Shown here: piece after piece, positions 1 through 64,000 of the stretch
Layout of the letters: each line of letters opens with the position of its first letter
Numbering within the stretch: position 1 is the stretch's first letter
Assembly: GCA_015075165.1 (NCBI GenBank)
Contig: JABTUY010000002.1
Span: 186,001-250,000 of the forward strand
Length of the DNA stretch: 64,000 nt
DNA from: Ideonella sp.
GTDB lineage: Bacteria > Pseudomonadota > Gammaproteobacteria > Burkholderiales > Burkholderiaceae_C
Direction: 5' to 3'
The notes under the pieces: model-generated
What the model saw: the letters and a program-made list of their open reading frames with translations, nothing else
The model's database searches: none
Told to the model about the DNA's origin: nothing
Position numbers and translations under genes: made by a program

Positions 1-299
1 GCGAACACCGACACCGGCAACTGCCCGGTCAGCAGCTGCGACACCTGCTCGTGCGTCTGCCGGCGCTGCGGCGCGGCCACGCCGTCGACCGCGAGGCCAT
101 GATCGGCGGCGAAGATCACCAGCTGCGGATCACGGAAACGCGGCTTCAGCGTGTTCTGCATCAGGCCGAGGCGGATCGCCAGCGGCTCGAGCTCGCCCAG
201 GCTGCCGGTGGCCTCGGCGCGGCGCTGCAGCTTCTCCTTCAGCGCGTTCTCGAGCAGCGGCTTCGAGGTGGGAGCGATCAGCGAACGGTCGGACGACAT
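1..299 (-). CDS. cobT: CobT, nicotinate-nucleotide-dimethylbenzimidazole phosphoribosyltransferase (N-terminal part, cut by window edge)
   Basis: The gene runs off the left edge, and about 99 N-terminal codons are visible. The family transfers the phosphoribosyl group of nicotinate mononucleotide to dimethylbenzimidazole to build the lower ligand of cobalamin in the cytoplasm. The visible protein has the family's N-terminal helical region with a GSLGELEPLA stretch, followed by the conserved IFAADHGLAVDG motif around residues 65-76. The ATG lies 34 bases downstream of the ilvA stop codon on the same strand, so the two may be co-transcribed. The C-terminal catalytic Glu lies outside the window. 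The identification rests on the AADHG block and length to that point. Confidence 0.85.
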   Translation of the reverse strand, partial: MSSDRSLIAPTSKPLLENALKEKLQRRAEATGSLGELEPLAIRLGLMQNTLKPRFRDPQLVIFAADHGLAVDGVAAPQRRQTHEQVSQLLTGQLPVSVF

Positions 300-332
300 G
301 GGCGTGTACGAACGGTCTACGGCGCGTGGGCG

Positions 333-1877
333 TCAGCGCAAGAACAGCTTGTACACCGGGTTTCGGGTTTCTTCGACATACGGATACGCCAGCGTGTCGA
401 GAAATTGCGCAAAAGCCGCATCGTCGCGCGCCGGCACCTGGATGCCGACCAGGATCCGCCCGTAGTCGGCACCCTGATTGCGGTAGTGGAACAGGCTGAT
501 GTTCCAGCCGGGGTCGAGCGTGGTCAGAAAGCGCATCAGCGCGCCGGGCCGCTCGGGGAAGACGAAGCGCAGCAGCCGCTCGTGCCGCGCCAGCTCGGTG
601 CGGCCGCCGACCATGTGCCGCACGTGCTCCTTGGCCAGCTCGTCGTCGGTGAGGTCGAGCGTGGCGAAGCCGTGGCGCTCGAACTGGCGCGCGATGCGCG
701 CGGCCTCGTCGTGGCGCGAGATCGCGACACCGACGAACACATGCGCCACCTGCGCATCGGAAATGCGGTAGTTGAACTCGGTGACCGCGCGGTGGCCGAT
801 CTGCTCGCAGAAGGCGCGGAACGAGCCGCGCCGCTCGGGGATCGTGACCGCGAACAGCGCCTCGCGCCGCTCGCCGAACTCGGCGCGCTCGGCGACGAAG
901 CGCAGGCGGTCGAAGTTCATGTTGGCGCCGCAGGTGATCGTGACCAGCGTCTGGCCCTTGGTCTTGTGCCGCGCCACCCACTGCTTGAGGCCGGCCACGC
1001 CGAGCGCGCCGGCCGGCTCCAGCACGGTGCGCGTATCCTGGAACACGTCCTTGATCGCGGCGCAGACCTCGTCGGTGTCGACCAGCACGAACTCGTCGAC
1101 CCACTGGCGCGCGAGCCGGAAAGTTTCCTCGCCGACCAGCTTGACCGCGGTGCCGTCGGAGAACAACCCGACGTCGGCGAGCTCGACGCGCCTGCCGGCG
1201 CGCACCGAGCGCGCCATCGCGTCGGAGTCGCGCGTCTGCACGCCGACGATGCGCACCTCGGGTCGCACCGCCTTCAGGTAGGCCGCGATGCCCGAGACCA
1301 GGCCGCCGCCGCCGACCGCGACGAACACGGCGTCGATCGCGCCTTGGTGCTGGCGCAGGATCTCCATGCCGATGGTGCCCTGGCCGGCGATCACGTCGGG
1401 GTCGTCGAACGGGTGCACGAAGCTCAGGCGCTGCTTGCGCTGCAGCGCGATCGCGTGCTGGTAGGCGTCGGAGTAGCTGTCGCCTTGCAGCACCACTTCG
1501 CCACCGAGCGCCTGCACCGCATCGACCTTGACGCGCGGTGTCGTCACCGGCATCACCACCACCGCGCGGCACCCCAGCCGGCGCGCGGCGAGTGCGACGC
1601 CTTGCGCATGGTTGCCGGCCGACGCGCAGATCACGCCGCGCGCCAGCTGCGCCGCGCCGAGGTGCGCCATCTTGTTGTACGCGCCGCGCAGCTTGAAGCT
1701 GAACACGCTCTGCTGGTCTTCGCGCTTGAGCAGCACGTGATTGCCGAGGCGCCGCGACAGTGCGCGCGCGGGGTCGAGGGGTGTCTCCTGCGCCACGTCG
1801 TAGACGCGCGCGGTCAGGATGCGCTGCAGGTAGTCGGCGCGGCTGCGCGAAGCCGGCTTGCGCGAAGCGCTGGCCAT
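333..1877 (-). CDS. ilvA: Threonine ammonia-lyase, biosynthetic, long form
   Basis: Converts L-threonine to 2-oxobutanoate and ammonia, the first committed step to isoleucine; cytoplasmic and PLP-dependent. The 514-residue length matches the long biosynthetic form. The PLP lysine is in SFKLRGAYNKM (Lys62), the phosphate-side loop is SAGNHAQG (about residues 86-93), and a GGGGLVSG cofactor loop lies near the middle. The C-terminal third contains two ACT-like regulatory repeats (motifs ERRGSFRAF and ERPGALMRF), so isoleucine feedback control is expected. The start MASASRKP was chosen because the open frame upstream runs into the opposite-strand OsmC gene and has no family similarity. Confidence 0.96.
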   Translation of the reverse strand: MASASRKPASRSRADYLQRILTARVYDVAQETPLDPARALSRRLGNHVLLKREDQQSVFSFKLRGAYNKMAHLGAAQLARGVICASAGNHAQGVALAARRLGCRAVVVMPVTTPRVKVDAVQALGGEVVLQGDSYSDAYQHAIALQRKQRLSFVHPFDDPDVIAGQGTIGMEILRQHQGAIDAVFVAVGGGGLVSGIAAYLKAVRPEVRIVGVQTRDSDAMARSVRAGRRVELADVGLFSDGTAVKLVGEETFRLARQWVDEFVLVDTDEVCAAIKDVFQDTRTVLEPAGALGVAGLKQWVARHKTKGQTLVTITCGANMNFDRLRFVAERAEFGERREALFAVTIPERRGSFRAFCEQIGHRAVTEFNYRISDAQVAHVFVGVAISRHDEAARIARQFERHGFATLDLTDDELAKEHVRHMVGGRTELARHERLLRFVFPERPGALMRFLTTLDPGWNISLFHYRNQGADYGRILVGIQVPARDDAAFAQFLDTLAYPYVEETRNPVYKLFLR

Positions 1878-2014
1878 GGTCGGGTGCGGTGGAGGGGGCG
1901 GGGGATCATACGGCAGCGATCTCGATCGACCGCTGCCGGTGAAGAGCCCGCGGCGCGACCCTGGGCTCGATCGCCCTATGATCTCGACCGAGCGGCGCAC
2001 GGGAGAACACGACG

Positions 2015-2437
2015 ATGGAATGCAACGTGCACTGGGTGCGCGACGCCGGCATGGCGTTCGTGGCCGAGACCGGCAGCGGCCATCTGCTGACGATGGATGC
2101 CTCACCTGCCGGCGGCGGCCGCGACCTGGCGCCGCGGCCGATGGAAACCGTGCTCGCCGGCGCCGGCGGTTGCACCGCCTACGATGTGGTGACGATCCTG
2201 CGCCGCGGCCGCCACGATGTACGCGGCTGCAGCGTGAAGCTGCGGGCCGACCGCGCCGAGGCCGACCCGAAGGTGTTCACGCGCATCCACCTGCACTTCA
2301 CGGTCAGTGGACACCGCCTGAGCACCGATGCGGTGGCGCGGGCGGTAGCGCTGTCGCACGAGAAGTACTGTTCAGCGACGATCATGCTGGCGAAGACCGC
2401 GGCGGTGACGGTCAGTCACGAGGTGGTCGAGGTCTGA
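2015..2437 (+). CDS. OsmC/Ohr family protein
   Basis: A 140-residue OsmC-family protein. Members are dimeric cytoplasmic thiol peroxidases or related proteins that reduce organic hydroperoxides with a pair of cysteines. Here Cys53 in AGAGGCTAYD and Cys119 in HEKYCSA occupy the two expected positions. The overall pattern (MECNVHW start, ETVLAGAGGC, SHEKYC) is closer to the YhfA-like subgroup than to classical Ohr. The natural substrate of that subgroup is not established. It is transcribed divergently from ilvA, with 137 bases between them, and convergently with coq7. Confidence 0.85.
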   Translation: MECNVHWVRDAGMAFVAETGSGHLLTMDASPAGGGRDLAPRPMETVLAGAGGCTAYDVVTILRRGRHDVRGCSVKLRADRAEADPKVFTRIHLHFTVSGHRLSTDAVARAVALSHEKYCSATIMLAKTAAVTVSHEVVEV

Positions 2438-2509
2438 AGTTCGCGCGCGCGGCACGGGCATCGGTCGCGCCGGCGCAGCTTCGATCGCGCGAAAGCGCCG
2501 CCGAAACAA

Positions 2510-3127
2510 TCAGACGTGGTGCGCGGTCGTCGTCATCACACGCGCGGCCAGTCGCATCGCCAGCCGCGCCGGCGCCGGCAGCGGCCGGCCACCGCGCTGC
2601 TGCGCGGCCGCGGCATGCGCGGCCTCGTCGCGCTTCATCTGCTCGACGATCGCTCGCGACGCCGCATCGTGCTCGGGCAGGCGCTCGAGGTGGCCTGCCA
2701 GATGCTGCTCGACCTGGCGCTCGGTCTCGACGACGAAACTCAGACTCCAGCGATCGCCGGCCAGGCCGGCGAGCAGGCCGATGCCGAACGCGCCTGCATA
2801 CCACAGCGGGTTGAGCACACTGGTGTGGGCACCGAGTTGTTCGAGCCGCTGTTCGGTCCACGCGAGGTGGTCGGTCTCCTCGCGCGCGGCGTGCCGCATC
2901 GCTTCGCGCAGAGCAGGCGAGCGCGCGGTCAGCGCCTGCGCCTGGTACAGCGCCTGTGCGCAGACCTCGCCGACGTGATCGACCCGCAACAGCGCGCCGG
3001 CCAGGTGCCGCTCGGCAGGCGTGAGTTCGGCTTCGGCAGCCGTGGGGACCGGGCGCGCCGCATGCGCGCCGCCCGTCAGCGTGCGCAGCGCGTCGTCGGC
3101 GCCGGCGATCCAGTCGTCAAGGCCCAT
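2510..3127 (-). CDS. coq7: Coq7-type 3-demethoxyubiquinol 3-hydroxylase
   Basis: A 205-residue di-iron monooxygenase that hydroxylates 2-polyprenyl-3-methyl-6-methoxy-1,4-benzoquinol late in ubiquinone biosynthesis, at the inner face of the membrane. The ferritin-like iron ligands are visible: Glu in RVDHVGE, the EETDH motif, Glu in [10 protein letters not shown] and the RDEAAHA motif. A hydrophobic stretch ([16 protein letters not shown]) fits membrane association. The start at MGLDDW is the conserved N-terminus; longer upstream starts read through the porin promoter region. Ubiquinone supports an aerobic proteobacterial lifestyle. Confidence 0.95.
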
Positions 3128-3258
3128 GCGGGCGAGCTTATCGGAATCCCTGGGGTGGGTTTTCCAGAGCGCGACGCCGATTCGAACGCCCGCGGCCCGT
3201 AGGCCTTGTTTCGCGTTGTTGCCAGACAACAGAGCAGCGCGGTTTGCGGGCGAAGTCT

Positions 3259-3287
3259 TTGCATCGGCCGAGGGCCTCTGGTGCAAT
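3259..3287 (+). promoter_or_regulatory. Possible sigma70 promoter of the porin gene
   Basis: TTGCAT and TGCAAT hexamers are separated by 17 bases, about 105 bases upstream of the porin ATG. The match is only partial (3/6 and 4/6). It is offered because a highly expressed porin must have a promoter in this 265-base gap. Confidence 0.3.
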
Positions 3288-3312
3288 AGCCGCAACTTCC
3301 GCTGAGGAGGTT

Positions 3313-3365
3313 GGCCTGATCGGCCTCGCCGACCATCGGTGCGGCGGTCCGAACGGATCAGGGCC
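3313..3365 (+). other. Stem-loop in the porin 5' leader
   Basis: GGCCTGATC at 3313-3321 can pair with GATCAGG plus CC at 3356-3365, with one bulged G. Inside it, CGCCGACC (3327-3334) can pair with GGT-g-CGGCG (3338-3346). The structure ends 13 bases before the Shine-Dalgarno AAGGAGAT at 3378-3385. It could stabilise the mRNA or gate translation; the function is inferred. Confidence 0.45.
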
Positions 3366-3392
3366 TCTTGTCCAACCAAGGAGATCATTGCA

Positions 3393-4400
3393 ATGAAGAA
3401 ATCTCTGCTCGCTCTCGCTGTGCTCGGCTCCTTTGCCGGTGTGGCGTCGGCGCAGTCGTCGGTCACCATTTGGGGCATCGTCGACCTGAGCGTCAACCAG
3501 ATCAAGAACGGCACGGCGAAGACCACGTCGATGCAGAGCAACCAGCTCAACAGCAACCGGCTGGGCTTCCGCGGTGAGGAAGACCTGGGCGGTGGCCTGA
3601 AGGCCGGCTTCTGGCTCGAAGGCGCGATGAGCAGCCAGAACGGCAACCCTGGCGCGCTGACCTTCCAGCGCCGTTCGACCGTCAGCCTGATGGGCGGCTT
3701 CGGTGAGATCCGCCTTGGTCGCGACTACGACCCGTCGTTCTGGAACACGGTGTTCGGCGATGTCTACGGTGCCAACGGTCTGGGCCAGGGTCTGAACCTG
3801 GTCAGCTCCCTGGGCAGCGGCGCAAGCACGATCGCGCGCACGAACAACTCGATCGGCTACTTCCTGCCGAAGAACCTCGGCGGCCTGTATGGCCAGGCGC
3901 AAGTCGCGCTGGGCCAGGGCGACGACAACAACAAGTATGCCGGTGCCCGCGTCGGCTGGGCTGGCGGCCCGATCGACATCGCGGTCGGCTATGGCCAGAC
4001 CGAGACGTTCTCGCCCAACAAGTTCAAGATGGCGAACGTCGGCGGTTCGTACAACCTCGGCGCCGCCAAGATCTACGCGTTCTATAATCAGAACAAGTGG
4101 GGCGTGTTCAAGCAGGACGTATACGAGGTGAGCGTCGGCGTGCCGCTGGGTCAGGGTGAACTGCGCGCGTCGTTCGGCCACGCCAACGCCAAGGGTGGCG
4201 GCACCGATGCCAACGATGCGAACATGATGGGCGCCGAATACGTCCACAACCTGTCCAAGCGCACCGCACTGTATGGTGGCTTCGCGCAGATCAAGAACAA
4301 GGGCGCCGCGGCGTTCAGCATTCTGCCGGGCACCGCGTCGGCCGGTCTGGCGGGCGCCAAGTCGACCGGCTTCAACGTCGGCCTGCGCCACTCGTTCTGA
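3393..4400 (+). CDS. Gram-negative general porin (Porin_4/OmpC-like)
   Basis: An outer-membrane 16-stranded trimeric porin for diffusion of small solutes. The 335-residue precursor starts with a clear Sec signal peptide cleaved after VASA, so the mature protein begins [12 protein letters not shown], the typical betaproteobacterial porin N-terminus. Further hallmarks are the [18 protein letters not shown] and [12 protein letters not shown] segments, beta-strand periodicity, and a C-terminal phenylalanine in GLRHSF for BAM recognition. The ATG has a strong AAGGAGAT ribosome site 8 bases upstream. It is a single-gene unit with its own terminator. Codon use looks biased toward frequent codons, as expected for high expression. 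Substrate preference cannot be read from the sequence. Confidence 0.95.
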
Positions 4401-4428
4401 TCCGAGCAGCGCACAACGTTGTGATTGC

Positions 4429-4455
4429 AAAGCCGCCCTTCGGGGCGGCTTTTTT
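4429..4455 (+). terminator. Rho-independent terminator of the porin gene
   Basis: AGCCGCCC (4431-4438), a TTCG tetraloop and GGGCGGCT (4443-4450) form a perfect 8-bp stem followed by six T residues, 29 bases after the porin stop codon. Confidence 0.93.
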
Positions 4456-4489
4456 CGTGCCTGTGGCGACGCAACGAGAGAACGCCAGC

Positions 4490-5218
4490 GTGCACGCGAA
4501 GCCGGTGGACACAATCGATCGCCTGCGCCGCGGCGCGCTGCTGGCCGGCCCATCGTTGCTGTGGGGGTGCAGCGCCGCGCCGACGCTGGGCCCGGGTGCG
4601 CAGGAATCGCCACGGCCGGATTGGCAGCCGCTGCTGTTGCCGGGCAAGCGGGCCACCGCTTACCGGCGTGGCAAGGTCGACGGTCGTGATGCATGGCACG
4701 CGCGCGCCGATGCGGCGGCGAGCCTGCTCAGGCGCCCGTTGTCGACGCCCGTCACCGCCACGACGACGGCCGAGTTCTCGTGGCGGATCGCCGGCACGAT
4801 CGTCGGCGCCGACCTGCGCAAGGCCGATGCCGCGGACTCGCCGGTTCGGGTTGCGTTCGCCTTCGCGGGTGACGTGTCGAAACTGCCGACGCGAACGCGG
4901 ATGCAGTTTCACCTCGCCGAGGCGCTGACCGGTGAGATGCCGCCGTACGCCACGCTGATGTACGTCTGGGACAACCACGCCGAAGTCGATTCGGTGCTCA
5001 CCGGCCCGCGCAGCGAACGCGTGCGCAACCTGGTGCTTGAAAGCGGCCCGGCGCACGTGGGCCAGTGGCGGCACTACCGCCGCCCGCTGGCTGCCGACTT
5101 CCGGCGCGCGTTCGGCGAGCCGCCCGGCCGACTGATGGCGGTGGCGATCATGACCGACTCCGACAACACCGGTGGGCACGCCGAGGCCTGGTACGGCGAC
5201 GTCGTGCTGCGCACCTAA
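4490..5218 (+). CDS. DUF3047-family protein, probable exported lipoprotein
   Basis: A 242-residue protein of unknown function that matches the DUF3047 pattern by its TAEFSWRIAGTI, RVAFAFAGD and WYGDVVLRT segments. The N-terminus has arginines followed by a hydrophobic run ending LLWGCSA, which suggests a signal peptide and possibly a lipidated cysteine, although Trp at -2 is unusual for a lipobox. The GTG at 4490 was chosen because an in-frame upstream start falls inside the porin terminator; a GAGAG sequence lies about 10 bases upstream of the GTG. It ends 73 bases before the peptide-transporter permease gene, so co-transcription is possible. It is not a recognisable solute-binding protein. 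Confidence 0.75.
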   Translation: MHAKPVDTIDRLRRGALLAGPSLLWGCSAAPTLGPGAQESPRPDWQPLLLPGKRATAYRRGKVDGRDAWHARADAAASLLRRPLSTPVTATTTAEFSWRIAGTIVGADLRKADAADSPVRVAFAFAGDVSKLPTRTRMQFHLAEALTGEMPPYATLMYVWDNHAEVDSVLTGPRSERVRNLVLESGPAHVGQWRHYRRPLAADFRRAFGEPPGRLMAVAIMTDSDNTGGHAEAWYGDVVLRT

Positions 5219-5291
5219 CCGCTGGCGGCGCCGACGCGTTCAGGATTTCCCCTTGGGGGATGGCACCGGCCAGCGGCGATGATGTCGCCCC

Positions 5292-6275
5292 GTGCTGGCT
5301 TTCATACTGCGTCGTCTGATCCAGGCCGTGGGCGTGATGCTCACGGTCGCCTTCATCGCGTTCATGCTGTTCCAGTACGTCGGCGATCCGGTGACCAACC
5401 TGCTCGGCCAGGACGCCACGCCAGAGCAGCGGCAGCAACTGCGCGCCGATCTCGGACTCGACGCGCCAGCGATCGTGCAGTTCGGCCGCTTCATCGGCAA
5501 CGCGATGCGCGGCGAGTTCGGGCTCAGCCTGCGCCAGGGGCGCCAGGTGTCGGCGCTGATCGTCGAGCGCTTTCCGGCGACGATCGAGCTGGCGGTCTCG
5601 GCCGCGGTGATCGCGCTGCTGGTCGGCATCCCGATGGGTGTCTATACCGCGCTGCGCCGCGGCGGCGCGCTGTCGCAGTTCATGATGGGCCTGTCGCTGC
5701 TGGGTGTGTCGCTGCCCACCTTTCTGATCGGCATCCTGCTGATCTTGGTGTTCGCCGTGATGCTGAAGCTGCTGCCGAGCTTCGGTCGTGGCGAGGTCAT
5801 CACCTGGGCCGGCTGGTCGACGGGTTGGCTGACGGTCGACGGCTGGAAGCACCTGATCCTGCCGGCGATCACGCTGGCGGTGTTCCAGCTCGCGCTGATC
5901 ATGCGGCTGGTGCGCGCCGAGATGCTCGAGGTGCTGCGCACCGATTACATCAAGTTCGCGCGCGCGCGAGGTCTGAGCGACCGCGCGGTGCATTTCGGCC
6001 ACGCGCTGAAGAACACGCTGGTGCCGGTGATTACGATCACCGGCCTGCAATTGGGGGCGCTGATCGCGTTCGCGATCATCACCGAAACCGTGTTCCAGTG
6101 GCCGGGCATGGGGCTGCTGTTCATCCAGGCGGTGCAGTTCGCCGACGTGCCGGTGATGGCTGCCTACCTGTGCCTGATCGCGCTGATCTTCGTGGTGATC
6201 AACCTTGCGGTCGACCTGCTGTACTTCGCGGTCGATCCGCGGCTGCGCATCGAGCGCGTCGGTGCCCACGGATGA
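5292..6275 (+). CDS. Peptide/nickel-type ABC transporter permease, DppB-like
   Basis: A 327-residue inner-membrane permease of the DppB/OppB family. It has an N-terminal membrane helix (MLAFILRRLIQAVGVMLTV), a periplasmic loop with LRADLGLDAPAIVQFGRF, and five further hydrophobic segments. The EAA loop that contacts the ATPase reads DYIKFARARGLSDRAV (about residues 217-232). It starts with GTG at 5292. The end overlaps the next permease by ATGA. With the following three genes it makes a complete membrane and ATPase core for import of oligopeptides or related solutes. The substrate cannot be assigned because no binding protein is encoded nearby. Confidence 0.92.
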   Translation: MLAFILRRLIQAVGVMLTVAFIAFMLFQYVGDPVTNLLGQDATPEQRQQLRADLGLDAPAIVQFGRFIGNAMRGEFGLSLRQGRQVSALIVERFPATIELAVSAAVIALLVGIPMGVYTALRRGGALSQFMMGLSLLGVSLPTFLIGILLILVFAVMLKLLPSFGRGEVITWAGWSTGWLTVDGWKHLILPAITLAVFQLALIMRLVRAEMLEVLRTDYIKFARARGLSDRAVHFGHALKNTLVPVITITGLQLGALIAFAIITETVFQWPGMGLLFIQAVQFADVPVMAAYLCLIALIFVVINLAVDLLYFAVDPRLRIERVGAHG

Positions 6276-7213
6276 GCGCCGCTTCGACACCCGCGGTGCG
6301 TGCCCCGAGCCGCTGGCAGCGCTGGGCCGACAGCGACCTGTGGTTCAGCTTCACGCGCTCGCCCACCGCGATGGCGGCCGCGGTGATCGCACTGGTCTGT
6401 GTGCTCGGCGCGGTGTTCGCGAACTGGATCGCGCCGCACAACCCGTTCGACCTGGCCACGCTCGACCTGACCGACGCGCGGCTGCCGCCGGTGTGGCTCG
6501 AAGGCGGCTCGTCGAAGTATCTGCTCGGCACCGATGATCAGGGACGCGACATCCTCTCGGCGTTGATGTACGGCTCGCGCATCTCGTTGTTCGTCGGCTT
6601 GGCGTCGGTGGCGTTGTCGATGCTGATCGGTGTGGCGCTCGGACTGCTGTCGGGCTTCGCCGGCGGCGTGGTCGACGCCTTCATCATGCGGGTGTGCGAC
6701 GTGATGTTGTCGTTTCCGTCGATCCTGGTGGCGTTGCTGATCGACGGCGTCGGCCGCGCGCTGTTCCCCAACGCGCACGACACGCTGGCGTTCTCGGTGC
6801 TGGTGTTCGCGATCGCGCTGACCGGCTGGGTGCAGTACGCGCGCACGGTGCGCGGCTCGACGCTGGTCGAGCGCAACAAGGAGTACGTGCAGGCCGCGCG
6901 CGTGATCGGCGTGGCGCCCTGGCGGGTGATGTTCCGCCACGTGCTGCCCAACGTGCTCGGGCCGGTGCTCGTGCTGGCGACGATCCAGATCGCCGGGGCC
7001 ATCATCACCGAGGCGACACTGAGCTTTCTCGGCGTCGGCGTGCCGCCGACCTCGCCGTCGCTCGGCACGCTGATCCGCATCGGACAGGATTTTCTGTTCT
7101 CCGGCGAGTGGTGGATCACCATCTTCCCGGGCGTGATGCTGGTGCTGATCGCGCTGTCGGTGAACCTGCTGGGCGACTGGTTGCGCGATGCGCTCAACCC
7201 GCGTCTGCGCTGA
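6272..7213 (+). CDS. Peptide/nickel-type ABC transporter permease, DppC-like
   Basis: A 313-residue second permease of the DppC/OppC family. It carries the family's N-terminal OppC_N region (FTRSPTAMAAAVIAL), the LGTDDQGRDILSALMYGSRISL motif after the first periplasmic loop, and the EAA loop KEYVQAARVIGVAPWRV. Five to six membrane segments are evident. Translation is probably coupled to the upstream permease through a 4-base ATGA overlap. It partners the DppB-like protein as a heterodimer. Confidence 0.93.
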   Translation: MSAASTPAVRAPSRWQRWADSDLWFSFTRSPTAMAAAVIALVCVLGAVFANWIAPHNPFDLATLDLTDARLPPVWLEGGSSKYLLGTDDQGRDILSALMYGSRISLFVGLASVALSMLIGVALGLLSGFAGGVVDAFIMRVCDVMLSFPSILVALLIDGVGRALFPNAHDTLAFSVLVFAIALTGWVQYARTVRGSTLVERNKEYVQAARVIGVAPWRVMFRHVLPNVLGPVLVLATIQIAGAIITEATLSFLGVGVPPTSPSLGTLIRIGQDFLFSGEWWITIFPGVMLVLIALSVNLLGDWLRDALNPRLR

Positions 7214-7240
7214 TCACGAGTGCGCGAGCCCGCGAGCACC

Positions 7241-8215
7241 ATGCCGGCGCCCCTGCTCGAAGTCAGCCACCTGCGGGTAGAGTTTCCGACGCGCCGCGGT
7301 ACGCTGCTGGCGCTGGACGACGTGTCATTCGACATCGCGCCGGGCGAGATCCTCGGCGTGGTCGGCGAGTCCGGTGCCGGCAAGTCGCTCACCGGTGCGT
7401 CGATCATCGGCCTGCTCGAGCCGCCCGGGCGTGTGGCCGGCGGCGAGATCCACCTCGAAGGCGAGCGCATCGACAACCTGCCAACCGAGCGCATGCGCGC
7501 GATCCGCGGCCGTCGCATCGGCGCGATCTTCCAGGATCCGCTGACGTCGCTGAACCCGCTGTACACCGTGGGGCGGCAACTGGTCGAGACGATCTGCACC
7601 CACCTGCCGGTGAGTACCGAGCAAGCGCGCGAGCGCGCCATCGCCCTGCTGCAGGAGACCGGAATTCCGGCAACCGAGGCTCGCTTCGACCAGTATCCGC
7701 ACCAGTTCTCCGGCGGCATGCGTCAGCGTGTGGTGATCGCGCTGGCGCTGGCGGCCGAGCCGAAGCTGATCGTCGCCGACGAGCCGACCACCGCGCTCGA
7801 CGTGTCGATTCAGGCGCAGATCATCGCGCTGCTGAAGCGGCTGACGCGCGAACATGGCGCGGCGGTGATGCTGGTGACGCACGACATGGGCGTGATCGCC
7901 GAGGCGAGCGACCGCGTGGCGGTGATGTACGCGGGCCGCATCGTCGAAATCGGGCCGGTGCACGAGGTCATCCACCGGCCCGCGCATCCGTACACCGCCG
8001 GGCTGATGGGCTCGATCCCGTCGATGGACGGCGAGCGCGAGCGCCTGCTGCAGATCGACGGCGCGATGCCGCGGCTGAACGCGATTCCGTCGGGCTGTGC
8101 GTTTCATCCGCGTTGCCCGCGCGCGTTCGACCGCTGCCGCGCGCAGCGCCCCGAGCTGATGCCGGGCCCCGCCACGCGCGCCGCGTGCTGGCTGCTCGAC
8201 GAGGCGGCGCGGTGA
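7241..8215 (+). CDS. Peptide-type ABC transporter ATPase, DppD-like
   Basis: A 324-residue ATPase powering the transporter on the cytoplasmic side. Walker A is GESGAGKS, the signature is FSGGMRQR, Walker B is [12 protein letters not shown], and the switch histidine is in LVTHDMG. The C-terminal oligopeptide extension has the cysteine-bearing [11 protein letters not shown] motif, which in this family can bind an Fe-S cluster. The start was set at the ATG giving [13 protein letters not shown], because the ABC domain begins right there; an in-frame GTG at 7220 is possible. No good ribosome site precedes either. Confidence 0.93.
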
Positions 8216-8234
8216 TGATGTGCAAGGCTGCAGC

Positions 8235-9239
8235 ATGAAGCCGCTGGTCGAGGCAGTGGATCTCGCCAAGGTGTTCGACGTGTCGTCGCCGTGGCTCAAC
8301 CGAGTGCTCGAGCGACGGCCGCGCCAGCGGCTGCATGCGGTCGACGGTGTCAGCTTCGGCATCGAGCGCGGCCGCACGCTGGCGCTGGTCGGCGAGTCGG
8401 GCTGCGGCAAGAGCACCGTCGCGCGGCTGTTGGTGGGTCTTTACGCACCGTCGCGCGGCTACGTGCGGTTCGACGGCGAAGCCACCAGCGGCGCCTGGGA
8501 CACGGCGCGCGGGCGCGCCTTGCGGCGCCGGATCCAGATGATCTTCCAGGACCCCTATGCCAGCCTGAACCCGCGCTGGGTGGTCAGCGACATCGTGGCC
8601 GAGCCGCTGCGCGAGCATGGCCTGGTGCGCGAGCGCGGCGAGCTGCGCGATCGCGTGGTTGGCCTGCTGCAGCAGGTGGGCCTGGCCGCGGCCGACGCTG
8701 CGAAGTACCCGCACCAGTTCTCGGGCGGGCAGCGGCAGCGCATCTCGATCGCACGCGCGCTGGCCACACAGCCCGATTTCCTCGTCTGCGACGAGCCGAC
8801 CTCGGCGCTCGATGTGTCGGTGCAGGCGCAGGTGCTCAACATCATGAAGGACCTGCAGCGCCAGCGCGGCCTGACCTACCTGTTCATCTCGCACAACCTC
8901 GCGGTGGTGCGGCACGTCAGCGACGAGGTGGGCGTGATGTACCTGGGGCGCCTGGTCGAGCTGGCCGACAAGGCCACGCTGTTCGCGTCGCCGCGCCACC
9001 CGTACACGCGCATGCTGCTCGACGCGATCCCCGACATCGCGATGACCGGTCGCTCGCGCACGCCGGTGCAGGGCGAAGTGCCGAACCCGCTCGCGCCGCC
9101 GAGCGGCTGCGCCTTCCACCCGCGCTGCCCGCATGCCGACGAGCGCTGCCGGCGCGAGCGGCCGGCGCTGGTGGAATTCAAGGGCATCCGCGTGGCGTGC
9201 CACGCCGTGATCGAAGGCCGCGTTGCGGCGGCGGCCTGA
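8235..9239 (+). CDS. Peptide-type ABC transporter ATPase, DppF-like
   Basis: A 334-residue second ATPase of the peptide transporter. Walker A is GESGCGKST, signature FSGGQRQR, Walker [13 protein letters not shown], switch region FISHNLAV, and the C-terminal oligopeptide motif is [18 protein letters not shown]. It pairs with the DppD-like subunit, giving two distinct composite ATP sites. The ATG at 8235 has AAGG about 8 bases upstream and lies 20 bases after the preceding stop. It ends the operon, 23 bases from the convergent lysA stop codon. Confidence 0.93.
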
Positions 9240-9262
9240 GGCGAAGTTCCGGACCGTCGCGT

Positions 9263-10531
9263 TCAGCCGATCGTGCGCTCGCCGGCGTAGAGCGATTGCA
9301 CCGTTTCGCGTTCGCGCACCAAGTGGACTGCGCTGCCGTCGACCATCACCTCGGCCGCGCGCGGCCGGCTGTTGTAGTTGCTGGCCATCGCCATGGCGTA
9401 TGCGCCGGCCGAGGTGACGGCGAGCAGATCGCCTTCGCGCAGTGCGAGCTCGCGGGCGCGGCCGAGCCAATCGCCCGACTCGCAGATCGGGCCGACAACG
9501 TCCCAGAGCTGAGGCGGGTCGCTGCGCTGCGCGACCGGCGTGATGCCCATCCAGGCGTCGTAGAGCGCCGGGCGCATCAGATCGTTCATTGCCGCGTCGA
9601 CGATGCAGAAGTCGTGCTCGGCGCCGGGCTTGAGCACCAGCGCGCGAGTCACCAGGATGCCGGCGTTGCCGACCAGGGAGCGCCCGGGTTCGACCAGGAT
9701 CTCGCGCTCGCCGTGGCCGCGCGTGTCGATGCGCGCGAGCATGGCGCCGAGCCAGTCGGCGGTTGCCGGCACCGTCTCGTCGCGGTAGCGGATGCCGAGC
9801 CCGCCGCCGAGGTCGATGTGGTGCAGCCGCAGGCCATCGCGATCGATCGCTTCGACGAGATCGAGCAGGCGGTCGAGCGCTTCGAGGTATGGCGCGGTGT
9901 CGGTGATTTGCGAGCCGATGTGGCAAGCGATGCCCGCGATCTCGAGGCCGGGCAGTTCGGCGGCGAGTCGATACAGCGCGGCAGCGCGGTCGTGCGCGAC
10001 GCCGAACTTGTTGCCACGCAGGCCGGTCGAGATGTACGGGTGCGTCTTCGGATCGACGTCGGGGTTGACGCGCAGGCTCACCGGCGCACGCCGGCGTTCG
10101 GCGCGCGCCACGTCCGACAACTGGTGCAGCTCGGATTCGCTCTCGACGTTGAAGCAGCGCACGCCGCTGGCCAGCGCGAAGCGCATCTCGTCGCGTGTCT
10201 TGCCGACGCCGGAGAACACCACGCGCGCCGGGTCGCCGCCGATCGCCAGCACGCGGCGAAGCTCGCCGGCCGACACGATGTCGAAGCCGCAACCCAGCGC
10301 TGCGAAGGTCTGCAGCACGGCCAGATTGGAGTTGGCCTTCATCGCGTAGCACACCAGGTGCGGGCGGGCGGCCAGTGCCATGCGATACGGCTCGAGCGCT
10401 GCACGCATCGCGCCGCGCGAATAGGCATACAGCGGTGTGCCGTAGGCCGCGGCGAGGTCGGCCACCGCGGTGTCCTCCAACCACAGATCGGACCCGCGGC
10501 GGTGCAGGAAGGGTGCGCCCGGCAGGTTCAT
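9263..10531 (-). CDS. lysA: Diaminopimelate decarboxylase
   Basis: Converts meso-diaminopimelate to L-lysine plus CO2, the last step of lysine biosynthesis; cytoplasmic, PLP fold-III enzyme of 422 residues. The PLP lysine is in CYAMKANSN, the substrate/phosphate loop is HIDLGGGLGIRY, and the dimer-partner cysteine motif is PICESGDWL. ATG at 10531 (MNLPGAPFL) is preferred over a GTG 15 bases upstream because family members usually start at this point. The lptM lipoprotein gene lies just upstream, an arrangement common in Burkholderiales and pseudomonads. Confidence 0.95.
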   Translation of the reverse strand: MNLPGAPFLHRRGSDLWLEDTAVADLAAAYGTPLYAYSRGAMRAALEPYRMALAARPHLVCYAMKANSNLAVLQTFAALGCGFDIVSAGELRRVLAIGGDPARVVFSGVGKTRDEMRFALASGVRCFNVESESELHQLSDVARAERRRAPVSLRVNPDVDPKTHPYISTGLRGNKFGVAHDRAAALYRLAAELPGLEIAGIACHIGSQITDTAPYLEALDRLLDLVEAIDRDGLRLHHIDLGGGLGIRYRDETVPATADWLGAMLARIDTRGHGEREILVEPGRSLVGNAGILVTRALVLKPGAEHDFCIVDAAMNDLMRPALYDAWMGITPVAQRSDPPQLWDVVGPICESGDWLGRARELALREGDLLAVTSAGAYAMAMASNYNSRPRAAEVMVDGSAVHLVRERETVQSLYAGERTIG

Positions 10532-10588
10532 CAGGTCATCGGCCACTTGACACCGCTTCGGTGGATGCCGCCGAGCGGCGCCGCGCCA

Positions 10589-10810
10589 TCACCGCGACAC
10601 GGCCGACGCTGGCGCCGCGGCACCCGGCGCAGCCGCTGCGGCCTTCGGCAGCGTCAGCGGGCCTTTCTGCCCGCACGCGGCGAGGGATCCGATCACGGCC
10701 AGTGCAGCGAACGTGCAGGCCACGGATCCGAGCGCCATCGGTGCAAGCAAGGTCAACCGCCAGCGGTGTGCGTCCGTCGTCGTCGTCGATACACTGCGCT
10801 GCGAGTCCAT
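10589..10810 (-). CDS. lptM: LptM-like small lipoprotein (LPS translocon maturation factor family)
   Basis: A small lipoprotein with a hydrophobic signal segment ending SLAAC, immediately followed by GQKGPLTLP. That matches the conserved CG-x-KGPL start of mature LptM/YifL. In E. coli this protein assists oxidative maturation of the LPS translocon LptDE at the outer membrane. The mature part is only about 25 residues and rich in Ala/Pro. The start is uncertain. ATG 10810 leaves 23 bases to the divergent cyaY gene; ATG 10738 would leave room for a promoter but lacks a basic n-region. It is followed closely by lysA on the same strand. Confidence 0.8.
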   Translation of the reverse strand: MDSQRSVSTTTTDAHRWRLTLLAPMALGSVACTFAALAVIGSLAACGQKGPLTLPKAAAAAPGAAAPASAVSR

Positions 10811-10833
10811 TGCGATCGATTGTATCGACCACC

Positions 10834-11238
10834 ATGTCGGCACCCGCTCCCGAACCCGCACCATCGCAGCGCGATGCAGTGAAGGCCGCAGGCGAACGCC
10901 TGACCGATGCACGGTTCCAGGCCCTGGCGTACGAGGTGCTTGGTGCGATCGAAGCCACGCTCGATCGCTGGCTGCAGGACGACGTGATCGACATCGACAG
11001 CCAGCGCACCGGTGGCCTGCTGGAACTGGTGATGCCCAGCGGCGGCAAGGTGGTGGTCAACACGCAGCCGCCGCTGCACGAACTGTGGCTGGCCGCGCGC
11101 ACCGGCGGCTTCCACTTCCGCTGGGCCGACGGTCGCTGGATCGACCGCGAGGGCGCCGAGTTCTTCGCCGTGCTGTCGCGCGAGCTCAGCGCGCAGGCCG
11201 GCCGAGATCTGCGCGTGCCCGCGGCGCGCGAACGCTAG
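10834..11238 (+). CDS. cyaY: CyaY, bacterial frataxin
   Basis: A 134-residue frataxin homologue, an iron-binding regulator of Fe-S cluster assembly that docks on IscS in the cytoplasm. The C-terminal part shows the frataxin sheet: DIDSQRTGGLLELVMPSGGKVVVNTQPPLHELWLAARTGGFHFRW in overlapping segments. The N-terminal helix is acidic (EVLGAIEATLDRWLQDDVIDID), as expected for iron contact. The protein has about 25 extra N-terminal residues rich in Ala/Pro/Glu, so the true start may be internal. Its stop overlaps the stop of the convergent mrcA gene by 4 bases. Confidence 0.9.
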   Translation: MSAPAPEPAPSQRDAVKAAGERLTDARFQALAYEVLGAIEATLDRWLQDDVIDIDSQRTGGLLELVMPSGGKVVVNTQPPLHELWLAARTGGFHFRWADGRWIDREGAEFFAVLSRELSAQAGRDLRVPAARER

Positions 11239-13610
11239 CGCTTGAACAGGTCGAGGATGCTCTTGCGCTCGTCCTCGGTCGGCGCCTGAGGCGGCAGTTG
11301 ATCTTCCATGCCGAGGCTGGCCACGCCGGCGCCGGGGCCGAACTCCTCGTACATCCAGTCGCTGCCGTGCAGCACCACGCCCTCGGGCGGCGGCAGCGAA
11401 CGTGGTGGGATGCTGCGCAGCGCATACGACATGTAGTTCATCCACACCGGCAGCGCGAGGCCGCCGCCGGTTTCGCGGTCGCCCAGCTTGCGCGGCGTGT
11501 CGTAGCCGATCCAGACGATCGCCACCAGATCGGGCTGGTAGCCGGCGAACCAGGCGTCCAGCGAGTCATTGGTGGTGCCGGTCTTGCCGGCGATGTCCGG
11601 CCGGTGCAGCGATGCGGCCCGCGCCGCGGTGCCGGTGCGCGTCACTTCGCGCAGCAGTTGCGTCATCACGAACGCATTGCGCGCATCGATCGCGCGCATC
11701 GCCGGGTCGGCGACGTCGGGCTTGGTCTCCTGCAGCACGCGGCCCTTGGCGTCGGTGATGCGTGCGATCAGCACCGGTGCGACGCGGTAGCCGCCGTTGG
11801 CGAACACGCTGTACGCACAGGCCATCTGCAGCGGCGTGACGGTGCCGGCGCCGAGCGCCATCGTCAGGAACGCCGGGTGCCGCTCGGCCTCGAAGCCGAA
11901 GCGCGTGATCCAGTCCTGCGCATAGGCCGGGCCGATCGCCTGCAGGATGCGGATCGACACCATGTTCTTCGACTTGGCGAGCCCCTGCTTCAGCGGCATC
12001 GGGCCCTCGAACTTGCCGTCGTAGTTCTTCGGTTCCCACGGCTGGCTGCCGGTGGCGGTGGCATCGAAGAACAGCGGTGCGTCGTTGATGATCGTCAGCG
12101 GCGTGAAGCCCTTCTCCAGCGCAGCCGAATAGATGAACGGCTTGAAGCTCGAGCCCGGTTGCCGCCAGGCCTGGGTGACGTGGTTGAACTTGCTCTTGTC
12201 GAAATCGAAGCCGCCAACCATCGTGCGGATCGTGCCGTCGGTGGGGTTCATCGACACGAGGGCACCCTCTACCTCGGGCTGCTGCGTCAGGGTCCAATCG
12301 CCCTTGGGCCCCTGGACCGCGCGCACCACGGCACCCGGGCGGATGCGGTTCTTCGGCGGGCCGCGCTCCGACAGGCCCGACGTGACCGGGCGCAGGCCCT
12401 CGCCGGTGACCGTGATCGTCTCGCCCGACTGCAGCACGGCGACCACCTTTTTCGGCGATGCCTCGACCACCACCGCGGCGCGCAGCTCGTCGTTGTCGGG
12501 GTGGTCGGCCAGCGCTTCGGCGATGCGTGTGTCGACTTCCTTCGGATCCGACGGCAGATCGACATAGGCCTCGGGTCCGCGATAGACCTGGCGCCGCTCG
12601 TAGTCCATCAGGCCCTTGCGCAGCGCACGATAGGCTACCTCCTGGCCGGCGGCATCGATCGTCACGTGCACGTTCAGGCCGCGCGAGTAGGTGTCCTCGC
12701 CGTACTGCGCGTACACCAGTTGCCGCACTGTCTCGGCCACGTACTGGGCATGCACCGCGGGCTCGGCGGCCTTGCGGTAACGCAGTGTCTGCTGGCGCGC
12801 GGCCTCGGCCTGCTCGGCGGTGATGAAGCCGTTGTCGACCATGCGATCGAGGATGTGCAGCTGCCGCGTCCTCGCGCGCCGCGGATTGGCGATCGGGTTG
12901 TAGGCCGACGGCGCCTTCGGCAGGCCCGCCAGCATCGCTGCCTCGGCCACCGTGAGGTCGTGGATCGGCTTGCCGAAGTAGACCTCGCTGGCGGCGGCGA
13001 AGCCATAGGCGCGCTGCCCGAGGTAGATCTGGTTCATGTAAACCTCGAGGATCTGCTCCTTCGAGAGCTGGCTTTCGATCTTCAGCGCGAGCAGGATCTC
13101 GTAGATCTTGCGGGTGAACGTCTTCTCGGTCGACAGGTAGAAGTTGCGCGCCACCTGCATCGTGATGGTCGACGCGCCCTGGCTCTTGAACTCGCTGAGG
13201 CTGGCCATACCGGCGCGCAGCACACCCTTGTAGTCGACGCCGCCATGCTCGTAGAAGTGCGCGTCCTCGATCGCCAGCACGGCGTCCTTCATCACCTTGG
13301 GGATCTGCCGGATCGGCGTGAACTGTCGACGCTCCTCGCCGAACTCGCCCAGCAGCGTGCCGTCGGCCGCCAGCACGCGCAGCGGCAGCTTGGGACGATA
13401 CTCGCTGAGGCCGGCGATGTCGGGCAGGTTCGGGTACGCGACGGCCAGCGCTACCGCCACCAGGGCAGCAGCCGTGACCAGTGCGGCGCCCCCCAGACCG
13501 AGTGCCCACAGCAGCACCCTCGCGGCCACACGCAGACCCTTCGGCCAGTCGCGTGGCGCACTCGAGCGCGGGCTTGCCGGTGTCATCGGGGTGACGGAAT
13601 CGTCGCTCAT
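11235..13610 (-). CDS. mrcA: Penicillin-binding protein 1A (bifunctional transglycosylase/transpeptidase)
   Basis: A 791-residue class A PBP that polymerises and crosslinks peptidoglycan in the periplasm. A short cytoplasmic tail and one membrane anchor (about residues 27-59) precede the GT51 glycosyltransferase domain. That domain has its catalytic Glu115 in AIEDAHFYEHGG and the GASTITMQVARN motif. An OB-like insert (about residues 340-450) precedes the transpeptidase, which has Ser487 in GSSFK, SKNM as the SxN motif, and GKTGTT. The C-terminus is Pro- and acid-rich. It is divergent from pilM, an order conserved in many proteobacteria. A second ATG eight codons in is an alternative start. 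Confidence 0.96.
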   Translation of the reverse strand: MSDDSVTPMTPASPRSSAPRDWPKGLRVAARVLLWALGLGGAALVTAAALVAVALAVAYPNLPDIAGLSEYRPKLPLRVLAADGTLLGEFGEERRQFTPIRQIPKVMKDAVLAIEDAHFYEHGGVDYKGVLRAGMASLSEFKSQGASTITMQVARNFYLSTEKTFTRKIYEILLALKIESQLSKEQILEVYMNQIYLGQRAYGFAAASEVYFGKPIHDLTVAEAAMLAGLPKAPSAYNPIANPRRARTRQLHILDRMVDNGFITAEQAEAARQQTLRYRKAAEPAVHAQYVAETVRQLVYAQYGEDTYSRGLNVHVTIDAAGQEVAYRALRKGLMDYERRQVYRGPEAYVDLPSDPKEVDTRIAEALADHPDNDELRAAVVVEASPKKVVAVLQSGETITVTGEGLRPVTSGLSERGPPKNRIRPGAVVRAVQGPKGDWTLTQQPEVEGALVSMNPTDGTIRTMVGGFDFDKSKFNHVTQAWRQPGSSFKPFIYSAALEKGFTPLTIINDAPLFFDATATGSQPWEPKNYDGKFEGPMPLKQGLAKSKNMVSIRILQAIGPAYAQDWITRFGFEAERHPAFLTMALGAGTVTPLQMACAYSVFANGGYRVAPVLIARITDAKGRVLQETKPDVADPAMRAIDARNAFVMTQLLREVTRTGTAARAASLHRPDIAGKTGTTNDSLDAWFAGYQPDLVAIVWIGYDTPRKLGDRETGGGLALPVWMNYMSYALRSIPPRSLPPPEGVVLHGSDWMYEEFGPGAGVASLGMEDQLPPQAPTEDERKSILDLFKR

Positions 13611-13621
13611 AGGGGGATGCG

Positions 13622-13627
13622 ATTATA
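13622..13627 (-). promoter_or_regulatory. Consensus -10 hexamer for mrcA
   Basis: On the minus strand this is a perfect TATAAT lying only 11 bases before the annotated mrcA ATG. No good -35 is visible. If used, the transcript would be nearly leaderless for the first ATG, with about 30 leader bases for the second ATG. Confidence 0.5.
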
Positions 13628-13692
13628 GAAATCGGCCTGCTTCGAACAGTCGCTTGGATGAAGCGAGATGAAATGTGAACTGCTTCTCGCGA

Positions 13693-13723
13693 GCCACGGA
13701 GCCGCTACGGGTTCTCCCGTGGC
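13693..13723. other. Hairpin in the mrcA-pilM intergenic gap
   Basis: GCCACGG (13693-13699) pairs with CCGTGGC (13717-13723) around a 17-base loop in the 300-base divergent region. There is no T-tract, so it is not an evident terminator; function unknown. Confidence 0.35.
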
Positions 13724-13825
13724 CTACTGCGGTTCCACGCCGACGTGCGGGCCCGCGTGTGCGCGTCGGGCAATCACAACGACAGGGCAGTTGAGTGCGG
13801 GAATTTTCCTTTGGTGCACATACCC

Positions 13826-13864
13826 TTTACTGCTAGCATTGAAGTGACTTATTAAGAGTGACTT
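13826..13864 (+). promoter_or_regulatory. Candidate pilM operon promoter with a flanking direct repeat
   Basis: TTTACT at 13826-13831 and TATTAA at 13850-13855 are spaced by 18 bases, about 55 bases before the pilM GTG. The -10 hexamer sits between two exact AGTGACTT copies (13843-13850 and 13857-13864), 14 bases apart, the geometry of an operator for a dimeric regulator. The rest of the 300-base gap shows no open frame I would call a gene. Confidence 0.4.
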
Positions 13865-13910
13865 GCGATAGCGAAGTTCGCCGTCGAACGCGCGTAGGGA
13901 GATCCAACCT

Positions 13911-14990
13911 GTGAGCTTTCTGGACCTGCTGCTGGGTCGCAAGCACCCGCCCGTGATCGGTCTCGACATCAGTTCCTCGAGTGCGAAGCTGGTCGAGTTG
14001 GGTCAGACCTCCGGCGGCGAGTTCGTGCTCGAGCGCTTCGCGGTCGAGCCGTTCGAGAAGGGCTGGATCACCGATGGCCAGATCGAGAAGTTCGACGAAG
14101 TGGCCGATGCCGTTCGCCGTGTCGTGCAGAAAAGCGGCACCAAGACCAAGCAGGTGGTGATGGCGATGCCGCAGTCGGCCGTGATCACCAAGAAGATCAT
14201 GCTGCCCGCCGGCCTGCGCGAAGAAGAGCTTGAGTTGCAGGTCGAATCCGAAGCCAACCAGTACATCCCGTTCTCGCTCGACGAGGTGAGCCTCGACTTC
14301 TGCGTGATCGGGCCCAGCGCCACGTCGGTCGGCGACGTCGAGGTGCTGATCGCCGCCTCGCGCAAGGACCGCGTGCAGGACCGTCAGGGCCTGGCGGAAG
14401 CCGCCGGCCTGAAGCCGGCGGTACTCGACATCGAGTCGCACGCTTCGCGCCTGGCGATGAGTCGCGTCATCGCCGCGCTGCCCAACGAGGGCAAGGATGC
14501 GTTGGTCGCGCTGTTCGAGATCGGGGCCGACACCACCAGCCTGAAGGTGCTGCGCGACGACGAGATGCTATACGACCGCGATCAGGCGTTCGGCGGTTCG
14601 CAACTGACCCAGCTGATCTCGCGCCAGTACGGCTTTTCGTTCGAGGAGGCCGAGGCGAAGAAGCTCGCCGGTGACCTGCCGGAGGACTACGAGGCGTCGA
14701 TCCTGGTGCCGTTCGTCGACAGCCTGTCGCAGGAGATCGGCCGCGCGTTGCAATACTTCTTCACCAGCACGCCGCACCACAAGGTGCACTACGTGATGCT
14801 GTCCGGCGGCACCGCCACGCTGTCGGGGTTGAAGGACCGCGTCACCGAGCTGACCGGCTTCGCATCGATGGTCGTCAACCCGTTCGACAACATGCGGCTC
14901 GGGTCTGGCATCCGCGAGGCGAAGCTGCGCCGTGAAGCGGCGTCCTACCTGACGGCCTGCGGCCTGGCGATGCGGAGGTTCGTGCAGTGA
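13911..14990 (+). CDS. pilM: Type IV pilus inner-membrane assembly protein PilM
   Basis: A 359-residue actin-like ATPase-fold protein of the cytoplasmic side of the type IV pilus alignment complex; it binds the N-terminal tail of PilN. The actin-like phosphate motifs are visible: VIGLDISSSSAKLVEL at the start, a central EIGADTTSLKVL, and MLSGGTATLSGL near the end. It starts with GTG at 13911. It heads the pilMNOPQ operon and overlaps pilN by 4 bases. Length and order are as in other proteobacteria. Confidence 0.96.
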   Translation: MSFLDLLLGRKHPPVIGLDISSSSAKLVELGQTSGGEFVLERFAVEPFEKGWITDGQIEKFDEVADAVRRVVQKSGTKTKQVVMAMPQSAVITKKIMLPAGLREEELELQVESEANQYIPFSLDEVSLDFCVIGPSATSVGDVEVLIAASRKDRVQDRQGLAEAAGLKPAVLDIESHASRLAMSRVIAALPNEGKDALVALFEIGADTTSLKVLRDDEMLYDRDQAFGGSQLTQLISRQYGFSFEEAEAKKLAGDLPEDYEASILVPFVDSLSQEIGRALQYFFTSTPHHKVHYVMLSGGTATLSGLKDRVTELTGFASMVVNPFDNMRLGSGIREAKLRREAASYLTACGLAMRRFVQ

Positions 14991-15598
14991 TCCTGATCAA
15001 CCTACTTCCCCACCGCGAAGAGAGGCGGGCCGCGCGCAAGCGCGCCTTCTTCGTCGGGCTGGGTTTCGCGGCCGTGATCGGTGCGGTCGTGGTCGGCATC
15101 TGGTACTCGGTGCTGGCGCAGCTGACCGCGGCGCAGCAGGCGCGCAACAGCTTCCTGAAGGCCGAGATCGGCAAGCTCGAGGTGCAGATCAAGGACATCG
15201 CCAACCTGCGCGGCGAGATCGAGGCGCTGAAGGCACGCCAGCGCGCCGTGGAAGACCTGCAGACCGATCGCAACGTGCCGGTGTACCTGCTCGATGAGCT
15301 GGTCAAGCAGACGCCGGAAGGCATCTACCTGACCGCGATCCGCCAGAGCGGCAACGTGGTGACGATCAACGGCGTGGCGCAGACGAACGAGCGCGTGTCC
15401 GAGTTCCTGCGCAATACCCAGTACAACGCGCAGTGGCTCGAGCGGCCCGAGCTGATCGAGATCAAGGCAGTGAACATGCAGACCGCGAACCGCGAGCAGC
15501 GCCGACTGTTCGACTTCGCGATGCGGGTCACACTGAAGCGTCCGGCCGCGCCGACGCCTGCACCGGCCGCCTCCGGCGCCGCCGCGAAATCGGCTTGA
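14987..15598 (+). CDS. pilN: Type IV pilus assembly protein PilN
   Basis: A 203-residue bitopic inner-membrane protein. The very N-terminus ILINLLPHREERR is the short cytoplasmic tail that inserts into PilM. One membrane helix follows (about residues 21-43), then a coiled coil (QQARNSFLKAEIGKLEVQIKDIANLRGEI region) and a ferredoxin-like periplasmic domain that pairs with PilO. The GTG start overlaps the pilM stop. The C-terminus is an Ala/Pro-rich tail. Confidence 0.95.
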   Translation: MILINLLPHREERRAARKRAFFVGLGFAAVIGAVVVGIWYSVLAQLTAAQQARNSFLKAEIGKLEVQIKDIANLRGEIEALKARQRAVEDLQTDRNVPVYLLDELVKQTPEGIYLTAIRQSGNVVTINGVAQTNERVSEFLRNTQYNAQWLERPELIEIKAVNMQTANREQRRLFDFAMRVTLKRPAAPTPAPAASGAAAKSA

Positions 15599-15609
15599 GG
15601 GGGTGAGCG

Positions 15610-16296
15610 ATGGCCACGCGAACGCGCCAGATGAATTTCGACGTCACCACGATCCTCGACCATGCCGCGTCGCAGTTTCGCGGCCTGAACGCGCGCGAGC
15701 CGGGGCAGTGGCCCGTCCTGCCGAAGATGACGGCCTGGATCGCGGCCGCGCTGGCCGTGGTGCTGGCCGGTTGGTTCGCGCTGCTGTCGAGCTCGGCCGA
15801 TGATCTGCAGGCCGAGCGCGACCGCGAGCCGGCGCTGAAGACCGACTACCGCGGCAAGCTGGCGCAGGCGGTCAACCTGACCGAGTTGCGCAAGCAGAAG
15901 CTTCAGGTGCAGGAGTACGTGACGCAGCTCGAGAAGCAGTTGCCGGGCAAGGCCGAAATGGACGCGCTGCTGTCCGACATCAACCAGGCCGGGCTGGGTC
16001 GTGGCCTGCAGTTCGAGCTGTTCCGCCCGGGGCAGGTCGAAGTGAAGGAGTACTACGCCGAACTCCCGATCACGATCCGCGTCACCGGCCGCTATCACGA
16101 CATCGGCGCCTTCGCGGCCGACGTGGCCAACCTGTCGCGCATCGTCACGCTGCACAACATGAATCTCGCCGCCCCGGCGAAGGCCGGTGGTGGCGAACTG
16201 GTGATGGACGCCACCGCGCGCACGTACCGGTACCTGGATACCGCAGAGGTCGAATCCCAGCGCAAGGCGGCGAAGGCTGCCGGAGCCAAGAAATGA
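15610..16296 (+). CDS. pilO: Type IV pilus assembly protein PilO
   Basis: A 228-residue bitopic protein with about 45 cytoplasmic residues, one membrane helix (MTAWIAAALAVVLAGWFAL region), a coiled coil with QVQEYVTQLEKQLPGKAEMDALLSDI spread over it, and a ferredoxin-like periplasmic fold. It forms heterodimers with PilN and contacts PilP, linking the pilus motor to the secretin. It lies 11 bases after pilN and overlaps pilP by 4 bases, so the set is translated in concert. Confidence 0.95.
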   Translation: MATRTRQMNFDVTTILDHAASQFRGLNAREPGQWPVLPKMTAWIAAALAVVLAGWFALLSSSADDLQAERDREPALKTDYRGKLAQAVNLTELRKQKLQVQEYVTQLEKQLPGKAEMDALLSDINQAGLGRGLQFELFRPGQVEVKEYYAELPITIRVTGRYHDIGAFAADVANLSRIVTLHNMNLAAPAKAGGGELVMDATARTYRYLDTAEVESQRKAAKAAGAKK

Positions 16297-16835
16297 CGAA
16301 GGCCATCAGTTTGTGGCGCGCCCTGACGCTGGCCATGGTGGGCATGCTGCTTGCCGGCTGCGGCTCCGAAACCGACGAACTCCAGGGTTGGATGGATCAG
16401 CAGCGGCGCGAGGTCAAGCCGAGCGTGACCCCTCTGACGCCACCGAAGAAGTTCGATCCGGCGCCCTACATGGGAGTGCGCGCGGTCGAGCCGTTCAGCA
16501 TGCAGAAGCTGTCGGTGGCGCTCAAACAGGAGGCCAAACAGCCGAACTCCCTGCTGGCGGCCGAGTTGAACCGGCGCAAGGAGCCGCTGGAGTTCTACAC
16601 GCTCGACGGCATGACGATGGTCGGCAGCGTCACCAAGGAGGGCAGGCAGTTCGCGCTGCTGAAGGTCGACAACCTGCTCTACCAGGTGAAGGTGGGCGAC
16701 TACCTGGGTCAGAACTACGGCCGAATAACCAAGATCTCCGAGACCGAGATTGCGCTGCGCGAGATCGTTCAGGATGCGGCTGGCGAATGGATCGAGCGGC
16801 CCAGCACGCTGCAGCTGCAGGAGAAGGGGCGATGA
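16293..16835 (+). CDS. pilP: Type IV pilus lipoprotein PilP
   Basis: A 180-residue lipoprotein that bridges the PilNO inner-membrane complex and the PilQ secretin. The signal peptide ends with a clean lipobox LLAGC (Cys23). An extended linker rich in Lys/Pro follows, then the compact beta domain with LEFYTLDGMTMVGS and LLKVDNLLYQVKVGDYLGQNYG segments. Start and stop both overlap neighbours by ATGA. Confidence 0.95.
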   Translation: MTKAISLWRALTLAMVGMLLAGCGSETDELQGWMDQQRREVKPSVTPLTPPKKFDPAPYMGVRAVEPFSMQKLSVALKQEAKQPNSLLAAELNRRKEPLEFYTLDGMTMVGSVTKEGRQFALLKVDNLLYQVKVGDYLGQNYGRITKISETEIALREIVQDAAGEWIERPSTLQLQEKGR

Positions 16836-18991
16836 ATCAACAGCGGGAGAACCTCAACATGTCGAAATGGCGCGTGCGAGCGGCCGCATTCATGCTGGGG
16901 CTGGTGGCTCCGGTGCTGGGCTGGGCGCAGACCACCATCCAGGCGATCACCAGCAGCCAGCAGGCCGGCAGCGACGTGGTGCGCATCGAGCTGAGTCAGC
17001 CGCTGTCCGCCGTTCCGAACGGCTTCACGGTGCAGGCGCCGCCGCGGGTCGCGATCGACCTGCCCGGCGTCGGCAACGGACTGGGCCGGTCGACCGTCGA
17101 CATCAACCAGGGCAACCTGCGGTCGGTGAGTGTGGCGCAGGCCGGTGACCGCACGCGCCTGGTGTTCAACCTGAAGCAGGCGGTCAACTACAAGGCCGAG
17201 CTCCAGGGCAAGGCGTTGGTTGTCGTGCTAGAGGGCTCCGGCGCGGTCGCCGCGGCGGCCGGCCCCACCGGCGAGCCGGTGCACTTCGCGGCCAGCCAGA
17301 ACCGCGAGTTGCTGCCGGTGAAGGACATCGATTTCCGCCGTGGACCGGATGGCGCCGGCCGCGTGATCGTCGGTTTGGCCAGCACGCAAGTGGGCGTCGA
17401 CATCCACCAGCAGGGCAAGGGCCTGGTGGTGGATTTCCTGAAGTCGACGCTGCCCGATGCGCTGCGTCGCCGCCTCGATGTGACCGACTTTGGTACGCCG
17501 GTGCAGACGATCACGGCGTCGCAGAACGGTGACCGCGTGCGCCTGGTGGTCGACCCGCGCGGCTCTTGGGAGCACAGCGCGTACCAGACCGACAACCAGT
17601 TCGTGCTCGAAGTGCGGCCGATGAAGATCGACCCCAACAAGCTGACGCAGGGGCCCGGGTTCAGCGGCGAGAAGCTGTCGCTGAACTTCCAGAACATCGA
17701 GGTTCGCGCGTTGCTGCAGGTGATCGCCGATTTCACGAACTTCAACGTCGTCACCAGCGACACGGTGACCGGCAGCGTCACGCTGCGTCTGAAGGACGTG
17801 CCGTGGGATCAAGCCCTCGACATCATCCTGCAGAGCAAGGGGCTGGGCGTTCGCAAGTCGGGCAACGTGCTGTGGATCGCGCCGAAGGACGAGCTTGCCG
17901 CGAAGGAGAAGCTCGAGCTCGAATCGCGCAAGCAGATCACCGACCTCGAGCCGGTGCGGATGCAATCGTTCCAGCTCAACTACACGAAGGCCGAAGAGGT
18001 CGCCAAGGGTCTGACCGGCCAGGGGCAGAGCAGCGCGAGCGGGCAGGCCGCGCGCATCCTGAGCCCGCGTGGCAGCGTGATCTGGGAAACGCGCACCAAC
18101 CAACTGTTCGTCACCGACATTCCGTCCAAGCTGGAGGAGATCCAGGCGCTGATCTCGAAGATCGACATCGCGGTGCGGCAGGTGATGATCGAGGCGCGCA
18201 TCGTCGAGGCGGCCGACAACTTCGGGCGTTCGCTCGGTGTCAAGCTCGGCGCGGTCGATCTCAACACCAACCCCGGTTTCGACATCGGCCGTGGTCGGGT
18301 CAGCCTGCCGACCGGCAACTACCTCGGCGTCGGCGAGCAGACGGGCCAAGCCACGATCACGTCGGGCAGCTACATCCCGAACAGTCAGTTCGTGAGCCTG
18401 CCGGCCAACACCAGCAGCTTCGGTGGCGCCGACGCCGCTTCATTCGCACTGTCGCTGTTCGGGGCGAGTTCGCGTCGCTTCCTGAACCTCGAACTGTCGG
18501 CACTCGAAGCCGACGGCAAGGGCAAGATCATCTCCAGCCCGCGCGTGATCACGGCCGACCAGATCAAGGCGCTGATCGAGCAGGGCGAGGAGCTGCCGTA
18601 CCAGGTGGCGAGCTCCAGCGGCGCCACGGCGATCCAGTTCCGCAAGGCCAACCTGAAGCTCGAGGTCACGCCGCAGATCACGCCCGAGGGCAACGTGATC
18701 CTCGACGTCGACGTCAACAAGGACAGCGTCGGGCGCAACACCGCCGCGGGCTTCGCGATCGACACCAAGCATGTCAAGACGCAGGTGCTGGTGGAGAACG
18801 GCGGCACGGTGGTGATCGGCGGCATCTTCACGCAGAACGATCGTGAGGATGTGAACAAGGTGCCGTTGCTCGGCGACATTCCGGTCGTCGGCAATCTGTT
18901 TAAGAACACCGTGCGGACCGCGGCCAAGACCGAACTGCTGATCTTCCTGACCCCCAGGATCGTCACCGACCGCACCACCGCCGCGCGCTGA
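16832..18991 (+). CDS. pilQ: Type IV pilus secretin PilQ
   Basis: A 719-residue outer-membrane secretin that forms the pilus exit gate. A signal peptide ends near WAQ. Two AMIN peptidoglycan-binding domains occupy roughly residues 30-250, followed by the secretin/TonB short N-terminal domain (LSLNFQNIEVRALLQVIADF), an N1 domain and the secretin core. The core has the conserved EARIVEA and VENGGTVVIGGIF segments and the C-terminal VPLLGDIPVVGNLFK signature. It starts at ATG 16832, overlapping pilP; an internal ATG at 16859 (MSKWRVR) would give an equally good signal peptide. Confidence 0.96.
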   Translation: MNQQRENLNMSKWRVRAAAFMLGLVAPVLGWAQTTIQAITSSQQAGSDVVRIELSQPLSAVPNGFTVQAPPRVAIDLPGVGNGLGRSTVDINQGNLRSVSVAQAGDRTRLVFNLKQAVNYKAELQGKALVVVLEGSGAVAAAAGPTGEPVHFAASQNRELLPVKDIDFRRGPDGAGRVIVGLASTQVGVDIHQQGKGLVVDFLKSTLPDALRRRLDVTDFGTPVQTITASQNGDRVRLVVDPRGSWEHSAYQTDNQFVLEVRPMKIDPNKLTQGPGFSGEKLSLNFQNIEVRALLQVIADFTNFNVVTSDTVTGSVTLRLKDVPWDQALDIILQSKGLGVRKSGNVLWIAPKDELAAKEKLELESRKQITDLEPVRMQSFQLNYTKAEEVAKGLTGQGQSSASGQAARILSPRGSVIWETRTNQLFVTDIPSKLEEIQALISKIDIAVRQVMIEARIVEAADNFGRSLGVKLGAVDLNTNPGFDIGRGRVSLPTGNYLGVGEQTGQATITSGSYIPNSQFVSLPANTSSFGGADAASFALSLFGASSRRFLNLELSALEADGKGKIISSPRVITADQIKALIEQGEELPYQVASSSGATAIQFRKANLKLEVTPQITPEGNVILDVDVNKDSVGRNTAAGFAIDTKHVKTQVLVENGGTVVIGGIFTQNDREDVNKVPLLGDIPVVGNLFKNTVRTAAKTELLIFLTPRIVTDRTTAAR

Positions 18992-19059
18992 AGGGGTATC
19001 GGCCGCGGCCCCGTGCCTCGGCCGTGCCTCGTGGCGCTCGGGCGGTGCGCCAGACACCG

Positions 19060-19626
19060 ATGGCGAACATCGCGTTGGTCGGCATGCCGGGCAGCGGCAA
19101 GTCCACCGTCGGGCGCCAGTTGGCGCGGCGCCTCGGATGGGCCTTTGTCGACGCCGACAGCGAGATCGAGCGGCAACTCGGCCAGTCGATCCGCAGCTAC
19201 TTCGAGCAGCACGGCGAGCCGCGCTTCCGCGACCTCGAATCCGGCGTGCTCGGCCGCCTGCTGATCGGAGAATCGAAGGTCATCGCCACCGGCGGCGGCG
19301 CGATCCTGCGCGAATCGAATCGCCACGCATTGCGCGCGCGCGCCGAGGTGGTCTACTTGCGTTCGACGCCCGAAGAGCTGATGCGCAGGCTGCGGCACGA
19401 CACGCATCGACCACTGCTGCAGGTGGGCGACCCGATGCGCAAGCTGCGCGAGCTCTACCGCGCGCGCGATCCGCTGTACCGGGAGATCGCGCGCTTCACG
19501 ATCGAAACCGGCAGGCCGTCGGTGAAGATGCTGGCGGGCATGATCCAGATGCAGCTCGAGCTGGCGGGTGTGATCGATGCCGATCGGGGTGCCGGGCCCG
19601 CCGACACCGACCCGCGAGAGCCGTAG
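19060..19626 (+). CDS. aroK: Shikimate kinase
   Basis: Phosphorylates shikimate at the 3-hydroxyl with ATP in the common aromatic pathway; cytoplasmic, 188 residues. Walker A is GMPGSGKST, the shikimate-contacting DADSEIE motif follows, then FRDLESG, the GGGAI motif and the lid region RPLL. The start at MANIALVGMPG is preferred over a GTG 36 bases upstream because the P-loop strand begins there in homologues. It lies between pilQ and aroB, the widespread pil-aroKB order. Confidence 0.95.
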   Translation: MANIALVGMPGSGKSTVGRQLARRLGWAFVDADSEIERQLGQSIRSYFEQHGEPRFRDLESGVLGRLLIGESKVIATGGGAILRESNRHALRARAEVVYLRSTPEELMRRLRHDTHRPLLQVGDPMRKLRELYRARDPLYREIARFTIETGRPSVKMLAGMIQMQLELAGVIDADRGAGPADTDPREP

Positions 19627-19692
19627 GTTTCGCTGACCGTCGCGCGCATCCCCGCGGCCCGGCGTCGATCGCGACGCGCCTACACTTCGACT

Positions 19693-20844
19693 ATGGGTGA
19701 AGCATCGATTGCCCGTGCGGGTTCCCGTGCCGGTCCGGTTGTACCGGCGGTGCGCGTGCCGGTGCCGCTCGGGGAGCGCAGCTACGAGATCGTGATCGGC
19801 GCGGGGCTGTGGGATGACCCGGCCACCTGGCAGGGCCTGCCGGCCGGTGACGCGATGGTGGTCACCAACACGGTGGTCGCGGCGCACTACCTCGATCGCC
19901 TGCGGGATGCGCTGGCGCGGCGACACCGTAGGGTGCTTGACATCGTGCTGCCCGACGGCGAGGCGCACAAGCACTGGGCCACGCTCGGCGCCGTCTTCGA
20001 TGCGCTACTGGGCAGCGGCTGTGATCGCAAGACCACGGTCTATGCGCTCGGCGGCGGCGTTGTCGGCGATGTCGCGGGCTTCGCGGCGGCGAGCTTCATG
20101 CGCGGCGTGCCGTTCGTCCAGGTGCCGACCACGCTGCTGGCGCAGGTGGATTCGTCGGTCGGTGGCAAGACGGCGATCAACCATCCGCTGGGCAAGAACA
20201 TGATCGGTGCGTTCCACCAGCCGCTGCGGGTGGTCTGCGACCTGGGCACCCTGACCACGCTGCCGCAGCGCGAATTGCGAGCTGGCCTGGCCGAGGTGGT
20301 CAAGTACGGTCCGATCGCCGACTGGCTGTTCTTCGAGTGGTGCGAGGTGAATATCGATGCGCTGCTGGCGCGCGAACCGGCCGCATTGACACACGCGATC
20401 CGTCGCTCGTGCGAGATCAAGGCCGACGTCGTCGCTCGCGACGAGCGCGAGAGCGATCTGCGCGCGATCCTCAACTTCGGGCACACCTTCGGCCATGCGA
20501 TCGAGGCCGGCCTCGGGTTCGGTGTCTGGCTGCACGGCGAGGCGGTGGCCGGCGGCATGGTGATGGCGGCGGCGCTGTCGGCGCGGCTGGGCCTGGCAGG
20601 TGACGACCTGCGCGAACGCCTGCAGGCGCTGCTGGCGCGCTGCGGCCTGCCGACGCGTGGCCCCGCGCTTGGCGCCGAGCGCTACCTGGCGTTGATGCGG
20701 CTCGACAAGAAGGCGGTGGCGGGCGACATCCGCTTCACGTTGCCCGAAGGTCGCGGTCGTGCCGGCGTCCATGTGGCACCGGACGACGCGGTGCGCGCCG
20801 TGCTCGCGCGCTACGCCGACGCGCCGGTGGCCGCGCTCGCGTGA
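19693..20844 (+). CDS. aroB: 3-dehydroquinate synthase
   Basis: Cyclises DAHP to 3-dehydroquinate, the second shikimate-pathway step, using NAD and a divalent metal. The 383-residue protein has the NAD-binding [13 protein letters not shown] loop, [25 protein letters not shown] across the active site, and the metal ligands Glu in [12 protein letters not shown] and His in [11 protein letters not shown]. About 20 extra N-terminal residues ([10 protein letters not shown]...) precede the usual start and may be dispensable. The stop overlaps the next start. Confidence 0.95.
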
Positions 20845-22025
20845 TGAGCGATCCGGCCCCTGGCCGTGCCGCCTGGGCGAGCGATCCCGCGCGCTCGCGC
20901 GGGCGTCGCCTTGCCGAGCCGGGTGCGCGCGAGCGCAACGAGTTCCAGCGCGACCGCGACCGCATCGTGCACAGCACCGCGTTCCGGCGGCTGGTCTACA
21001 AGACGCAGGTGTTCGTCAATCACGAGGGTGATCTGTTCCGCACGCGGCTGACCCACTCGCTCGAAGTGGCACAACTCGCGCGATCGATGGCGCGCAGGTT
21101 GGGCCTACACGAAGACCTGGTCGAGGCGATTGCGCTGGCGCACGACCTCGGCCACGCACCGTACGGCCACGCCGGCCAGGACGCGCTGAACGAATGCATG
21201 CAGCCGCACGGGGGCTTCGAGCACAACCTGCAGAGCCTGCGCATCGTCGACACGCTGGAGCATCGCTACCCGGATTTCGACGGCCTGAACCTGTGCTTCG
21301 AGACCCGCGAGGGTGTGCTGAAGCATTGCTCGCTGCGCTGCGCGCGGGCGCTGGAGGCGGCCGAACCCGGTGGTGTCGGACGGCGCTTCGTCGACGGCAC
21401 GCTGCCGAGCCTGGAGGCGCAGCTGGTCGACCTGGCCGACCAGATCGCCTACAACGCACACGACCTCGACGACGGCATTCGCTCGGGCCTGCTCGAACTG
21501 GAGATGTTCGATGGCGTGGCGCTGGTGTGGCAGCACCGCCGCGACGCGTTGCGCGAGCACCCGCGGTTGCGCGCCGACGCCGAGCGCCGGCTGCTGTTCG
21601 AGACGCTGCGGCGCATGCTGTCGGCCCAGGTCCGCGATGTGATCGAGACCACCGGCGCCGCGCTGCGTGACGCCAACGTGATGGATGCCGACGATGTGCG
21701 CCGCCGAGGGCGCCTGGTGCGCATCAGCGAGGCCATGCGTCGCGACGGTCAAGCGTTGCAGCGGCAGTTGTTTCGCGACCTGTACCGTCACCCGCGCGTG
21801 GCCCGCAACGCCGAATGCGGACGCGCCGTGGTGCGCACCCTGTTCGAGGCCTACCGGGCCGACCCGCGGCAACTGCCGGCGGATTTCGCCGCACAGGGCG
21901 ACCTGCCGCGCGCGGTGTCGGACTACGTCGCCGGCATGACCGACCGCTTCGCGATCCGCGAGTTCACGCGCATTACCGGCCGCGATGCATTCGACGAGCC
22001 GGCTGCGGGAGCCGCGGCTCGCTGA
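20841..22025 (+). CDS. dgt: dGTPase-like HD-domain triphosphohydrolase
   Basis: A 394-residue HD-superfamily enzyme. Family members hydrolyse dNTPs (classically dGTP) to the deoxynucleoside and triphosphate, trimming nucleotide pools. The metal-binding HD motif is seen in RLTHSLEV and [13 protein letters not shown], with downstream [16 protein letters not shown] completing the site. It belongs to the shorter dNTPase group without the E. coli Dgt insert, so strict dGTP specificity is not assured. The start is GTG at 20841 or the adjacent ATG at 20844, both overlapping the aroB stop. Confidence 0.9.
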
Positions 22026-22045
22026 GCGCCACGGCGGTTTGCGCG

Positions 22046-22753
22046 ATGGCCCGGCTGCCGCGATTGGCGATTGCCGACTGCGTGCACCTCGTGCGGCTGC
22101 GCGGGCACAACGGCCAGTCGGTGTTCGCTGACACGACCGATCGCGGTCGCTTTCTGGCCGATCTGCACAGCGCCTTCGAGCGCGAGCGGGTCGCTCTGCA
22201 TGGCTATGCGCTGGCCGGTGAGCAGGTCTGGCTCGTTGGCACGCCACCGGAGGCGCGCGCGCTCAGCCGGGCGATGCAGGCGCTGGGCCGCGGCTTTGCC
22301 GCTGCGTTCAACCGCCGGCATGGGCGCCGCGGGGCGCTGTGGGACGGCCGATTTCGCGCCACCGTGGTCGAAGGCGGCGCGACGGTGCTCTCCGTGTTGG
22401 TGTTCGTCGACCAAGCCGCCGACGGTGCGGCACCCGATGGCGAGGCGGCGTCGTTGTGGTCCAGCGCACCCCAGCATCTCGGCGCGGGCGGCGAACTGGT
22501 GCTCACCCATGCAGCCGAGTACTGGGATCTTGGCAACACGCCGTTCGACCGCGCGACGGCTTACGGCAGGCTGCTGGCCGAACCCCTGGCGAGCGGCGAG
22601 GTCGAGCGGATCCGATCGGCGGTCGAGCGCGGCTGGGCCATCGGCTCGCCGAGGTTCGTGGCATCGCTCGGCGGGCGACTCTCGAGGCCTGTGGCGCCCC
22701 GGCCGAGAGGGCGGCCGCGCAAGATCGCCACGCCGAATGGTGATAGCGGTTAG
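22046..22753 (+). CDS. RAYT-type (Y1/REP-associated) transposase homologue with all catalytic residues replaced
   Basis: A 235-residue protein that keeps the frame of REP-associated tyrosine transposases. It starts MARLPRL, has the SRAMQALGRGF-FNRRHGRRGALWDGRF core, and ends with a GWAIGSPRF and PRPRGRPRK tail. In active members the HUH pair lies in an NHVHLL motif; here the aligned stretch reads GEQVWLV, giving Gln60 and Trp62. The nucleophilic Tyr in RYIELNP aligns with Phe120 in LVFVDQAA. The single-strand nicking chemistry should therefore be absent, yet the frame is full length without stops. It lies 20 bases after dgt in the same direction. Most likely it is a domesticated DNA- or RNA-binding derivative; this is inferred from residues recalled from the family, without an alignment. 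Confidence 0.8.
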   Translation: MARLPRLAIADCVHLVRLRGHNGQSVFADTTDRGRFLADLHSAFERERVALHGYALAGEQVWLVGTPPEARALSRAMQALGRGFAAAFNRRHGRRGALWDGRFRATVVEGGATVLSVLVFVDQAADGAAPDGEAASLWSSAPQHLGAGGELVLTHAAEYWDLGNTPFDRATAYGRLLAEPLASGEVERIRSAVERGWAIGSPRFVASLGGRLSRPVAPRPRGRPRKIATPNGDSG

Positions 22754-22948
22754 TGCACACTTCTTCATTGACAATGTGATATCAGTAGAATGACCATTGC
22801 AAATATATATGTCCCCATTTTTTGATTCAGATCTGATTGTGGTCGCTATTTGTATGATCTGACCCTATTTATTGTTGTTGTTTCGATTGCTGCGGTGCAT
22901 TAGATTCGTGCGACCGCCAGCCCAGGCGGTTCGACAAGGACGCGATCG
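22754..22948. promoter_or_regulatory. AT-rich intergenic tract upstream of gltB with palindromes and paired GGGNCA-type motifs
   Basis: This 195-base gap is far richer in A/T than anything around it. It holds a consensus -35 TTGACA (22768-22773) without a convincing partner, an 8-bp palindrome TGATATCA (22777-22784), and a 10-bp palindrome TCAGATCTGA (22827-22836). Two related motifs are also present: ATGTCCCCATTTTTT (from 22810) and GATCTGACCCTATTTATT (from 22856). Similar TCCCCATT/TGACCCTATT strings often flank RAYT-type genes, so it may be the relic end of such an element that now holds the gltBD promoter. Confidence 0.45.
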
Positions 22949-27706
<4,758 letters not shown>

Positions 27707-27742
27707 CGCGCCGTCTCGTCACAACGCACAGCAAGAATCGAC

Positions 27743-29224
<1,482 letters not shown>

Positions 29225-29455
29225 GCGGCGGCCTTTCCAGCCGTCGGGCGAGCGGCCGATCGAGCGGCTGTACAGGCTGCTTGGCGATCGCCTGATCCGC
29301 TGGTGCCGCGCCGCTGCCGCGCGGACGCAACGCCCGTTCACGCTTCCTCACCACGCGGCGATCGACCGCACCATGCACCGAGGGGCTGCGTGCGAGAATG
29401 GCCGCAGAACAACAGCTTCTCCGGCCGGGCGTGGCGTCCTGGCGCCCCCGCAGCA

Positions 29456-30274
29456 TTGACCACCTCCGATGCCCTGATCGAGATCGATCGCGTCACGTTC
29501 GGCTATGACGAGCGGCGCACGATCCTGAGCGATCTGAGCCTGCGTTTCCTGCGCGGCAAGGTGACGGCGGTGCTCGGCGGCTCGGGCTGCGGCAAGACCA
29601 CGCTGCTGCGGCTGATCGGCGGCGTGCACGGTGCTACCAGAGGCCGCGTGGTGTTCGACGGCGAGGTGATCGACGCGCACGATCGCGCGCAGCTGTTTCG
29701 GCTGCGCCGGCGCATGGGCATGCTGTTCCAGTTCGGCGCGCTGTTCACCGATCTCAGTGTGTTCGACAACGTCGCGTTCCCGCTGCGCGAGATGAGCGAC
29801 CTGTCGGAGACGATGATCCGCGACATCGTGCTGATGAAGCTCAACGCGGTCGGCCTGCGCGGTGCGGCGCACCTGAAGATCAGCGAGGTCTCGGGCGGCA
29901 TGGCGCGGCGCATCGCGCTGGCGCGCGCGATCGCGCTCGATCCGGAGCTGATCATGTACGACGAGCCGTTCGCCGGCCTCGACCTGATCTCGATGGGCGT
30001 CGCGGCCAAGCTGATCCGCACGCTCAACGATGCCGCGGGGTCGACCTCGCTGGTGATCAGCCACGACGTGCCCGAGTGCATGGCGATCAGCGACTGGGTC
30101 GTGCTGCTGGCCAACGGCGGGCGCATCGTCGCCCAGGGCACGCCGCAGCAGCTGATGGACAGCCGCGACGCCGAGGTGCGGCAGTTCGTGCGCGGCGAAC
30201 CCGACGGGCCGGTGAAGTTCCACTACCCGGCGCCGGAACTGGCCGAAGACTTCGGCCTGAGGAGCACGCGTTGA
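29456..30274 (+). CDS. mlaF: MlaF, phospholipid-transport ABC ATPase
   Basis: A 272-residue cytoplasmic ATPase of the MlaFEDB complex, which moves phospholipids between inner membrane and periplasmic MlaC to keep outer-membrane lipid asymmetry. Walker A is GGSGCGKTT, the signature is VSGGMARRIALARAI, Walker B LIMYDEPFAGLD, and the switch LVISHDV. TTG at 29456 gives LTTSDALIEIDRV, where the ABC domain begins in homologues. An upstream GTG at 29390 would add a tail with no family similarity. The 231-base gap to gltD has no other gene. It heads mlaFEDACB. Confidence 0.9.
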   Translation: MTTSDALIEIDRVTFGYDERRTILSDLSLRFLRGKVTAVLGGSGCGKTTLLRLIGGVHGATRGRVVFDGEVIDAHDRAQLFRLRRRMGMLFQFGALFTDLSVFDNVAFPLREMSDLSETMIRDIVLMKLNAVGLRGAAHLKISEVSGGMARRIALARAIALDPELIMYDEPFAGLDLISMGVAAKLIRTLNDAAGSTSLVISHDVPECMAISDWVVLLANGGRIVAQGTPQQLMDSRDAEVRQFVRGEPDGPVKFHYPAPELAEDFGLRSTR

Positions 30275-31050
30275 ACGCGCTCGCGCGGCTCGGCGCACGC
30301 ACGCTCGAGGTGCTGCGCGGCTGGGGTCGCGCCGCGGTGTTCTTCGTCGACCTGCTCGGCGGCCTGCCGGCGGCGGTGCGCCGCTTCGGCCTCGTGGTGG
30401 CGCAGATCCATGCCATCGGCAACCGATCGCTGGTGATCATCCTGGCCTCGGGCATGGCGGTGGGCTTCGTGCTGGCGCTGCAGATGTACTACGCGCTGGT
30501 GACCTACGGTGCTGCGGAATCGCTCGGCCTGATCGTCAACCTGTCGTTGTCGCGCGAGCTGGGGCCGGTGGTCACCGCGCTGCTGTTCGCGGGCCGCGCT
30601 GGCACTTCGCTCACCGCCGAGATCGGCCTGATGAAGGCCGGCGAGCAGATTGCCGCGCTCGAGCTGATGGCGATCGACCCGCGTCAGCGCGTGCTGGCGC
30701 CACGCTTCCTAGCCGGCGTGATCTCGATGCCGCTGCTGGCGATCCTGTTCTCCGCGGTGGGCATCATCGGCGCGTGGCTGGTGGCGGTGGGGCTGATCGG
30801 CATCGATCCGGGCAACTTCTGGTCGATCCAGCAAAGCGGCGTCGACGTCTGGCGCGACGTCGGCAACGGCATCGTCAAGAGCTTCGCGTTCGGCATCATC
30901 TGCACCGCGGTGGCGCTGTACCAGGGCTACGAGACCCAGGCCACGCCCGAGGGCGTGGCGTATGCGACCACGCGCACCGTCGTCGTCTCGTCGCTGGCGG
31001 TGCTGGGCATGGACTTCATCCTCACCGCGCTGATGTTCTCGACGCGCTGA
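30271..31050 (+). CDS. mlaE: MlaE, phospholipid-transport permease
   Basis: A 259-residue inner-membrane permease of the MlaE family. An amphipathic N-terminal interfacial region is followed by about five membrane helices, with the conserved segments LGPVVTALLFAGRAGTSLTAEIG and GYETQATPEGVAYATTRTVV. The start is TTG at 30271, overlapping the mlaF stop (TTGA), with GAGGAG 6-12 bases upstream. That a TTG is used is inferred from the lack of any ATG or GTG in frame near the conserved N-terminus. Confidence 0.92.
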   Translation: MNALARLGARTLEVLRGWGRAAVFFVDLLGGLPAAVRRFGLVVAQIHAIGNRSLVIILASGMAVGFVLALQMYYALVTYGAAESLGLIVNLSLSRELGPVVTALLFAGRAGTSLTAEIGLMKAGEQIAALELMAIDPRQRVLAPRFLAGVISMPLLAILFSAVGIIGAWLVAVGLIGIDPGNFWSIQQSGVDVWRDVGNGIVKSFAFGIICTAVALYQGYETQATPEGVAYATTRTVVVSSLAVLGMDFILTALMFSTR

Positions 31051-31071
31051 TCCCGCAAGAGGAAACTCGAG

Positions 31072-31563
31072 ATGGCCAAACGCAACATCGAAACCCTGGT
31101 CGGCGCGTTCGTGCTGCTGGGTCTGCTGGCGCTGGTGTTCGTGGCGCTGAAGGCGGCCAACCTGACGAGCTTCAGCGCCACCGACACCTACACGCTGACC
31201 GCGCGCTTCGACAACATCGGCGGCTTGAAGGTGCGCGCGCCGGTGCGCAGCGCGGGCGTGGTGGTCGGCCGCGTCACCGGCATCACGCTCGACCCCAAGA
31301 CATTCCAGGGCGTGGTCAAGCTCGAGATCGACCGGCACTTCCAGTTTCCGCGCGATTCGTCGGCCAAGATCCTGACCGCCGGCCTGCTCGGCGACCAGTA
31401 CGTCGGCATCGAACCCGGTGGCGAGGACAAGAACTACGCCCCCGGCGATACGGTGACGCAGACGCAGTCGGCTGTGGTGCTGGAGAACCTGATCGGGCAG
31501 TTCCTGTTCAACAAGGCTTCCGACGCCGGTGCGGCCGCGCCGCCGCCGGCGCCGAAGAAGTGA
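31072..31563 (+). CDS. mlaD: MlaD, MCE-domain lipid-shuttle subunit
   Basis: A 163-residue protein with one N-terminal membrane helix (LVGAFVLLGLLALVFVAL) and a single MCE domain (YTLTARFDNIGGLKVRAPVRSAG through LLGDQYVGIEPGG). MCE domains assemble as a hexameric ring that receives lipid from MlaC and passes it to MlaE. The C-terminus is a hydrophobic pore helix (VVLENLIGQFLFNKA) plus an Ala/Pro tail. It lies 21 bases after mlaE with an AGGAAA ribosome site. Confidence 0.94.
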   Translation: MAKRNIETLVGAFVLLGLLALVFVALKAANLTSFSATDTYTLTARFDNIGGLKVRAPVRSAGVVVGRVTGITLDPKTFQGVVKLEIDRHFQFPRDSSAKILTAGLLGDQYVGIEPGGEDKNYAPGDTVTQTQSAVVLENLIGQFLFNKASDAGAAAPPPAPKK

Positions 31564-31565
31564 CG

Positions 31566-32315
31566 ATGTTGCGCCGCGCCGCCACGCTGCTGGCCTGCGC
31601 CACGCTCGGCGCGGTGTGCGGTTGCGCCACCACCGCGCCGGCCACGCCGGGCGACCCGTGGGAGGGCATGAACCGCGCGGTGTTCTCGTTCAACGAATCG
31701 CTCGACGCCGCGGTGCTGAAGCCGGTCGCCACCGGCTACCAGAAGGTCGTGCCGCAGTTCGTGCGTACCGGCATCCACAACGTGTTCGGCAACATCGGCG
31801 ACGCCTGGTCGGCGGTGAACCAGTTGCTGCAGGGCAAGCCCGCGGCGGCGCTCGAGATGACGCTGCGCTTCGGCGTCAACACGGTGTTCGGCTTCGGCGG
31901 CGTGATCGACATCGCCACCGACGCCGGCATCGAGCGCCGCAGCGAGGATCTCGGCCAGACGCTGGGCCGTTGGGGCGCCGGCCCCGGACCCTATGTGGTG
32001 CTGCCGCTGCTCGGGCCGTCGACGCTGCGCGACACCGCGGCACTGCCGGCCGACATGAGCGTCTCGCCATCGGCGCTGCCGCGCAAGCCGTCCGAGCGCC
32101 TCGCGGTGAGCACCTTGCAGATCATCAGCACGCGGGCGCGATTGCTGTCGGTGACCCAGGCGATCGACGAGATCGCGCTCGACAAGTACGTGCTGATCCG
32201 CGACGGCTTCCTGGCCCGGCGCCGCAACCAGGTCTACGATGGCAACCCGCCCGAAGAGCCCGAACCGCCGGACGATCCTCCCGAAGGGGGAGCCGGCGCG
32301 ACGCCACAGAAGTGA
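31566..32315 (+). CDS. mlaA: MlaA (VacJ) outer-membrane lipoprotein
   Basis: A 249-residue lipoprotein that sits in the outer membrane, usually with a porin, and extracts mislocalised phospholipid from the outer leaflet for hand-over to MlaC. The signal peptide ends near AVCGC (Cys20). The conserved core NDPWEGMNRxxFxFN type motif appears as GDPWEGMNRAVFSFNESLD; further matches are NVFGNIGDAW and GLGQTLGRWGAGPGPYVVLP-like segments. The C-terminus is acidic and Pro-rich. In many gammaproteobacteria vacJ is separate; its place inside the mla operon is the betaproteobacterial arrangement. Confidence 0.95.
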   Translation: MLRRAATLLACATLGAVCGCATTAPATPGDPWEGMNRAVFSFNESLDAAVLKPVATGYQKVVPQFVRTGIHNVFGNIGDAWSAVNQLLQGKPAAALEMTLRFGVNTVFGFGGVIDIATDAGIERRSEDLGQTLGRWGAGPGPYVVLPLLGPSTLRDTAALPADMSVSPSALPRKPSERLAVSTLQIISTRARLLSVTQAIDEIALDKYVLIRDGFLARRRNQVYDGNPPEEPEPPDDPPEGGAGATPQK

Positions 32316-32383
32316 ACCCCCGGCCCCGCTGCCGCGTTGAAGGCGCGCAGCGGGCCCCCCGACCGCTGAAGGAACCCAAACCG

Positions 32384-32995
32384 ATGCTCCGCAAGTTCGC
32401 ACTCGCCCTGGCCCTGGCCGCCGCCGCGCTGCTGGCGCACGCCGCCACCGCGCCCGATGCCTTCGTGCTGCAACTGGCCACCGAGGTGGTCGACGCGGTC
32501 AAGGCCGACAAGGCGATCCAGTCGGGCGATGTGGCGCGCATCCGCGCGCTGGTCGACCACAAGATCCTGCCCAACGTCGACCTCGAGCGCATGGTCGTCA
32601 AGTCGGTCGGCCCGAAGTGGCGCAGTGCCACGCCGGAGCAGCGCAAGCGCCTGACCGAGGAGTTCAAGACCTACCTGATCAACACCTACTCCGGTGCGCT
32701 GACGCAGGTGAAGGACCAGAACGTCAAGCTGCGCCCGCTGCGCGGCGACCCGAATGCCAACGAGGTCGTCGTCGGCACCGACGTGGTCAACAAGGGCGAG
32801 CCGATCCAGCTCGACTACCGGCTGGAGAAATCGGGTGACGGCTGGAAGATCTACGACTTCAACGTGCTCGGCCTGTGGGCCACCGACAGCTTCCGCAGCC
32901 AGTTCGCGCGCGACCTGAGCAGCGGCGGCATCGATGCGCTGATCCAGCGCCTGACCGAGAAGAACGCCGGCGTCGCCGGCGCGACGAAGAACTGA
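32384..32995 (+). CDS. mlaC: MlaC, periplasmic phospholipid carrier
   Basis: A 203-residue periplasmic protein (Tol_Tol_Ttg2 family) with a signal peptide cleaved near AHAAT. It carries a phospholipid in a deep cavity between MlaA and MlaD. Family segments include LPNVDLERMVVKSVGPKWR, FKTYLINTYSGAL and DWKIYDFN-like GWKIYDFNVLG. A GAAGGAA ribosome site precedes the ATG. The 68-base gap after mlaA holds only GC-rich sequence. Confidence 0.94.
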   Translation: MLRKFALALALAAAALLAHAATAPDAFVLQLATEVVDAVKADKAIQSGDVARIRALVDHKILPNVDLERMVVKSVGPKWRSATPEQRKRLTEEFKTYLINTYSGALTQVKDQNVKLRPLRGDPNANEVVVGTDVVNKGEPIQLDYRLEKSGDGWKIYDFNVLGLWATDSFRSQFARDLSSGGIDALIQRLTEKNAGVAGATKN

Positions 32996-33003
32996 CTCGC
33001 GCC

Positions 33004-33294
33004 ATGCTCGTGCTGCCCGAGGCGCTGACACTGCGCGACGCCACCACCACGCTGCACATGCTCGAGCAATCGGCGCGCCGCGACGATGCCGCCACGCTGA
33101 CGGTCGATGCGTCGGCGCTGCGCAGCTTCGACAGCGCGGCGATCGCGGTGCTGCTCGAATGCCGGCGCCTGGCCAACGCGTGGAACAAGGGCTTCGAGGT
33201 GCACGGCGCGCCGGCCAAGCTGGGCGAACTGGCGCGGCTGTACGGGGTGGATTCGCTGCTGGTGTTCGCAGCGCCGCCCGCTCACGCGGCGTGA
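33004..33294 (+). CDS. mlaB: MlaB, STAS-domain subunit
   Basis: A 96-residue STAS-domain protein that binds MlaF on the cytoplasmic side and supports ATPase assembly. The STAS beta-alpha pattern and the LTVDASALRSFDSAAIAVLLEC loop around the conserved Ser/Thr are clear. It lies 8 bases after mlaC. The stop codon lies inside the first palindrome of the downstream tandem repeat, and the protein ends in an Ala-rich tail (APPAHAA). Confidence 0.88.
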   Translation: MLVLPEALTLRDATTTLHMLEQSARRDDAATLTVDASALRSFDSAAIAVLLECRRLANAWNKGFEVHGAPAKLGELARLYGVDSLLVFAAPPAHAA

Positions 33295-33369
33295 GCGGCG
33301 GCGCGTTGCGCTCACGCGCCGTGAACGGCGCGCGTTCGCTTCACTGCACGTGAACGCAGCGCGTTCGCG
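33281..33369. repeat. Three tandem 30-bp units, each a TCAC...GTGA palindrome plus a GCGCGTTCGC linker
   Basis: Units at 33281-33310, 33311-33340 and 33341-33369 each begin with a palindrome (CTCACGCGGCGTGAG, CTCACGCGCCGTGAA, TCACTGCACGTGAA). Each then carries a 15-base linker close to CGGCGCGCGTTCGCT. A fourth half-unit TCACTG begins exactly at the zwf stop codon (33370). The array fills the whole space between the convergent mlaB and zwf stops and could act as a two-way transcription block or a protein-binding array. Confidence 0.8.
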
Positions 33370-34815
33370 TCACTGTTCTTCGTCCCACACGCAGCCGTCG
33401 CGCGCCACCATCGCGCTCGCGGCTGGCGGCCCCCAGGTGCCGGCGGCGTACGGCCGCGGCGGGTTCGGGTCGCGTGCCCAGGTCTCGAGCACCGGCTCGA
33501 CCCAACGCCAGGCCTGCTCCTGCTCGTCGCTGCGCACGAACAGGTTCAGCCGGCCGGCGATCGCCTCCAGCAGCAGCCGCTCGTAGGCGCCGACGCGTTC
33601 GGCGGCGAACGCCTTGTCGAAATCGAGGTCGAGGAACACCGGCGACAACAGTTCGCCCTGGCCCGAGCCCTTGGCCGCCAGCAGGTGCAGTTCGAGCCCG
33701 TCTTCGGGTTGCAGTTTGATCACCAGCTTGTTGGCGCGCGAGCTGCCCGGGAAGATCGGATGCGGCACGGGCCTGAAGTTGACGACGATCTGCGCGTGCC
33801 GGCCGGCCAGCCGCTTGCCGGTGCGCAGGAAGAACGGCACGCCGGCCCAGCGCCAGCTCTGCACCTCGGTGCGCAGCGCGACGAAGGTTTCGGTCGTGCT
33901 GCCGGTCGGTACCTTGGCTTCTTCGAGGTAGCCCGGCACCGCGCTGCCGCCGACCGTGCCGGCGCGGTACTGGCCGCGCACCACGTCGCGCGCCACGCTC
34001 TCGGCGCTGAACGGCTTCAGCGACTTCAGCACCTTCAGCTTCTCGTCGCGGATCGCGTCGGCGTCGTTGCTCGACGGCGGCTCCATCGCGATCATCGTCA
34101 GCAGCTGCAGCGCATGGTTCTGCACCATGTCGCGCAACGCGCCGGTGCGGTCGTAGAAGTCGCCACGCGTGCCGACGCCCAGACCCTCGGCCAGCGTGAT
34201 CTGGATGTTGGCGATGCTCTCGCGCCGCCACAACGGCTCGAACAGCGCGTTGCCGAAGCGCAGCGCCGAGAGGTTCTGCACCGACGGCTTGCCCAGGTAG
34301 TGGTCGATGCGAAATGCCTGCCGTTCGTCGAACGCGCCGCGCACGATGCGGTTGATCTCCTGCGCGCTCGCCAGGTCGTGGCCGAGCGGCTTCTCGAGCA
34401 CCACGCGCACCTGGGGCCCGTTGAGCCCGACGGCGCCGAGTTGCGCGCAGATCTGCGGGAACAGATGCGGGCTGGTCGCCAGGTACATCACCACGGTGTC
34501 GGCGTGGCGCTCGTCGAGCCAGGCCTTCAGCCCCGCGTAGTCGCCCGGCTGCGACAGGTCCATGCGGCGGTAGTGCAGCAGCGCGGCGAAGCGCGCGAAC
34601 TCGTCGTCGCTCGGCCGCTTGGCATGCTCGACCTCGGCGAAGCGTTGCTGAAGCCACGCGCGGTACGCGTCGTCGCTGCGCGTGTCGCGCGCCACCGCGA
34701 CGATGCGGCCGCCGACGGGCAGCTTGCCGTGGCGAAACGCCTGGAACAGCGCCGGCATCAGCTTGCGCCAGGTCAGGTCGCCGGTGCCTCCGAACAGGAC
34801 GAGATCGAACGACAT
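33370..34815 (-). CDS. zwf: Glucose-6-phosphate 1-dehydrogenase
   Basis: Oxidises glucose-6-phosphate to 6-phosphogluconolactone, the entry to the oxidative pentose phosphate and Entner-Doudoroff routes, and makes NADPH. The 481-residue protein has the nucleotide motif FGGTGDLTWRKL at the N-terminus, the EKPLGHDL segment, and the substrate/catalytic signature RIDHYLGK with its active-site His. The start MSFDLVLFGG fits homologues; an ATG five codons upstream (MHNRSM) is an alternative. The stop abuts the palindromic repeat. tal and pgi, its usual pathway partners, lie 9.5 kb away on the other strand. Confidence 0.95.
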   Translation of the reverse strand: MSFDLVLFGGTGDLTWRKLMPALFQAFRHGKLPVGGRIVAVARDTRSDDAYRAWLQQRFAEVEHAKRPSDDEFARFAALLHYRRMDLSQPGDYAGLKAWLDERHADTVVMYLATSPHLFPQICAQLGAVGLNGPQVRVVLEKPLGHDLASAQEINRIVRGAFDERQAFRIDHYLGKPSVQNLSALRFGNALFEPLWRRESIANIQITLAEGLGVGTRGDFYDRTGALRDMVQNHALQLLTMIAMEPPSSNDADAIRDEKLKVLKSLKPFSAESVARDVVRGQYRAGTVGGSAVPGYLEEAKVPTGSTTETFVALRTEVQSWRWAGVPFFLRTGKRLAGRHAQIVVNFRPVPHPIFPGSSRANKLVIKLQPEDGLELHLLAAKGSGQGELLSPVFLDLDFDKAFAAERVGAYERLLLEAIAGRLNLFVRSDEQEQAWRWVEPVLETWARDPNPPRPYAAGTWGPPAASAMVARDGCVWDEEQ

Positions 34816-34941
34816 GCTGCGATTGTGCATGGCCGCTGCAGCCCGGCCGGCCATGGCCACGGGTTTGTCCGCAGCGGCGATGCCGGGCCGGCCGCAGCCG
34901 CGCGGCTACCATCGTTGGCATCGAAGTCAGGAGCCGATCCC

Positions 34942-35985
34942 ATGCGCGTCCACCAACCCCTCAAGCTCGTCTCTTCCGCACTGCTGGCCGGCGCGGCGCT
35001 GGCCGCGACGCCGGCGGCGCATGCGCAGGATCAGCTCAACGTGATCTGCTCGGTGCAGGCCGACTGGTGCAATGGCTTGTCCACGGCCTATGCGCGCGCC
35101 ACCGGCGTCAAGATGAACGTCAGCCTCAAGGGCTCCGGCGAGGCGCTCGCGCAGCTGATCGCCGAGCGCGACAACCCCAAGACCGACGTCTGGTTCGGCG
35201 GCACCGGCGATCCGCACCTGCAGGCGGCCGAGCAGGGCCTGACGCTCGAATACAAGTCGCCGGCGATGACGCAACTGCATCCGTGGGCGCAGCGGCAGGC
35301 GCAGCAATCAGGCTACAAGACCGTTGGCATCTACTCCGGGCCGCTGGGCTTCGGCTACAACCCCGAGCTGCTGGCGAAGAAGAAGCTCGCGGTACCACAC
35401 AGCTGGGCCGATCTGCTCAAGCCCGAGTACAAGGGCGAGATCCAGGTCGCGAACCCGGCCTCCAGCGGCACCGCGTACACGATGATCGCGACGCTGGTGC
35501 AGCTGATGGGCGAGGACAAGGCCTTCGACTACATGAAGGCGCTGCACAAGAACATCGGCCAGTACACCCGCTCGGGCACCGCGCCGATCAAGGCGGTGGC
35601 GCGCGGCGAGACCGCGGTGTCGATCAGTTTCGTGCACGACGGCCCGCCCGAGAAGCTGCACGGCTTCCCGGTCGAGACCGTGACGCCGGCCGAAGGCACG
35701 GGCGCCGAGATCGGCTCGATGAGCATCGTCAAGGGCGCGCGCCACGTCGAGGCGGCCAAGAAGTTCTACGACTGGGCTCTGACGCCGGCGGCGCAGGAGA
35801 TTCCGTTCCAGACCAAGGCTTCGTTCCAGGTGCCGTCGAACATGGCCACCAAGCTCGATCCCAACGTGCCCGACTTCCGCAAGATCAAGTTCATCGACTA
35901 CGACTACGCGAAGTACGGCGCCTCGGTCGAGCGCAAGCGCTTGATCGCGCGCTGGGAGAAAGACGTCAACTCGCTGCCGCGTTGA
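34942..35985 (+). CDS. Iron(III)-type ABC transporter substrate-binding protein
   Basis: A 347-residue periplasmic binding protein of the FbpA/AfuA-like class, with a signal peptide cleaved after AHA. Family features are LNVICSVQADWCNGLSTAY at the start, TDVWFGGTGDPHLQAAEQG, and a C-terminal RKIKFIDYDYAKYG. Substrate is usually ferric iron, but related proteins bind phosphonates or other small anions, so iron is a class-level call. CAGGAG lies 9 bases before the ATG. A fused permease follows after 72 bases; no ATPase gene follows directly. Confidence 0.85.
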   Translation: MRVHQPLKLVSSALLAGAALAATPAAHAQDQLNVICSVQADWCNGLSTAYARATGVKMNVSLKGSGEALAQLIAERDNPKTDVWFGGTGDPHLQAAEQGLTLEYKSPAMTQLHPWAQRQAQQSGYKTVGIYSGPLGFGYNPELLAKKKLAVPHSWADLLKPEYKGEIQVANPASSGTAYTMIATLVQLMGEDKAFDYMKALHKNIGQYTRSGTAPIKAVARGETAVSISFVHDGPPEKLHGFPVETVTPAEGTGAEIGSMSIVKGARHVEAAKKFYDWALTPAAQEIPFQTKASFQVPSNMATKLDPNVPDFRKIKFIDYDYAKYGASVERKRLIARWEKDVNSLPR

Positions 35986-36057
35986 CGCCGTGGAGGCCGC
36001 CGCAGCGCTGATCCGGGCGATCGATCGGCCGGCGTGCAGGGCGTAGCACCGCAAGCG

Positions 36058-38235
36058 ATGCGCACGGCGTCGCGTGCGCCGCTGGTCTGGTGGCTGCTCG
36101 GGCTGGCGGCCTTCGTGCTGCTGCCGTGGTATCTGCCGCAGGAGCAGTCGCTCGTGGCGGCGCTGCCAGGCATCTTCGGCGGCGCCGACAGCGCCGCCGG
36201 CGCGGTGCAGGCGCTGCGCCACCACCGGCCGTGGCTGTGGGTGCTGCCGCTGGCACTGGCCGGCGCCGGGTTGGCGCTGCGCATGGCGCCGGGCAGTCGC
36301 CAGGGGCGCGTGCTCGTCGTCTCGGCGGGGTGCGGCCTTGCCGTGCTGCTGGTCACCGGCTTCGCGATCGGCGCCAAGGGCTGGGCGTTCGCGGCGCTCG
36401 AGGCCTGGTTCGGTGCCGCGCCGGGCACGCAGTTCGGCCTCGGGCCGGGCGGCGCCGTCGCGCTGCTGGCGCTGCTGATGCTGCTGGCCATCGGCAGCGC
36501 GCGGCTCGGCGCGTTCCGCGGCGACGTGTTCGTTTCGTGCGCGGTGCTGCTGTGCGCGGCACTGCTGCTGTTGTTCGTCGCGCTGCCGGTGGGCAAGGCG
36601 CTGCTCGGCGCGGCGGTGGACGATGCCGGAGCGTGGTCGCTGCGGGCCGGCCTCGAGCGCGTCAGCGGCGAGCGCGTATGGGGGCTCGGTTGCCTGGCCG
36701 GTGGCGCGCGCTGCGGCGTGGCGTGGAACACGCTGTTTCTCGCCTTGCTGACCGCGGCCGGCACCACCGTGCTCGGCACGCTGATCGCGTTGCTGGCCGA
36801 GCGCGGTAGCCGGCGCTTCGCACGGCCGCTGCAGGTGCTGGCGCTGTTGCCGATCGTGACGCCGCCGTTCGTCGTCGGGCTCGGGCTGATCCTGCTGTTC
36901 GGTCGCGCCGGCCTGGTCAACCAGGCGCTGGAGTGGGCCTTCGGCGTCACGCCGTCGCGCTGGTTCTACGGTCTGCTCGGCATCTGGCTGGCGCAGATGT
37001 TCGCCTTCACGCCGGTCGCCTTCATGATCATGCGCGGCGTCGTGCAGGGCGTCAGTCCGACGCTCGAAGAGGCCGCACAGACGCTGCGTGCCGACCGCGC
37101 GGCAACCTTCCGCACGGTGACGCTGCCGCTGCTGACGCCGGGGCTGGCCAATGCGTTCCTGGTCGGCTTCATCGAGAGCATGGCCGACTTCGGCAACCCG
37201 ATCGTCGTCGGTGGTCCGTACAACGTGCTGTCGACCGACATCTTCTTCGCGATCGTCGGCGCCCAGTTCGACCAGGGGCGCGCCGCCGCGCTGGCGTTGC
37301 TGCTCACCGCGTTCGCGCTGGCGGTGTTCGTGATCCAGCAGCGCGTGCTCGGCCGCGCCCGCTACACCACCGTGGGCGGCAAGGGCGACACCGGGGTGCC
37401 GATGCCGCTGCCGTCGGCGGTGCAGCGGCTGTGCAGCGGCGTCGCGCTGCCGTGGCTGACGTTCACCCTGGTGATCTACGTGTTCGCGTTCGTCGGCGGC
37501 TTCGTGCGCACCTGGGGGCGCGACTACACGCCGACGCTGGCGCACTTCGTGACTGCATTCGACCTGCAACGCGGCGAGCACGGCCTGGTGTGGGCCGGCA
37601 CCGCGTGGAACTCGCTGTTCACCACCGTCGAGCTCGCCGCGCTGGCGGCGCCGCTGACGGCGGCGATCGGCCTGCTGATCGCGTGGCTGCTGGCACGCAC
37701 GCAGTTCGTCGGCCAGCGCGCGTTCGAGTTCGGCGCGCTGCTGGCGTTCGCGATCCCGGGCACCGTGCTCGGGGTGAGCTACATCCTGGCGTTCAACGTG
37801 CCGCCGTTCGAGCTGACCGGCACCGCGCTGATCATCGTGTTGTGCTTCATGTTCCGCAACCTGCCGGTCGGTGTGCGCGCCGGCGCCGCGGCGTTCGAAC
37901 AGATCGATCGCTCGCTCGACGAGGCCTCGACGATGCTGCACGCCGGCACTGCGACCACGCTGCGGCGCGTCGTGCTGCCGCTGCTGAAGCCGGCGCTGGC
38001 CGCCGCGCTCGTGTACAGCTTCGTGCGCGCGATGACCACCGTGTCGGCGGTGATCTTCCTGGTCACCGCCGAGAACGAGCTGGCCACCACCTACATCATC
38101 GGCCGCGTCGGCAACGGCGACTACGGCGTCGCGCTGGCGTATTGCTCGGTGCTGATCGTCGCGATGGCGCTCGCCACGGCGGCGATCCAGCTCGCGGTCG
38201 GCGAGCGCCGGCTCGGCCGGCGCGCCGACGTATAG
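36058..38235 (+). CDS. Iron(III)-type ABC transporter permease, fused double-domain (FbpB-like)
   Basis: A 725-residue permease with two binding-protein-dependent transport domains in one chain, typical of FbpB/AfuB. The first EAA-like loop is SPTLEEAAQTLRADRAATFRTVTLPLLTPGL, the second RSLDEASTMLHAGTATTLRRVVLPLLKPAL, each in the C-terminal part of its half. About twelve membrane segments are evident. There is a hydrophobic N-terminal extension (about residues 10-190) with several helices before the first domain. ATG 36058 was chosen; a GTG 24 bases upstream is possible. Its probable ATPase is encoded 5 kb downstream after the liv genes. Confidence 0.9.
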   Translation: MRTASRAPLVWWLLGLAAFVLLPWYLPQEQSLVAALPGIFGGADSAAGAVQALRHHRPWLWVLPLALAGAGLALRMAPGSRQGRVLVVSAGCGLAVLLVTGFAIGAKGWAFAALEAWFGAAPGTQFGLGPGGAVALLALLMLLAIGSARLGAFRGDVFVSCAVLLCAALLLLFVALPVGKALLGAAVDDAGAWSLRAGLERVSGERVWGLGCLAGGARCGVAWNTLFLALLTAAGTTVLGTLIALLAERGSRRFARPLQVLALLPIVTPPFVVGLGLILLFGRAGLVNQALEWAFGVTPSRWFYGLLGIWLAQMFAFTPVAFMIMRGVVQGVSPTLEEAAQTLRADRAATFRTVTLPLLTPGLANAFLVGFIESMADFGNPIVVGGPYNVLSTDIFFAIVGAQFDQGRAAALALLLTAFALAVFVIQQRVLGRARYTTVGGKGDTGVPMPLPSAVQRLCSGVALPWLTFTLVIYVFAFVGGFVRTWGRDYTPTLAHFVTAFDLQRGEHGLVWAGTAWNSLFTTVELAALAAPLTAAIGLLIAWLLARTQFVGQRAFEFGALLAFAIPGTVLGVSYILAFNVPPFELTGTALIIVLCFMFRNLPVGVRAGAAAFEQIDRSLDEASTMLHAGTATTLRRVVLPLLKPALAAALVYSFVRAMTTVSAVIFLVTAENELATTYIIGRVGNGDYGVALAYCSVLIVAMALATAAIQLAVGERRLGRRADV

Positions 38236-38283
38236 CAGTTTCGCCTAGGCACAACCCCGATAGGACCATGCTGCGGCGCAACG

Positions 38284-38289
38284 AATAAT
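38284..38289 (+). promoter_or_regulatory. Possible -10 element before livG
   Basis: AATAAT (5/6 match) lies 37 bases before the livG ATG in a 90-base gap after the fused permease. No good -35 is seen. It would give the liv genes their own start. Confidence 0.25.
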
Positions 38290-38325
38290 TGCGGCCCTGT
38301 ACGTGGCCTCGCGCCTCTTTCGCCC

Positions 38326-39102
38326 ATGGCTGCAGACGTCATTCTCGAAACGCGCGGACTGGTCAAGCAGTTCCACGGTTTCGTCGCTGTCGACCGCGTG
38401 AACCTGCAGGTTCGCCGCGGCAGCATCCACGCTCTGATCGGCCCCAACGGCGCGGGCAAGACCACCTGCTTCAACCTGCTGACCAAGTTCCTGGCGCCCA
38501 CGCAAGGCCAGATCCTGTTCGAAGGCCACGACATCACCCGGGAGAAGCCGGCGCAGATCGCGCGCCGCGGCGTGATCCGCTCGTTCCAGATCTCGGCCAC
38601 TTTCCCGCACCTGACGGTGATGGAGAACGTGCGCATCGCGCTGCAGCACAAGCTCGGCATGTCGTATCACTTCTGGCGCTCCGAGCGCGTGCTCGACACG
38701 CTGAACGAGCAGGCGCTCGCGCTGCTCGAGACGGTGGGCCTGCGCGATCTGGCCGACGTGGTGACGGTCGAGCTGCCCTACGGCCGCAAGCGCGCGCTCG
38801 AAATCGCCACCACGCTGGCGATGGAGCCGAAGATGATGCTGCTCGACGAGCCGACGCAGGGCATGGGCCACGAGGACGTGGCGCTGGTCACGCAGCTGAT
38901 CAAGAAGGTCGCGGCCAACCGCACGGTGCTGATGGTCGAGCACAACATGAACGTGGTCGCGAGCATCGCCGATGTCATCACCGTGCTGGCGCGCGGCGCC
39001 GTCATCGCCGAGGGCCCGTACGAGCAGGTGTCGAAGAACCCGCAGGTGCTCGAGGCCTACATGGGCAGCGATGCCGCCGAGCTGCAGGGCGCTGCCGGAT
39101 GA
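38326..39102 (+). CDS. livG: Branched-chain amino acid-type ABC transporter ATPase LivG
   Basis: A 258-residue ATPase. Walker A GPNGAGKTT, a Q-loop in RSFQISATFPHLTVMENV, signature-like LPYGRKRALEIATTLA, Walker B MMLLDEPTQGM, switch LMVEHNM. The signature LPYGRKR departs from the common LSYGxQR but keeps the Gly. Together with LivF it powers the LivHM permease for hydrophobic amino acids or amides. It overlaps livF by ATGA. The operon order here is livG-livF-livK-livH-livM. Confidence 0.93.
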   Translation: MAADVILETRGLVKQFHGFVAVDRVNLQVRRGSIHALIGPNGAGKTTCFNLLTKFLAPTQGQILFEGHDITREKPAQIARRGVIRSFQISATFPHLTVMENVRIALQHKLGMSYHFWRSERVLDTLNEQALALLETVGLRDLADVVTVELPYGRKRALEIATTLAMEPKMMLLDEPTQGMGHEDVALVTQLIKKVAANRTVLMVEHNMNVVASIADVITVLARGAVIAEGPYEQVSKNPQVLEAYMGSDAAELQGAAG

Positions 39103-39803
39103 GCACCGAGCTGCTGCGCCTGAACGCCGTGCACGCGTGGTACGGCGAGTCGCACATCCTGCACGGTGTCGACCTGACGGTGAACCAGGGCGAGGTGGTC
39201 ACGCTGCTCGGGCGCAACGGCGCCGGCCGCACCACCACGCTGAAGGCGATCATGGGCCTGGTCGGGCGGCGCAGCGGCTCGATCATGATCAACGGCACCG
39301 AGGCGGTGGCGCTGTCGCCGCACCGCATCGCCCATCTGGGGCTGGGCTACTGCCCCGAGGAGCGCGGCATCTTCGCCAGCCTGAGCTGCGAAGAGAACCT
39401 GCTGCTGCCGCCGCCGGTGGCCTCGGGCGGCATGGGCCTGGACGAGATCTACGCGATGTTTCCGAACCTGAAGGAGCGGCGTGCCAGCCCCGGCGGGCGG
39501 CTGTCGGGCGGCGAGCAGCAGATGCTGGCGGTGGCGCGCATCCTGCGCACCGGCGCGAGGCTGCTGCTGCTCGACGAGATCAGCGAAGGGCTGGCGCCGG
39601 TGATCGTGCAGGCGCTGGGGCGCGCGATCCGCACGCTGCGCGGCAAGGGGCTGACGATCGTCATGGTCGAGCAGAATTTCCGCTTCGCTGCGCCGCTGGC
39701 CGACCGCTTCTACGTGATCGAGCACGGACAGGTGATCGAGACCTTCGGCGCCGGCGAGCTGGAGGCCAAGCAGAGCATGCTGCACGAGGTGCTGGGTGTT
39801 TGA
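39099..39803 (+). CDS. livF: Branched-chain amino acid-type ABC transporter ATPase LivF with Arg in Walker A
   Basis: A 234-residue ATPase, the partner of LivG. The signature LSGGEQQML, Walker B LLLLDEISEGLAPV and switch MVEQNF are intact. Walker A reads GRNGAGRTTT: the nucleotide-binding Lys is replaced by Arg44 (codon CGC), so one of the two ATP sites of the LivFG dimer may bind or hydrolyse ATP poorly. Otherwise full length and tightly coupled to livG by a 4-base overlap. Confidence 0.92.
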   Translation: MSTELLRLNAVHAWYGESHILHGVDLTVNQGEVVTLLGRNGAGRTTTLKAIMGLVGRRSGSIMINGTEAVALSPHRIAHLGLGYCPEERGIFASLSCEENLLLPPPVASGGMGLDEIYAMFPNLKERRASPGGRLSGGEQQMLAVARILRTGARLLLLDEISEGLAPVIVQALGRAIRTLRGKGLTIVMVEQNFRFAAPLADRFYVIEHGQVIETFGAGELEAKQSMLHEVLGV

Positions 39804-39879
39804 GTTCGGATGCGATCGGGTTCGAGAGCAGGGCCGGCCAGCGGGCCGGAAGATCTGGGGTTCAACTGAAAGGGATGAA

Positions 39880-41103
39880 ATGAAGCTGAAGCGCAGTCTC
39901 TTGTCGACTCTGGTGGCCGCGGCCTGCGGCCTGGGCGCCACCGCGGCACAGGCGCAGATTTCCGATGGCGTCGTCAAGATCGGCGTGATGAACGACATGT
40001 CGGGCCTCTACGCCGACGTCTCAGGCCCCGGCGCGGTGGTGGCGGCGAAGATGGCGATCGAGGATTTCGGCGCCGCGAAGAAGGGCCTGAAGGTCGAGGT
40101 GGTCTCGGCCGATCACCAGAACAAGCCCGACGTCGGCTCGACGATCGCACGCACCTGGTACGACGCCGACAAGGTCGACGCGATCTTCGACGTGCCCACC
40201 TCCTCGGTGGCGCTGGCGATCAACCAGCTGACGCGCGAGAAGGGCAAGGCTTTCATCAACTCCGGTGCCGCGAGCTCCGACCTGACCGGCAAGGCCTGCA
40301 GCCCGAACACGGTGCACTGGACCTACGACACCTGGATGCTGGCCAACGGCACCGGCAGTGCGATCGTCAAGACCGGCGGCGACACCTGGTTCTTCCTGAC
40401 CGCCGACTACGCCTTCGGCCACGCGCTCGAGCGCGACACCGCCGCCGCAGTGACCAAGGGCGGCGGCAAGGTGCTCGGCGCCGTGCGCACCCCGTTCCCG
40501 GGCACCGATTTCTCGTCTTTCCTGCTGCAGGCGCAGGCGTCCAAGGCCAAGGTCATCGGCCTGGCCAACGCCGGCGGCGACACGATCAACTCGATCAAGC
40601 AGGCGGCCGAGTTCGGCATCGTCAAGGGCGGCCAGAACCTGGCCGGCATGCTCATGTTCATCACCGACGTCAACAGCCTCGGCCTGAACATCGCACAGGG
40701 GCTGATCTTCACGACCACCTTCTATTGGGACTTGAACGACCAGACCCGCGCTTGGACCAAGCGCTTCGCCGCGGGCAGCGGCGGCAAGTACCCGACGATG
40801 GTGCAGGCCGGCGTCTACGCCTCGGTGTTGCACTACCTGAAGGCGGTCGAGGCGATCAAGAGCGACGACGGCACCAAGGTGGTGGCCGAGATGAAGAAGC
40901 TGCCGACCGACGACCCGCTGTTCGGCAAGGGCATGATCCGCGCCGACGGCCGCAAGATCCACCCGGCCTACCTGGTCGAGGTGAAGAAGCCGTCGGAATC
41001 GAAGGGGCCGTGGGACTACCTGAAGGTGCGCACCACGATCCCGGCCGACCAGGCCTTCCGCCCGATCGACCAGGGCGACTGCCCGCTGGTGGCGAAGAAG
41101 TAG
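39880..41103 (+). CDS. livK: Branched-chain amino acid/amide-type ABC transporter binding protein (LivK-like)
   Basis: A 407-residue periplasmic binding protein (Peripla_BP_6) with a signal peptide cleaved near AQAQ. The mature start DGVVKIGVMNDMSGLYADVSGPG is characteristic. Ligand could be leucine-type amino acids, but the group also includes amide, urea and aromatic-acid binders. AGGGA lies just before the ATG at 39880. It sits between the ATPase and permease genes. The 201-base gap to livH contains GC-rich hairpins that may keep binding-protein mRNA in excess over permease. Confidence 0.9.
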   Translation: MKLKRSLLSTLVAAACGLGATAAQAQISDGVVKIGVMNDMSGLYADVSGPGAVVAAKMAIEDFGAAKKGLKVEVVSADHQNKPDVGSTIARTWYDADKVDAIFDVPTSSVALAINQLTREKGKAFINSGAASSDLTGKACSPNTVHWTYDTWMLANGTGSAIVKTGGDTWFFLTADYAFGHALERDTAAAVTKGGGKVLGAVRTPFPGTDFSSFLLQAQASKAKVIGLANAGGDTINSIKQAAEFGIVKGGQNLAGMLMFITDVNSLGLNIAQGLIFTTTFYWDLNDQTRAWTKRFAAGSGGKYPTMVQAGVYASVLHYLKAVEAIKSDDGTKVVAEMKKLPTDDPLFGKGMIRADGRKIHPAYLVEVKKPSESKGPWDYLKVRTTIPADQAFRPIDQGDCPLVAKK

Positions 41104-41304
41104 CCCACACGCCGTGGCGCATGCAGTGCGGAGGGCCGCGCAGCGGCCCCGGCGACGGTCCGACCGGAACCCCCGCCCGGCGGGGGCCGGCTGCCGCGGC
41201 TCCAGTCCCGCCTGCGCGGGATTGGACGGGACGAGCGGGCGAACCATCTCGGCCCGTCGCGGCCTGCAAGGCAGGGGGTGCGCGATGAACGACGAGGCCA
41301 CGCC
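41104..41304 (+). other. livK-livH gap with two hairpins and a short leader frame
   Basis: A hairpin CCCCCGCC/GGCGGGGG (41170-41186) and a second TCCCGC/GCGGGA (41206-41221) lie after livK. A seven-codon frame (ATG 41285, MNDEATP) follows AGGGGG and ends in a TGA at 41306-41308 that overlaps the livH GTG start. A longer open frame in the same phase begins at GTG 41114. The hairpins lack T-tracts, so they are more likely processing or attenuation structures than full terminators. Confidence 0.4.
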
Positions 41305-42192
41305 GTGACCGAGATCTTCGGCGTCCCCACGCAGGCGCTGTTCGGCCAGCTGCTGATCGGGCTGATCAACGGCTCGTTCTATGCGCTGCTGTCGCTGGGG
41401 CTGGCGGTGATCTTCGGTCTGCTCAACATCATCAACTTCGCGCATGGCGCGCAGTACATGCTGGGCGCATTCACCGCCTACCTGCTGCTGAACAAGCTCG
41501 GCATCGGCTACTGGTGGTCGCTGCTGATCGCGCCGATCGTCGTCGGCGCCAGCGGCGTCGTGATCGAGCGGCTGATGCTGTCGAAGCTGTACCAGCTCGA
41601 CCACCTGTACGGCCTGCTGCTGACCTTCGGCCTGGCGCTGGTGATCCAGGGGCTGTTCCGCAACGAGTTCGGCTCCTCGGGGCAACCCTATGCGATCCCC
41701 GGCCAGCTCGCGGGCGGTCAGAACCTGGGTTTCATGTTCCTGCCCAACTACCGCGCCTGGATCATCGTCGCGTCGCTGGTGGTGTGCCTGGGTACCTGGT
41801 ACCTGATCGAGCGCACCCAGCTCGGCTCGTACCTGCGCGCGGCCACCGAGAACCCGCAGCTGGTGCAGGCCTTCGGCATCAACGTGCCGCGCATGATCAC
41901 GCTCACCTACGGCTTCGGCGTCGGCCTGGCGGCACTGGCCGGCGTGATGGCCGCGCCGGTCTACCAGGTCAGCCCGCAGATGGGCGGCGACCTGATCATC
42001 GTCGTCTTCGCCGTCGTCGTGATCGGCGGCATGGGGTCGATCATGGGCGCGATCGTCACCGGCTTCGGCCTCGGGTTGATCGAAGGCCTGACGAAGGTCT
42101 TCTACCCCGAGGCGTCGAGCACGGTGATCTTCGTCATCATGGCCATCGTGCTGCTGGTGCGGCCGGCGGGCCTGTTCGGGGCGCAGAAATGA
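41305..42192 (+). CDS. livH: Branched-chain amino acid-type ABC transporter permease LivH
   Basis: A 295-residue inner-membrane permease. It has the LivH pattern GLINGSFYALLSLGLAVIFGLLNIINFAHGAQYMLGAF, the loop RATTENPxxxxxxGIN as RAATENPQLVQAFGINV, and a C-terminal VLLVRPAGLFG. About eight membrane segments. The start is the GTG at 41305, which overlaps the stop of a short upstream frame. A longer in-frame start at 41278 would add a charged N-terminus not seen in the family. Confidence 0.93.
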   Translation: MTEIFGVPTQALFGQLLIGLINGSFYALLSLGLAVIFGLLNIINFAHGAQYMLGAFTAYLLLNKLGIGYWWSLLIAPIVVGASGVVIERLMLSKLYQLDHLYGLLLTFGLALVIQGLFRNEFGSSGQPYAIPGQLAGGQNLGFMFLPNYRAWIIVASLVVCLGTWYLIERTQLGSYLRAATENPQLVQAFGINVPRMITLTYGFGVGLAALAGVMAAPVYQVSPQMGGDLIIVVFAVVVIGGMGSIMGAIVTGFGLGLIEGLTKVFYPEASSTVIFVIMAIVLLVRPAGLFGAQK

Positions 42193-42242
42193 GCGGGCGC
42201 GAACGACCGCACGGAGCGCAGCGAGCGTGGGGGTCGACATGA
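42189..42242 (+). other. Seventeen-codon frame bridging livH and livM
   Basis: ATG 42189 overlaps the livH stop (ATGA), and TGA 42240-42242 overlaps the livM ATG (ATGA). The 46-base gap is thus fully spanned by one open frame beginning MSGRERPHG. A ribosome finishing livH could reach livM without leaving the mRNA. Chance cannot be excluded at this length. Confidence 0.3.
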
Positions 42243-43210
42243 GCGCCGCGCTGCAGGGCCCCAGCGCGGCGCAACGTCACGCCGAGGTGCGCGGCGCGCA
42301 TCGCATCGCCTTCGTCGTGATGCTCGCCGTCCTGGTGCTGGCGCCGGCCGTCGTCTACCCGGTGTTCATGATGAAGGTGATGTGCTTCGCGCTCTTCGCC
42401 TGCGCCTTCAACCTGCTGATCGGCTTCGGCGGCCTCTTGTCGTTCGGCCACGCGATGTTTCTCGGCTCGGCCGGCTATGCGTCGGCACACGCCGCCAAGG
42501 TGTGGGGGCTGACGCCGGAGCTGGCGATCGCGTTCGGCACCGGCTGCGCCGCGCTGCTGAGCTGGGGCGCCGGGCTGCTGGCGATCCGCCGCCAGGGCAT
42601 CTACTTCGCGATGATCACGCTGGCGCTGGCGCAGATGGTGTTCTTCTTCAGCCTGCAGGCCAAGTTCACCGGCGGCGAGGACGGCATCCAGGCCGTCCCG
42701 CGCGGCAAGCTCTTCGGTCTGATCGCGATGGACAGCCCGCTGGTGATGTACATCGTGGTGCTGGTCGTGTTCCTGTTCGGCTTCGCCGTGATCTACCGCG
42801 CCGTGCATTCGCCGTTCGGCCAGGTGCTCAAGGCGATTCGCGAGAACGAGAGCCGCGCGATCTCGCTCGGCTACGACACCGACCGCTACAAGCTGCTGGC
42901 CTTCGTGCTGTCGGGCACGCTGGCCGGGCTGGCCGGCGCGACCAAGGCGCTGGTGTTCCAGCTCGCGTCGCTGACCGACGTGTACTGGACGATGTCGGGC
43001 GAGGTGGTGCTGATGACGCTGCTCGGCGGCATGGGCACGATCTTCGGCCCGGTGGTCGGCGCCGCGGTGATCATCACGATGCAGAACTACCTGGCGCAGC
43101 TCGGCGCCTGGGTCACCGTGGTGCAGGGCGTGATCTTCGTCGTCTGCGTGCTGGCCTTCCGACGCGGCATCGTCGGCGAGTTGGGGCACTGGCTGAAGAA
43201 GCCGCTGTAG
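42239..43210 (+). CDS. livM: Branched-chain amino acid-type ABC transporter permease LivM
   Basis: A 323-residue permease, partner of LivH. Key segments are FNLLIGFGGLLSFGHAMFLGSAGYASAH, the RRQGIYFAMITLALAQM helix, the loop LKAIRENESRAISLGYDTDRYK that contacts the ATPase, and GEVVLMTLLGGMGTIFGP near the end. Nine or so membrane helices. ATG 42239 is chosen; a GTG 12 bases upstream is possible. The next ATPase gene begins 11 bases after its stop. Confidence 0.93.
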   Translation: MSAALQGPSAAQRHAEVRGAHRIAFVVMLAVLVLAPAVVYPVFMMKVMCFALFACAFNLLIGFGGLLSFGHAMFLGSAGYASAHAAKVWGLTPELAIAFGTGCAALLSWGAGLLAIRRQGIYFAMITLALAQMVFFFSLQAKFTGGEDGIQAVPRGKLFGLIAMDSPLVMYIVVLVVFLFGFAVIYRAVHSPFGQVLKAIRENESRAISLGYDTDRYKLLAFVLSGTLAGLAGATKALVFQLASLTDVYWTMSGEVVLMTLLGGMGTIFGPVVGAAVIITMQNYLAQLGAWVTVVQGVIFVVCVLAFRRGIVGELGHWLKKPL

Positions 43211-43221
43211 CCGCTGCGCCG

Positions 43222-44271
<1,050 letters not shown>

Positions 44272-44306
44272 AGAGCGCACCGCCGTATCGGCGGACCGGC
44301 GGGATC

Positions 44307-44312
44307 GATAAT
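44307..44312 (+). promoter_or_regulatory. Possible -10 element for tal-pgi
   Basis: GATAAT (5/6 match) lies 55 bases upstream of the tal ATG in the 96-base gap after the ATPase gene. No clear -35. Confidence 0.3.
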
Positions 44313-44367
44313 GGGCTCGCTGTCATGCGCGCGGCATGACACGTTCGCAGCATCCAGTGACCTCGCC

Positions 44368-45321
44368 ATGAACCAGCTCGACCAGCTCAAGCAGTACACC
44401 ACGGTGGTGGCCGACACCGGCAACTTCCGGCAGATGGCGCAGTACGCGCCGCGCGACGCCACCACCAACCCGTCGCTGATCCTCAAGGCCGTGCAGCACG
44501 CCGATTACGCGCCGCTGCTGGCCGAGACGGTCCAGGCGCACCGCGCGGAGCCGCTCGCGGCCATCGTCGACGAGGTGCTGGTGCGCTTCGGCCTGCGCAT
44601 CCTGCAGGTGGTGCCTGGCCGTGTGTCGACCGAGGTCGATGCGCGGGTGTCGTTCGACAGCGCCGCCAGCATCGCGCGCGCGCGCCGGCTGGTCGCGCTG
44701 TACGAGCGCGCCGGCATCGGCCGCGAGCGCGTGCTGATCAAGCTGGCGTCGACCTGGGAGGGTATACGCGCCGCCGAGCAACTCGAGCGCGAAGGCATCC
44801 ACTGCAATCTGACGTTGTTGTTCTCATTCGTGCAGGCGGTGGCCTGCGGCGACGCCAAGGTCACGCTGATCTCGCCGTTCGTCGGTCGCATCTACGACTG
44901 GCACAAGAAGCAGGCGGGTGCGGCCTGGAACGAAGTCGCCAACGCCGGCGCCAACGACCCCGGCGTGCAATCGGTCGCGCGCATCTACCGCTACTACAAG
45001 CACTTCGGCATCGCCACCGAGGTGATGGGCGCGAGCTTCCGCAATGTCGAACAGATCCTGGCGCTGGCTGGCTGCGACCTGCTGACGATCAGCCCCGAGC
45101 TGATGGCGCAGTTGCAGGCCGCCGATGCGCCGGTGGCGCGTGCGCTCGACCCGGCGCAGGCGAAGGCGCTGGTCCTGCAGCCGGCGCACTTCGACGAACC
45201 CGCGTTTCGCTACGGGTTGAACGACGATGCAATGGCCAGCGACAAACTGTCCGAAGGCATCCGGGTCTTCGCTGCCGACGTGCTGAAGCTAGAGAAGCTG
45301 ATCGAGGAGCTGCGCCGGTGA
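44368..45321 (+). CDS. tal: Transaldolase
   Basis: Transfers a dihydroxyacetone unit between sugar phosphates in the non-oxidative pentose phosphate pathway; cytoplasmic. The 317-residue length is the classical TalB type. The Schiff-base lysine is in [10 protein letters not shown], with the N-terminal DATTNPSLI and the [14 protein letters not shown] and [11 protein letters not shown] segments around the active site. The stop overlaps the pgi GTG start by GTGA, so the two genes are translationally coupled. Confidence 0.96.
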
Positions 45322-46907
45322 TCCGCGCCGACCAGGCGCTGGCCTGGCGCGCGCTGCAGGGTCACTACGAAGCGCACGGTCGCGAGCTCGACCTGCGCGA
45401 GGCGTTCGCGCGCGATCCGGCGCGCTTCGAAGCCTTCGCGCTGCAGGCGCCCGAGGTGTTCGCCGATCTGTCGAAGAACCGCTGGGACCTGATGACGCGC
45501 AAGCTGCTGCTGGAGCTGGCGCACGAATGCGGCGTGCCGGCGCGGCGCGACGCGATGTTCGCCGGCGAGCCGATCAACACCACCGAAGGTCGCGCGGTGC
45601 TGCACACCGCGTTGCGTGCGCCGCGCGGTGCCGGCCCGCACAGTGACGAGGTGCACGCGGTACTCGACGCGATGCTCGCGTTCGCCGAGCGCGTGCGCGA
45701 CGCGCCCGCCAGCGGTATCCGCGACGTGGTCAACATCGGCATCGGCGGCTCCGACCTCGGGCCGCAGATGGGCGTGCTCGCGCTCGATGCGGTCGCGAGC
45801 CCGGCGATCACGGTTCACTTCGTATCCAACGTCGATGGCCACGACATCACGCCGGTGTTGGCGCGCTGCAAACCCGAGAGCACGCTGTTCATCGTGGCGT
45901 CGAAAACCTTCACCACGCAAGAGACGATGGCCAACGCCGAGGTCGCGCGCGCGTGGTTCGTGGCCGGCGGCGGGCGCAACATCGCACGCCACTTCGTCGG
46001 CACCACCACCAATCTGGAAGCGGCGGCGCGCTTCGGCATCACCACCACGTTCGGTTTCTGGGACTGGGTCGGTGGCCGCTACTCGATGTGGAGCGCGATC
46101 GGGCTGCCGATCGCGATCGCGATCGGCGCGGAGGGCTTCCGCGCGCTGCTGGCCGGCGCGCACGCGATGGACCGCCACTTCGTCGAGGCACCTCCCGAGC
46201 GCAACCTGCCGCTACAGCTCGGCCTGCTCGACGTCTGGAACCGCGACTTCCACCGCTATGGCAGCCGTGCGGTCGTGCCGTACCACCACGGCTTGCGGCG
46301 CCTGCCGGCATACCTGCAGCAACTGGAGATGGAATCCAACGGCAAGGGCGTCGACCTCGAAGGCTGTGCGCTGCCGTACGGCAGCGCACCGGTGGTGTGG
46401 GGCGAGCCCGGCACCAGCGGCCAGCACGCGTTCTTCCAGCTGCTGCACCAGGGGATCGACGTGGTGCCGGTGGAGTTCATCGCCGTGCGCACGCCGTCAC
46501 ACCCGCACACCGCGCTGCACCGCATGACGCTGGCCAATTGCCTGGCGCAATCGCAGGCCTTGATGTCGGGCAAGAGCGCGCAGCAGGCCCTTGCCGAGCG
46601 TGCACCCACGGCGTCGTCGACAATCGATGCCGACGTGCTGGCGCGGCACCGCAGCTTCCCCGGCAACCGGCCCAGCACCACGCTGCTGGTCGATGCGTTG
46701 ACGCCGCGCAGCCTGGGCGCGCTGGTGGCGCTGTACGAGCACCGGGTGTTCACCAGTGGCGCGGTGTGGGGCGTGAACAGCTTCGACCAGTGGGGCGTGG
46801 AGCTCGGCAAGGCGCTGTGCAGCGAGCTGCTGCCGCGCTTGGACACTGGGGATACCACGGGGTTGGACGCCTCCACCGGCGGCCTGCTGCGGCGCCTGCG
46901 CGGCTGA
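45318..46907 (+). CDS. pgi: Glucose-6-phosphate isomerase
   Basis: Interconverts glucose-6-phosphate and fructose-6-phosphate. The 529-residue protein has the signature [14 protein letters not shown], the phosphate-binding SKTFTTQET loop, the [10 protein letters not shown] segment with the catalytic Glu, and [14 protein letters not shown] with the catalytic Lys at the C-terminus. GTG start at 45318, coupled to tal. With zwf it links hexose phosphates to the pentose phosphate route. Confidence 0.96.
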
Positions 46908-46915
46908 ACGGGCCT

Positions 46916-46937
46916 GGCCCTGCAGCCAGCGAGGGCC
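46916..46937 (+). terminator. GC-rich hairpin after pgi
   Basis: GGCCCT (46916-46921) pairs with AGGGCC (46932-46937) across a 10-base loop, 9 bases after the pgi stop. No T-tract follows, so it is at best a weak or Rho-assisted terminator. Confidence 0.35.
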
Positions 46938-46960
46938 CCGGGGCATCGGTGTTTGCTCGG

Positions 46961-46988
46961 TTGCCCGGGTGTGTCGACTCGGGACAAT
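46961..46988 (+). promoter_or_regulatory. Candidate sigma70 promoter of the general amino acid uptake operon
   Basis: TTGCCC (46961-46966) and GACAAT (46983-46988) are spaced by 16 bases, about 34 bases before the ATG of the binding-protein gene. Each hexamer matches 4/6. Confidence 0.45.
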
Positions 46989-47021
46989 GCGGACATCTGC
47001 AACCTGCCTGGAGAACGATCC

Positions 47022-48038
47022 ATGCTCAAACACGCCGTTGCCGCCGCGCTCGCCCTTGCCTGTGTCAGCGTGGCCCATGCCGGCAAGACGCTCGACACCA
47101 TCAAACAGCGCGGTCAACTGGTCTGCGGGGTCAACCCCAGCCTGCCGGGCTTCGCCGCGGCCGACAGCCAGGGCAATTGGAGCGGCCTCGACGTCGACGT
47201 CTGCAAGGCGATCGCCGCCACGATTCTCAGTGACCCCAACAAGGTGAAGTGGGTGCCGCTGAACGCGTCGCAGCGCTTCGCGGCGCTGCAATCCGGTGAG
47301 GTGGACATCCTGTCGCGCAACACCACCTGGACGCTGACGCGCGATGCGTCGCTCGGGCTGATGTTTACCGGCACCACCTACTACGACGGCCAGGGCTTCA
47401 TGGTGCCGAAGAAGAGCAAGATCACCTCGGCCAAGCAGTTGAAGGGCGCCACGGTGTGTGTGCAATCGGGTACCACCACCGAGAAAAACCTGAACGACTA
47501 CTCCAAGGCGATGAACCTGGCGATGAAGCCGGTGGTGTTCGAGACGCAGGAGGCCACCAACAAGGCCTACTTCGCCGGCCGCTGCCAAGCCTATACCACC
47601 GATGCGTCGGGCCTGGCGGCGATCCGCAACAAGGAGGCCGGCAACCCCGAGGATCACGTGATCCTGCCCGAGCTGATCTCCAAGGAGCCGCTGGGCCCGA
47701 GCGTGCGCCGCGGCGACGACGAGTTCTTCACCATCGCCAAGTGGGTGGTGTTCGCGCTGATCGAGGCCGAGGAGTACGGCATCACGCAGGCCAATGTCGA
47801 CAAGATGAAGGCCGAAAGCAAGGATCCGGTGGTGCAGCGCATCCTCGGCACCAGCGAAGACACCGGCAAGCTGCTGGGTCTCGATAAAGACTGGGCCTAT
47901 CGCGCGCTGAAGGCGGTGGGCAACTACGGCGAGATCTTCGAGCGCAACGTCGGCCCGAAGTCGGCGCTGAAGCTGCCGCGCGGCGCCAACAATCTGTGGA
48001 GCCACGGCGGCTTCATGTACGCGCCGCCGGTGCGATGA
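47022..48038 (+). CDS. aapJ: General L-amino acid ABC transporter binding protein (AapJ/BztA-like)
   Basis: A 338-residue periplasmic binding protein with a signal peptide cleaved after AHA. Family features are TLDTIKQRGQLVCGVNPSLPGFAA, GLDVDVCKAIAA, VDILSRNTTWTLTRD, and a C-terminal RGANNLWSHGGFMYAPPVR. AapJ/BztA proteins bind a broad set of L-amino acids, often acidic ones. GGAGAA lies 6 bases before the ATG. It heads aapJQMP. A GGGTTCGC hairpin follows the gene. Confidence 0.93.
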   Translation: MLKHAVAAALALACVSVAHAGKTLDTIKQRGQLVCGVNPSLPGFAAADSQGNWSGLDVDVCKAIAATILSDPNKVKWVPLNASQRFAALQSGEVDILSRNTTWTLTRDASLGLMFTGTTYYDGQGFMVPKKSKITSAKQLKGATVCVQSGTTTEKNLNDYSKAMNLAMKPVVFETQEATNKAYFAGRCQAYTTDASGLAAIRNKEAGNPEDHVILPELISKEPLGPSVRRGDDEFFTIAKWVVFALIEAEEYGITQANVDKMKAESKDPVVQRILGTSEDTGKLLGLDKDWAYRALKAVGNYGEIFERNVGPKSALKLPRGANNLWSHGGFMYAPPVR

Positions 48039-48058
48039 GATAGCAGGAATGCCGGACA

Positions 48059-48079
48059 GGGTTCGCTTCGGGCGAACCC
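48059..48079 (+). other. Hairpin between aapJ and aapQ
   Basis: GGGTTCGC (48059-48066) pairs perfectly with GCGAACCC (48072-48079) over a five-base TTCGG loop, 20 bases after the aapJ stop and 11 before the aapQ ATG. Such hairpins commonly protect the abundant binding-protein mRNA; this role is inferred. Confidence 0.6.
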
Positions 48080-48090
48080 GCCTTCCCCCT

Positions 48091-49266
48091 ATGTCTAGCG
48101 CCCCGCCCAAGACCCGTTCGTGGTCGCTGCGCAGCAAGGCCGTTCGCGGCGTGCTGTACCAGGTGCTCGTGCTCGCCGTGATCTTCGCCGTCGGTGCGTA
48201 CCTGTTCTCCAACACGCTGCAGAACATGCGCGTGCGCGGCATCAAGAGCGGCTTCGACTTCATCACGCAGCCGGCGGGCTTCGGCATCGGCGAGAGCGTG
48301 CTGCCGTTCGATTCGTCCGAGAGCTACGGCAAGGCGTTCCTGGTCGGCATGACGAACACGCTGCGCGTGTCGATCCTCGGCATCGTGTTCGCCACCGTGC
48401 TCGGCACGCTGCTGGGCATCGGCCGGCTGTCGCGCAACGTTCTGGTGCGCACGCTGAGCGGCGCCTACGTCGACTTCTTCCGCAACGTGCCGCTGCTGCT
48501 GCAGCTGTTCATCTGGTACTTCGTGCTCACCGAGATGCTGCCGCCGATCGAGGAGGCGCTGCGTCCGCTGCCCGGCGTGTTCTTCAGCAAGAACGGGCTG
48601 CAGTTCCCGCATCCGGTGTGGGCGCCCGGGCACTGGGCCACGCTGGCCGGCTTCGTGGCCGGTGTGGCGGGCATCTGGGGCTGGTCGCGCTGGGTCGCCG
48701 CTCGACGTGACGCCACCGGTCAGGCGCCGCTGGTCTGGTTGCCGGCGCTGGTGATCCTGGTCGGCGCCACGGCGGCGGGCTGGTGGGCCGGCGGCGCGCC
48801 GTCGGGGCTCGACGTGCCCGAGAAGACCGAGATCAACGTCATCGGCGGCGGTGCGGTGACGCCGGAGTTCCTCACCGTGCTGCTCGGCCTGACGATCTAC
48901 ACCGCGGCCTACATCGCCGAGGTGGTGCGCGCGGGCATCCAGTCGGTGCCGTACGGCCAGCACGAGGCCAGCGTGGCGCTCGGCCTCACGCGCGCGAAGG
49001 AGCTGCGGCTGGTGCAGTTGCCGCAGGCGCTGCGCGTGATCATCCCGCCGATGACCAACCAGTACTTGAACCTGACGAAGAACTCGTCGCTCGCGGTGGC
49101 GGTGGGCTACCCCGATCTGGTGTCGATCTCCAACACCTCGCTCAACCAGACCGGCCGCGCGATCGAATGCATCGCGATCGTGATGGCGTGCTACCTGACG
49201 CTGTCGCTGCTGACCTCGGCGCTGATGAACTGGTACAACCGCCGCGCGGCGATCAAGGAACGATGA
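48091..49266 (+). CDS. aapQ: General L-amino acid ABC transporter permease AapQ/BztB-like
   Basis: A 391-residue polar amino acid permease. It has an N-terminal helix, a long periplasmic region, then the His/Glu/Gln/Arg-type permease domain. The EAA loop reads GQHEASVALGLTRAKELRLVQLPQALRVIIPPM. The NVPLLLQLFIWYF motif is also typical. The first possible start (48049) would place the intergenic hairpin inside the coding region, so ATG 48091 is preferred. It works with AapM as a heterodimer. Confidence 0.92.
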   Translation: MSSAPPKTRSWSLRSKAVRGVLYQVLVLAVIFAVGAYLFSNTLQNMRVRGIKSGFDFITQPAGFGIGESVLPFDSSESYGKAFLVGMTNTLRVSILGIVFATVLGTLLGIGRLSRNVLVRTLSGAYVDFFRNVPLLLQLFIWYFVLTEMLPPIEEALRPLPGVFFSKNGLQFPHPVWAPGHWATLAGFVAGVAGIWGWSRWVAARRDATGQAPLVWLPALVILVGATAAGWWAGGAPSGLDVPEKTEINVIGGGAVTPEFLTVLLGLTIYTAAYIAEVVRAGIQSVPYGQHEASVALGLTRAKELRLVQLPQALRVIIPPMTNQYLNLTKNSSLAVAVGYPDLVSISNTSLNQTGRAIECIAIVMACYLTLSLLTSALMNWYNRRAAIKER

Positions 49267-49430
49267 ACGCCGCACGGCCGCTCCGAAGGCGTTCGCTCCC
49301 CGGGAGCCACGAAGGGGCTTCTTCGGAGCCTTGGGGGGCGGCCTGCAAGGCCAAGGGGGCCCCAGTGAGCGCGCCGGGCCGCTCCCAAGCGCTCATCCCG
49401 AAGCGCGCAGCGCGAAGGGTAGTCCAGTGA
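49263..49430 (+). other. Fifty-five-codon frame bridging aapQ and aapM
   Basis: ATG 49263 overlaps the aapQ stop (ATGA), and the frame stays open to TGA 49428-49430, which overlaps the aapM GTG (GTGA). Inside it, an AAGGGGG plus GTGAGCGC copy (49353-49372) duplicates the aapM start context (AAGGG, CCAGTGAGCGC at 49424-49434). The product would be basic and low-complexity. It may serve translational coupling and need not make a functional peptide. Confidence 0.3.
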
Positions 49431-50533
49431 GCGCCGTCGTCTTCCAGCCGATCGAGAGCCGCCCGCCGCCGGTGGCGACGCAAGGCGTCGTGGCCTGGGT
49501 GCGGCGCAACCTGTTCGGCGGTTGGCTCAACACGCTGGCCACCGTGGTCACGGTGCTGCTGCTGTTGTGGCTGGTGCCGCCGCTGTTCGGGTGGTCGGTC
49601 GTCAACGCGGTGTTCGCGCCCGACAACGCGGCCTGCCGCGCCGCGCACGAGCACGGCGCGTGCTGGGGTGTGGTGGCCGAGAAGGGCCGGCTGATCCTGT
49701 TCGGGCGCTACCCGTACGAAGAGCAGTGGCGGCCGCTGCTGGCGTGTGCGGTGCTGATCGCGCTGCTGGTGGCGAGCTGCCTGCGGCCATTCTGGAAGCC
49801 GTGGCTGGCACCGTTGTGGGTGCTGGTGCTGGCGCTGTGCTTCGTGCTGATGCGCGGCGGCGTGCTCGGCCTGACGGTGGTCGAAACCGCGCGCTGGGGC
49901 GGTTTCCCGTTGACGCTGGCGCTGTCGGTGGTGAGCCTGGTGGTGGCGTTTCCGCTGGCGATCCTGGTGGCGCTCGGCCGTGCGTCGAAGCTGCCGGCGA
50001 TCCGCGCGGTGTGCGTGGTCTATGTCGAGCTGATCCGCGGCGTGCCGCTGATCACGGTGCTGTTCATGGCGTCGTTCATGTTCCCGCTGCTGATGCCGCA
50101 GGGCACGTCGATCGACGTGCTGCTGCGCGTGCTGATCGGCATGACGCTGTTCGCCGCGGCCTACCTGGCCGAGGTGGTGCGCGGCGGCTTGCAGGCGCTG
50201 CCCAAGGGCCAGGTCGAGGCGGCGCAGGCGCTCGGCCTGGGCTACTGGCAGATCACGCGCAAGATCGTGCTGCCGCAGGCGCTGCGGCTGGTGGTGCCGG
50301 CGATCGTCGGCAGCTTCATCAGCACCTTCAAGGACACTTCGCTGGTCACCATCGTCAGCCTGTACGACCTCACCGGCGCGTTGCAGCTCGCGCTGGGCGA
50401 TGCCGACTGGCGCAAGTTCTTTCTCGAAGGGCAGTTGTTCGTCGCCGCGGTCTACTTCGTCTGCTGTGTTTCGCTGTCGCGCTACAGCCGCTGGGTCGAG
50501 AGCTACCTGAACACCGGCATGCGAAGGCAATGA
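49427..50533 (+). CDS. aapM: General L-amino acid ABC transporter permease AapM/BztC-like
   Basis: A 368-residue second permease. It has an N-terminal region with about four hydrophobic segments and a cysteine-containing loop ([16 protein letters not shown]), then the conserved permease domain. That domain has [24 protein letters not shown] and the EAA loop [35 protein letters not shown]. Start GTG at 49427, overlapping the end of an upstream small frame. It ends 10 bases before the ATPase gene. Confidence 0.92.
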
Positions 50534-50543
50534 GGGACAGGGG

Positions 50544-51293
50544 ATGAACCACGACGGCGAGCCGATCATCGTGTTCGACAAGGTCAGCAAGTGGTACGGC
50601 CAGTTCCACGTGCTGCGCGACATCCAGCTGAACGTTGCCCGCGGCGAGCGCATCGTCATCTGCGGCCCGTCGGGCTCGGGCAAGTCCACGCTGATCCGCT
50701 GCATCAACCGGCTCGAGGAGCATCAGCAGGGCCGGCTGGTGGTCGACGGCATCGAGCTCACCGACGACGTGAAGGCGGTCGACGCCGTGCGGCGCAATGT
50801 CGGCATGGTGTTCCAGCAGTTCAATCTGTTTCCGCACCTGACGGTGCTCGAGAACCTGACGCTGGCGCCGATGTGGGTCGGCAAGATGCCGAAGCAGGAG
50901 GCCGAGGCCAAGGCGATGCAGCAGCTCACGCGCGTGCGCATCGCCGAGCAGGCGGCCAAGTACCCGCTGCAGCTCTCCGGCGGCCAGCAGCAGCGGGTGG
51001 CGATCGCGCGCGCGCTGTGCCTCACGCCCAAGATCATGCTGTTCGACGAGCCGACCTCGGCGCTCGACCCCGAGATGATCAACGAGGTGCTCGAGGTGAT
51101 GATCGATCTCGCCCGGCAGGGCATCACGATGCTGTGCGTCACCCACGAAATGGGCTTCGCGCGCCAGGCCGCCGACCGCGTGATCTTCATGGACCAGGGG
51201 CAGATCGTCGAACAGAACACACCGGTGGAGTTTTTCGCCCACCCGAAGACCGACCGCGCGAAGGACTTCCTGTCGAAGATCCTGTCGCATTGA
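50544..51293 (+). CDS. aapP: General L-amino acid ABC transporter ATPase AapP/BztD-like
   Basis: A 249-residue ATPase of the GlnQ group. Walker [11 protein letters not shown]-loop [17 protein letters not shown], signature LSGGQQQR, Walker [16 protein letters not shown], switch [12 protein letters not shown] strong purine-rich ribosome site (GAGGGACAGGGG) precedes the ATG. It completes the aapJQMP importer. Confidence 0.95.
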
Positions 51294-51365
51294 CGACGAC
51301 CGCAGCGGCCGCTCGCCTCGGCCACCAAGGCCTTGCACGCACCGCCATCGCATCGCCCGCCGATC

Positions 51366-51902
51366 ATGTCCGCCCCCCGCTGGCAGCAGGCGCTGCACGA
51401 GACCGCCGACGCGCCGCCGCCGCATGGCGATTGCTACTGGGTGCTGCCCGGGCGCTTTCTCGCCGGTGCCTACCCGCTCACGCACCTCGACGCGCTGCTC
51501 GACGCCGGCGTCGATTGCTTCGTCGACCTCACCCGCCCGCCGTTGCCGCCGGCGCCGTATGCGCTGGCGGCGCAAGGGCGCGCGCGCTGGCATGCGTTCG
51601 CGATCACCGACTTCTCCACGCCCGGCCGCGCGCTGATGCGCCAGATCGTCGACACCCTCGATGCCGAGCTCACAGCCGGCGCTCGTGTGTATCTGCACTG
51701 CCATGCCGGCGTCGGCCGCACCGGCACCGCGCTCGGCTGCTGGCTGGTCGAGCAGGGGCTGTCGGGCGAGCAGGCGCTGGCGCTGATCGCTGGCAAGCGG
51801 CGGGGCCTGGCGCGTCTGGCGCTGTCGCCGCGCTCGCCCGAAACCGACGCCCAGCGCGAGTTCGTGCTGCACTGGGCCCCGCGCACCGCAGCGTCGGCAT
51901 GA
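51366..51902 (+). CDS. Dual-specificity-type protein tyrosine phosphatase
   Basis: A 178-residue cysteine phosphatase with the signature HCHAGVGRTGT (nucleophile Cys112, phosphate-binding Arg118). The general-acid loop is probably ITDFSTP. The fold is the compact DSP/cyclin-dependent-kinase-inhibitor-3-like form. Substrate may be a phosphoprotein or a small phosphorylated metabolite; the sequence does not decide. ATG 51366 was preferred to a TTG 33 bases upstream. It overlaps the next gene by ATGA and follows the amino acid operon by 72 bases. Confidence 0.85.
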   Translation: MSAPRWQQALHETADAPPPHGDCYWVLPGRFLAGAYPLTHLDALLDAGVDCFVDLTRPPLPPAPYALAAQGRARWHAFAITDFSTPGRALMRQIVDTLDAELTAGARVYLHCHAGVGRTGTALGCWLVEQGLSGEQALALIAGKRRGLARLALSPRSPETDAQREFVLHWAPRTAASA

Positions 51903-52552
51903 GCGGCTTGCACCGAACTGCACCGCGCTTCGTGTTCGATTTCGCCGGCGTGCTGTTCGGCTGGCAACCGCTCGAGCTGATCCGGCGCTGTCTGCCGCAT
52001 CGGGCCCCTGACGATGCCGCGGCGCGAACGCTGCAGACCGCCATCTTCGAAGGCTACGGCGGCGACTGGGCCACGTTCGATCGCGGCCGCATCCGGGCCG
52101 ACGAGCTCGTGCAGCGCATCGCGCAGCGCACCGCGTTGCCAGCGGCCGACGTGCGCACAGTGGTCGACGCCGTGCCGCACGCGCTGAGCCCGCGCGCCGA
52201 CACCGTGGCGCTGCTGGCGCGGCTGAAGGCGGCCGGCGCGGCACTGCACTTCCTGTCGAACATGCCGCTGCCCTATGCCGAGCATCTCGATCGTCGGTAC
52301 CCGGATCTGATGGCGCAGTTCGGCGGTGGCGTGTACTCGTGCCGCGTGCAGCTGATCAAGCCGGAGCCGGCGATTTTCGCGGCGGCGGCGGCGGCCTTCG
52401 ACGCGGCCGGTCACCGGCTGGTACTGCTCGACGACATCCTGGCCAACGTGGAGGCGGCGCGCGCCAGCGGTTGGCACGCGCTGCATTTCACCGATGCGGC
52501 GAGCGCCGAAGCGGCGCTGCGTGAGCAGGGTTGGTGGCCCGCCGGGCAATGA
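51899..52552 (+). CDS. HAD-superfamily hydrolase (IA, YihX-like)
   Basis: A 217-residue HAD protein. Motif I is VFDFAGVLF with nucleophile Asp14; the second acidic residue of DxD is Ala16, where the YihX-like subgroup usually has Gly. Motif II Ser is in HFLSNMP, motif III Lys in LIKPEPAIF, and motif IV LLDDILANVEAA. A helical cap lies between motifs I and II. YihX-type enzymes dephosphorylate sugar phosphates such as glucose-1-phosphate, but the substrate here is unknown. It is translationally coupled to the phosphatase gene by ATGA. Confidence 0.85.
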   Translation: MSGLHRTAPRFVFDFAGVLFGWQPLELIRRCLPHRAPDDAAARTLQTAIFEGYGGDWATFDRGRIRADELVQRIAQRTALPAADVRTVVDAVPHALSPRADTVALLARLKAAGAALHFLSNMPLPYAEHLDRRYPDLMAQFGGGVYSCRVQLIKPEPAIFAAAAAAFDAAGHRLVLLDDILANVEAARASGWHALHFTDAASAEAALREQGWWPAGQ

Positions 52553-52613
52553 GGCCGTGTGCCGCGCACCGGCGGCGTTCGTGCCGGCCGCGCGCGGCAA
52601 TGCCGCTTGATTG

Positions 52614-53702
52614 TCAGCCGGTGCGCGCGAGACCTTCGATGGCCTGCAGCGCGGCCTCGCGCCCCTGCGCGACGATGGCTTGCTTCCACGCGTCGGTGTC
52701 GGTGTAGAACGCGTCGCGAATCTGGCGCTTGATGGCCCGGCGCTGCTCGGCACTGGCCTGCGGATGGTTCTCGAGCCACTGGTCGGCGCGCAGCGCGTCG
52801 GTGACCTCGAGCAGCGGCAGCGTGCCGTACTCCAACGCGATGCCGGTGTACTCGGCCTGCGCGCACTCCTGGTAGGCCGCCAGCCACATCAGGCCGGTGA
52901 GCAGCGCCGAGCTCGAGCTGCCGTCGTAGATCGAGGTGACATCGCGGCCCCACCAAGAGCGCGCGCGTGCCAACGCCGCGGCGTCGTTGCGGCAGGCGAA
53001 GATGCGCTCGCCGTGGCCGCTGGGCCCGAGGCCGGTGTGGAAATCGATCCACGCCAGCCGTCGGCACCGTGCGCCGTGCTCGCGCAGCACCTGGCGCAAC
53101 GTGAGGTTGCTCCAGGTCGGTTCGCGGCCGCCGAAGAACAGGCCGTCGGGGTGGGTGTACTGGCCGGCCGTCACCGCGTTCTGGTACGCGCGCTCGCCGT
53201 GGGCTGCGATGTAGCGCGCGATCGCCGCCTTCACCTCGGCCGAAGGCGGCCACGTGAGCGGTACCAGCAGGTGCGCGATCTCGTCGTACGCGGCGTTGCT
53301 CGGCAGCGGGCGGCCGAAGTCGTGGAAGTTGCGGTTGATGTCGACGTTCTCGTGCGTCGTGCGGCGCCACCACGAGAAGCCATACGGGTTGAGCGCGTGG
53401 ATGAACAGCAGCGCCACGCCGGCGCGCCCCGCCGCGTCGACGAAGGCGCGGTCACCGAGCAGCGCCACCTGGGCACCGGAACCGCAGAAGCCCTCCACAC
53501 CGTGGCAGGCGCTGCTGAGCACCAGCACATGGGCGGCATTGGCGGCGCCGATGCGCGTCACGTCCATCGCCAGCGCCTCGCCGTCGCGGCCGCGCCGCGG
53601 GTGCGCATGGCTGGTCGGCGCGGCGCCGGCCGCTGCCGTGGCGTCGAGGAACTTCCGCCGCGCCTCGACATAGCTCTGCGCGAAGCAGGCCGCAACGCTC
53701 AT
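52614..53702 (-). CDS. DUF2817 family, M14-like zinc carboxypeptidase
   Basis: A 362-residue protein of the DUF2817 family related to M14 carboxypeptidases. The zinc-ligand motif HxxE appears in SSACHGVEGF (His67, Glu70). VDINRNFHDFG supplies the Arg/Asn typical of substrate binding, and DFHTGLGPSGHGE carries the third ligand His. Start MSVAACFAQSY was set because the longer frame enters the neighbouring gene's end with no similarity. No signal peptide, so probably cytoplasmic. It lies 43 bases after the amidohydrolase gene on the same strand. Confidence 0.8.
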   Translation of the reverse strand: MSVAACFAQSYVEARRKFLDATAAAGAAPTSHAHPRRGRDGEALAMDVTRIGAANAAHVLVLSSACHGVEGFCGSGAQVALLGDRAFVDAAGRAGVALLFIHALNPYGFSWWRRTTHENVDINRNFHDFGRPLPSNAAYDEIAHLLVPLTWPPSAEVKAAIARYIAAHGERAYQNAVTAGQYTHPDGLFFGGREPTWSNLTLRQVLREHGARCRRLAWIDFHTGLGPSGHGERIFACRNDAAALARARSWWGRDVTSIYDGSSSSALLTGLMWLAAYQECAQAEYTGIALEYGTLPLLEVTDALRADQWLENHPQASAEQRRAIKRQIRDAFYTDTDAWKQAIVAQGREAALQAIEGLARTG

Positions 53703-53745
53703 CGTGTGCCCCCGTTGCGGGCCCGCCGGCTGCGGTGGCGCGCCG

Positions 53746-54936
53746 TCATTTCGCCGCCAGCCACGCTTCGGCCAGACGCACCCACACGGTCGCACCGAGC
53801 GGGATCAGGTCGTCGTTGAAATCGTAGCTGGGGTTGTGCAGCATGCACGGGCCCATGCCGTGGCCGCCTTCGCGGTGCGTGCCGTCGCCGTTGCCGATCA
53901 GGAAGTAGCAGCCGGGTTTGCCTTGCAGGAAGTAGCTGAAGTCCTCGGCGCCCATCGTCGGCTCGAACTCGAATACGTTGTCGGCGCCGACCACGTCACC
54001 GAGCAGCGTGCGCGCGAACGCGGTCTCGGCCTCGTGGTTCACCGTGGGCGGGTAGTTGCGCACGAACTCGAACTCGCAGCGGCACTCGAACGCCGCCGCG
54101 GTGGCCTCGGCGATCGCCTTCATGCGGCGCTCGATCAGGTCGAGCACTTCGGTGGTGAAGGTGCGCACCGTGCCTTCGAGCACGCAGGCCTCGGGGATCA
54201 CGTTGGTCGCCTCGCCCGTGTGCATCATCGTCACCGAGATCACGCCGGTGTCGAGCGGCCGCTTGTTGCGGCTGATGATGGTCTGGAACGCCTGCACCAT
54301 CTGGCACGCGGCGGGCACCGGATCGATGCCGTTGTGCGGCATCGCGCCGTGCGCGCCCTTGCCGTGCAGCGTGATCTTGAACTCGTTGCTCGATGCGAAC
54401 ACCGGCCCGCTGCGCAGCGCGAACTGGCCGACGCCGAGGCCGGGCCAGTTGTGCGCGCCGAAGATCGCCTCCATCGGGAACTGCTCGAACAGCCCGTCCT
54501 TCATCATCTCGCGCGCGCCGCCGCCGCCTTCCTCGGCGGGCTGGAACACGAGGTAGACCGTGCCGTCGAAGTTGCGCTGCCGGCTCAGGTGCTTGGCGGC
54601 CGCCAGCAGCATCGCGGTGTGGCCATCGTGGCCGCAGGCGTGCATCTTGCCGGCGTGCCGGCTGGCGTGCGCGAAGCGGTTCAGCTCGGTCATCGGCAGC
54701 GCGTCGATGTCGGCGCGCAGGCCCACCGCGCGCGGCGAGCTGCCGTTCTTGACGATGCCGACCACGCCGGTCTTGCCGAGCCCGCGGTGCACCGGGATGC
54801 CCCATTCGGTGAGCGCGCCGGCGATCACATCGGAGGTGCGCTGCTCCTGGAAGCACAGCTCCGGGTGGGCATGGATGTCGCGGCGCATCCGGGCGATGCT
54901 GGCCGCGTCGGCCAGGATGGATTCGATCAGGCGCAT
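53746..54936 (-). CDS. M20D amidohydrolase (hippurate hydrolase/aminoacylase-like)
   Basis: A 396-residue metal-dependent amidohydrolase of the M20D group, which cleaves N-acyl or N-benzoyl amino acids and related amides. Motifs are GLRADIDALPM, MHACGHDGHTAML with metal ligands Cys/His, the acidic PAEEGGGGAREM, and a C-terminal MGAEDFSYFL. The dimerisation lid (about residues 180-290) has HGKGAHGAMPHNGIDPV. It lies downstream of the orphan binding protein and upstream of the M14-like peptidase, suggesting use of imported acyl-amino compounds. Confidence 0.92.
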   Translation of the reverse strand: MRLIESILADAASIARMRRDIHAHPELCFQEQRTSDVIAGALTEWGIPVHRGLGKTGVVGIVKNGSSPRAVGLRADIDALPMTELNRFAHASRHAGKMHACGHDGHTAMLLAAAKHLSRQRNFDGTVYLVFQPAEEGGGGAREMMKDGLFEQFPMEAIFGAHNWPGLGVGQFALRSGPVFASSNEFKITLHGKGAHGAMPHNGIDPVPAACQMVQAFQTIISRNKRPLDTGVISVTMMHTGEATNVIPEACVLEGTVRTFTTEVLDLIERRMKAIAEATAAAFECRCEFEFVRNYPPTVNHEAETAFARTLLGDVVGADNVFEFEPTMGAEDFSYFLQGKPGCYFLIGNGDGTHREGGHGMGPCMLHNPSYDFNDDLIPLGATVWVRLAEAWLAAK

Positions 54937-55061
54937 GGCGGACTCCGCAGTCGGGCAGGCAGTTTATGCCGGCCGCCCGCACCGCGTGGCGCAGTCGGGC
55001 ACTGCGGTCGCGGCCGGACGGCCGCTGTGCAGCGCAGCAGCGCGGCGGTTCGCGCGAGCCG

Positions 55062-56189
55062 TCAGACCCGCACGCGGCCGAAGCCGGTGAGCATCGTCAG
55101 GTCGACGAAGGTCGATGCGATGTGGTCGCGTGCGCCGTAGTTGACGAGGAAGCCGCCGAGGTCGAGGCCCTGGATCGACTCCAGCGCCGCGATCACCCCT
55201 TCGCGGCCTGCACCCTTGCCGGTGCGCCTCAGGCCTTCGGTGAAAACCCGGGCGGCGATGTAGCCCTCGATGCTCGAGTAGTTGGGCTTGCTGTCGCCAC
55301 CGGCCTTCTGCATCGCTGCCAAGTACTCGCGCGCGATCGGCGACTGCGGCTGGTAAGGAAACGGCATCACCTGGCTCACGGCGACGCCGCGGGCATCGGA
55401 GCCCAGTTCGTTGGCCAGCGCCTGCGTGCCGACGAACGACACGTTGTAGAACGTGCCGCCGAAGCCGGCCTTGCGCGCTTCGCGGATGAACGCCGCGCAG
55501 CCCTTGTAGGCACCGATCTGGATCACCGCATCGGGCTGCTGCGGCACGATGGCTCTCACCGCGGCGGCCACGTCGACCGAGTTGCGATCGACCAGGCCGA
55601 TCGCCACCGGCTGGAGCTGGTGCGGTTTCAGTGCCCGCAGCACACCGTCGAGCCCGGCCTGGCCGTAGCTGTCATTCTGGCGGAACACCGCGATCTTCTT
55701 CAGGCTCAGCGTCGTCAGTTGCCGCACGATCGCCGCGGTCTCGTCGAAGTAGCTGGCACGCACGTGGAACACATAGCGGCTGAACGGGTCGCGCAGCCCT
55801 TCGGCGCCGGTGAACGGCCCGAAGAACGGGATCCTGTGCTGGTTGACCAGCGGCAGCGCGGCCAGCGAGGTTGGCGTGCCGACGTAGCCGAACAGCGCGA
55901 ACACGTCGTCGCGGATCAGCGCCTCGGTGTTGGCCTTGCAGCGCGCCGGCTCGTAGCCGTCGTCCATCGTGCGCAGCTCGATCTGTGCGCCGTTGATGCC
56001 GCCGGCGGCGTTGACGGCGTCGAAGTGCAGCCTCGCGCCGCGGTTCATCTGGATGCCGAGCTCGGCGGCGGCGCCGCTGAATGCAGCCGACTGGCCGAGC
56101 ACGATGCGGCGCTCGAACTGCGCGAGCGCCGGCAGGGCAAGCGCCGCCGGCGCGACGGCGAGATGAGCGAGGACGGTGCGGCGCTTCAT
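55062..56189 (-). CDS. Orphan branched-chain amino acid-type ABC binding protein
   Basis: A 375-residue periplasmic binding protein (Peripla_BP_6) with a signal peptide MKRRTVLAHLAVAPAALALP cleaved near ALAQ. Typical segments are GQSAAFSGAAAELG, FDAVNAAGGINGAQIEL, LFGYVGTPTSLAALPL and FRQNDSYGQAGLDGV. No permease or ATPase gene is adjacent, so it must share a membrane complex encoded elsewhere or act as a sensor. The ligand is unknown. It leads the amidohydrolase and peptidase genes on the same strand, with 125 bases in between. Confidence 0.9.
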   Translation of the reverse strand: MKRRTVLAHLAVAPAALALPALAQFERRIVLGQSAAFSGAAAELGIQMNRGARLHFDAVNAAGGINGAQIELRTMDDGYEPARCKANTEALIRDDVFALFGYVGTPTSLAALPLVNQHRIPFFGPFTGAEGLRDPFSRYVFHVRASYFDETAAIVRQLTTLSLKKIAVFRQNDSYGQAGLDGVLRALKPHQLQPVAIGLVDRNSVDVAAAVRAIVPQQPDAVIQIGAYKGCAAFIREARKAGFGGTFYNVSFVGTQALANELGSDARGVAVSQVMPFPYQPQSPIAREYLAAMQKAGGDSKPNYSSIEGYIAARVFTEGLRRTGKGAGREGVIAALESIQGLDLGGFLVNYGARDHIASTFVDLTMLTGFGRVRV

Positions 56190-56492
56190 GGGGACACCTA
56201 TGCAGTCCGGGTCATATGCCCGTGTGCCGCGAGGTTAGTCCGCCGGCACCCCGCTTGAGCGCCGGCGGGCGAGATCCACGGCTGCGGTGCGCACTACTTA
56301 ATGGCGTGCGGTGTGAACTGCGTCGCGGTCGCGCCCTGCTGCTGCAAGATCCTTGCGCGCCATCAACTGTGGCGATGCCGGTGCACGTCGAGCGCATGGG
56401 GGCCGCGCGCACCGACAGCGCCGGTGCGGTCGCGCCTCAAGCGCAGGGTGGTAAACGCCCGGTCTGCGAGTCCGGTGTGCGATAGTGCCGCC
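56190..56492. other. Divergent intergenic region, no gene seen
   Basis: A 303-base gap between the minus-strand binding protein and the plus-strand molybdopterin enzyme. The plus frame is open from 56301, but its translation is Cys/Arg-rich with no family similarity. No convincing promoter hexamers or palindromes were found. Confidence 0.5.
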
Positions 56493-58535
56493 ATGCCTGT
56501 GCCCTCCGATGCTGGCGTGCGCGTGGTGCGCGGCGCGTGCCCGCACGACTGCCCGGACACCTGCGCGCTGCGCGTGACGGTGCAAGACGGCCGCGTGATC
56601 CGCGTGCAGGGCGACCCCGATCACCCGCCGACCCACGGCGCGCTGTGCACCAAGGTGTCGCGCTACCACGAGCGCACGCACCACCCCGAGCGCGTGCTGC
56701 ATCCGCTGAAGCGCAGCGGCCCCAAGGGCAGCGGGCGCTTCGAGCGCATCGGCTGGGACGAGGCGCTCGACACCGTGGCGTCGCGGCTGCGCGCGATCGC
56801 CGCGCGCGCGCCCGAGGCCGTGCTGCCGTACAGCTATGCCGGCACGATGGGTCTGGTGCAGGGCGAGGCGATGGCGCTGCGCGTGTTCCACAAGCTCGGC
56901 GCCAGCCTGCTCGACCGCACGATCTGCTCCAGCGCCGGCAGCGAGGCGCTGGTGGCCACCTACGGCGGCAAGGTCGGCATGCACCTCGAGCACTTCGCCG
57001 AGAGCCGGCTGATCGTGATCTGGGGTAGCAACTCGATCACCTCGAACCTGCACTTCTGGACGTTCGCCCAGCAGGCCAAGCGCCAGGGCGCCAAGCTGTG
57101 GTGCATCGACCCGCGGCGCACCGAAACCGCCGAGAAGTGCCACCGCCACCTGGCACTGCTGCCCGGCACCGACGGCGCGCTCGCGCTGGCGCTGATGCAC
57201 GAGCTGATCACGCGCGGCTGGCTCGATGAGGACTACATCGAGCGCCACGTCGAGGGCTTCGACGCGCTGCGCGAGCGGGCACTGCAGTGGCCGCCCGAGC
57301 GTGCGGCCGCCGAGTGCGGCCTGCAGGCCGACGACATCCGCGAACTGGCGCGCGAGTACGGCACCACGCAGCCGGCGGCGATCCGACTCAACTACGGCAT
57401 GCAGCGCGTGGCCGGCGGCGGCAACGCGGTGCGGCTGGTGGCGCTGCTGCCGTGCCTCACCGGCGCGTGGCGGCATCGCGCCGGCGGCCTGCTGCTGTCG
57501 TCGTCGGGCTGGTTCAAGGGCGTGCGCGACGACGCCGCGCTGTACCGGCCCGACCTGCTCGCGGGCCCGCGGCCGCGCACCATCAACATGGTGACGATCG
57601 GCGACGACCTGCTGCGCGAAACCTCGGACGCGTTCGGCCCGAAGATCGAGGCGCTGGTGGTCTACGACAGCAACCCGGTCGCGGTGGCGCCCGATTCCGC
57701 GCGTGTGGCCCGTGGTTTCGCGCGCGAAGACCTGTTCACCGTGGTGCTCGAGCACTTCATGACCGACACCGCCGACCATGCCGACATCGTGCTGCCGGCG
57801 ACGACGCAGCTCGAGCACCTGGACGTGCACGTGGCCTACGGCCACACCTACGCGCTGCTCAACGAGCCGGCGATTGCGCCGCTCGGCGAGGCACGGCCGA
57901 ACGCGCAGATCTTCCGCGACCTCGCGCAGCGACTGGGCTACAGCGAACCGTGCTTCGCCGACAGCGACGAGCAGCTCGCGCGCGCCGCGCTGCCGGGCGT
58001 CGACTTCGACGCGCTGCGCCGCAACGGCTGGGTCAAGCTGACGCTGCCCGACGCACCGTTCGCCGCCGGCGGCTTCCAGACGGGAAGCGGCAAGGCACAG
58101 GCGGCCACGCCGGCGCTCGGCGTGGCCGACTACGTGCCACCGGCCGAGGGTCGCCACGCGCCGCTGGCGGCGCGCTACCCGCTGGCGATGATCTCGCCGC
58201 CGGCGCGCAACTTCCTGAACTCGAGCTTCGTCAATGTGCGCAGCCTGCGCGACAGCGAGCGCGAGCCGCTGCTCGAGATGCACCCCGACGATGCGGCGGC
58301 GCGCGGCATTGCCGATGGCGCGCTGGTGGAGGTGTTCAACGACCGCGGCCGCTACCACTGTCGCGCGCGCGTCGGCGAACGCGCGCGGCCCGGCGTGGTC
58401 AACGGGCTCGGCGTCTGGTGGCGCAAGTTCGGCGTGCGCGGCACCAACGTCAACCAGCTGACCAGCCAGCGGCTCACCGACTTCGGCCGCGGCCCCACCT
58501 TCTACGATTGCCGTGTCGAGGTGCGGCCGGCCTGA
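56493..58535 (+). CDS. Molybdopterin oxidoreductase family protein (DMSO reductase superfamily)
   Basis: A 680-residue bis-MGD enzyme. The N-terminal 4Fe-4S site is CPHDCPDTC (Cys16, Cys20, Cys24) plus Cys52 in GALCTK. The active-site region TICSSAGSEA suggests Ser or another non-Cys molybdenum ligand. Pterin-binding segments include IWGSNSITSN, IDPRRTETA and the C-terminal PDDAAARGIADGALVEVFNDRGR domain. No partner Fe-S or membrane subunit, and no Tat signal, is encoded nearby, so it is probably a cytoplasmic single-subunit reductase or dehydrogenase. The electron partner and substrate are unknown. ATG 56493 starts just before the cluster motif. Confidence 0.88.
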   Translation: MPVPSDAGVRVVRGACPHDCPDTCALRVTVQDGRVIRVQGDPDHPPTHGALCTKVSRYHERTHHPERVLHPLKRSGPKGSGRFERIGWDEALDTVASRLRAIAARAPEAVLPYSYAGTMGLVQGEAMALRVFHKLGASLLDRTICSSAGSEALVATYGGKVGMHLEHFAESRLIVIWGSNSITSNLHFWTFAQQAKRQGAKLWCIDPRRTETAEKCHRHLALLPGTDGALALALMHELITRGWLDEDYIERHVEGFDALRERALQWPPERAAAECGLQADDIRELAREYGTTQPAAIRLNYGMQRVAGGGNAVRLVALLPCLTGAWRHRAGGLLLSSSGWFKGVRDDAALYRPDLLAGPRPRTINMVTIGDDLLRETSDAFGPKIEALVVYDSNPVAVAPDSARVARGFAREDLFTVVLEHFMTDTADHADIVLPATTQLEHLDVHVAYGHTYALLNEPAIAPLGEARPNAQIFRDLAQRLGYSEPCFADSDEQLARAALPGVDFDALRRNGWVKLTLPDAPFAAGGFQTGSGKAQAATPALGVADYVPPAEGRHAPLAARYPLAMISPPARNFLNSSFVNVRSLRDSEREPLLEMHPDDAAARGIADGALVEVFNDRGRYHCRARVGERARPGVVNGLGVWWRKFGVRGTNVNQLTSQRLTDFGRGPTFYDCRVEVRPA

Positions 58536-58581
58536 GGGCCGCGGCCTGCCGACCGGCTTTCGTTCGCCGCCCACCGATGCC

Positions 58582-59673
58582 GTGCGTCGCCCGATCCGGC
58601 TGCTGCTCGTGAGCCTGGGTGGTGTCGTCGCGGTGGCGCTGGTGGCGCTGGCGCTGGCCTGCGGCACCAGCGGCTGCACGACGCTGGGCTACCTCGGCCA
58701 GTCGGTGCGCGGCCACCTCGAGCTCATCGAGCGCGCGCGGCCGGTGAGCGAATGGCTGGCCGACGCGCAGACGCCGCCGGCGCGCAAGCGCGAGCTGGCG
58801 GCGGCGCAGCGCATCCGCGCCTTCGCGGTGCGCGAGCTGCACCTGCCGGACAACGCGAGCTACACGCGCTATGCCGACATCGGCCGCCCGGCGGTGGTGT
58901 GGAACGTGGTCGCGACGCCGGAGCTGTCGCTGACACTGAAGACCTGGTGCTTTCCGGTGATGGGCTGCGTCGGCTATCGCGGCTACTTCGACAAGGCCGG
59001 CGCCGACGCGTTGGCCGCCGAGCTGCGTGCGCAGGGGCTCGAAGTGGATGTCTACGGCGTGCCGGCCTACTCGACGCTCGGCTGGACCAACTGGCTCGGC
59101 GGCGATCCGCTGCTGTCGACCTTCATCGCCTGGCCCGAGGCCGAGGTGGCGCGCCTGGTGTTCCACGAGCTGGCGCACCAGGTGGCCTATGCGGCCGACG
59201 ACACCGCGTTCAACGAGTCGTTCGCGGTGGCGGTCGAGCGCATCGGCGTCAAGCGCTGGCTGCAGGCGCAAGGCGATGCCGCGGCACTGCGCGAGTTCGA
59301 CGCGGTGCAGCAGCGCCGCGAGGCGTTTCGCGCGCTGATGCTGCGCACGCGCGCCGCGCTGGCCGCGCTTTACGGCTCGCACGAGCCCGACGCCGACAAG
59401 CGCCGCGGCAAGGTCGAGCTGTTCGCGCGCATGCGCGACGAGTACCGGCAGCTGAAGGCCGAACGCTGGAACGACTTCGCCGGCTACGACGCCTTCGTGG
59501 CGCGCGCCAACAACGCCGCGCTGGCGGTGCAGGGCGCCTACAACGACGGGGTGCCCGCCTTCGAGCGGTTGTTCGAGCGCGACGGCGAAGACTTCGAGCG
59601 CTTCTACGCCGAGGTCAAGCGTTTGGCCGCATTGCCCAAGGCTGAGCGCCACGCCACACTGCGCGCACCCTGA
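58582..59673 (+). CDS. Predicted zinc aminopeptidase, probable lipoprotein (COG4324-like)
   Basis: A 363-residue protein with the zinc motif HELAH (about residues 195-199) followed by AFNESFAVAVERIG, where the Glu is a likely third ligand. A basic N-terminus and hydrophobic run ending LALACGTSGC point to a signal peptide with a possible lipid-anchored Cys. WCFPVMGCVGYRGYFDKAGA is a hallmark of this predicted aminopeptidase group. GTG 58582 was chosen to give a proper n-region; a GTG at 58513 would overlap the upstream gene by 23 bases. Peptidase activity is a family prediction. Confidence 0.82.
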   Translation: MRRPIRLLLVSLGGVVAVALVALALACGTSGCTTLGYLGQSVRGHLELIERARPVSEWLADAQTPPARKRELAAAQRIRAFAVRELHLPDNASYTRYADIGRPAVVWNVVATPELSLTLKTWCFPVMGCVGYRGYFDKAGADALAAELRAQGLEVDVYGVPAYSTLGWTNWLGGDPLLSTFIAWPEAEVARLVFHELAHQVAYAADDTAFNESFAVAVERIGVKRWLQAQGDAAALREFDAVQQRREAFRALMLRTRAALAALYGSHEPDADKRRGKVELFARMRDEYRQLKAERWNDFAGYDAFVARANNAALAVQGAYNDGVPAFERLFERDGEDFERFYAEVKRLAALPKAERHATLRAP

Positions 59674-59690
59674 CTGCCCCGCACGCCGCC

Positions 59691-60041
59691 ATGCCCGAGA
59701 TCAAGATCCACCGCCCGCACACGCTCGGCCTGGCCAAGGCGCGCAAGGTGGCCTGGGCCTGGGCCGAGCAGGTGGAGCAGAAGTTCGACATGGAATGCAC
59801 CGTGCTCGAAGGCGAGACGAGCGACACGGTGGAATTCACGCGTGCCGGCGTCAATGGCCGGCTCATCGTCGCGGCCAATCATTTCGACCTCGACGCCCGG
59901 CTCGGCCTGCTGCTGGGCGCGTTCGCCAAGACGATCGAGGCCGAGATCGGGCGCAACCTCGATGCGCTGCTGGGCAAGGCGGCCAGCGGCGCCAAGGCAC
60001 CCGCCGCGGCTGCGAAGAAGGCCGCGGCGAAGAAGAAGTAG
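59691..60041 (+). CDS. Polyhydroxyalkanoic acid system family protein
   Basis: A 116-residue protein of the PHA_gran_rgn family. It starts MPEIKIHRPHTLGLAKARKVAW and contains FDMECTVLEGETSDTVEFTRAGVNGRLIVAANHFDLDARLGLLLG in overlapping segments, then a Lys/Ala-rich tail of phasin-like composition (KKAAAKKK). Members are found with polyhydroxyalkanoate genes and may bind granules or DNA; the exact role is unknown. It lies 17 bases after the aminopeptidase gene. Confidence 0.82.
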   Translation: MPEIKIHRPHTLGLAKARKVAWAWAEQVEQKFDMECTVLEGETSDTVEFTRAGVNGRLIVAANHFDLDARLGLLLGAFAKTIEAEIGRNLDALLGKAASGAKAPAAAAKKAAAKKK

Positions 60042-60121
60042 CGGTCGCTGCTTCAGTCTTCCATGGCGCCGAAGCGGCACCGGCGACGCATGAACTGACG
60101 TAGCCCAGAGCGGCCGCGAAT

Positions 60122-60164
60122 CCGGCTTTGCCGGTCGGCCGGCAGCGCCCCCTTGCAGGGGGCG
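60122..60164. terminator. Two adjacent hairpins between convergent genes
   Basis: CCGGC-TTT-GCCGG (60122-60134) and CGCCCCC-TTGCA-GGGGGCG (60146-60164) lie between the plus-strand PHA-system gene and the minus-strand acyl-CoA-binding gene. No T-tract on either side; a two-way terminator is possible. Confidence 0.45.
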
Positions 60165-60189
60165 GCGCCGCAGGCGCATCGGGGGTGGT

Positions 60190-60444
60190 TCACTTCAACG
60201 ATTCGATCAGGTCGACATACGCCTGCATCGCGTCGTCGGTGCCCTTGCCCTTGACGGCGTTCCATGCGTCCCACTTGGCGCGGCCGACCATGTCGGAGAA
60301 CCCGGGGCGCTTGCCGTCGACATCGCCGGCCGTGGCCTGCTTGTACAGCGCATAAATCTGCAACAGCGTGGCGTTGTCGGGCTTCTCCGGCAGGCTTTTG
60401 CTCTCGGCGACGGCCTTCTCGAACGCGGCTTTCAGGTTGGCCAT
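60190..60444 (-). CDS. Acyl-CoA-binding protein
   Basis: An 84-residue ACBP. These four-helix proteins bind medium- and long-chain acyl-CoA and buffer the cytosolic pool. Family residues are evident: LKAAFEKAVAESKSLPEKPDNATLL, the YALYKQAT motif, and GKRPGFSDMVGRAKWDAWNAVKGK. An AGAGGAA ribosome site precedes the ATG. It is divergent from the wax ester synthase/DGAT gene, with 100 bases between, so the two lipid genes may share a control region. Confidence 0.93.
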   Translation of the reverse strand: MANLKAAFEKAVAESKSLPEKPDNATLLQIYALYKQATAGDVDGKRPGFSDMVGRAKWDAWNAVKGKGTDDAMQAYVDLIESLK

Positions 60445-60544
60445 GGGTGTTCCTCTGGTACAGATGCGGTTGACGACCGGCATCTTAGCCAGCATCGTTG
60501 CGGCGCTTCGCCGGTCCACACACGGTCGTACAAGGAGAAACCCG

Positions 60545-61975
60545 ATGCCTGCCGCAGCCGAACGCATGTCGCGTGTCGATACCGCCTGGCTGCGGATGGA
60601 CAACGAGGTCAACCTGATGATGATCGTCGGCGTCTGGCTGCTGCAGCCGGCGCTTGACCACGACCGTCTCTGCCAGCGCGTGGCCGACAAGCTGCTGCGC
60701 TACGAGCGCTTTCGCCAGAAGGTGGTGCCCGATGCGCTCGGCGCGCAATGGGTGACCGACGATGATTTCGACATCCAGCGCCACGTGGTGCGCGAGCGCC
60801 TCGTGCGGCGCAAGGGCCAGAGCGAGCGCGAGGCGCTGCAGTCGCTGTGCGGACGGCTGGCGACGCAGCCGCTCGACCCTGCACGGCCGCTGTGGCAGTT
60901 TCACCTCGTCGAGCACTACGAAGGCGGCTCGGCGCTGGTGGTGCGAATCCACCACTGCATCGGCGACGGCATCGCGCTGATCTCGGTGGCGCTGTCGATC
61001 ACCGATGGCGGCCGCGAGCCGCCGGCGCGCCGCCGCCCGTCGCCGGAGCAGGGCGACGGTGGCGACTGGTTGTCCGACGCCGTGATCCAGCCGCTGACCG
61101 ACATCGCGGTGAAGGCGCTCGACGTGACCGGCCGCATGACCGGCAAGGGGGTGGCGCGCAGCGTCGAGGCGCTGGCGCAGCCGCAGCAGTTGCTTGGTTC
61201 GCTGGAGATGGCGCGCGTGGGCTACCAGGTGCTCGGCGATGTGGCCGCGCTGGCGCTGATGGCCGACGATTCGCCGACGCGGCTGAAGGGCCTGCCGGCT
61301 GGCCGCAAGCGCGTGGCGTGGAACGAGCCGCTGCCGCTCGACGCGGTGAAGACGATCGGCAAGGGCCTGAACTGCTCGATCAACGACGTGCTGTTGTCGT
61401 GCGTGGCCGGCGCGATCGGCCAGTACCTGCGCGACCGCGACGACGACCCCACGGGCCAGCAGATCCGCGCGATGGTGCCGGTGAACCTGCGCCCGCTCGA
61501 CCAGGCCTGGCAGCTCGGCAACAAGTTCGGCCTGGCGCCGCTGCAGCTGCCGATCGGCATCGAGAACCCGATCGAGCGCGTCTACGCGGTGCGCGCGCGC
61601 ATGGCCGAGCTCAAGGGCAGCTACCAGCCGCTGCTCGCCTTCGCGGTGCTGGCGATCGCCGGGCTGATGATCAAGCCGGTGCAGGACGCGATCTTGAACC
61701 TGTTCGCGAAGAAGGCCACCGCGGTGATGACCAACGTGCCGGGCCCGGCCCAACCGCTGGCGCTGTGCGGCTCGACGGTGCGGCAGACGATGTTCTGGGT
61801 GCCGGCTTCGGGCCACATCGGCGTGGGCGTGTCGGTGCTCAGCTATGCCGGGGGCGTGCAGTTCGGCCTGATCACCGACGACGCGCTGTGCCCCGACCCG
61901 CAGGCGATCATCGAGCGCTTCCAGCCCGAGTTCGACAAGCTGCTGCTGGTGACGCTGATGCTGCCGTGGGGCTGA
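60545..61975 (+). CDS. Wax ester synthase/diacylglycerol acyltransferase (WS/DGAT)
   Basis: A 476-residue acyltransferase that makes wax esters or triacylglycerol from acyl-CoA and fatty alcohol or diacylglycerol at the membrane or lipid-body surface. The catalytic HHxxxDG motif is HHCIGDG (His136-Gly142). Other landmarks are the N-terminal MSRVDTAWLRMDN, the central NDVLLSCVAGAIG and NLRP motifs, and the C-terminal TNVPGP. AAGGAG precedes ATG 60545. The neighbouring acyl-CoA-binding and PHA-system genes suggest a storage-lipid locus. Confidence 0.94.
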   Translation: MPAAAERMSRVDTAWLRMDNEVNLMMIVGVWLLQPALDHDRLCQRVADKLLRYERFRQKVVPDALGAQWVTDDDFDIQRHVVRERLVRRKGQSEREALQSLCGRLATQPLDPARPLWQFHLVEHYEGGSALVVRIHHCIGDGIALISVALSITDGGREPPARRRPSPEQGDGGDWLSDAVIQPLTDIAVKALDVTGRMTGKGVARSVEALAQPQQLLGSLEMARVGYQVLGDVAALALMADDSPTRLKGLPAGRKRVAWNEPLPLDAVKTIGKGLNCSINDVLLSCVAGAIGQYLRDRDDDPTGQQIRAMVPVNLRPLDQAWQLGNKFGLAPLQLPIGIENPIERVYAVRARMAELKGSYQPLLAFAVLAIAGLMIKPVQDAILNLFAKKATAVMTNVPGPAQPLALCGSTVRQTMFWVPASGHIGVGVSVLSYAGGVQFGLITDDALCPDPQAIIERFQPEFDKLLLVTLMLPWG

Positions 61976-61997
61976 GGCCTTGGGGCCCGCTGCCGCG

Positions 61998-62468
61998 CTA
62001 CCGCTTCGCAGCGGCTGCGGCGGCCTGCAGCACCGTCAGGATGCCGGCGTCGCCGAGCGAGCGCGCACTCGACAGCTCGCCGCGGCGCGTGGAGTAGACC
62101 ACTTGGCCGTCGGGCGATACGACGACGGCCGCCGGGATGCCCTGCTTCGCCGGGTTGCCGAAACGCGCGGCGATGTCGAGGTTGCGATCGAAGTTGCCGA
62201 CGTCGACCTTCACCACCTTGAAGCGGCTGCTGGTGAAGCGGGCGATGTCGCCGCGGCCCATCGCGCTGTCGAGCGCGCGACAGTCGGGGCACCAGTTGGC
62301 ACCGAACACGATCAGCAGCGGCTTGCGCTCGGCCTTCGACGTGGCGAGCGCCGCGTCGACCTCGCCATGTGCATCGGCCGATTCGTTGTAGAGTGGGCCG
62401 GCGGCAGCCGCAGCGATCGACACCAGCACCGCGCCTAGGATGCGCGCGATCCAGGTGGCAGAGGTCAC
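61998..62468 (-). CDS. Exported thioredoxin-fold protein with a CPDC active site
   Basis: A 156-residue protein with an N-terminal membrane or signal segment (ILGAVLVSIAAAAAGP) and a thioredoxin domain. The redox motif is NWCPDCRALD (Cys60, Cys63). KVDVGNFDRNLDIAARFG and GIPAAVVVSPDG, with the cis-proline, complete the fold. CPDC is unlike thioredoxin CGPC and occurs in periplasmic thioredoxin-like reductases. GTG 62468 is the chosen start. It lies 19 bases downstream of a tRNA-Cys-like gene on the same strand. Confidence 0.82.
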   Translation of the reverse strand: MTSATWIARILGAVLVSIAAAAAGPLYNESADAHGEVDAALATSKAERKPLLIVFGANWCPDCRALDSAMGRGDIARFTSSRFKVVKVDVGNFDRNLDIAARFGNPAKQGIPAAVVVSPDGQVVYSTRRGELSSARSLGDAGILTVLQAAAAAAKR

Positions 62469-62487
62469 GACGGCTACCCAGCGATGT

Positions 62488-62561
62488 TGGAGACGCGTGT
62501 TGGAGTTGAACCAACGAACTCGGGGTTGCGGCTCCGAGGCATTCCACTCTGCTACCGCGTC
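62488..62561 (-). tRNA. tRNA-Cys(GCA)-like gene with an aberrant anticodon arm
   Basis: A 74-base minus-strand sequence folds as a tRNA. The acceptor GACGCG pairs with CGCGTC, discriminator T73 (typical of tRNA-Cys) is followed by an encoded CCA, and the T-arm is perfect (GTTGG-TTCAACT-CCAAC). T8, A14, G15, G18, G19, C48 and the T-loop bases are all present. Aligned by length with E. coli tRNA-Cys, the anticodon is GCA (62529-62527). The canonical anticodon stem does not pair; instead CTCGG pairs with CCGAG in a shifted register, and the base before the anticodon is C in place of the near-universal U33. It may be a degraded tRNA-Cys or a non-canonical tRNA. Confidence 0.65.
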
Positions 62562-62567
62562 GGTGCA

Positions 62568-62597
62568 AGTATTCCGGCTGCAGGTGGTGTGATTCAA
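62568..62597 (-). promoter_or_regulatory. Candidate promoter of the tRNA-like gene
   Basis: On the minus strand TTGAAT (62597-62592) and AATACT (62573-62568) are spaced by 18 bases. They sit 6 bases before the tRNA 5' end, so transcription could begin at or near the mature 5' nucleotide. Confidence 0.45.
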
Positions 62598-62671
62598 CCC
62601 CCCATTCAAGCGAATCAAGCGAGCGACGGCGTAACCACTTGTTGATCGAGCGCAGTTGCGCCTCGACGCAG

Positions 62672-63445
62672 CTACTCCTCGAGCTCCGCCTTGGCCAACT
62701 CCACGTCGAGCCGCTCCATCGCGTCGAGCGGCTCGCACCCGGCGGCCTCGGCGTAGAGCTTCTCGGCCTCCTTCATCTTCTTGTCGCCTTCGAGCATCAC
62801 CAGTCCGTTGGCGTACTCCACACGGGCGATCGCGCTCGCCGGGTTCAACTTCAACGCCTGCTGGAACATCTTCAGGCCGGTGGCCGCATCGGCACCCTGC
62901 GTCTTGCCCAGCAGCTTGCCGACCTTGTCGATCACCTCGGCGTGGAAGGTGCCGAGCGCGGTGTGCGCATCGGCATGCTTGGGTGCCAGCTTGATCGTGG
63001 TTTCGAGCGCACCCTTGACCTTGCCGCCCAGCCCCTGCGCCAGCGCCTTGGCCACGCTGATGCCCTGGCTGTAGCGGCCGAGTGCATAGGCCATCCAGTA
63101 GCGCGCGCTGGCGCTCTTGGGGTCGCGCTGCTGGTGTGCCTCGGCGCGTTCGGCCACTTCGAGAAACAGCGCAAGCTTGGTCTTCTCGCTCTTCTCGAGA
63201 TAGTTGGCGTAGATCGCCTGCGCCTTGTTGGCCACCGCGAGGCCGGCATCGCCCGCCTTCAACCCCGCCTCGCACGCCTTCTGGAACTCGCCGGCATGGA
63301 ACAGCGACCACGCGGCAAGCAGCTTGTCGTCCTTCGGCAGCGGCTCGGCGTCGCCGGCGTGCAGTCGCGCCCACTTCTTCTTCAGCGCCGCGGTGTCGTA
63401 GACGTAGTCGTCGCTGGGATACGGAAAGCCGCTCCACTTGGCCAT
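62672..63445 (-). CDS. TPR-like protein, unknown function
   Basis: A 257-residue soluble helical protein. Repeated A/G-Y-x-x-A-LG patterns (WMAYALGRYSQG, HTALGTFHAEVI, VEYANGLVMLEG) suggest four or so TPR-type repeats across residues 90-240. It resembles the regulator-of-microtubule-dynamics-like TPR family by overall pattern. It starts MAKWSGFPYPSDDYVYD with a strong GAGGAG ribosome site. No signal peptide. It probably acts as a protein-interaction scaffold; function unknown. It is the gene after the TetR regulator on the same strand, with 52 bases between. Confidence 0.8.
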   Translation of the reverse strand: MAKWSGFPYPSDDYVYDTAALKKKWARLHAGDAEPLPKDDKLLAAWSLFHAGEFQKACEAGLKAGDAGLAVANKAQAIYANYLEKSEKTKLALFLEVAERAEAHQQRDPKSASARYWMAYALGRYSQGISVAKALAQGLGGKVKGALETTIKLAPKHADAHTALGTFHAEVIDKVGKLLGKTQGADAATGLKMFQQALKLNPASAIARVEYANGLVMLEGDKKMKEAEKLYAEAAGCEPLDAMERLDVELAKAELEE

Positions 63446-63497
63446 CGGGTTCTCCTCTTCCTTCTGTCTGGATAGGTGCCGTCGTGTCGGTGCCGCC

Positions 63498-64000
63498 TCA
63501 ACCGGTGGCGCCATTGTCGCCATTCGCGCCCGCACCGCCGGCTGCTCGGTACGCGCCGGCCAGTGCCATCAGGTGCCCACGAGCGGCCGGTGCCAGGTAC
63601 GGCAGCAGCAGACTCAGCACGTGGAAGGCGCCGCGGTTCAGTGCCGCGGCCGCGCCCTCGGGTTCGAGCGCACGCCGCGGGTCGCGCACGTACTCGTAGC
63701 TCAGCCAGTAGGTGAGCACGACGACCATCGCCTGCGACACACTGGCCGCCTCAGGGGTCACCGCCATCGCCTGGCCGCGTGCCAAGCCGTCGAGCAGTGC
63801 CTGCACCGCGCTCACCTTGCCCTTCAGCGCCGCCTGCAGCCGGGTCTCGAGGCGGCGATTCTTGCTGAGCAGGTCGTTCAGGTCGCGGTAGAGGAAGCGA
63901 TAGTTCCAGATCAGCTCGAACAGCATGTGCACGAACAGCCAGGCGTCCTCGACGTCGCGCACCGCATCGGCGGCACCGAGCAACTCGCCCAGCGCGCGCT
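63498..64000 (-). CDS. TetR-family transcriptional regulator (C-terminal part, cut by window edge)
   Basis: About 167 C-terminal residues are visible; the DNA-binding N-terminus lies beyond the window. The helical ligand-binding region has AWLFVHMLFELIWNYRFLYRDLNDLLSKN and MVVVLTYWLSYEYVRDP, the pattern of the proteobacterial TetR C-terminal domain. The tail is Ala/Gly-rich and ends GDNGATG. The ligand and targets are unknown; the downstream TPR gene and the nearby lipid genes are candidates. Confidence 0.8.
   Translation of the reverse strand, partial: RALGELLGAADAVRDVEDAWLFVHMLFELIWNYRFLYRDLNDLLSKNRRLETRLQAALKGKVSAVQALLDGLARGQAMAVTPEAASVSQAMVVVLTYWLSYEYVRDPRRALEPEGAAAALNRGAFHVLSLLLPYLAPAARGHLMALAGAYRAAGGAGANGDNGATG

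What the first reader, a model, noticed from the sequence alone, without database searches (positions are those of the whole stretch)
62488..62561. tRNA-Cys-like gene with shifted anticodon stem and C in place of U33
Acceptor, D- and T-arm tertiary bases, T73 and an encoded CCA are all present, total length is exactly 74, and a fair promoter abuts the 5' end. The anticodon arm, however, pairs only in an extended, displaced register (CTCGG/CCGAG, 10-base loop, or a longer stem with a 6-base loop around GCA). Decay usually does not spare everything but one arm.
Basis: partly seen in the sequence, partly recalled or inferred. Interest (0 to 1): 0.65.

Follow-up and report, generated by a model that had tools for sequence, protein, structure and literature searches.

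The report
Foreign tRNA-Cys with bulged anticodon stem
A bacterium carries, beside its normal cysteine tRNA gene, a second and strongly diverged one with a single extra base in its anticodon stem; it sits in a small inserted patch of DNA next to a thioredoxin gene and is most likely a recently damaged foreign tRNA rather than a new kind of molecule.

Summary
The feature is real: a 74-nt tRNA-Cys-like gene on the minus strand (62561 to 62488), scoring 37.6 bits as a tRNA (cut-off 29). The "shifted register" has a simpler reading. It is a normal 5-bp/7-nt anticodon arm (TCGG-G / CCGCAAC / CCCGA) flanked by a C26:G44 pair, with one extra A (62533) in the 5' strand. C33 is real but occurs elsewhere: the identical loop CCGCAAC is found in tRNA-Cys genes of tRNA-rich viral contigs, and C33 is the only tRNA-Cys I detected in four Thermoplasmata genomes. 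The cell has a canonical tRNA-Cys and one CysRS. The odd gene differs from that tRNA-Cys at 26 of 73 sites yet keeps 19 of 20 pairs (neutral expectation 10.7 +/- 2.0; P about 1e-4). It therefore diverged under selection for the fold and is not an old pseudogene of the resident copy. Four congeners have an empty site, lacking the ~0.7-kb insert (thioredoxin-like gene plus tRNA). No orthologue of the odd arm was found in ~400 genomes each of the family and order. Best reading: a laterally acquired, possibly phage-type tRNA-Cys with one recent indel, probably poor or inactive in decoding.

The parts
62488..62561 (-). odd tRNA-Cys-like gene, 74 nt, encoded CCA, U73
   Evidence: ARAGORN; RF00005 37.6 bits
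62519..62538 (-). anticodon arm CTCGGAGCCGCAACCCCGAG: C26:G44 plus 5-bp stem TCGG(A)G/CCCGA, loop CCGCAAC
   Evidence: sequence; fold energies; alignments
62533..62533 (-). the extra base (A) in the 5' strand of the anticodon stem; the only indel against the 73-nt accessory tRNA-Cys genes
   Evidence: alignment A3
62527..62529 (-). anticodon GCA
   Evidence: sequence; alignment
62530..62530 (-). C33 in place of U33
   Evidence: sequence; loop survey
62499..62515 (-). T arm GTTGG-TTCAACT-CCAAC, fully paired; three pairs changed on both sides relative to the resident tRNA-Cys
62568..62597 (-). weak promoter-like TTGAAT-18-AATACT upstream of the gene (by eye)
   Evidence: sequence; not reported by the consensus scan
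61998..62468 (-). thioredoxin-like protein (Pfam Thioredoxin_7, 5e-12) with a signal-peptide-like N-terminus; start codon GTG 19 nt after the tRNA 3' end, same strand
61976..62671 (.). approximate ~0.7-kb insertion holding thioredoxin-like gene and tRNA, absent from the equivalent site in four congeners

Best explanation
An extra, laterally acquired tRNA-Cys gene, possibly of the C33 type carried in phage tRNA clusters, that lies in the same ~0.7-kb insertion as a thioredoxin-like gene. It evolved as a working tRNA in another genome (inferred from its preserved pairing) and then gained a single base in the anticodon stem. If transcribed, it can still fold as a cloverleaf and carries U73 and GCA for CysRS. 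The bulged or mispaired 18-nt anticodon stem-loop, C33 and the G7.A66 mismatch probably make it a poor or inactive decoder. The cell does not need it, because an ordinary tRNA-Cys and a single CysRS are present. Shown: paralogy to tRNA-Cys, preserved pairing, one-base insertion, empty site in congeners, no orthologue in the sampled relatives. Inferred: phage-type origin, order of events, loss of decoding.
For: Among all tRNAs collected the nearest isotype by far is tRNA-Cys, and in family genomes the best R1 match is ordinary tRNA-Cys, at most 58.9 bits against 110 for itself. 19/20 pairs kept despite 26/73 substitutions from the resident tRNA-Cys; neutral P about 1e-4. Gapless alignment except for one base to 73-nt accessory tRNA-Cys genes in two other families. 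The loop CCGCAAC occurs in 14 distinct viral tRNA-Cys, nearly all in clusters of 9-30 tRNAs, and in none of 50 distinct chromosomal tRNA-Cys examined. Flanking genes are 10-30 bp apart in four congeners. Canonical tRNA-Cys and one CysRS in the genome.
Against: No close donor was found in phages or plasmids by blastn. C33 is rare in viral tRNA-Cys too: 0 of 64 distinct sequences in a sample not selected for position 33; the CCGCAAC examples were fished out with that pattern. The overall nearest sequences are bacterial U33 tRNA-Cys, so a bacterial donor plus two loop substitutions is nearly as good. No integrase or other mobility gene was seen beside it. Loss of function is not demonstrated.
Confidence: 0.55

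Rival explanations
1. A working, specialised accessory tRNA-Cys: the altered loop and stem make it resistant to tRNA-cutting toxins, as proposed for phage tRNAs, or let it read a four-base codon because its anticodon stem-loop is 18 instead of 17 nt (alternative parse: A31.C39 with 8-nt loop GCCGCAAC).
For: Selection on the fold; anticodon-loop mutations in phage tRNAs are argued to evade anticodon nucleases (PMC10264068); C33 is tolerated, being the only tRNA-Cys detected in four Thermoplasmata genomes; +1 frameshift suppressors such as SufB2 carry one extra anticodon-loop base (PMC7803779).
Against: The extra base is found in no other genome sampled; weak promoter; G7.A66; an 18-nt arm with alternative folds; no partner synthetase.
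Confidence: 0.2
2. A neutral pseudogene copy of the cell's own tRNA-Cys.
For: Second-lowest tRNA score in the genome; solitary; resident tRNA-Cys present.
Against: Base pairing kept far above neutral expectation, with compensatory changes in acceptor, anticodon and T stems.
Confidence: 0.08
3. A cis-acting tRNA-like leader of the thioredoxin-like mRNA (processing by RNase P/E, or sensing of tRNA state).
For: Same strand, start codon only 19 nt downstream, no terminator found between them, both within one insertion.
Against: None of 34 loci with thioredoxin homologues has a tRNA or an R1 match within the ~1.5 kb held on each side.
Confidence: 0.08
4. An ordinary foreign tRNA-Cys in which the extra A is a sequencing or assembly error.
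For: A single-base difference explains the whole arm anomaly.
Against: Not in a homopolymer; draft of 99.97% estimated completeness; other departures (C33, G7.A66) remain.
Confidence: 0.07

Closest known systems
Viral tRNA-Cys with C33 (loop CCGCAAC) in tRNA-rich contigs, e.g. L216, L345, L351, L360
   Same: Loop C32 C33 G34 C35 A36 A37 C38 and inner pair G31:C39 identical; U73
   Different: They have ordinary uninterrupted 5-bp stems and nearly all sit in clusters of 9-30 tRNA genes
73-nt accessory tRNA-Cys in other families of the order (L276, L277, L289)
   Same: Short D-loop of the same length, TTCAA T-loop (two of three), an ordinary second tRNA-Cys found in each genome; two of them (L276, L277) have C26:G44
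   Different: No extra base in the anticodon arm, U33, fully paired 7-bp acceptor
Resident tRNA-Cys(GCA) of the genome (L010)
   Same: U73, GCA, 7/5 acceptor and T stems, T54-A58 motif
   Different: 26 of 73 bases differ; normal arm with U33; G15:G48 where the odd gene has G15:C48
selC* tRNA-Cys and allo-tRNAs (PMC7609411)
   Same: Non-canonical bacterial tRNAs, one group with Cys identity
   Different: Those have 8/4 or 9/3 acceptor branches and long variable arms; here 7/5 and a short variable loop
Pseudo-tRNA such as tRNA-Other of Bacillus cereus (PMC3399842; abstract only)
   Same: Extra tRNA-like gene beside foreign DNA, not needed for translation
   Different: No resistance or cell-wall phenotype is known here; sequences were not compared

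Membership tests
tRNA (Rfam RF00005) | covariance score at or above gathering threshold | tested here: met
   37.6 vs 29 bits
tRNA (canonical cloverleaf) | uninterrupted 5-bp anticodon stem with 7-nt loop and U33 | tested here: not met
   extra A62533, C33
tRNA-Cys | U73 and anticodon GCA | tested here: met
   sequence and alignment; determinants from PMC9976931
tRNA-Cys | minor acceptor determinants G2-C71 and C3-G70 | tested here: not met
   A2-U71; C3-G70 is present; listed in PMC9976931
tRNA-Cys | G15:G48 core pair (E. coli; reported as conserved in only a few bacteria) | tested here: not met
   G15:C48 by alignment; PMC9976931
tRNA-Cys | aminoacylated by CysRS in vivo | not testable with these tools
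   single CysRS present
selC* tRNA-Cys / allo-tRNA | 8/4 or 9/3 acceptor branch, long variable arm | tested here: not met
   7/5 branch, 4-nt variable loop; alignment; PMC7609411
C33-type viral tRNA-Cys | loop CCGCAAC closed by G31:C39 | tested here: met
   (viral examples were selected with this pattern)
C33-type viral tRNA-Cys | located in a tRNA cluster or phage genome | tested here: not met
   solitary gene in a chromosomal contig
Pseudogene of resident tRNA-Cys | pairing lost in proportion to divergence | tested here: not met
   19/20 pairs kept, neutral mean 10.7

The most novel reading that the evidence does not exclude
A functional natural tRNA-Cys whose 18-nt anticodon stem-loop and C33 let it escape a tRNA-cutting toxin or promote +1 frameshifting at cysteine codons, kept together with a thioredoxin-like gene as a small acquired module.
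Probability: 0.1. Interest if true: 0.7.

Novelty: new member of a known kind. Interest (0 to 1): 0.3.

Why it matters
It shows how a single inserted base can make an extra tRNA look like a new architecture, and gives a clean test case (fold kept under selection, one arm broken, empty site in sister species) for telling acquired tRNAs from decayed ones. If it proved active, it would be a natural bulged-stem C33 tRNA and a direct test of the idea that loop-altered tRNAs evade anticodon nucleases.

Tried and rejected
A blastn search of the gene against plasmids and phages gave nothing. A search of ~100 relatives by DNA gave only 23-nt T-arm matches to tRNA-Met. The exact odd arm TCGGAGCCGCAACCCCGA in viral contigs hit only stretches in which no tRNA was found, and the odd D arm hit nothing. 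A hypothesis that C33 marks phage tRNA-Cys in general was rejected: 0 of 64 unselected viral sequences have it. An integron attC site was considered by eye and rejected because the core sites lie in the wrong order. selC*/allo-tRNA membership was rejected on arm lengths.

Full report
What is there. It is the second-lowest of 47 tRNA matches in the genome. It has an encoded CCA, U73, a TTCAA T-loop, a fully paired T stem, and an acceptor stem with one G7.A66 mismatch.

The anticodon arm. The sequence is C26 TCGG(A)G CCGCAAC CCCGA G44. Read with the A at 62533 as an extra base, it is an ordinary five-pair stem with a seven-base loop (C32 C33 G34 C35 A36 A37 C38) and an added C26:G44 pair. The three candidate folds (A bulged; A.C mismatch with 6-nt loop; open 10-nt loop) lie within 1.2 kcal/mol, so energy does not decide. 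The evidence for an insertion is comparative: 73-nt accessory tRNA-Cys genes in two other families of the order align to the whole gene with this one base as the only gap.

Identity. Of the several hundred tRNAs collected, the nearest isotype is tRNA-Cys by a wide margin. In 401 genomes of the family, the best matches to a covariance model of the odd gene are ordinary tRNA-Cys genes (30 best loci checked), at no more than 58.9 bits, against 110 for itself. The genome has a normal tRNA-Cys (L010) and one full CysRS, so the odd gene is dispensable in principle.

Not an old pseudogene of the resident copy. Against the resident tRNA-Cys it has 26 substitutions in 73 sites, 14 of them in stems, yet 19 of 20 pairs form. 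Random substitutions leave 10.7 +/- 2.0 pairs, and 19 or more in about 1 of 10,000 trials. Five pairs changed on both sides and still pair (2-71, 31-39 and the three outer T-stem pairs), and a mismatch of the resident copy at 27-43 is a pair here. The alignment treats the A as an insertion, and the resident gene need not be the ancestor, but the conclusion that the sequence diverged under selection for the fold does not depend on details. The damage (extra A, G7.A66) is small and probably recent (inference).

Origin. In four congeners the neighbouring convergent genes (a WS/DGAT acyltransferase and a TPR protein) end 10-30 bp apart with no thioredoxin-like gene or tRNA between them. A fifth has an unrelated ~1.1-kb gene there. 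The odd tRNA and the thioredoxin-like gene (61998-62468) therefore lie in a ~0.7-kb gain specific to this genome among those held. Loss in the others is less parsimonious but possible, and whether both parts came in one event is inferred. Thioredoxin homologues elsewhere in the family and order (at most 53% identity) have no tRNA beside them. A donor was not found.

C33. In 50 distinct chromosomal tRNA-Cys examined, position 33 is always U. The exact loop CCGCAAC occurs in 14 distinct tRNA-Cys from viral contigs, nearly all in clusters of 9-30 tRNAs. These were fished out with that pattern; in an unselected viral sample none of 64 has C33. C33 is thus a rare variant recurring in viral tRNA clusters, which suggests but does not prove a phage-type source. 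It is compatible with function: in four Thermoplasmata genomes the only tRNA-Cys found has C33 (the search model is not exhaustive).

Function. Expression is uncertain: no consensus promoter by scan, only a weak TTGAAT-18-AATACT by eye. The thioredoxin-like start codon is 19 nt downstream on the same strand with no terminator found between, so a joint transcript is plausible (inference). CysRS determinants U73 and GCA are present; G2-C71 and G15:G48 are not. The most likely state is a foreign tRNA-Cys that can still fold but decodes poorly or not at all. The main rival is a specialised tRNA that evades anticodon nucleases, as argued for phage tRNAs (PMC10264068), or shifts frame, as SufB2 with its extra loop base (PMC7803779).

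Comparison. It is not a selC* tRNA-Cys or an allo-tRNA (arm lengths fail; PMC7609411). It belongs with known accessory, phage-borne or pseudo-tRNA genes, and differs by the bulged anticodon stem, seen so far in this one genome among ~400 of the family, ~400 of the order and 274 of the class (these samples overlap, use stricter filters and are not exhaustive).

Noticed in passing
G000:C22:428802-428905 (L038 73-176 minus; L506): A second odd tRNA-like gene: good acceptor, D and T arms but a ~38-nt insert between the anticodon-stem strands, just upstream of a NYN-domain protein and near a DUF1016/YhcG nuclease gene; ARAGORN does not report it, Rfam tRNA gives 36.4 bits. Possibly a tRNA-like RNA partner of an RNA-processing or defence locus.
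   Followed up: partly
L276, L277, L289 (handles G495, G065, G529): Solitary accessory 73-nt tRNA-Cys genes with a shortened D-loop in which one of the two conserved G18 G19 is missing, in three families of the order, each beside an ordinary tRNA-Cys elsewhere in the genome.
   Followed up: partly
L097, L110, L138, L166, L171, L191: Thermoplasmata tRNA-Cys with C32 C33 (loop CCGCAAG); in four genomes it is the only tRNA-Cys detected.
   Followed up: partly
L345-L362 (viral contigs): Recurrent C33/C38 tRNA-Cys (GCCGCAACCC core) in viral contigs with 9-30 tRNA genes; could relate to evasion of tRNA-Cys-cutting toxins.
   Followed up: no
L242 about 2150-3320 (handle G003): The same intergenic site holds an unrelated ~1.1-kb gene in another congener, so the convergent WS/DGAT-TPR gap accepts insertions repeatedly.
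   Followed up: no
L285 (handle G002, C371): A cluster of at least nine tRNA genes, several unusual, in a congener: a mobile-type tRNA array in the same genus.
   Followed up: no
L129 (Novosphingobium olei) 170-392: Three pattern matches (ATGC..CCGCAA..GGTTCRANYC) about 90 bp apart just after a tRNA-Thr; looks like a tandem repeat of tRNA-like pieces.
   Followed up: no
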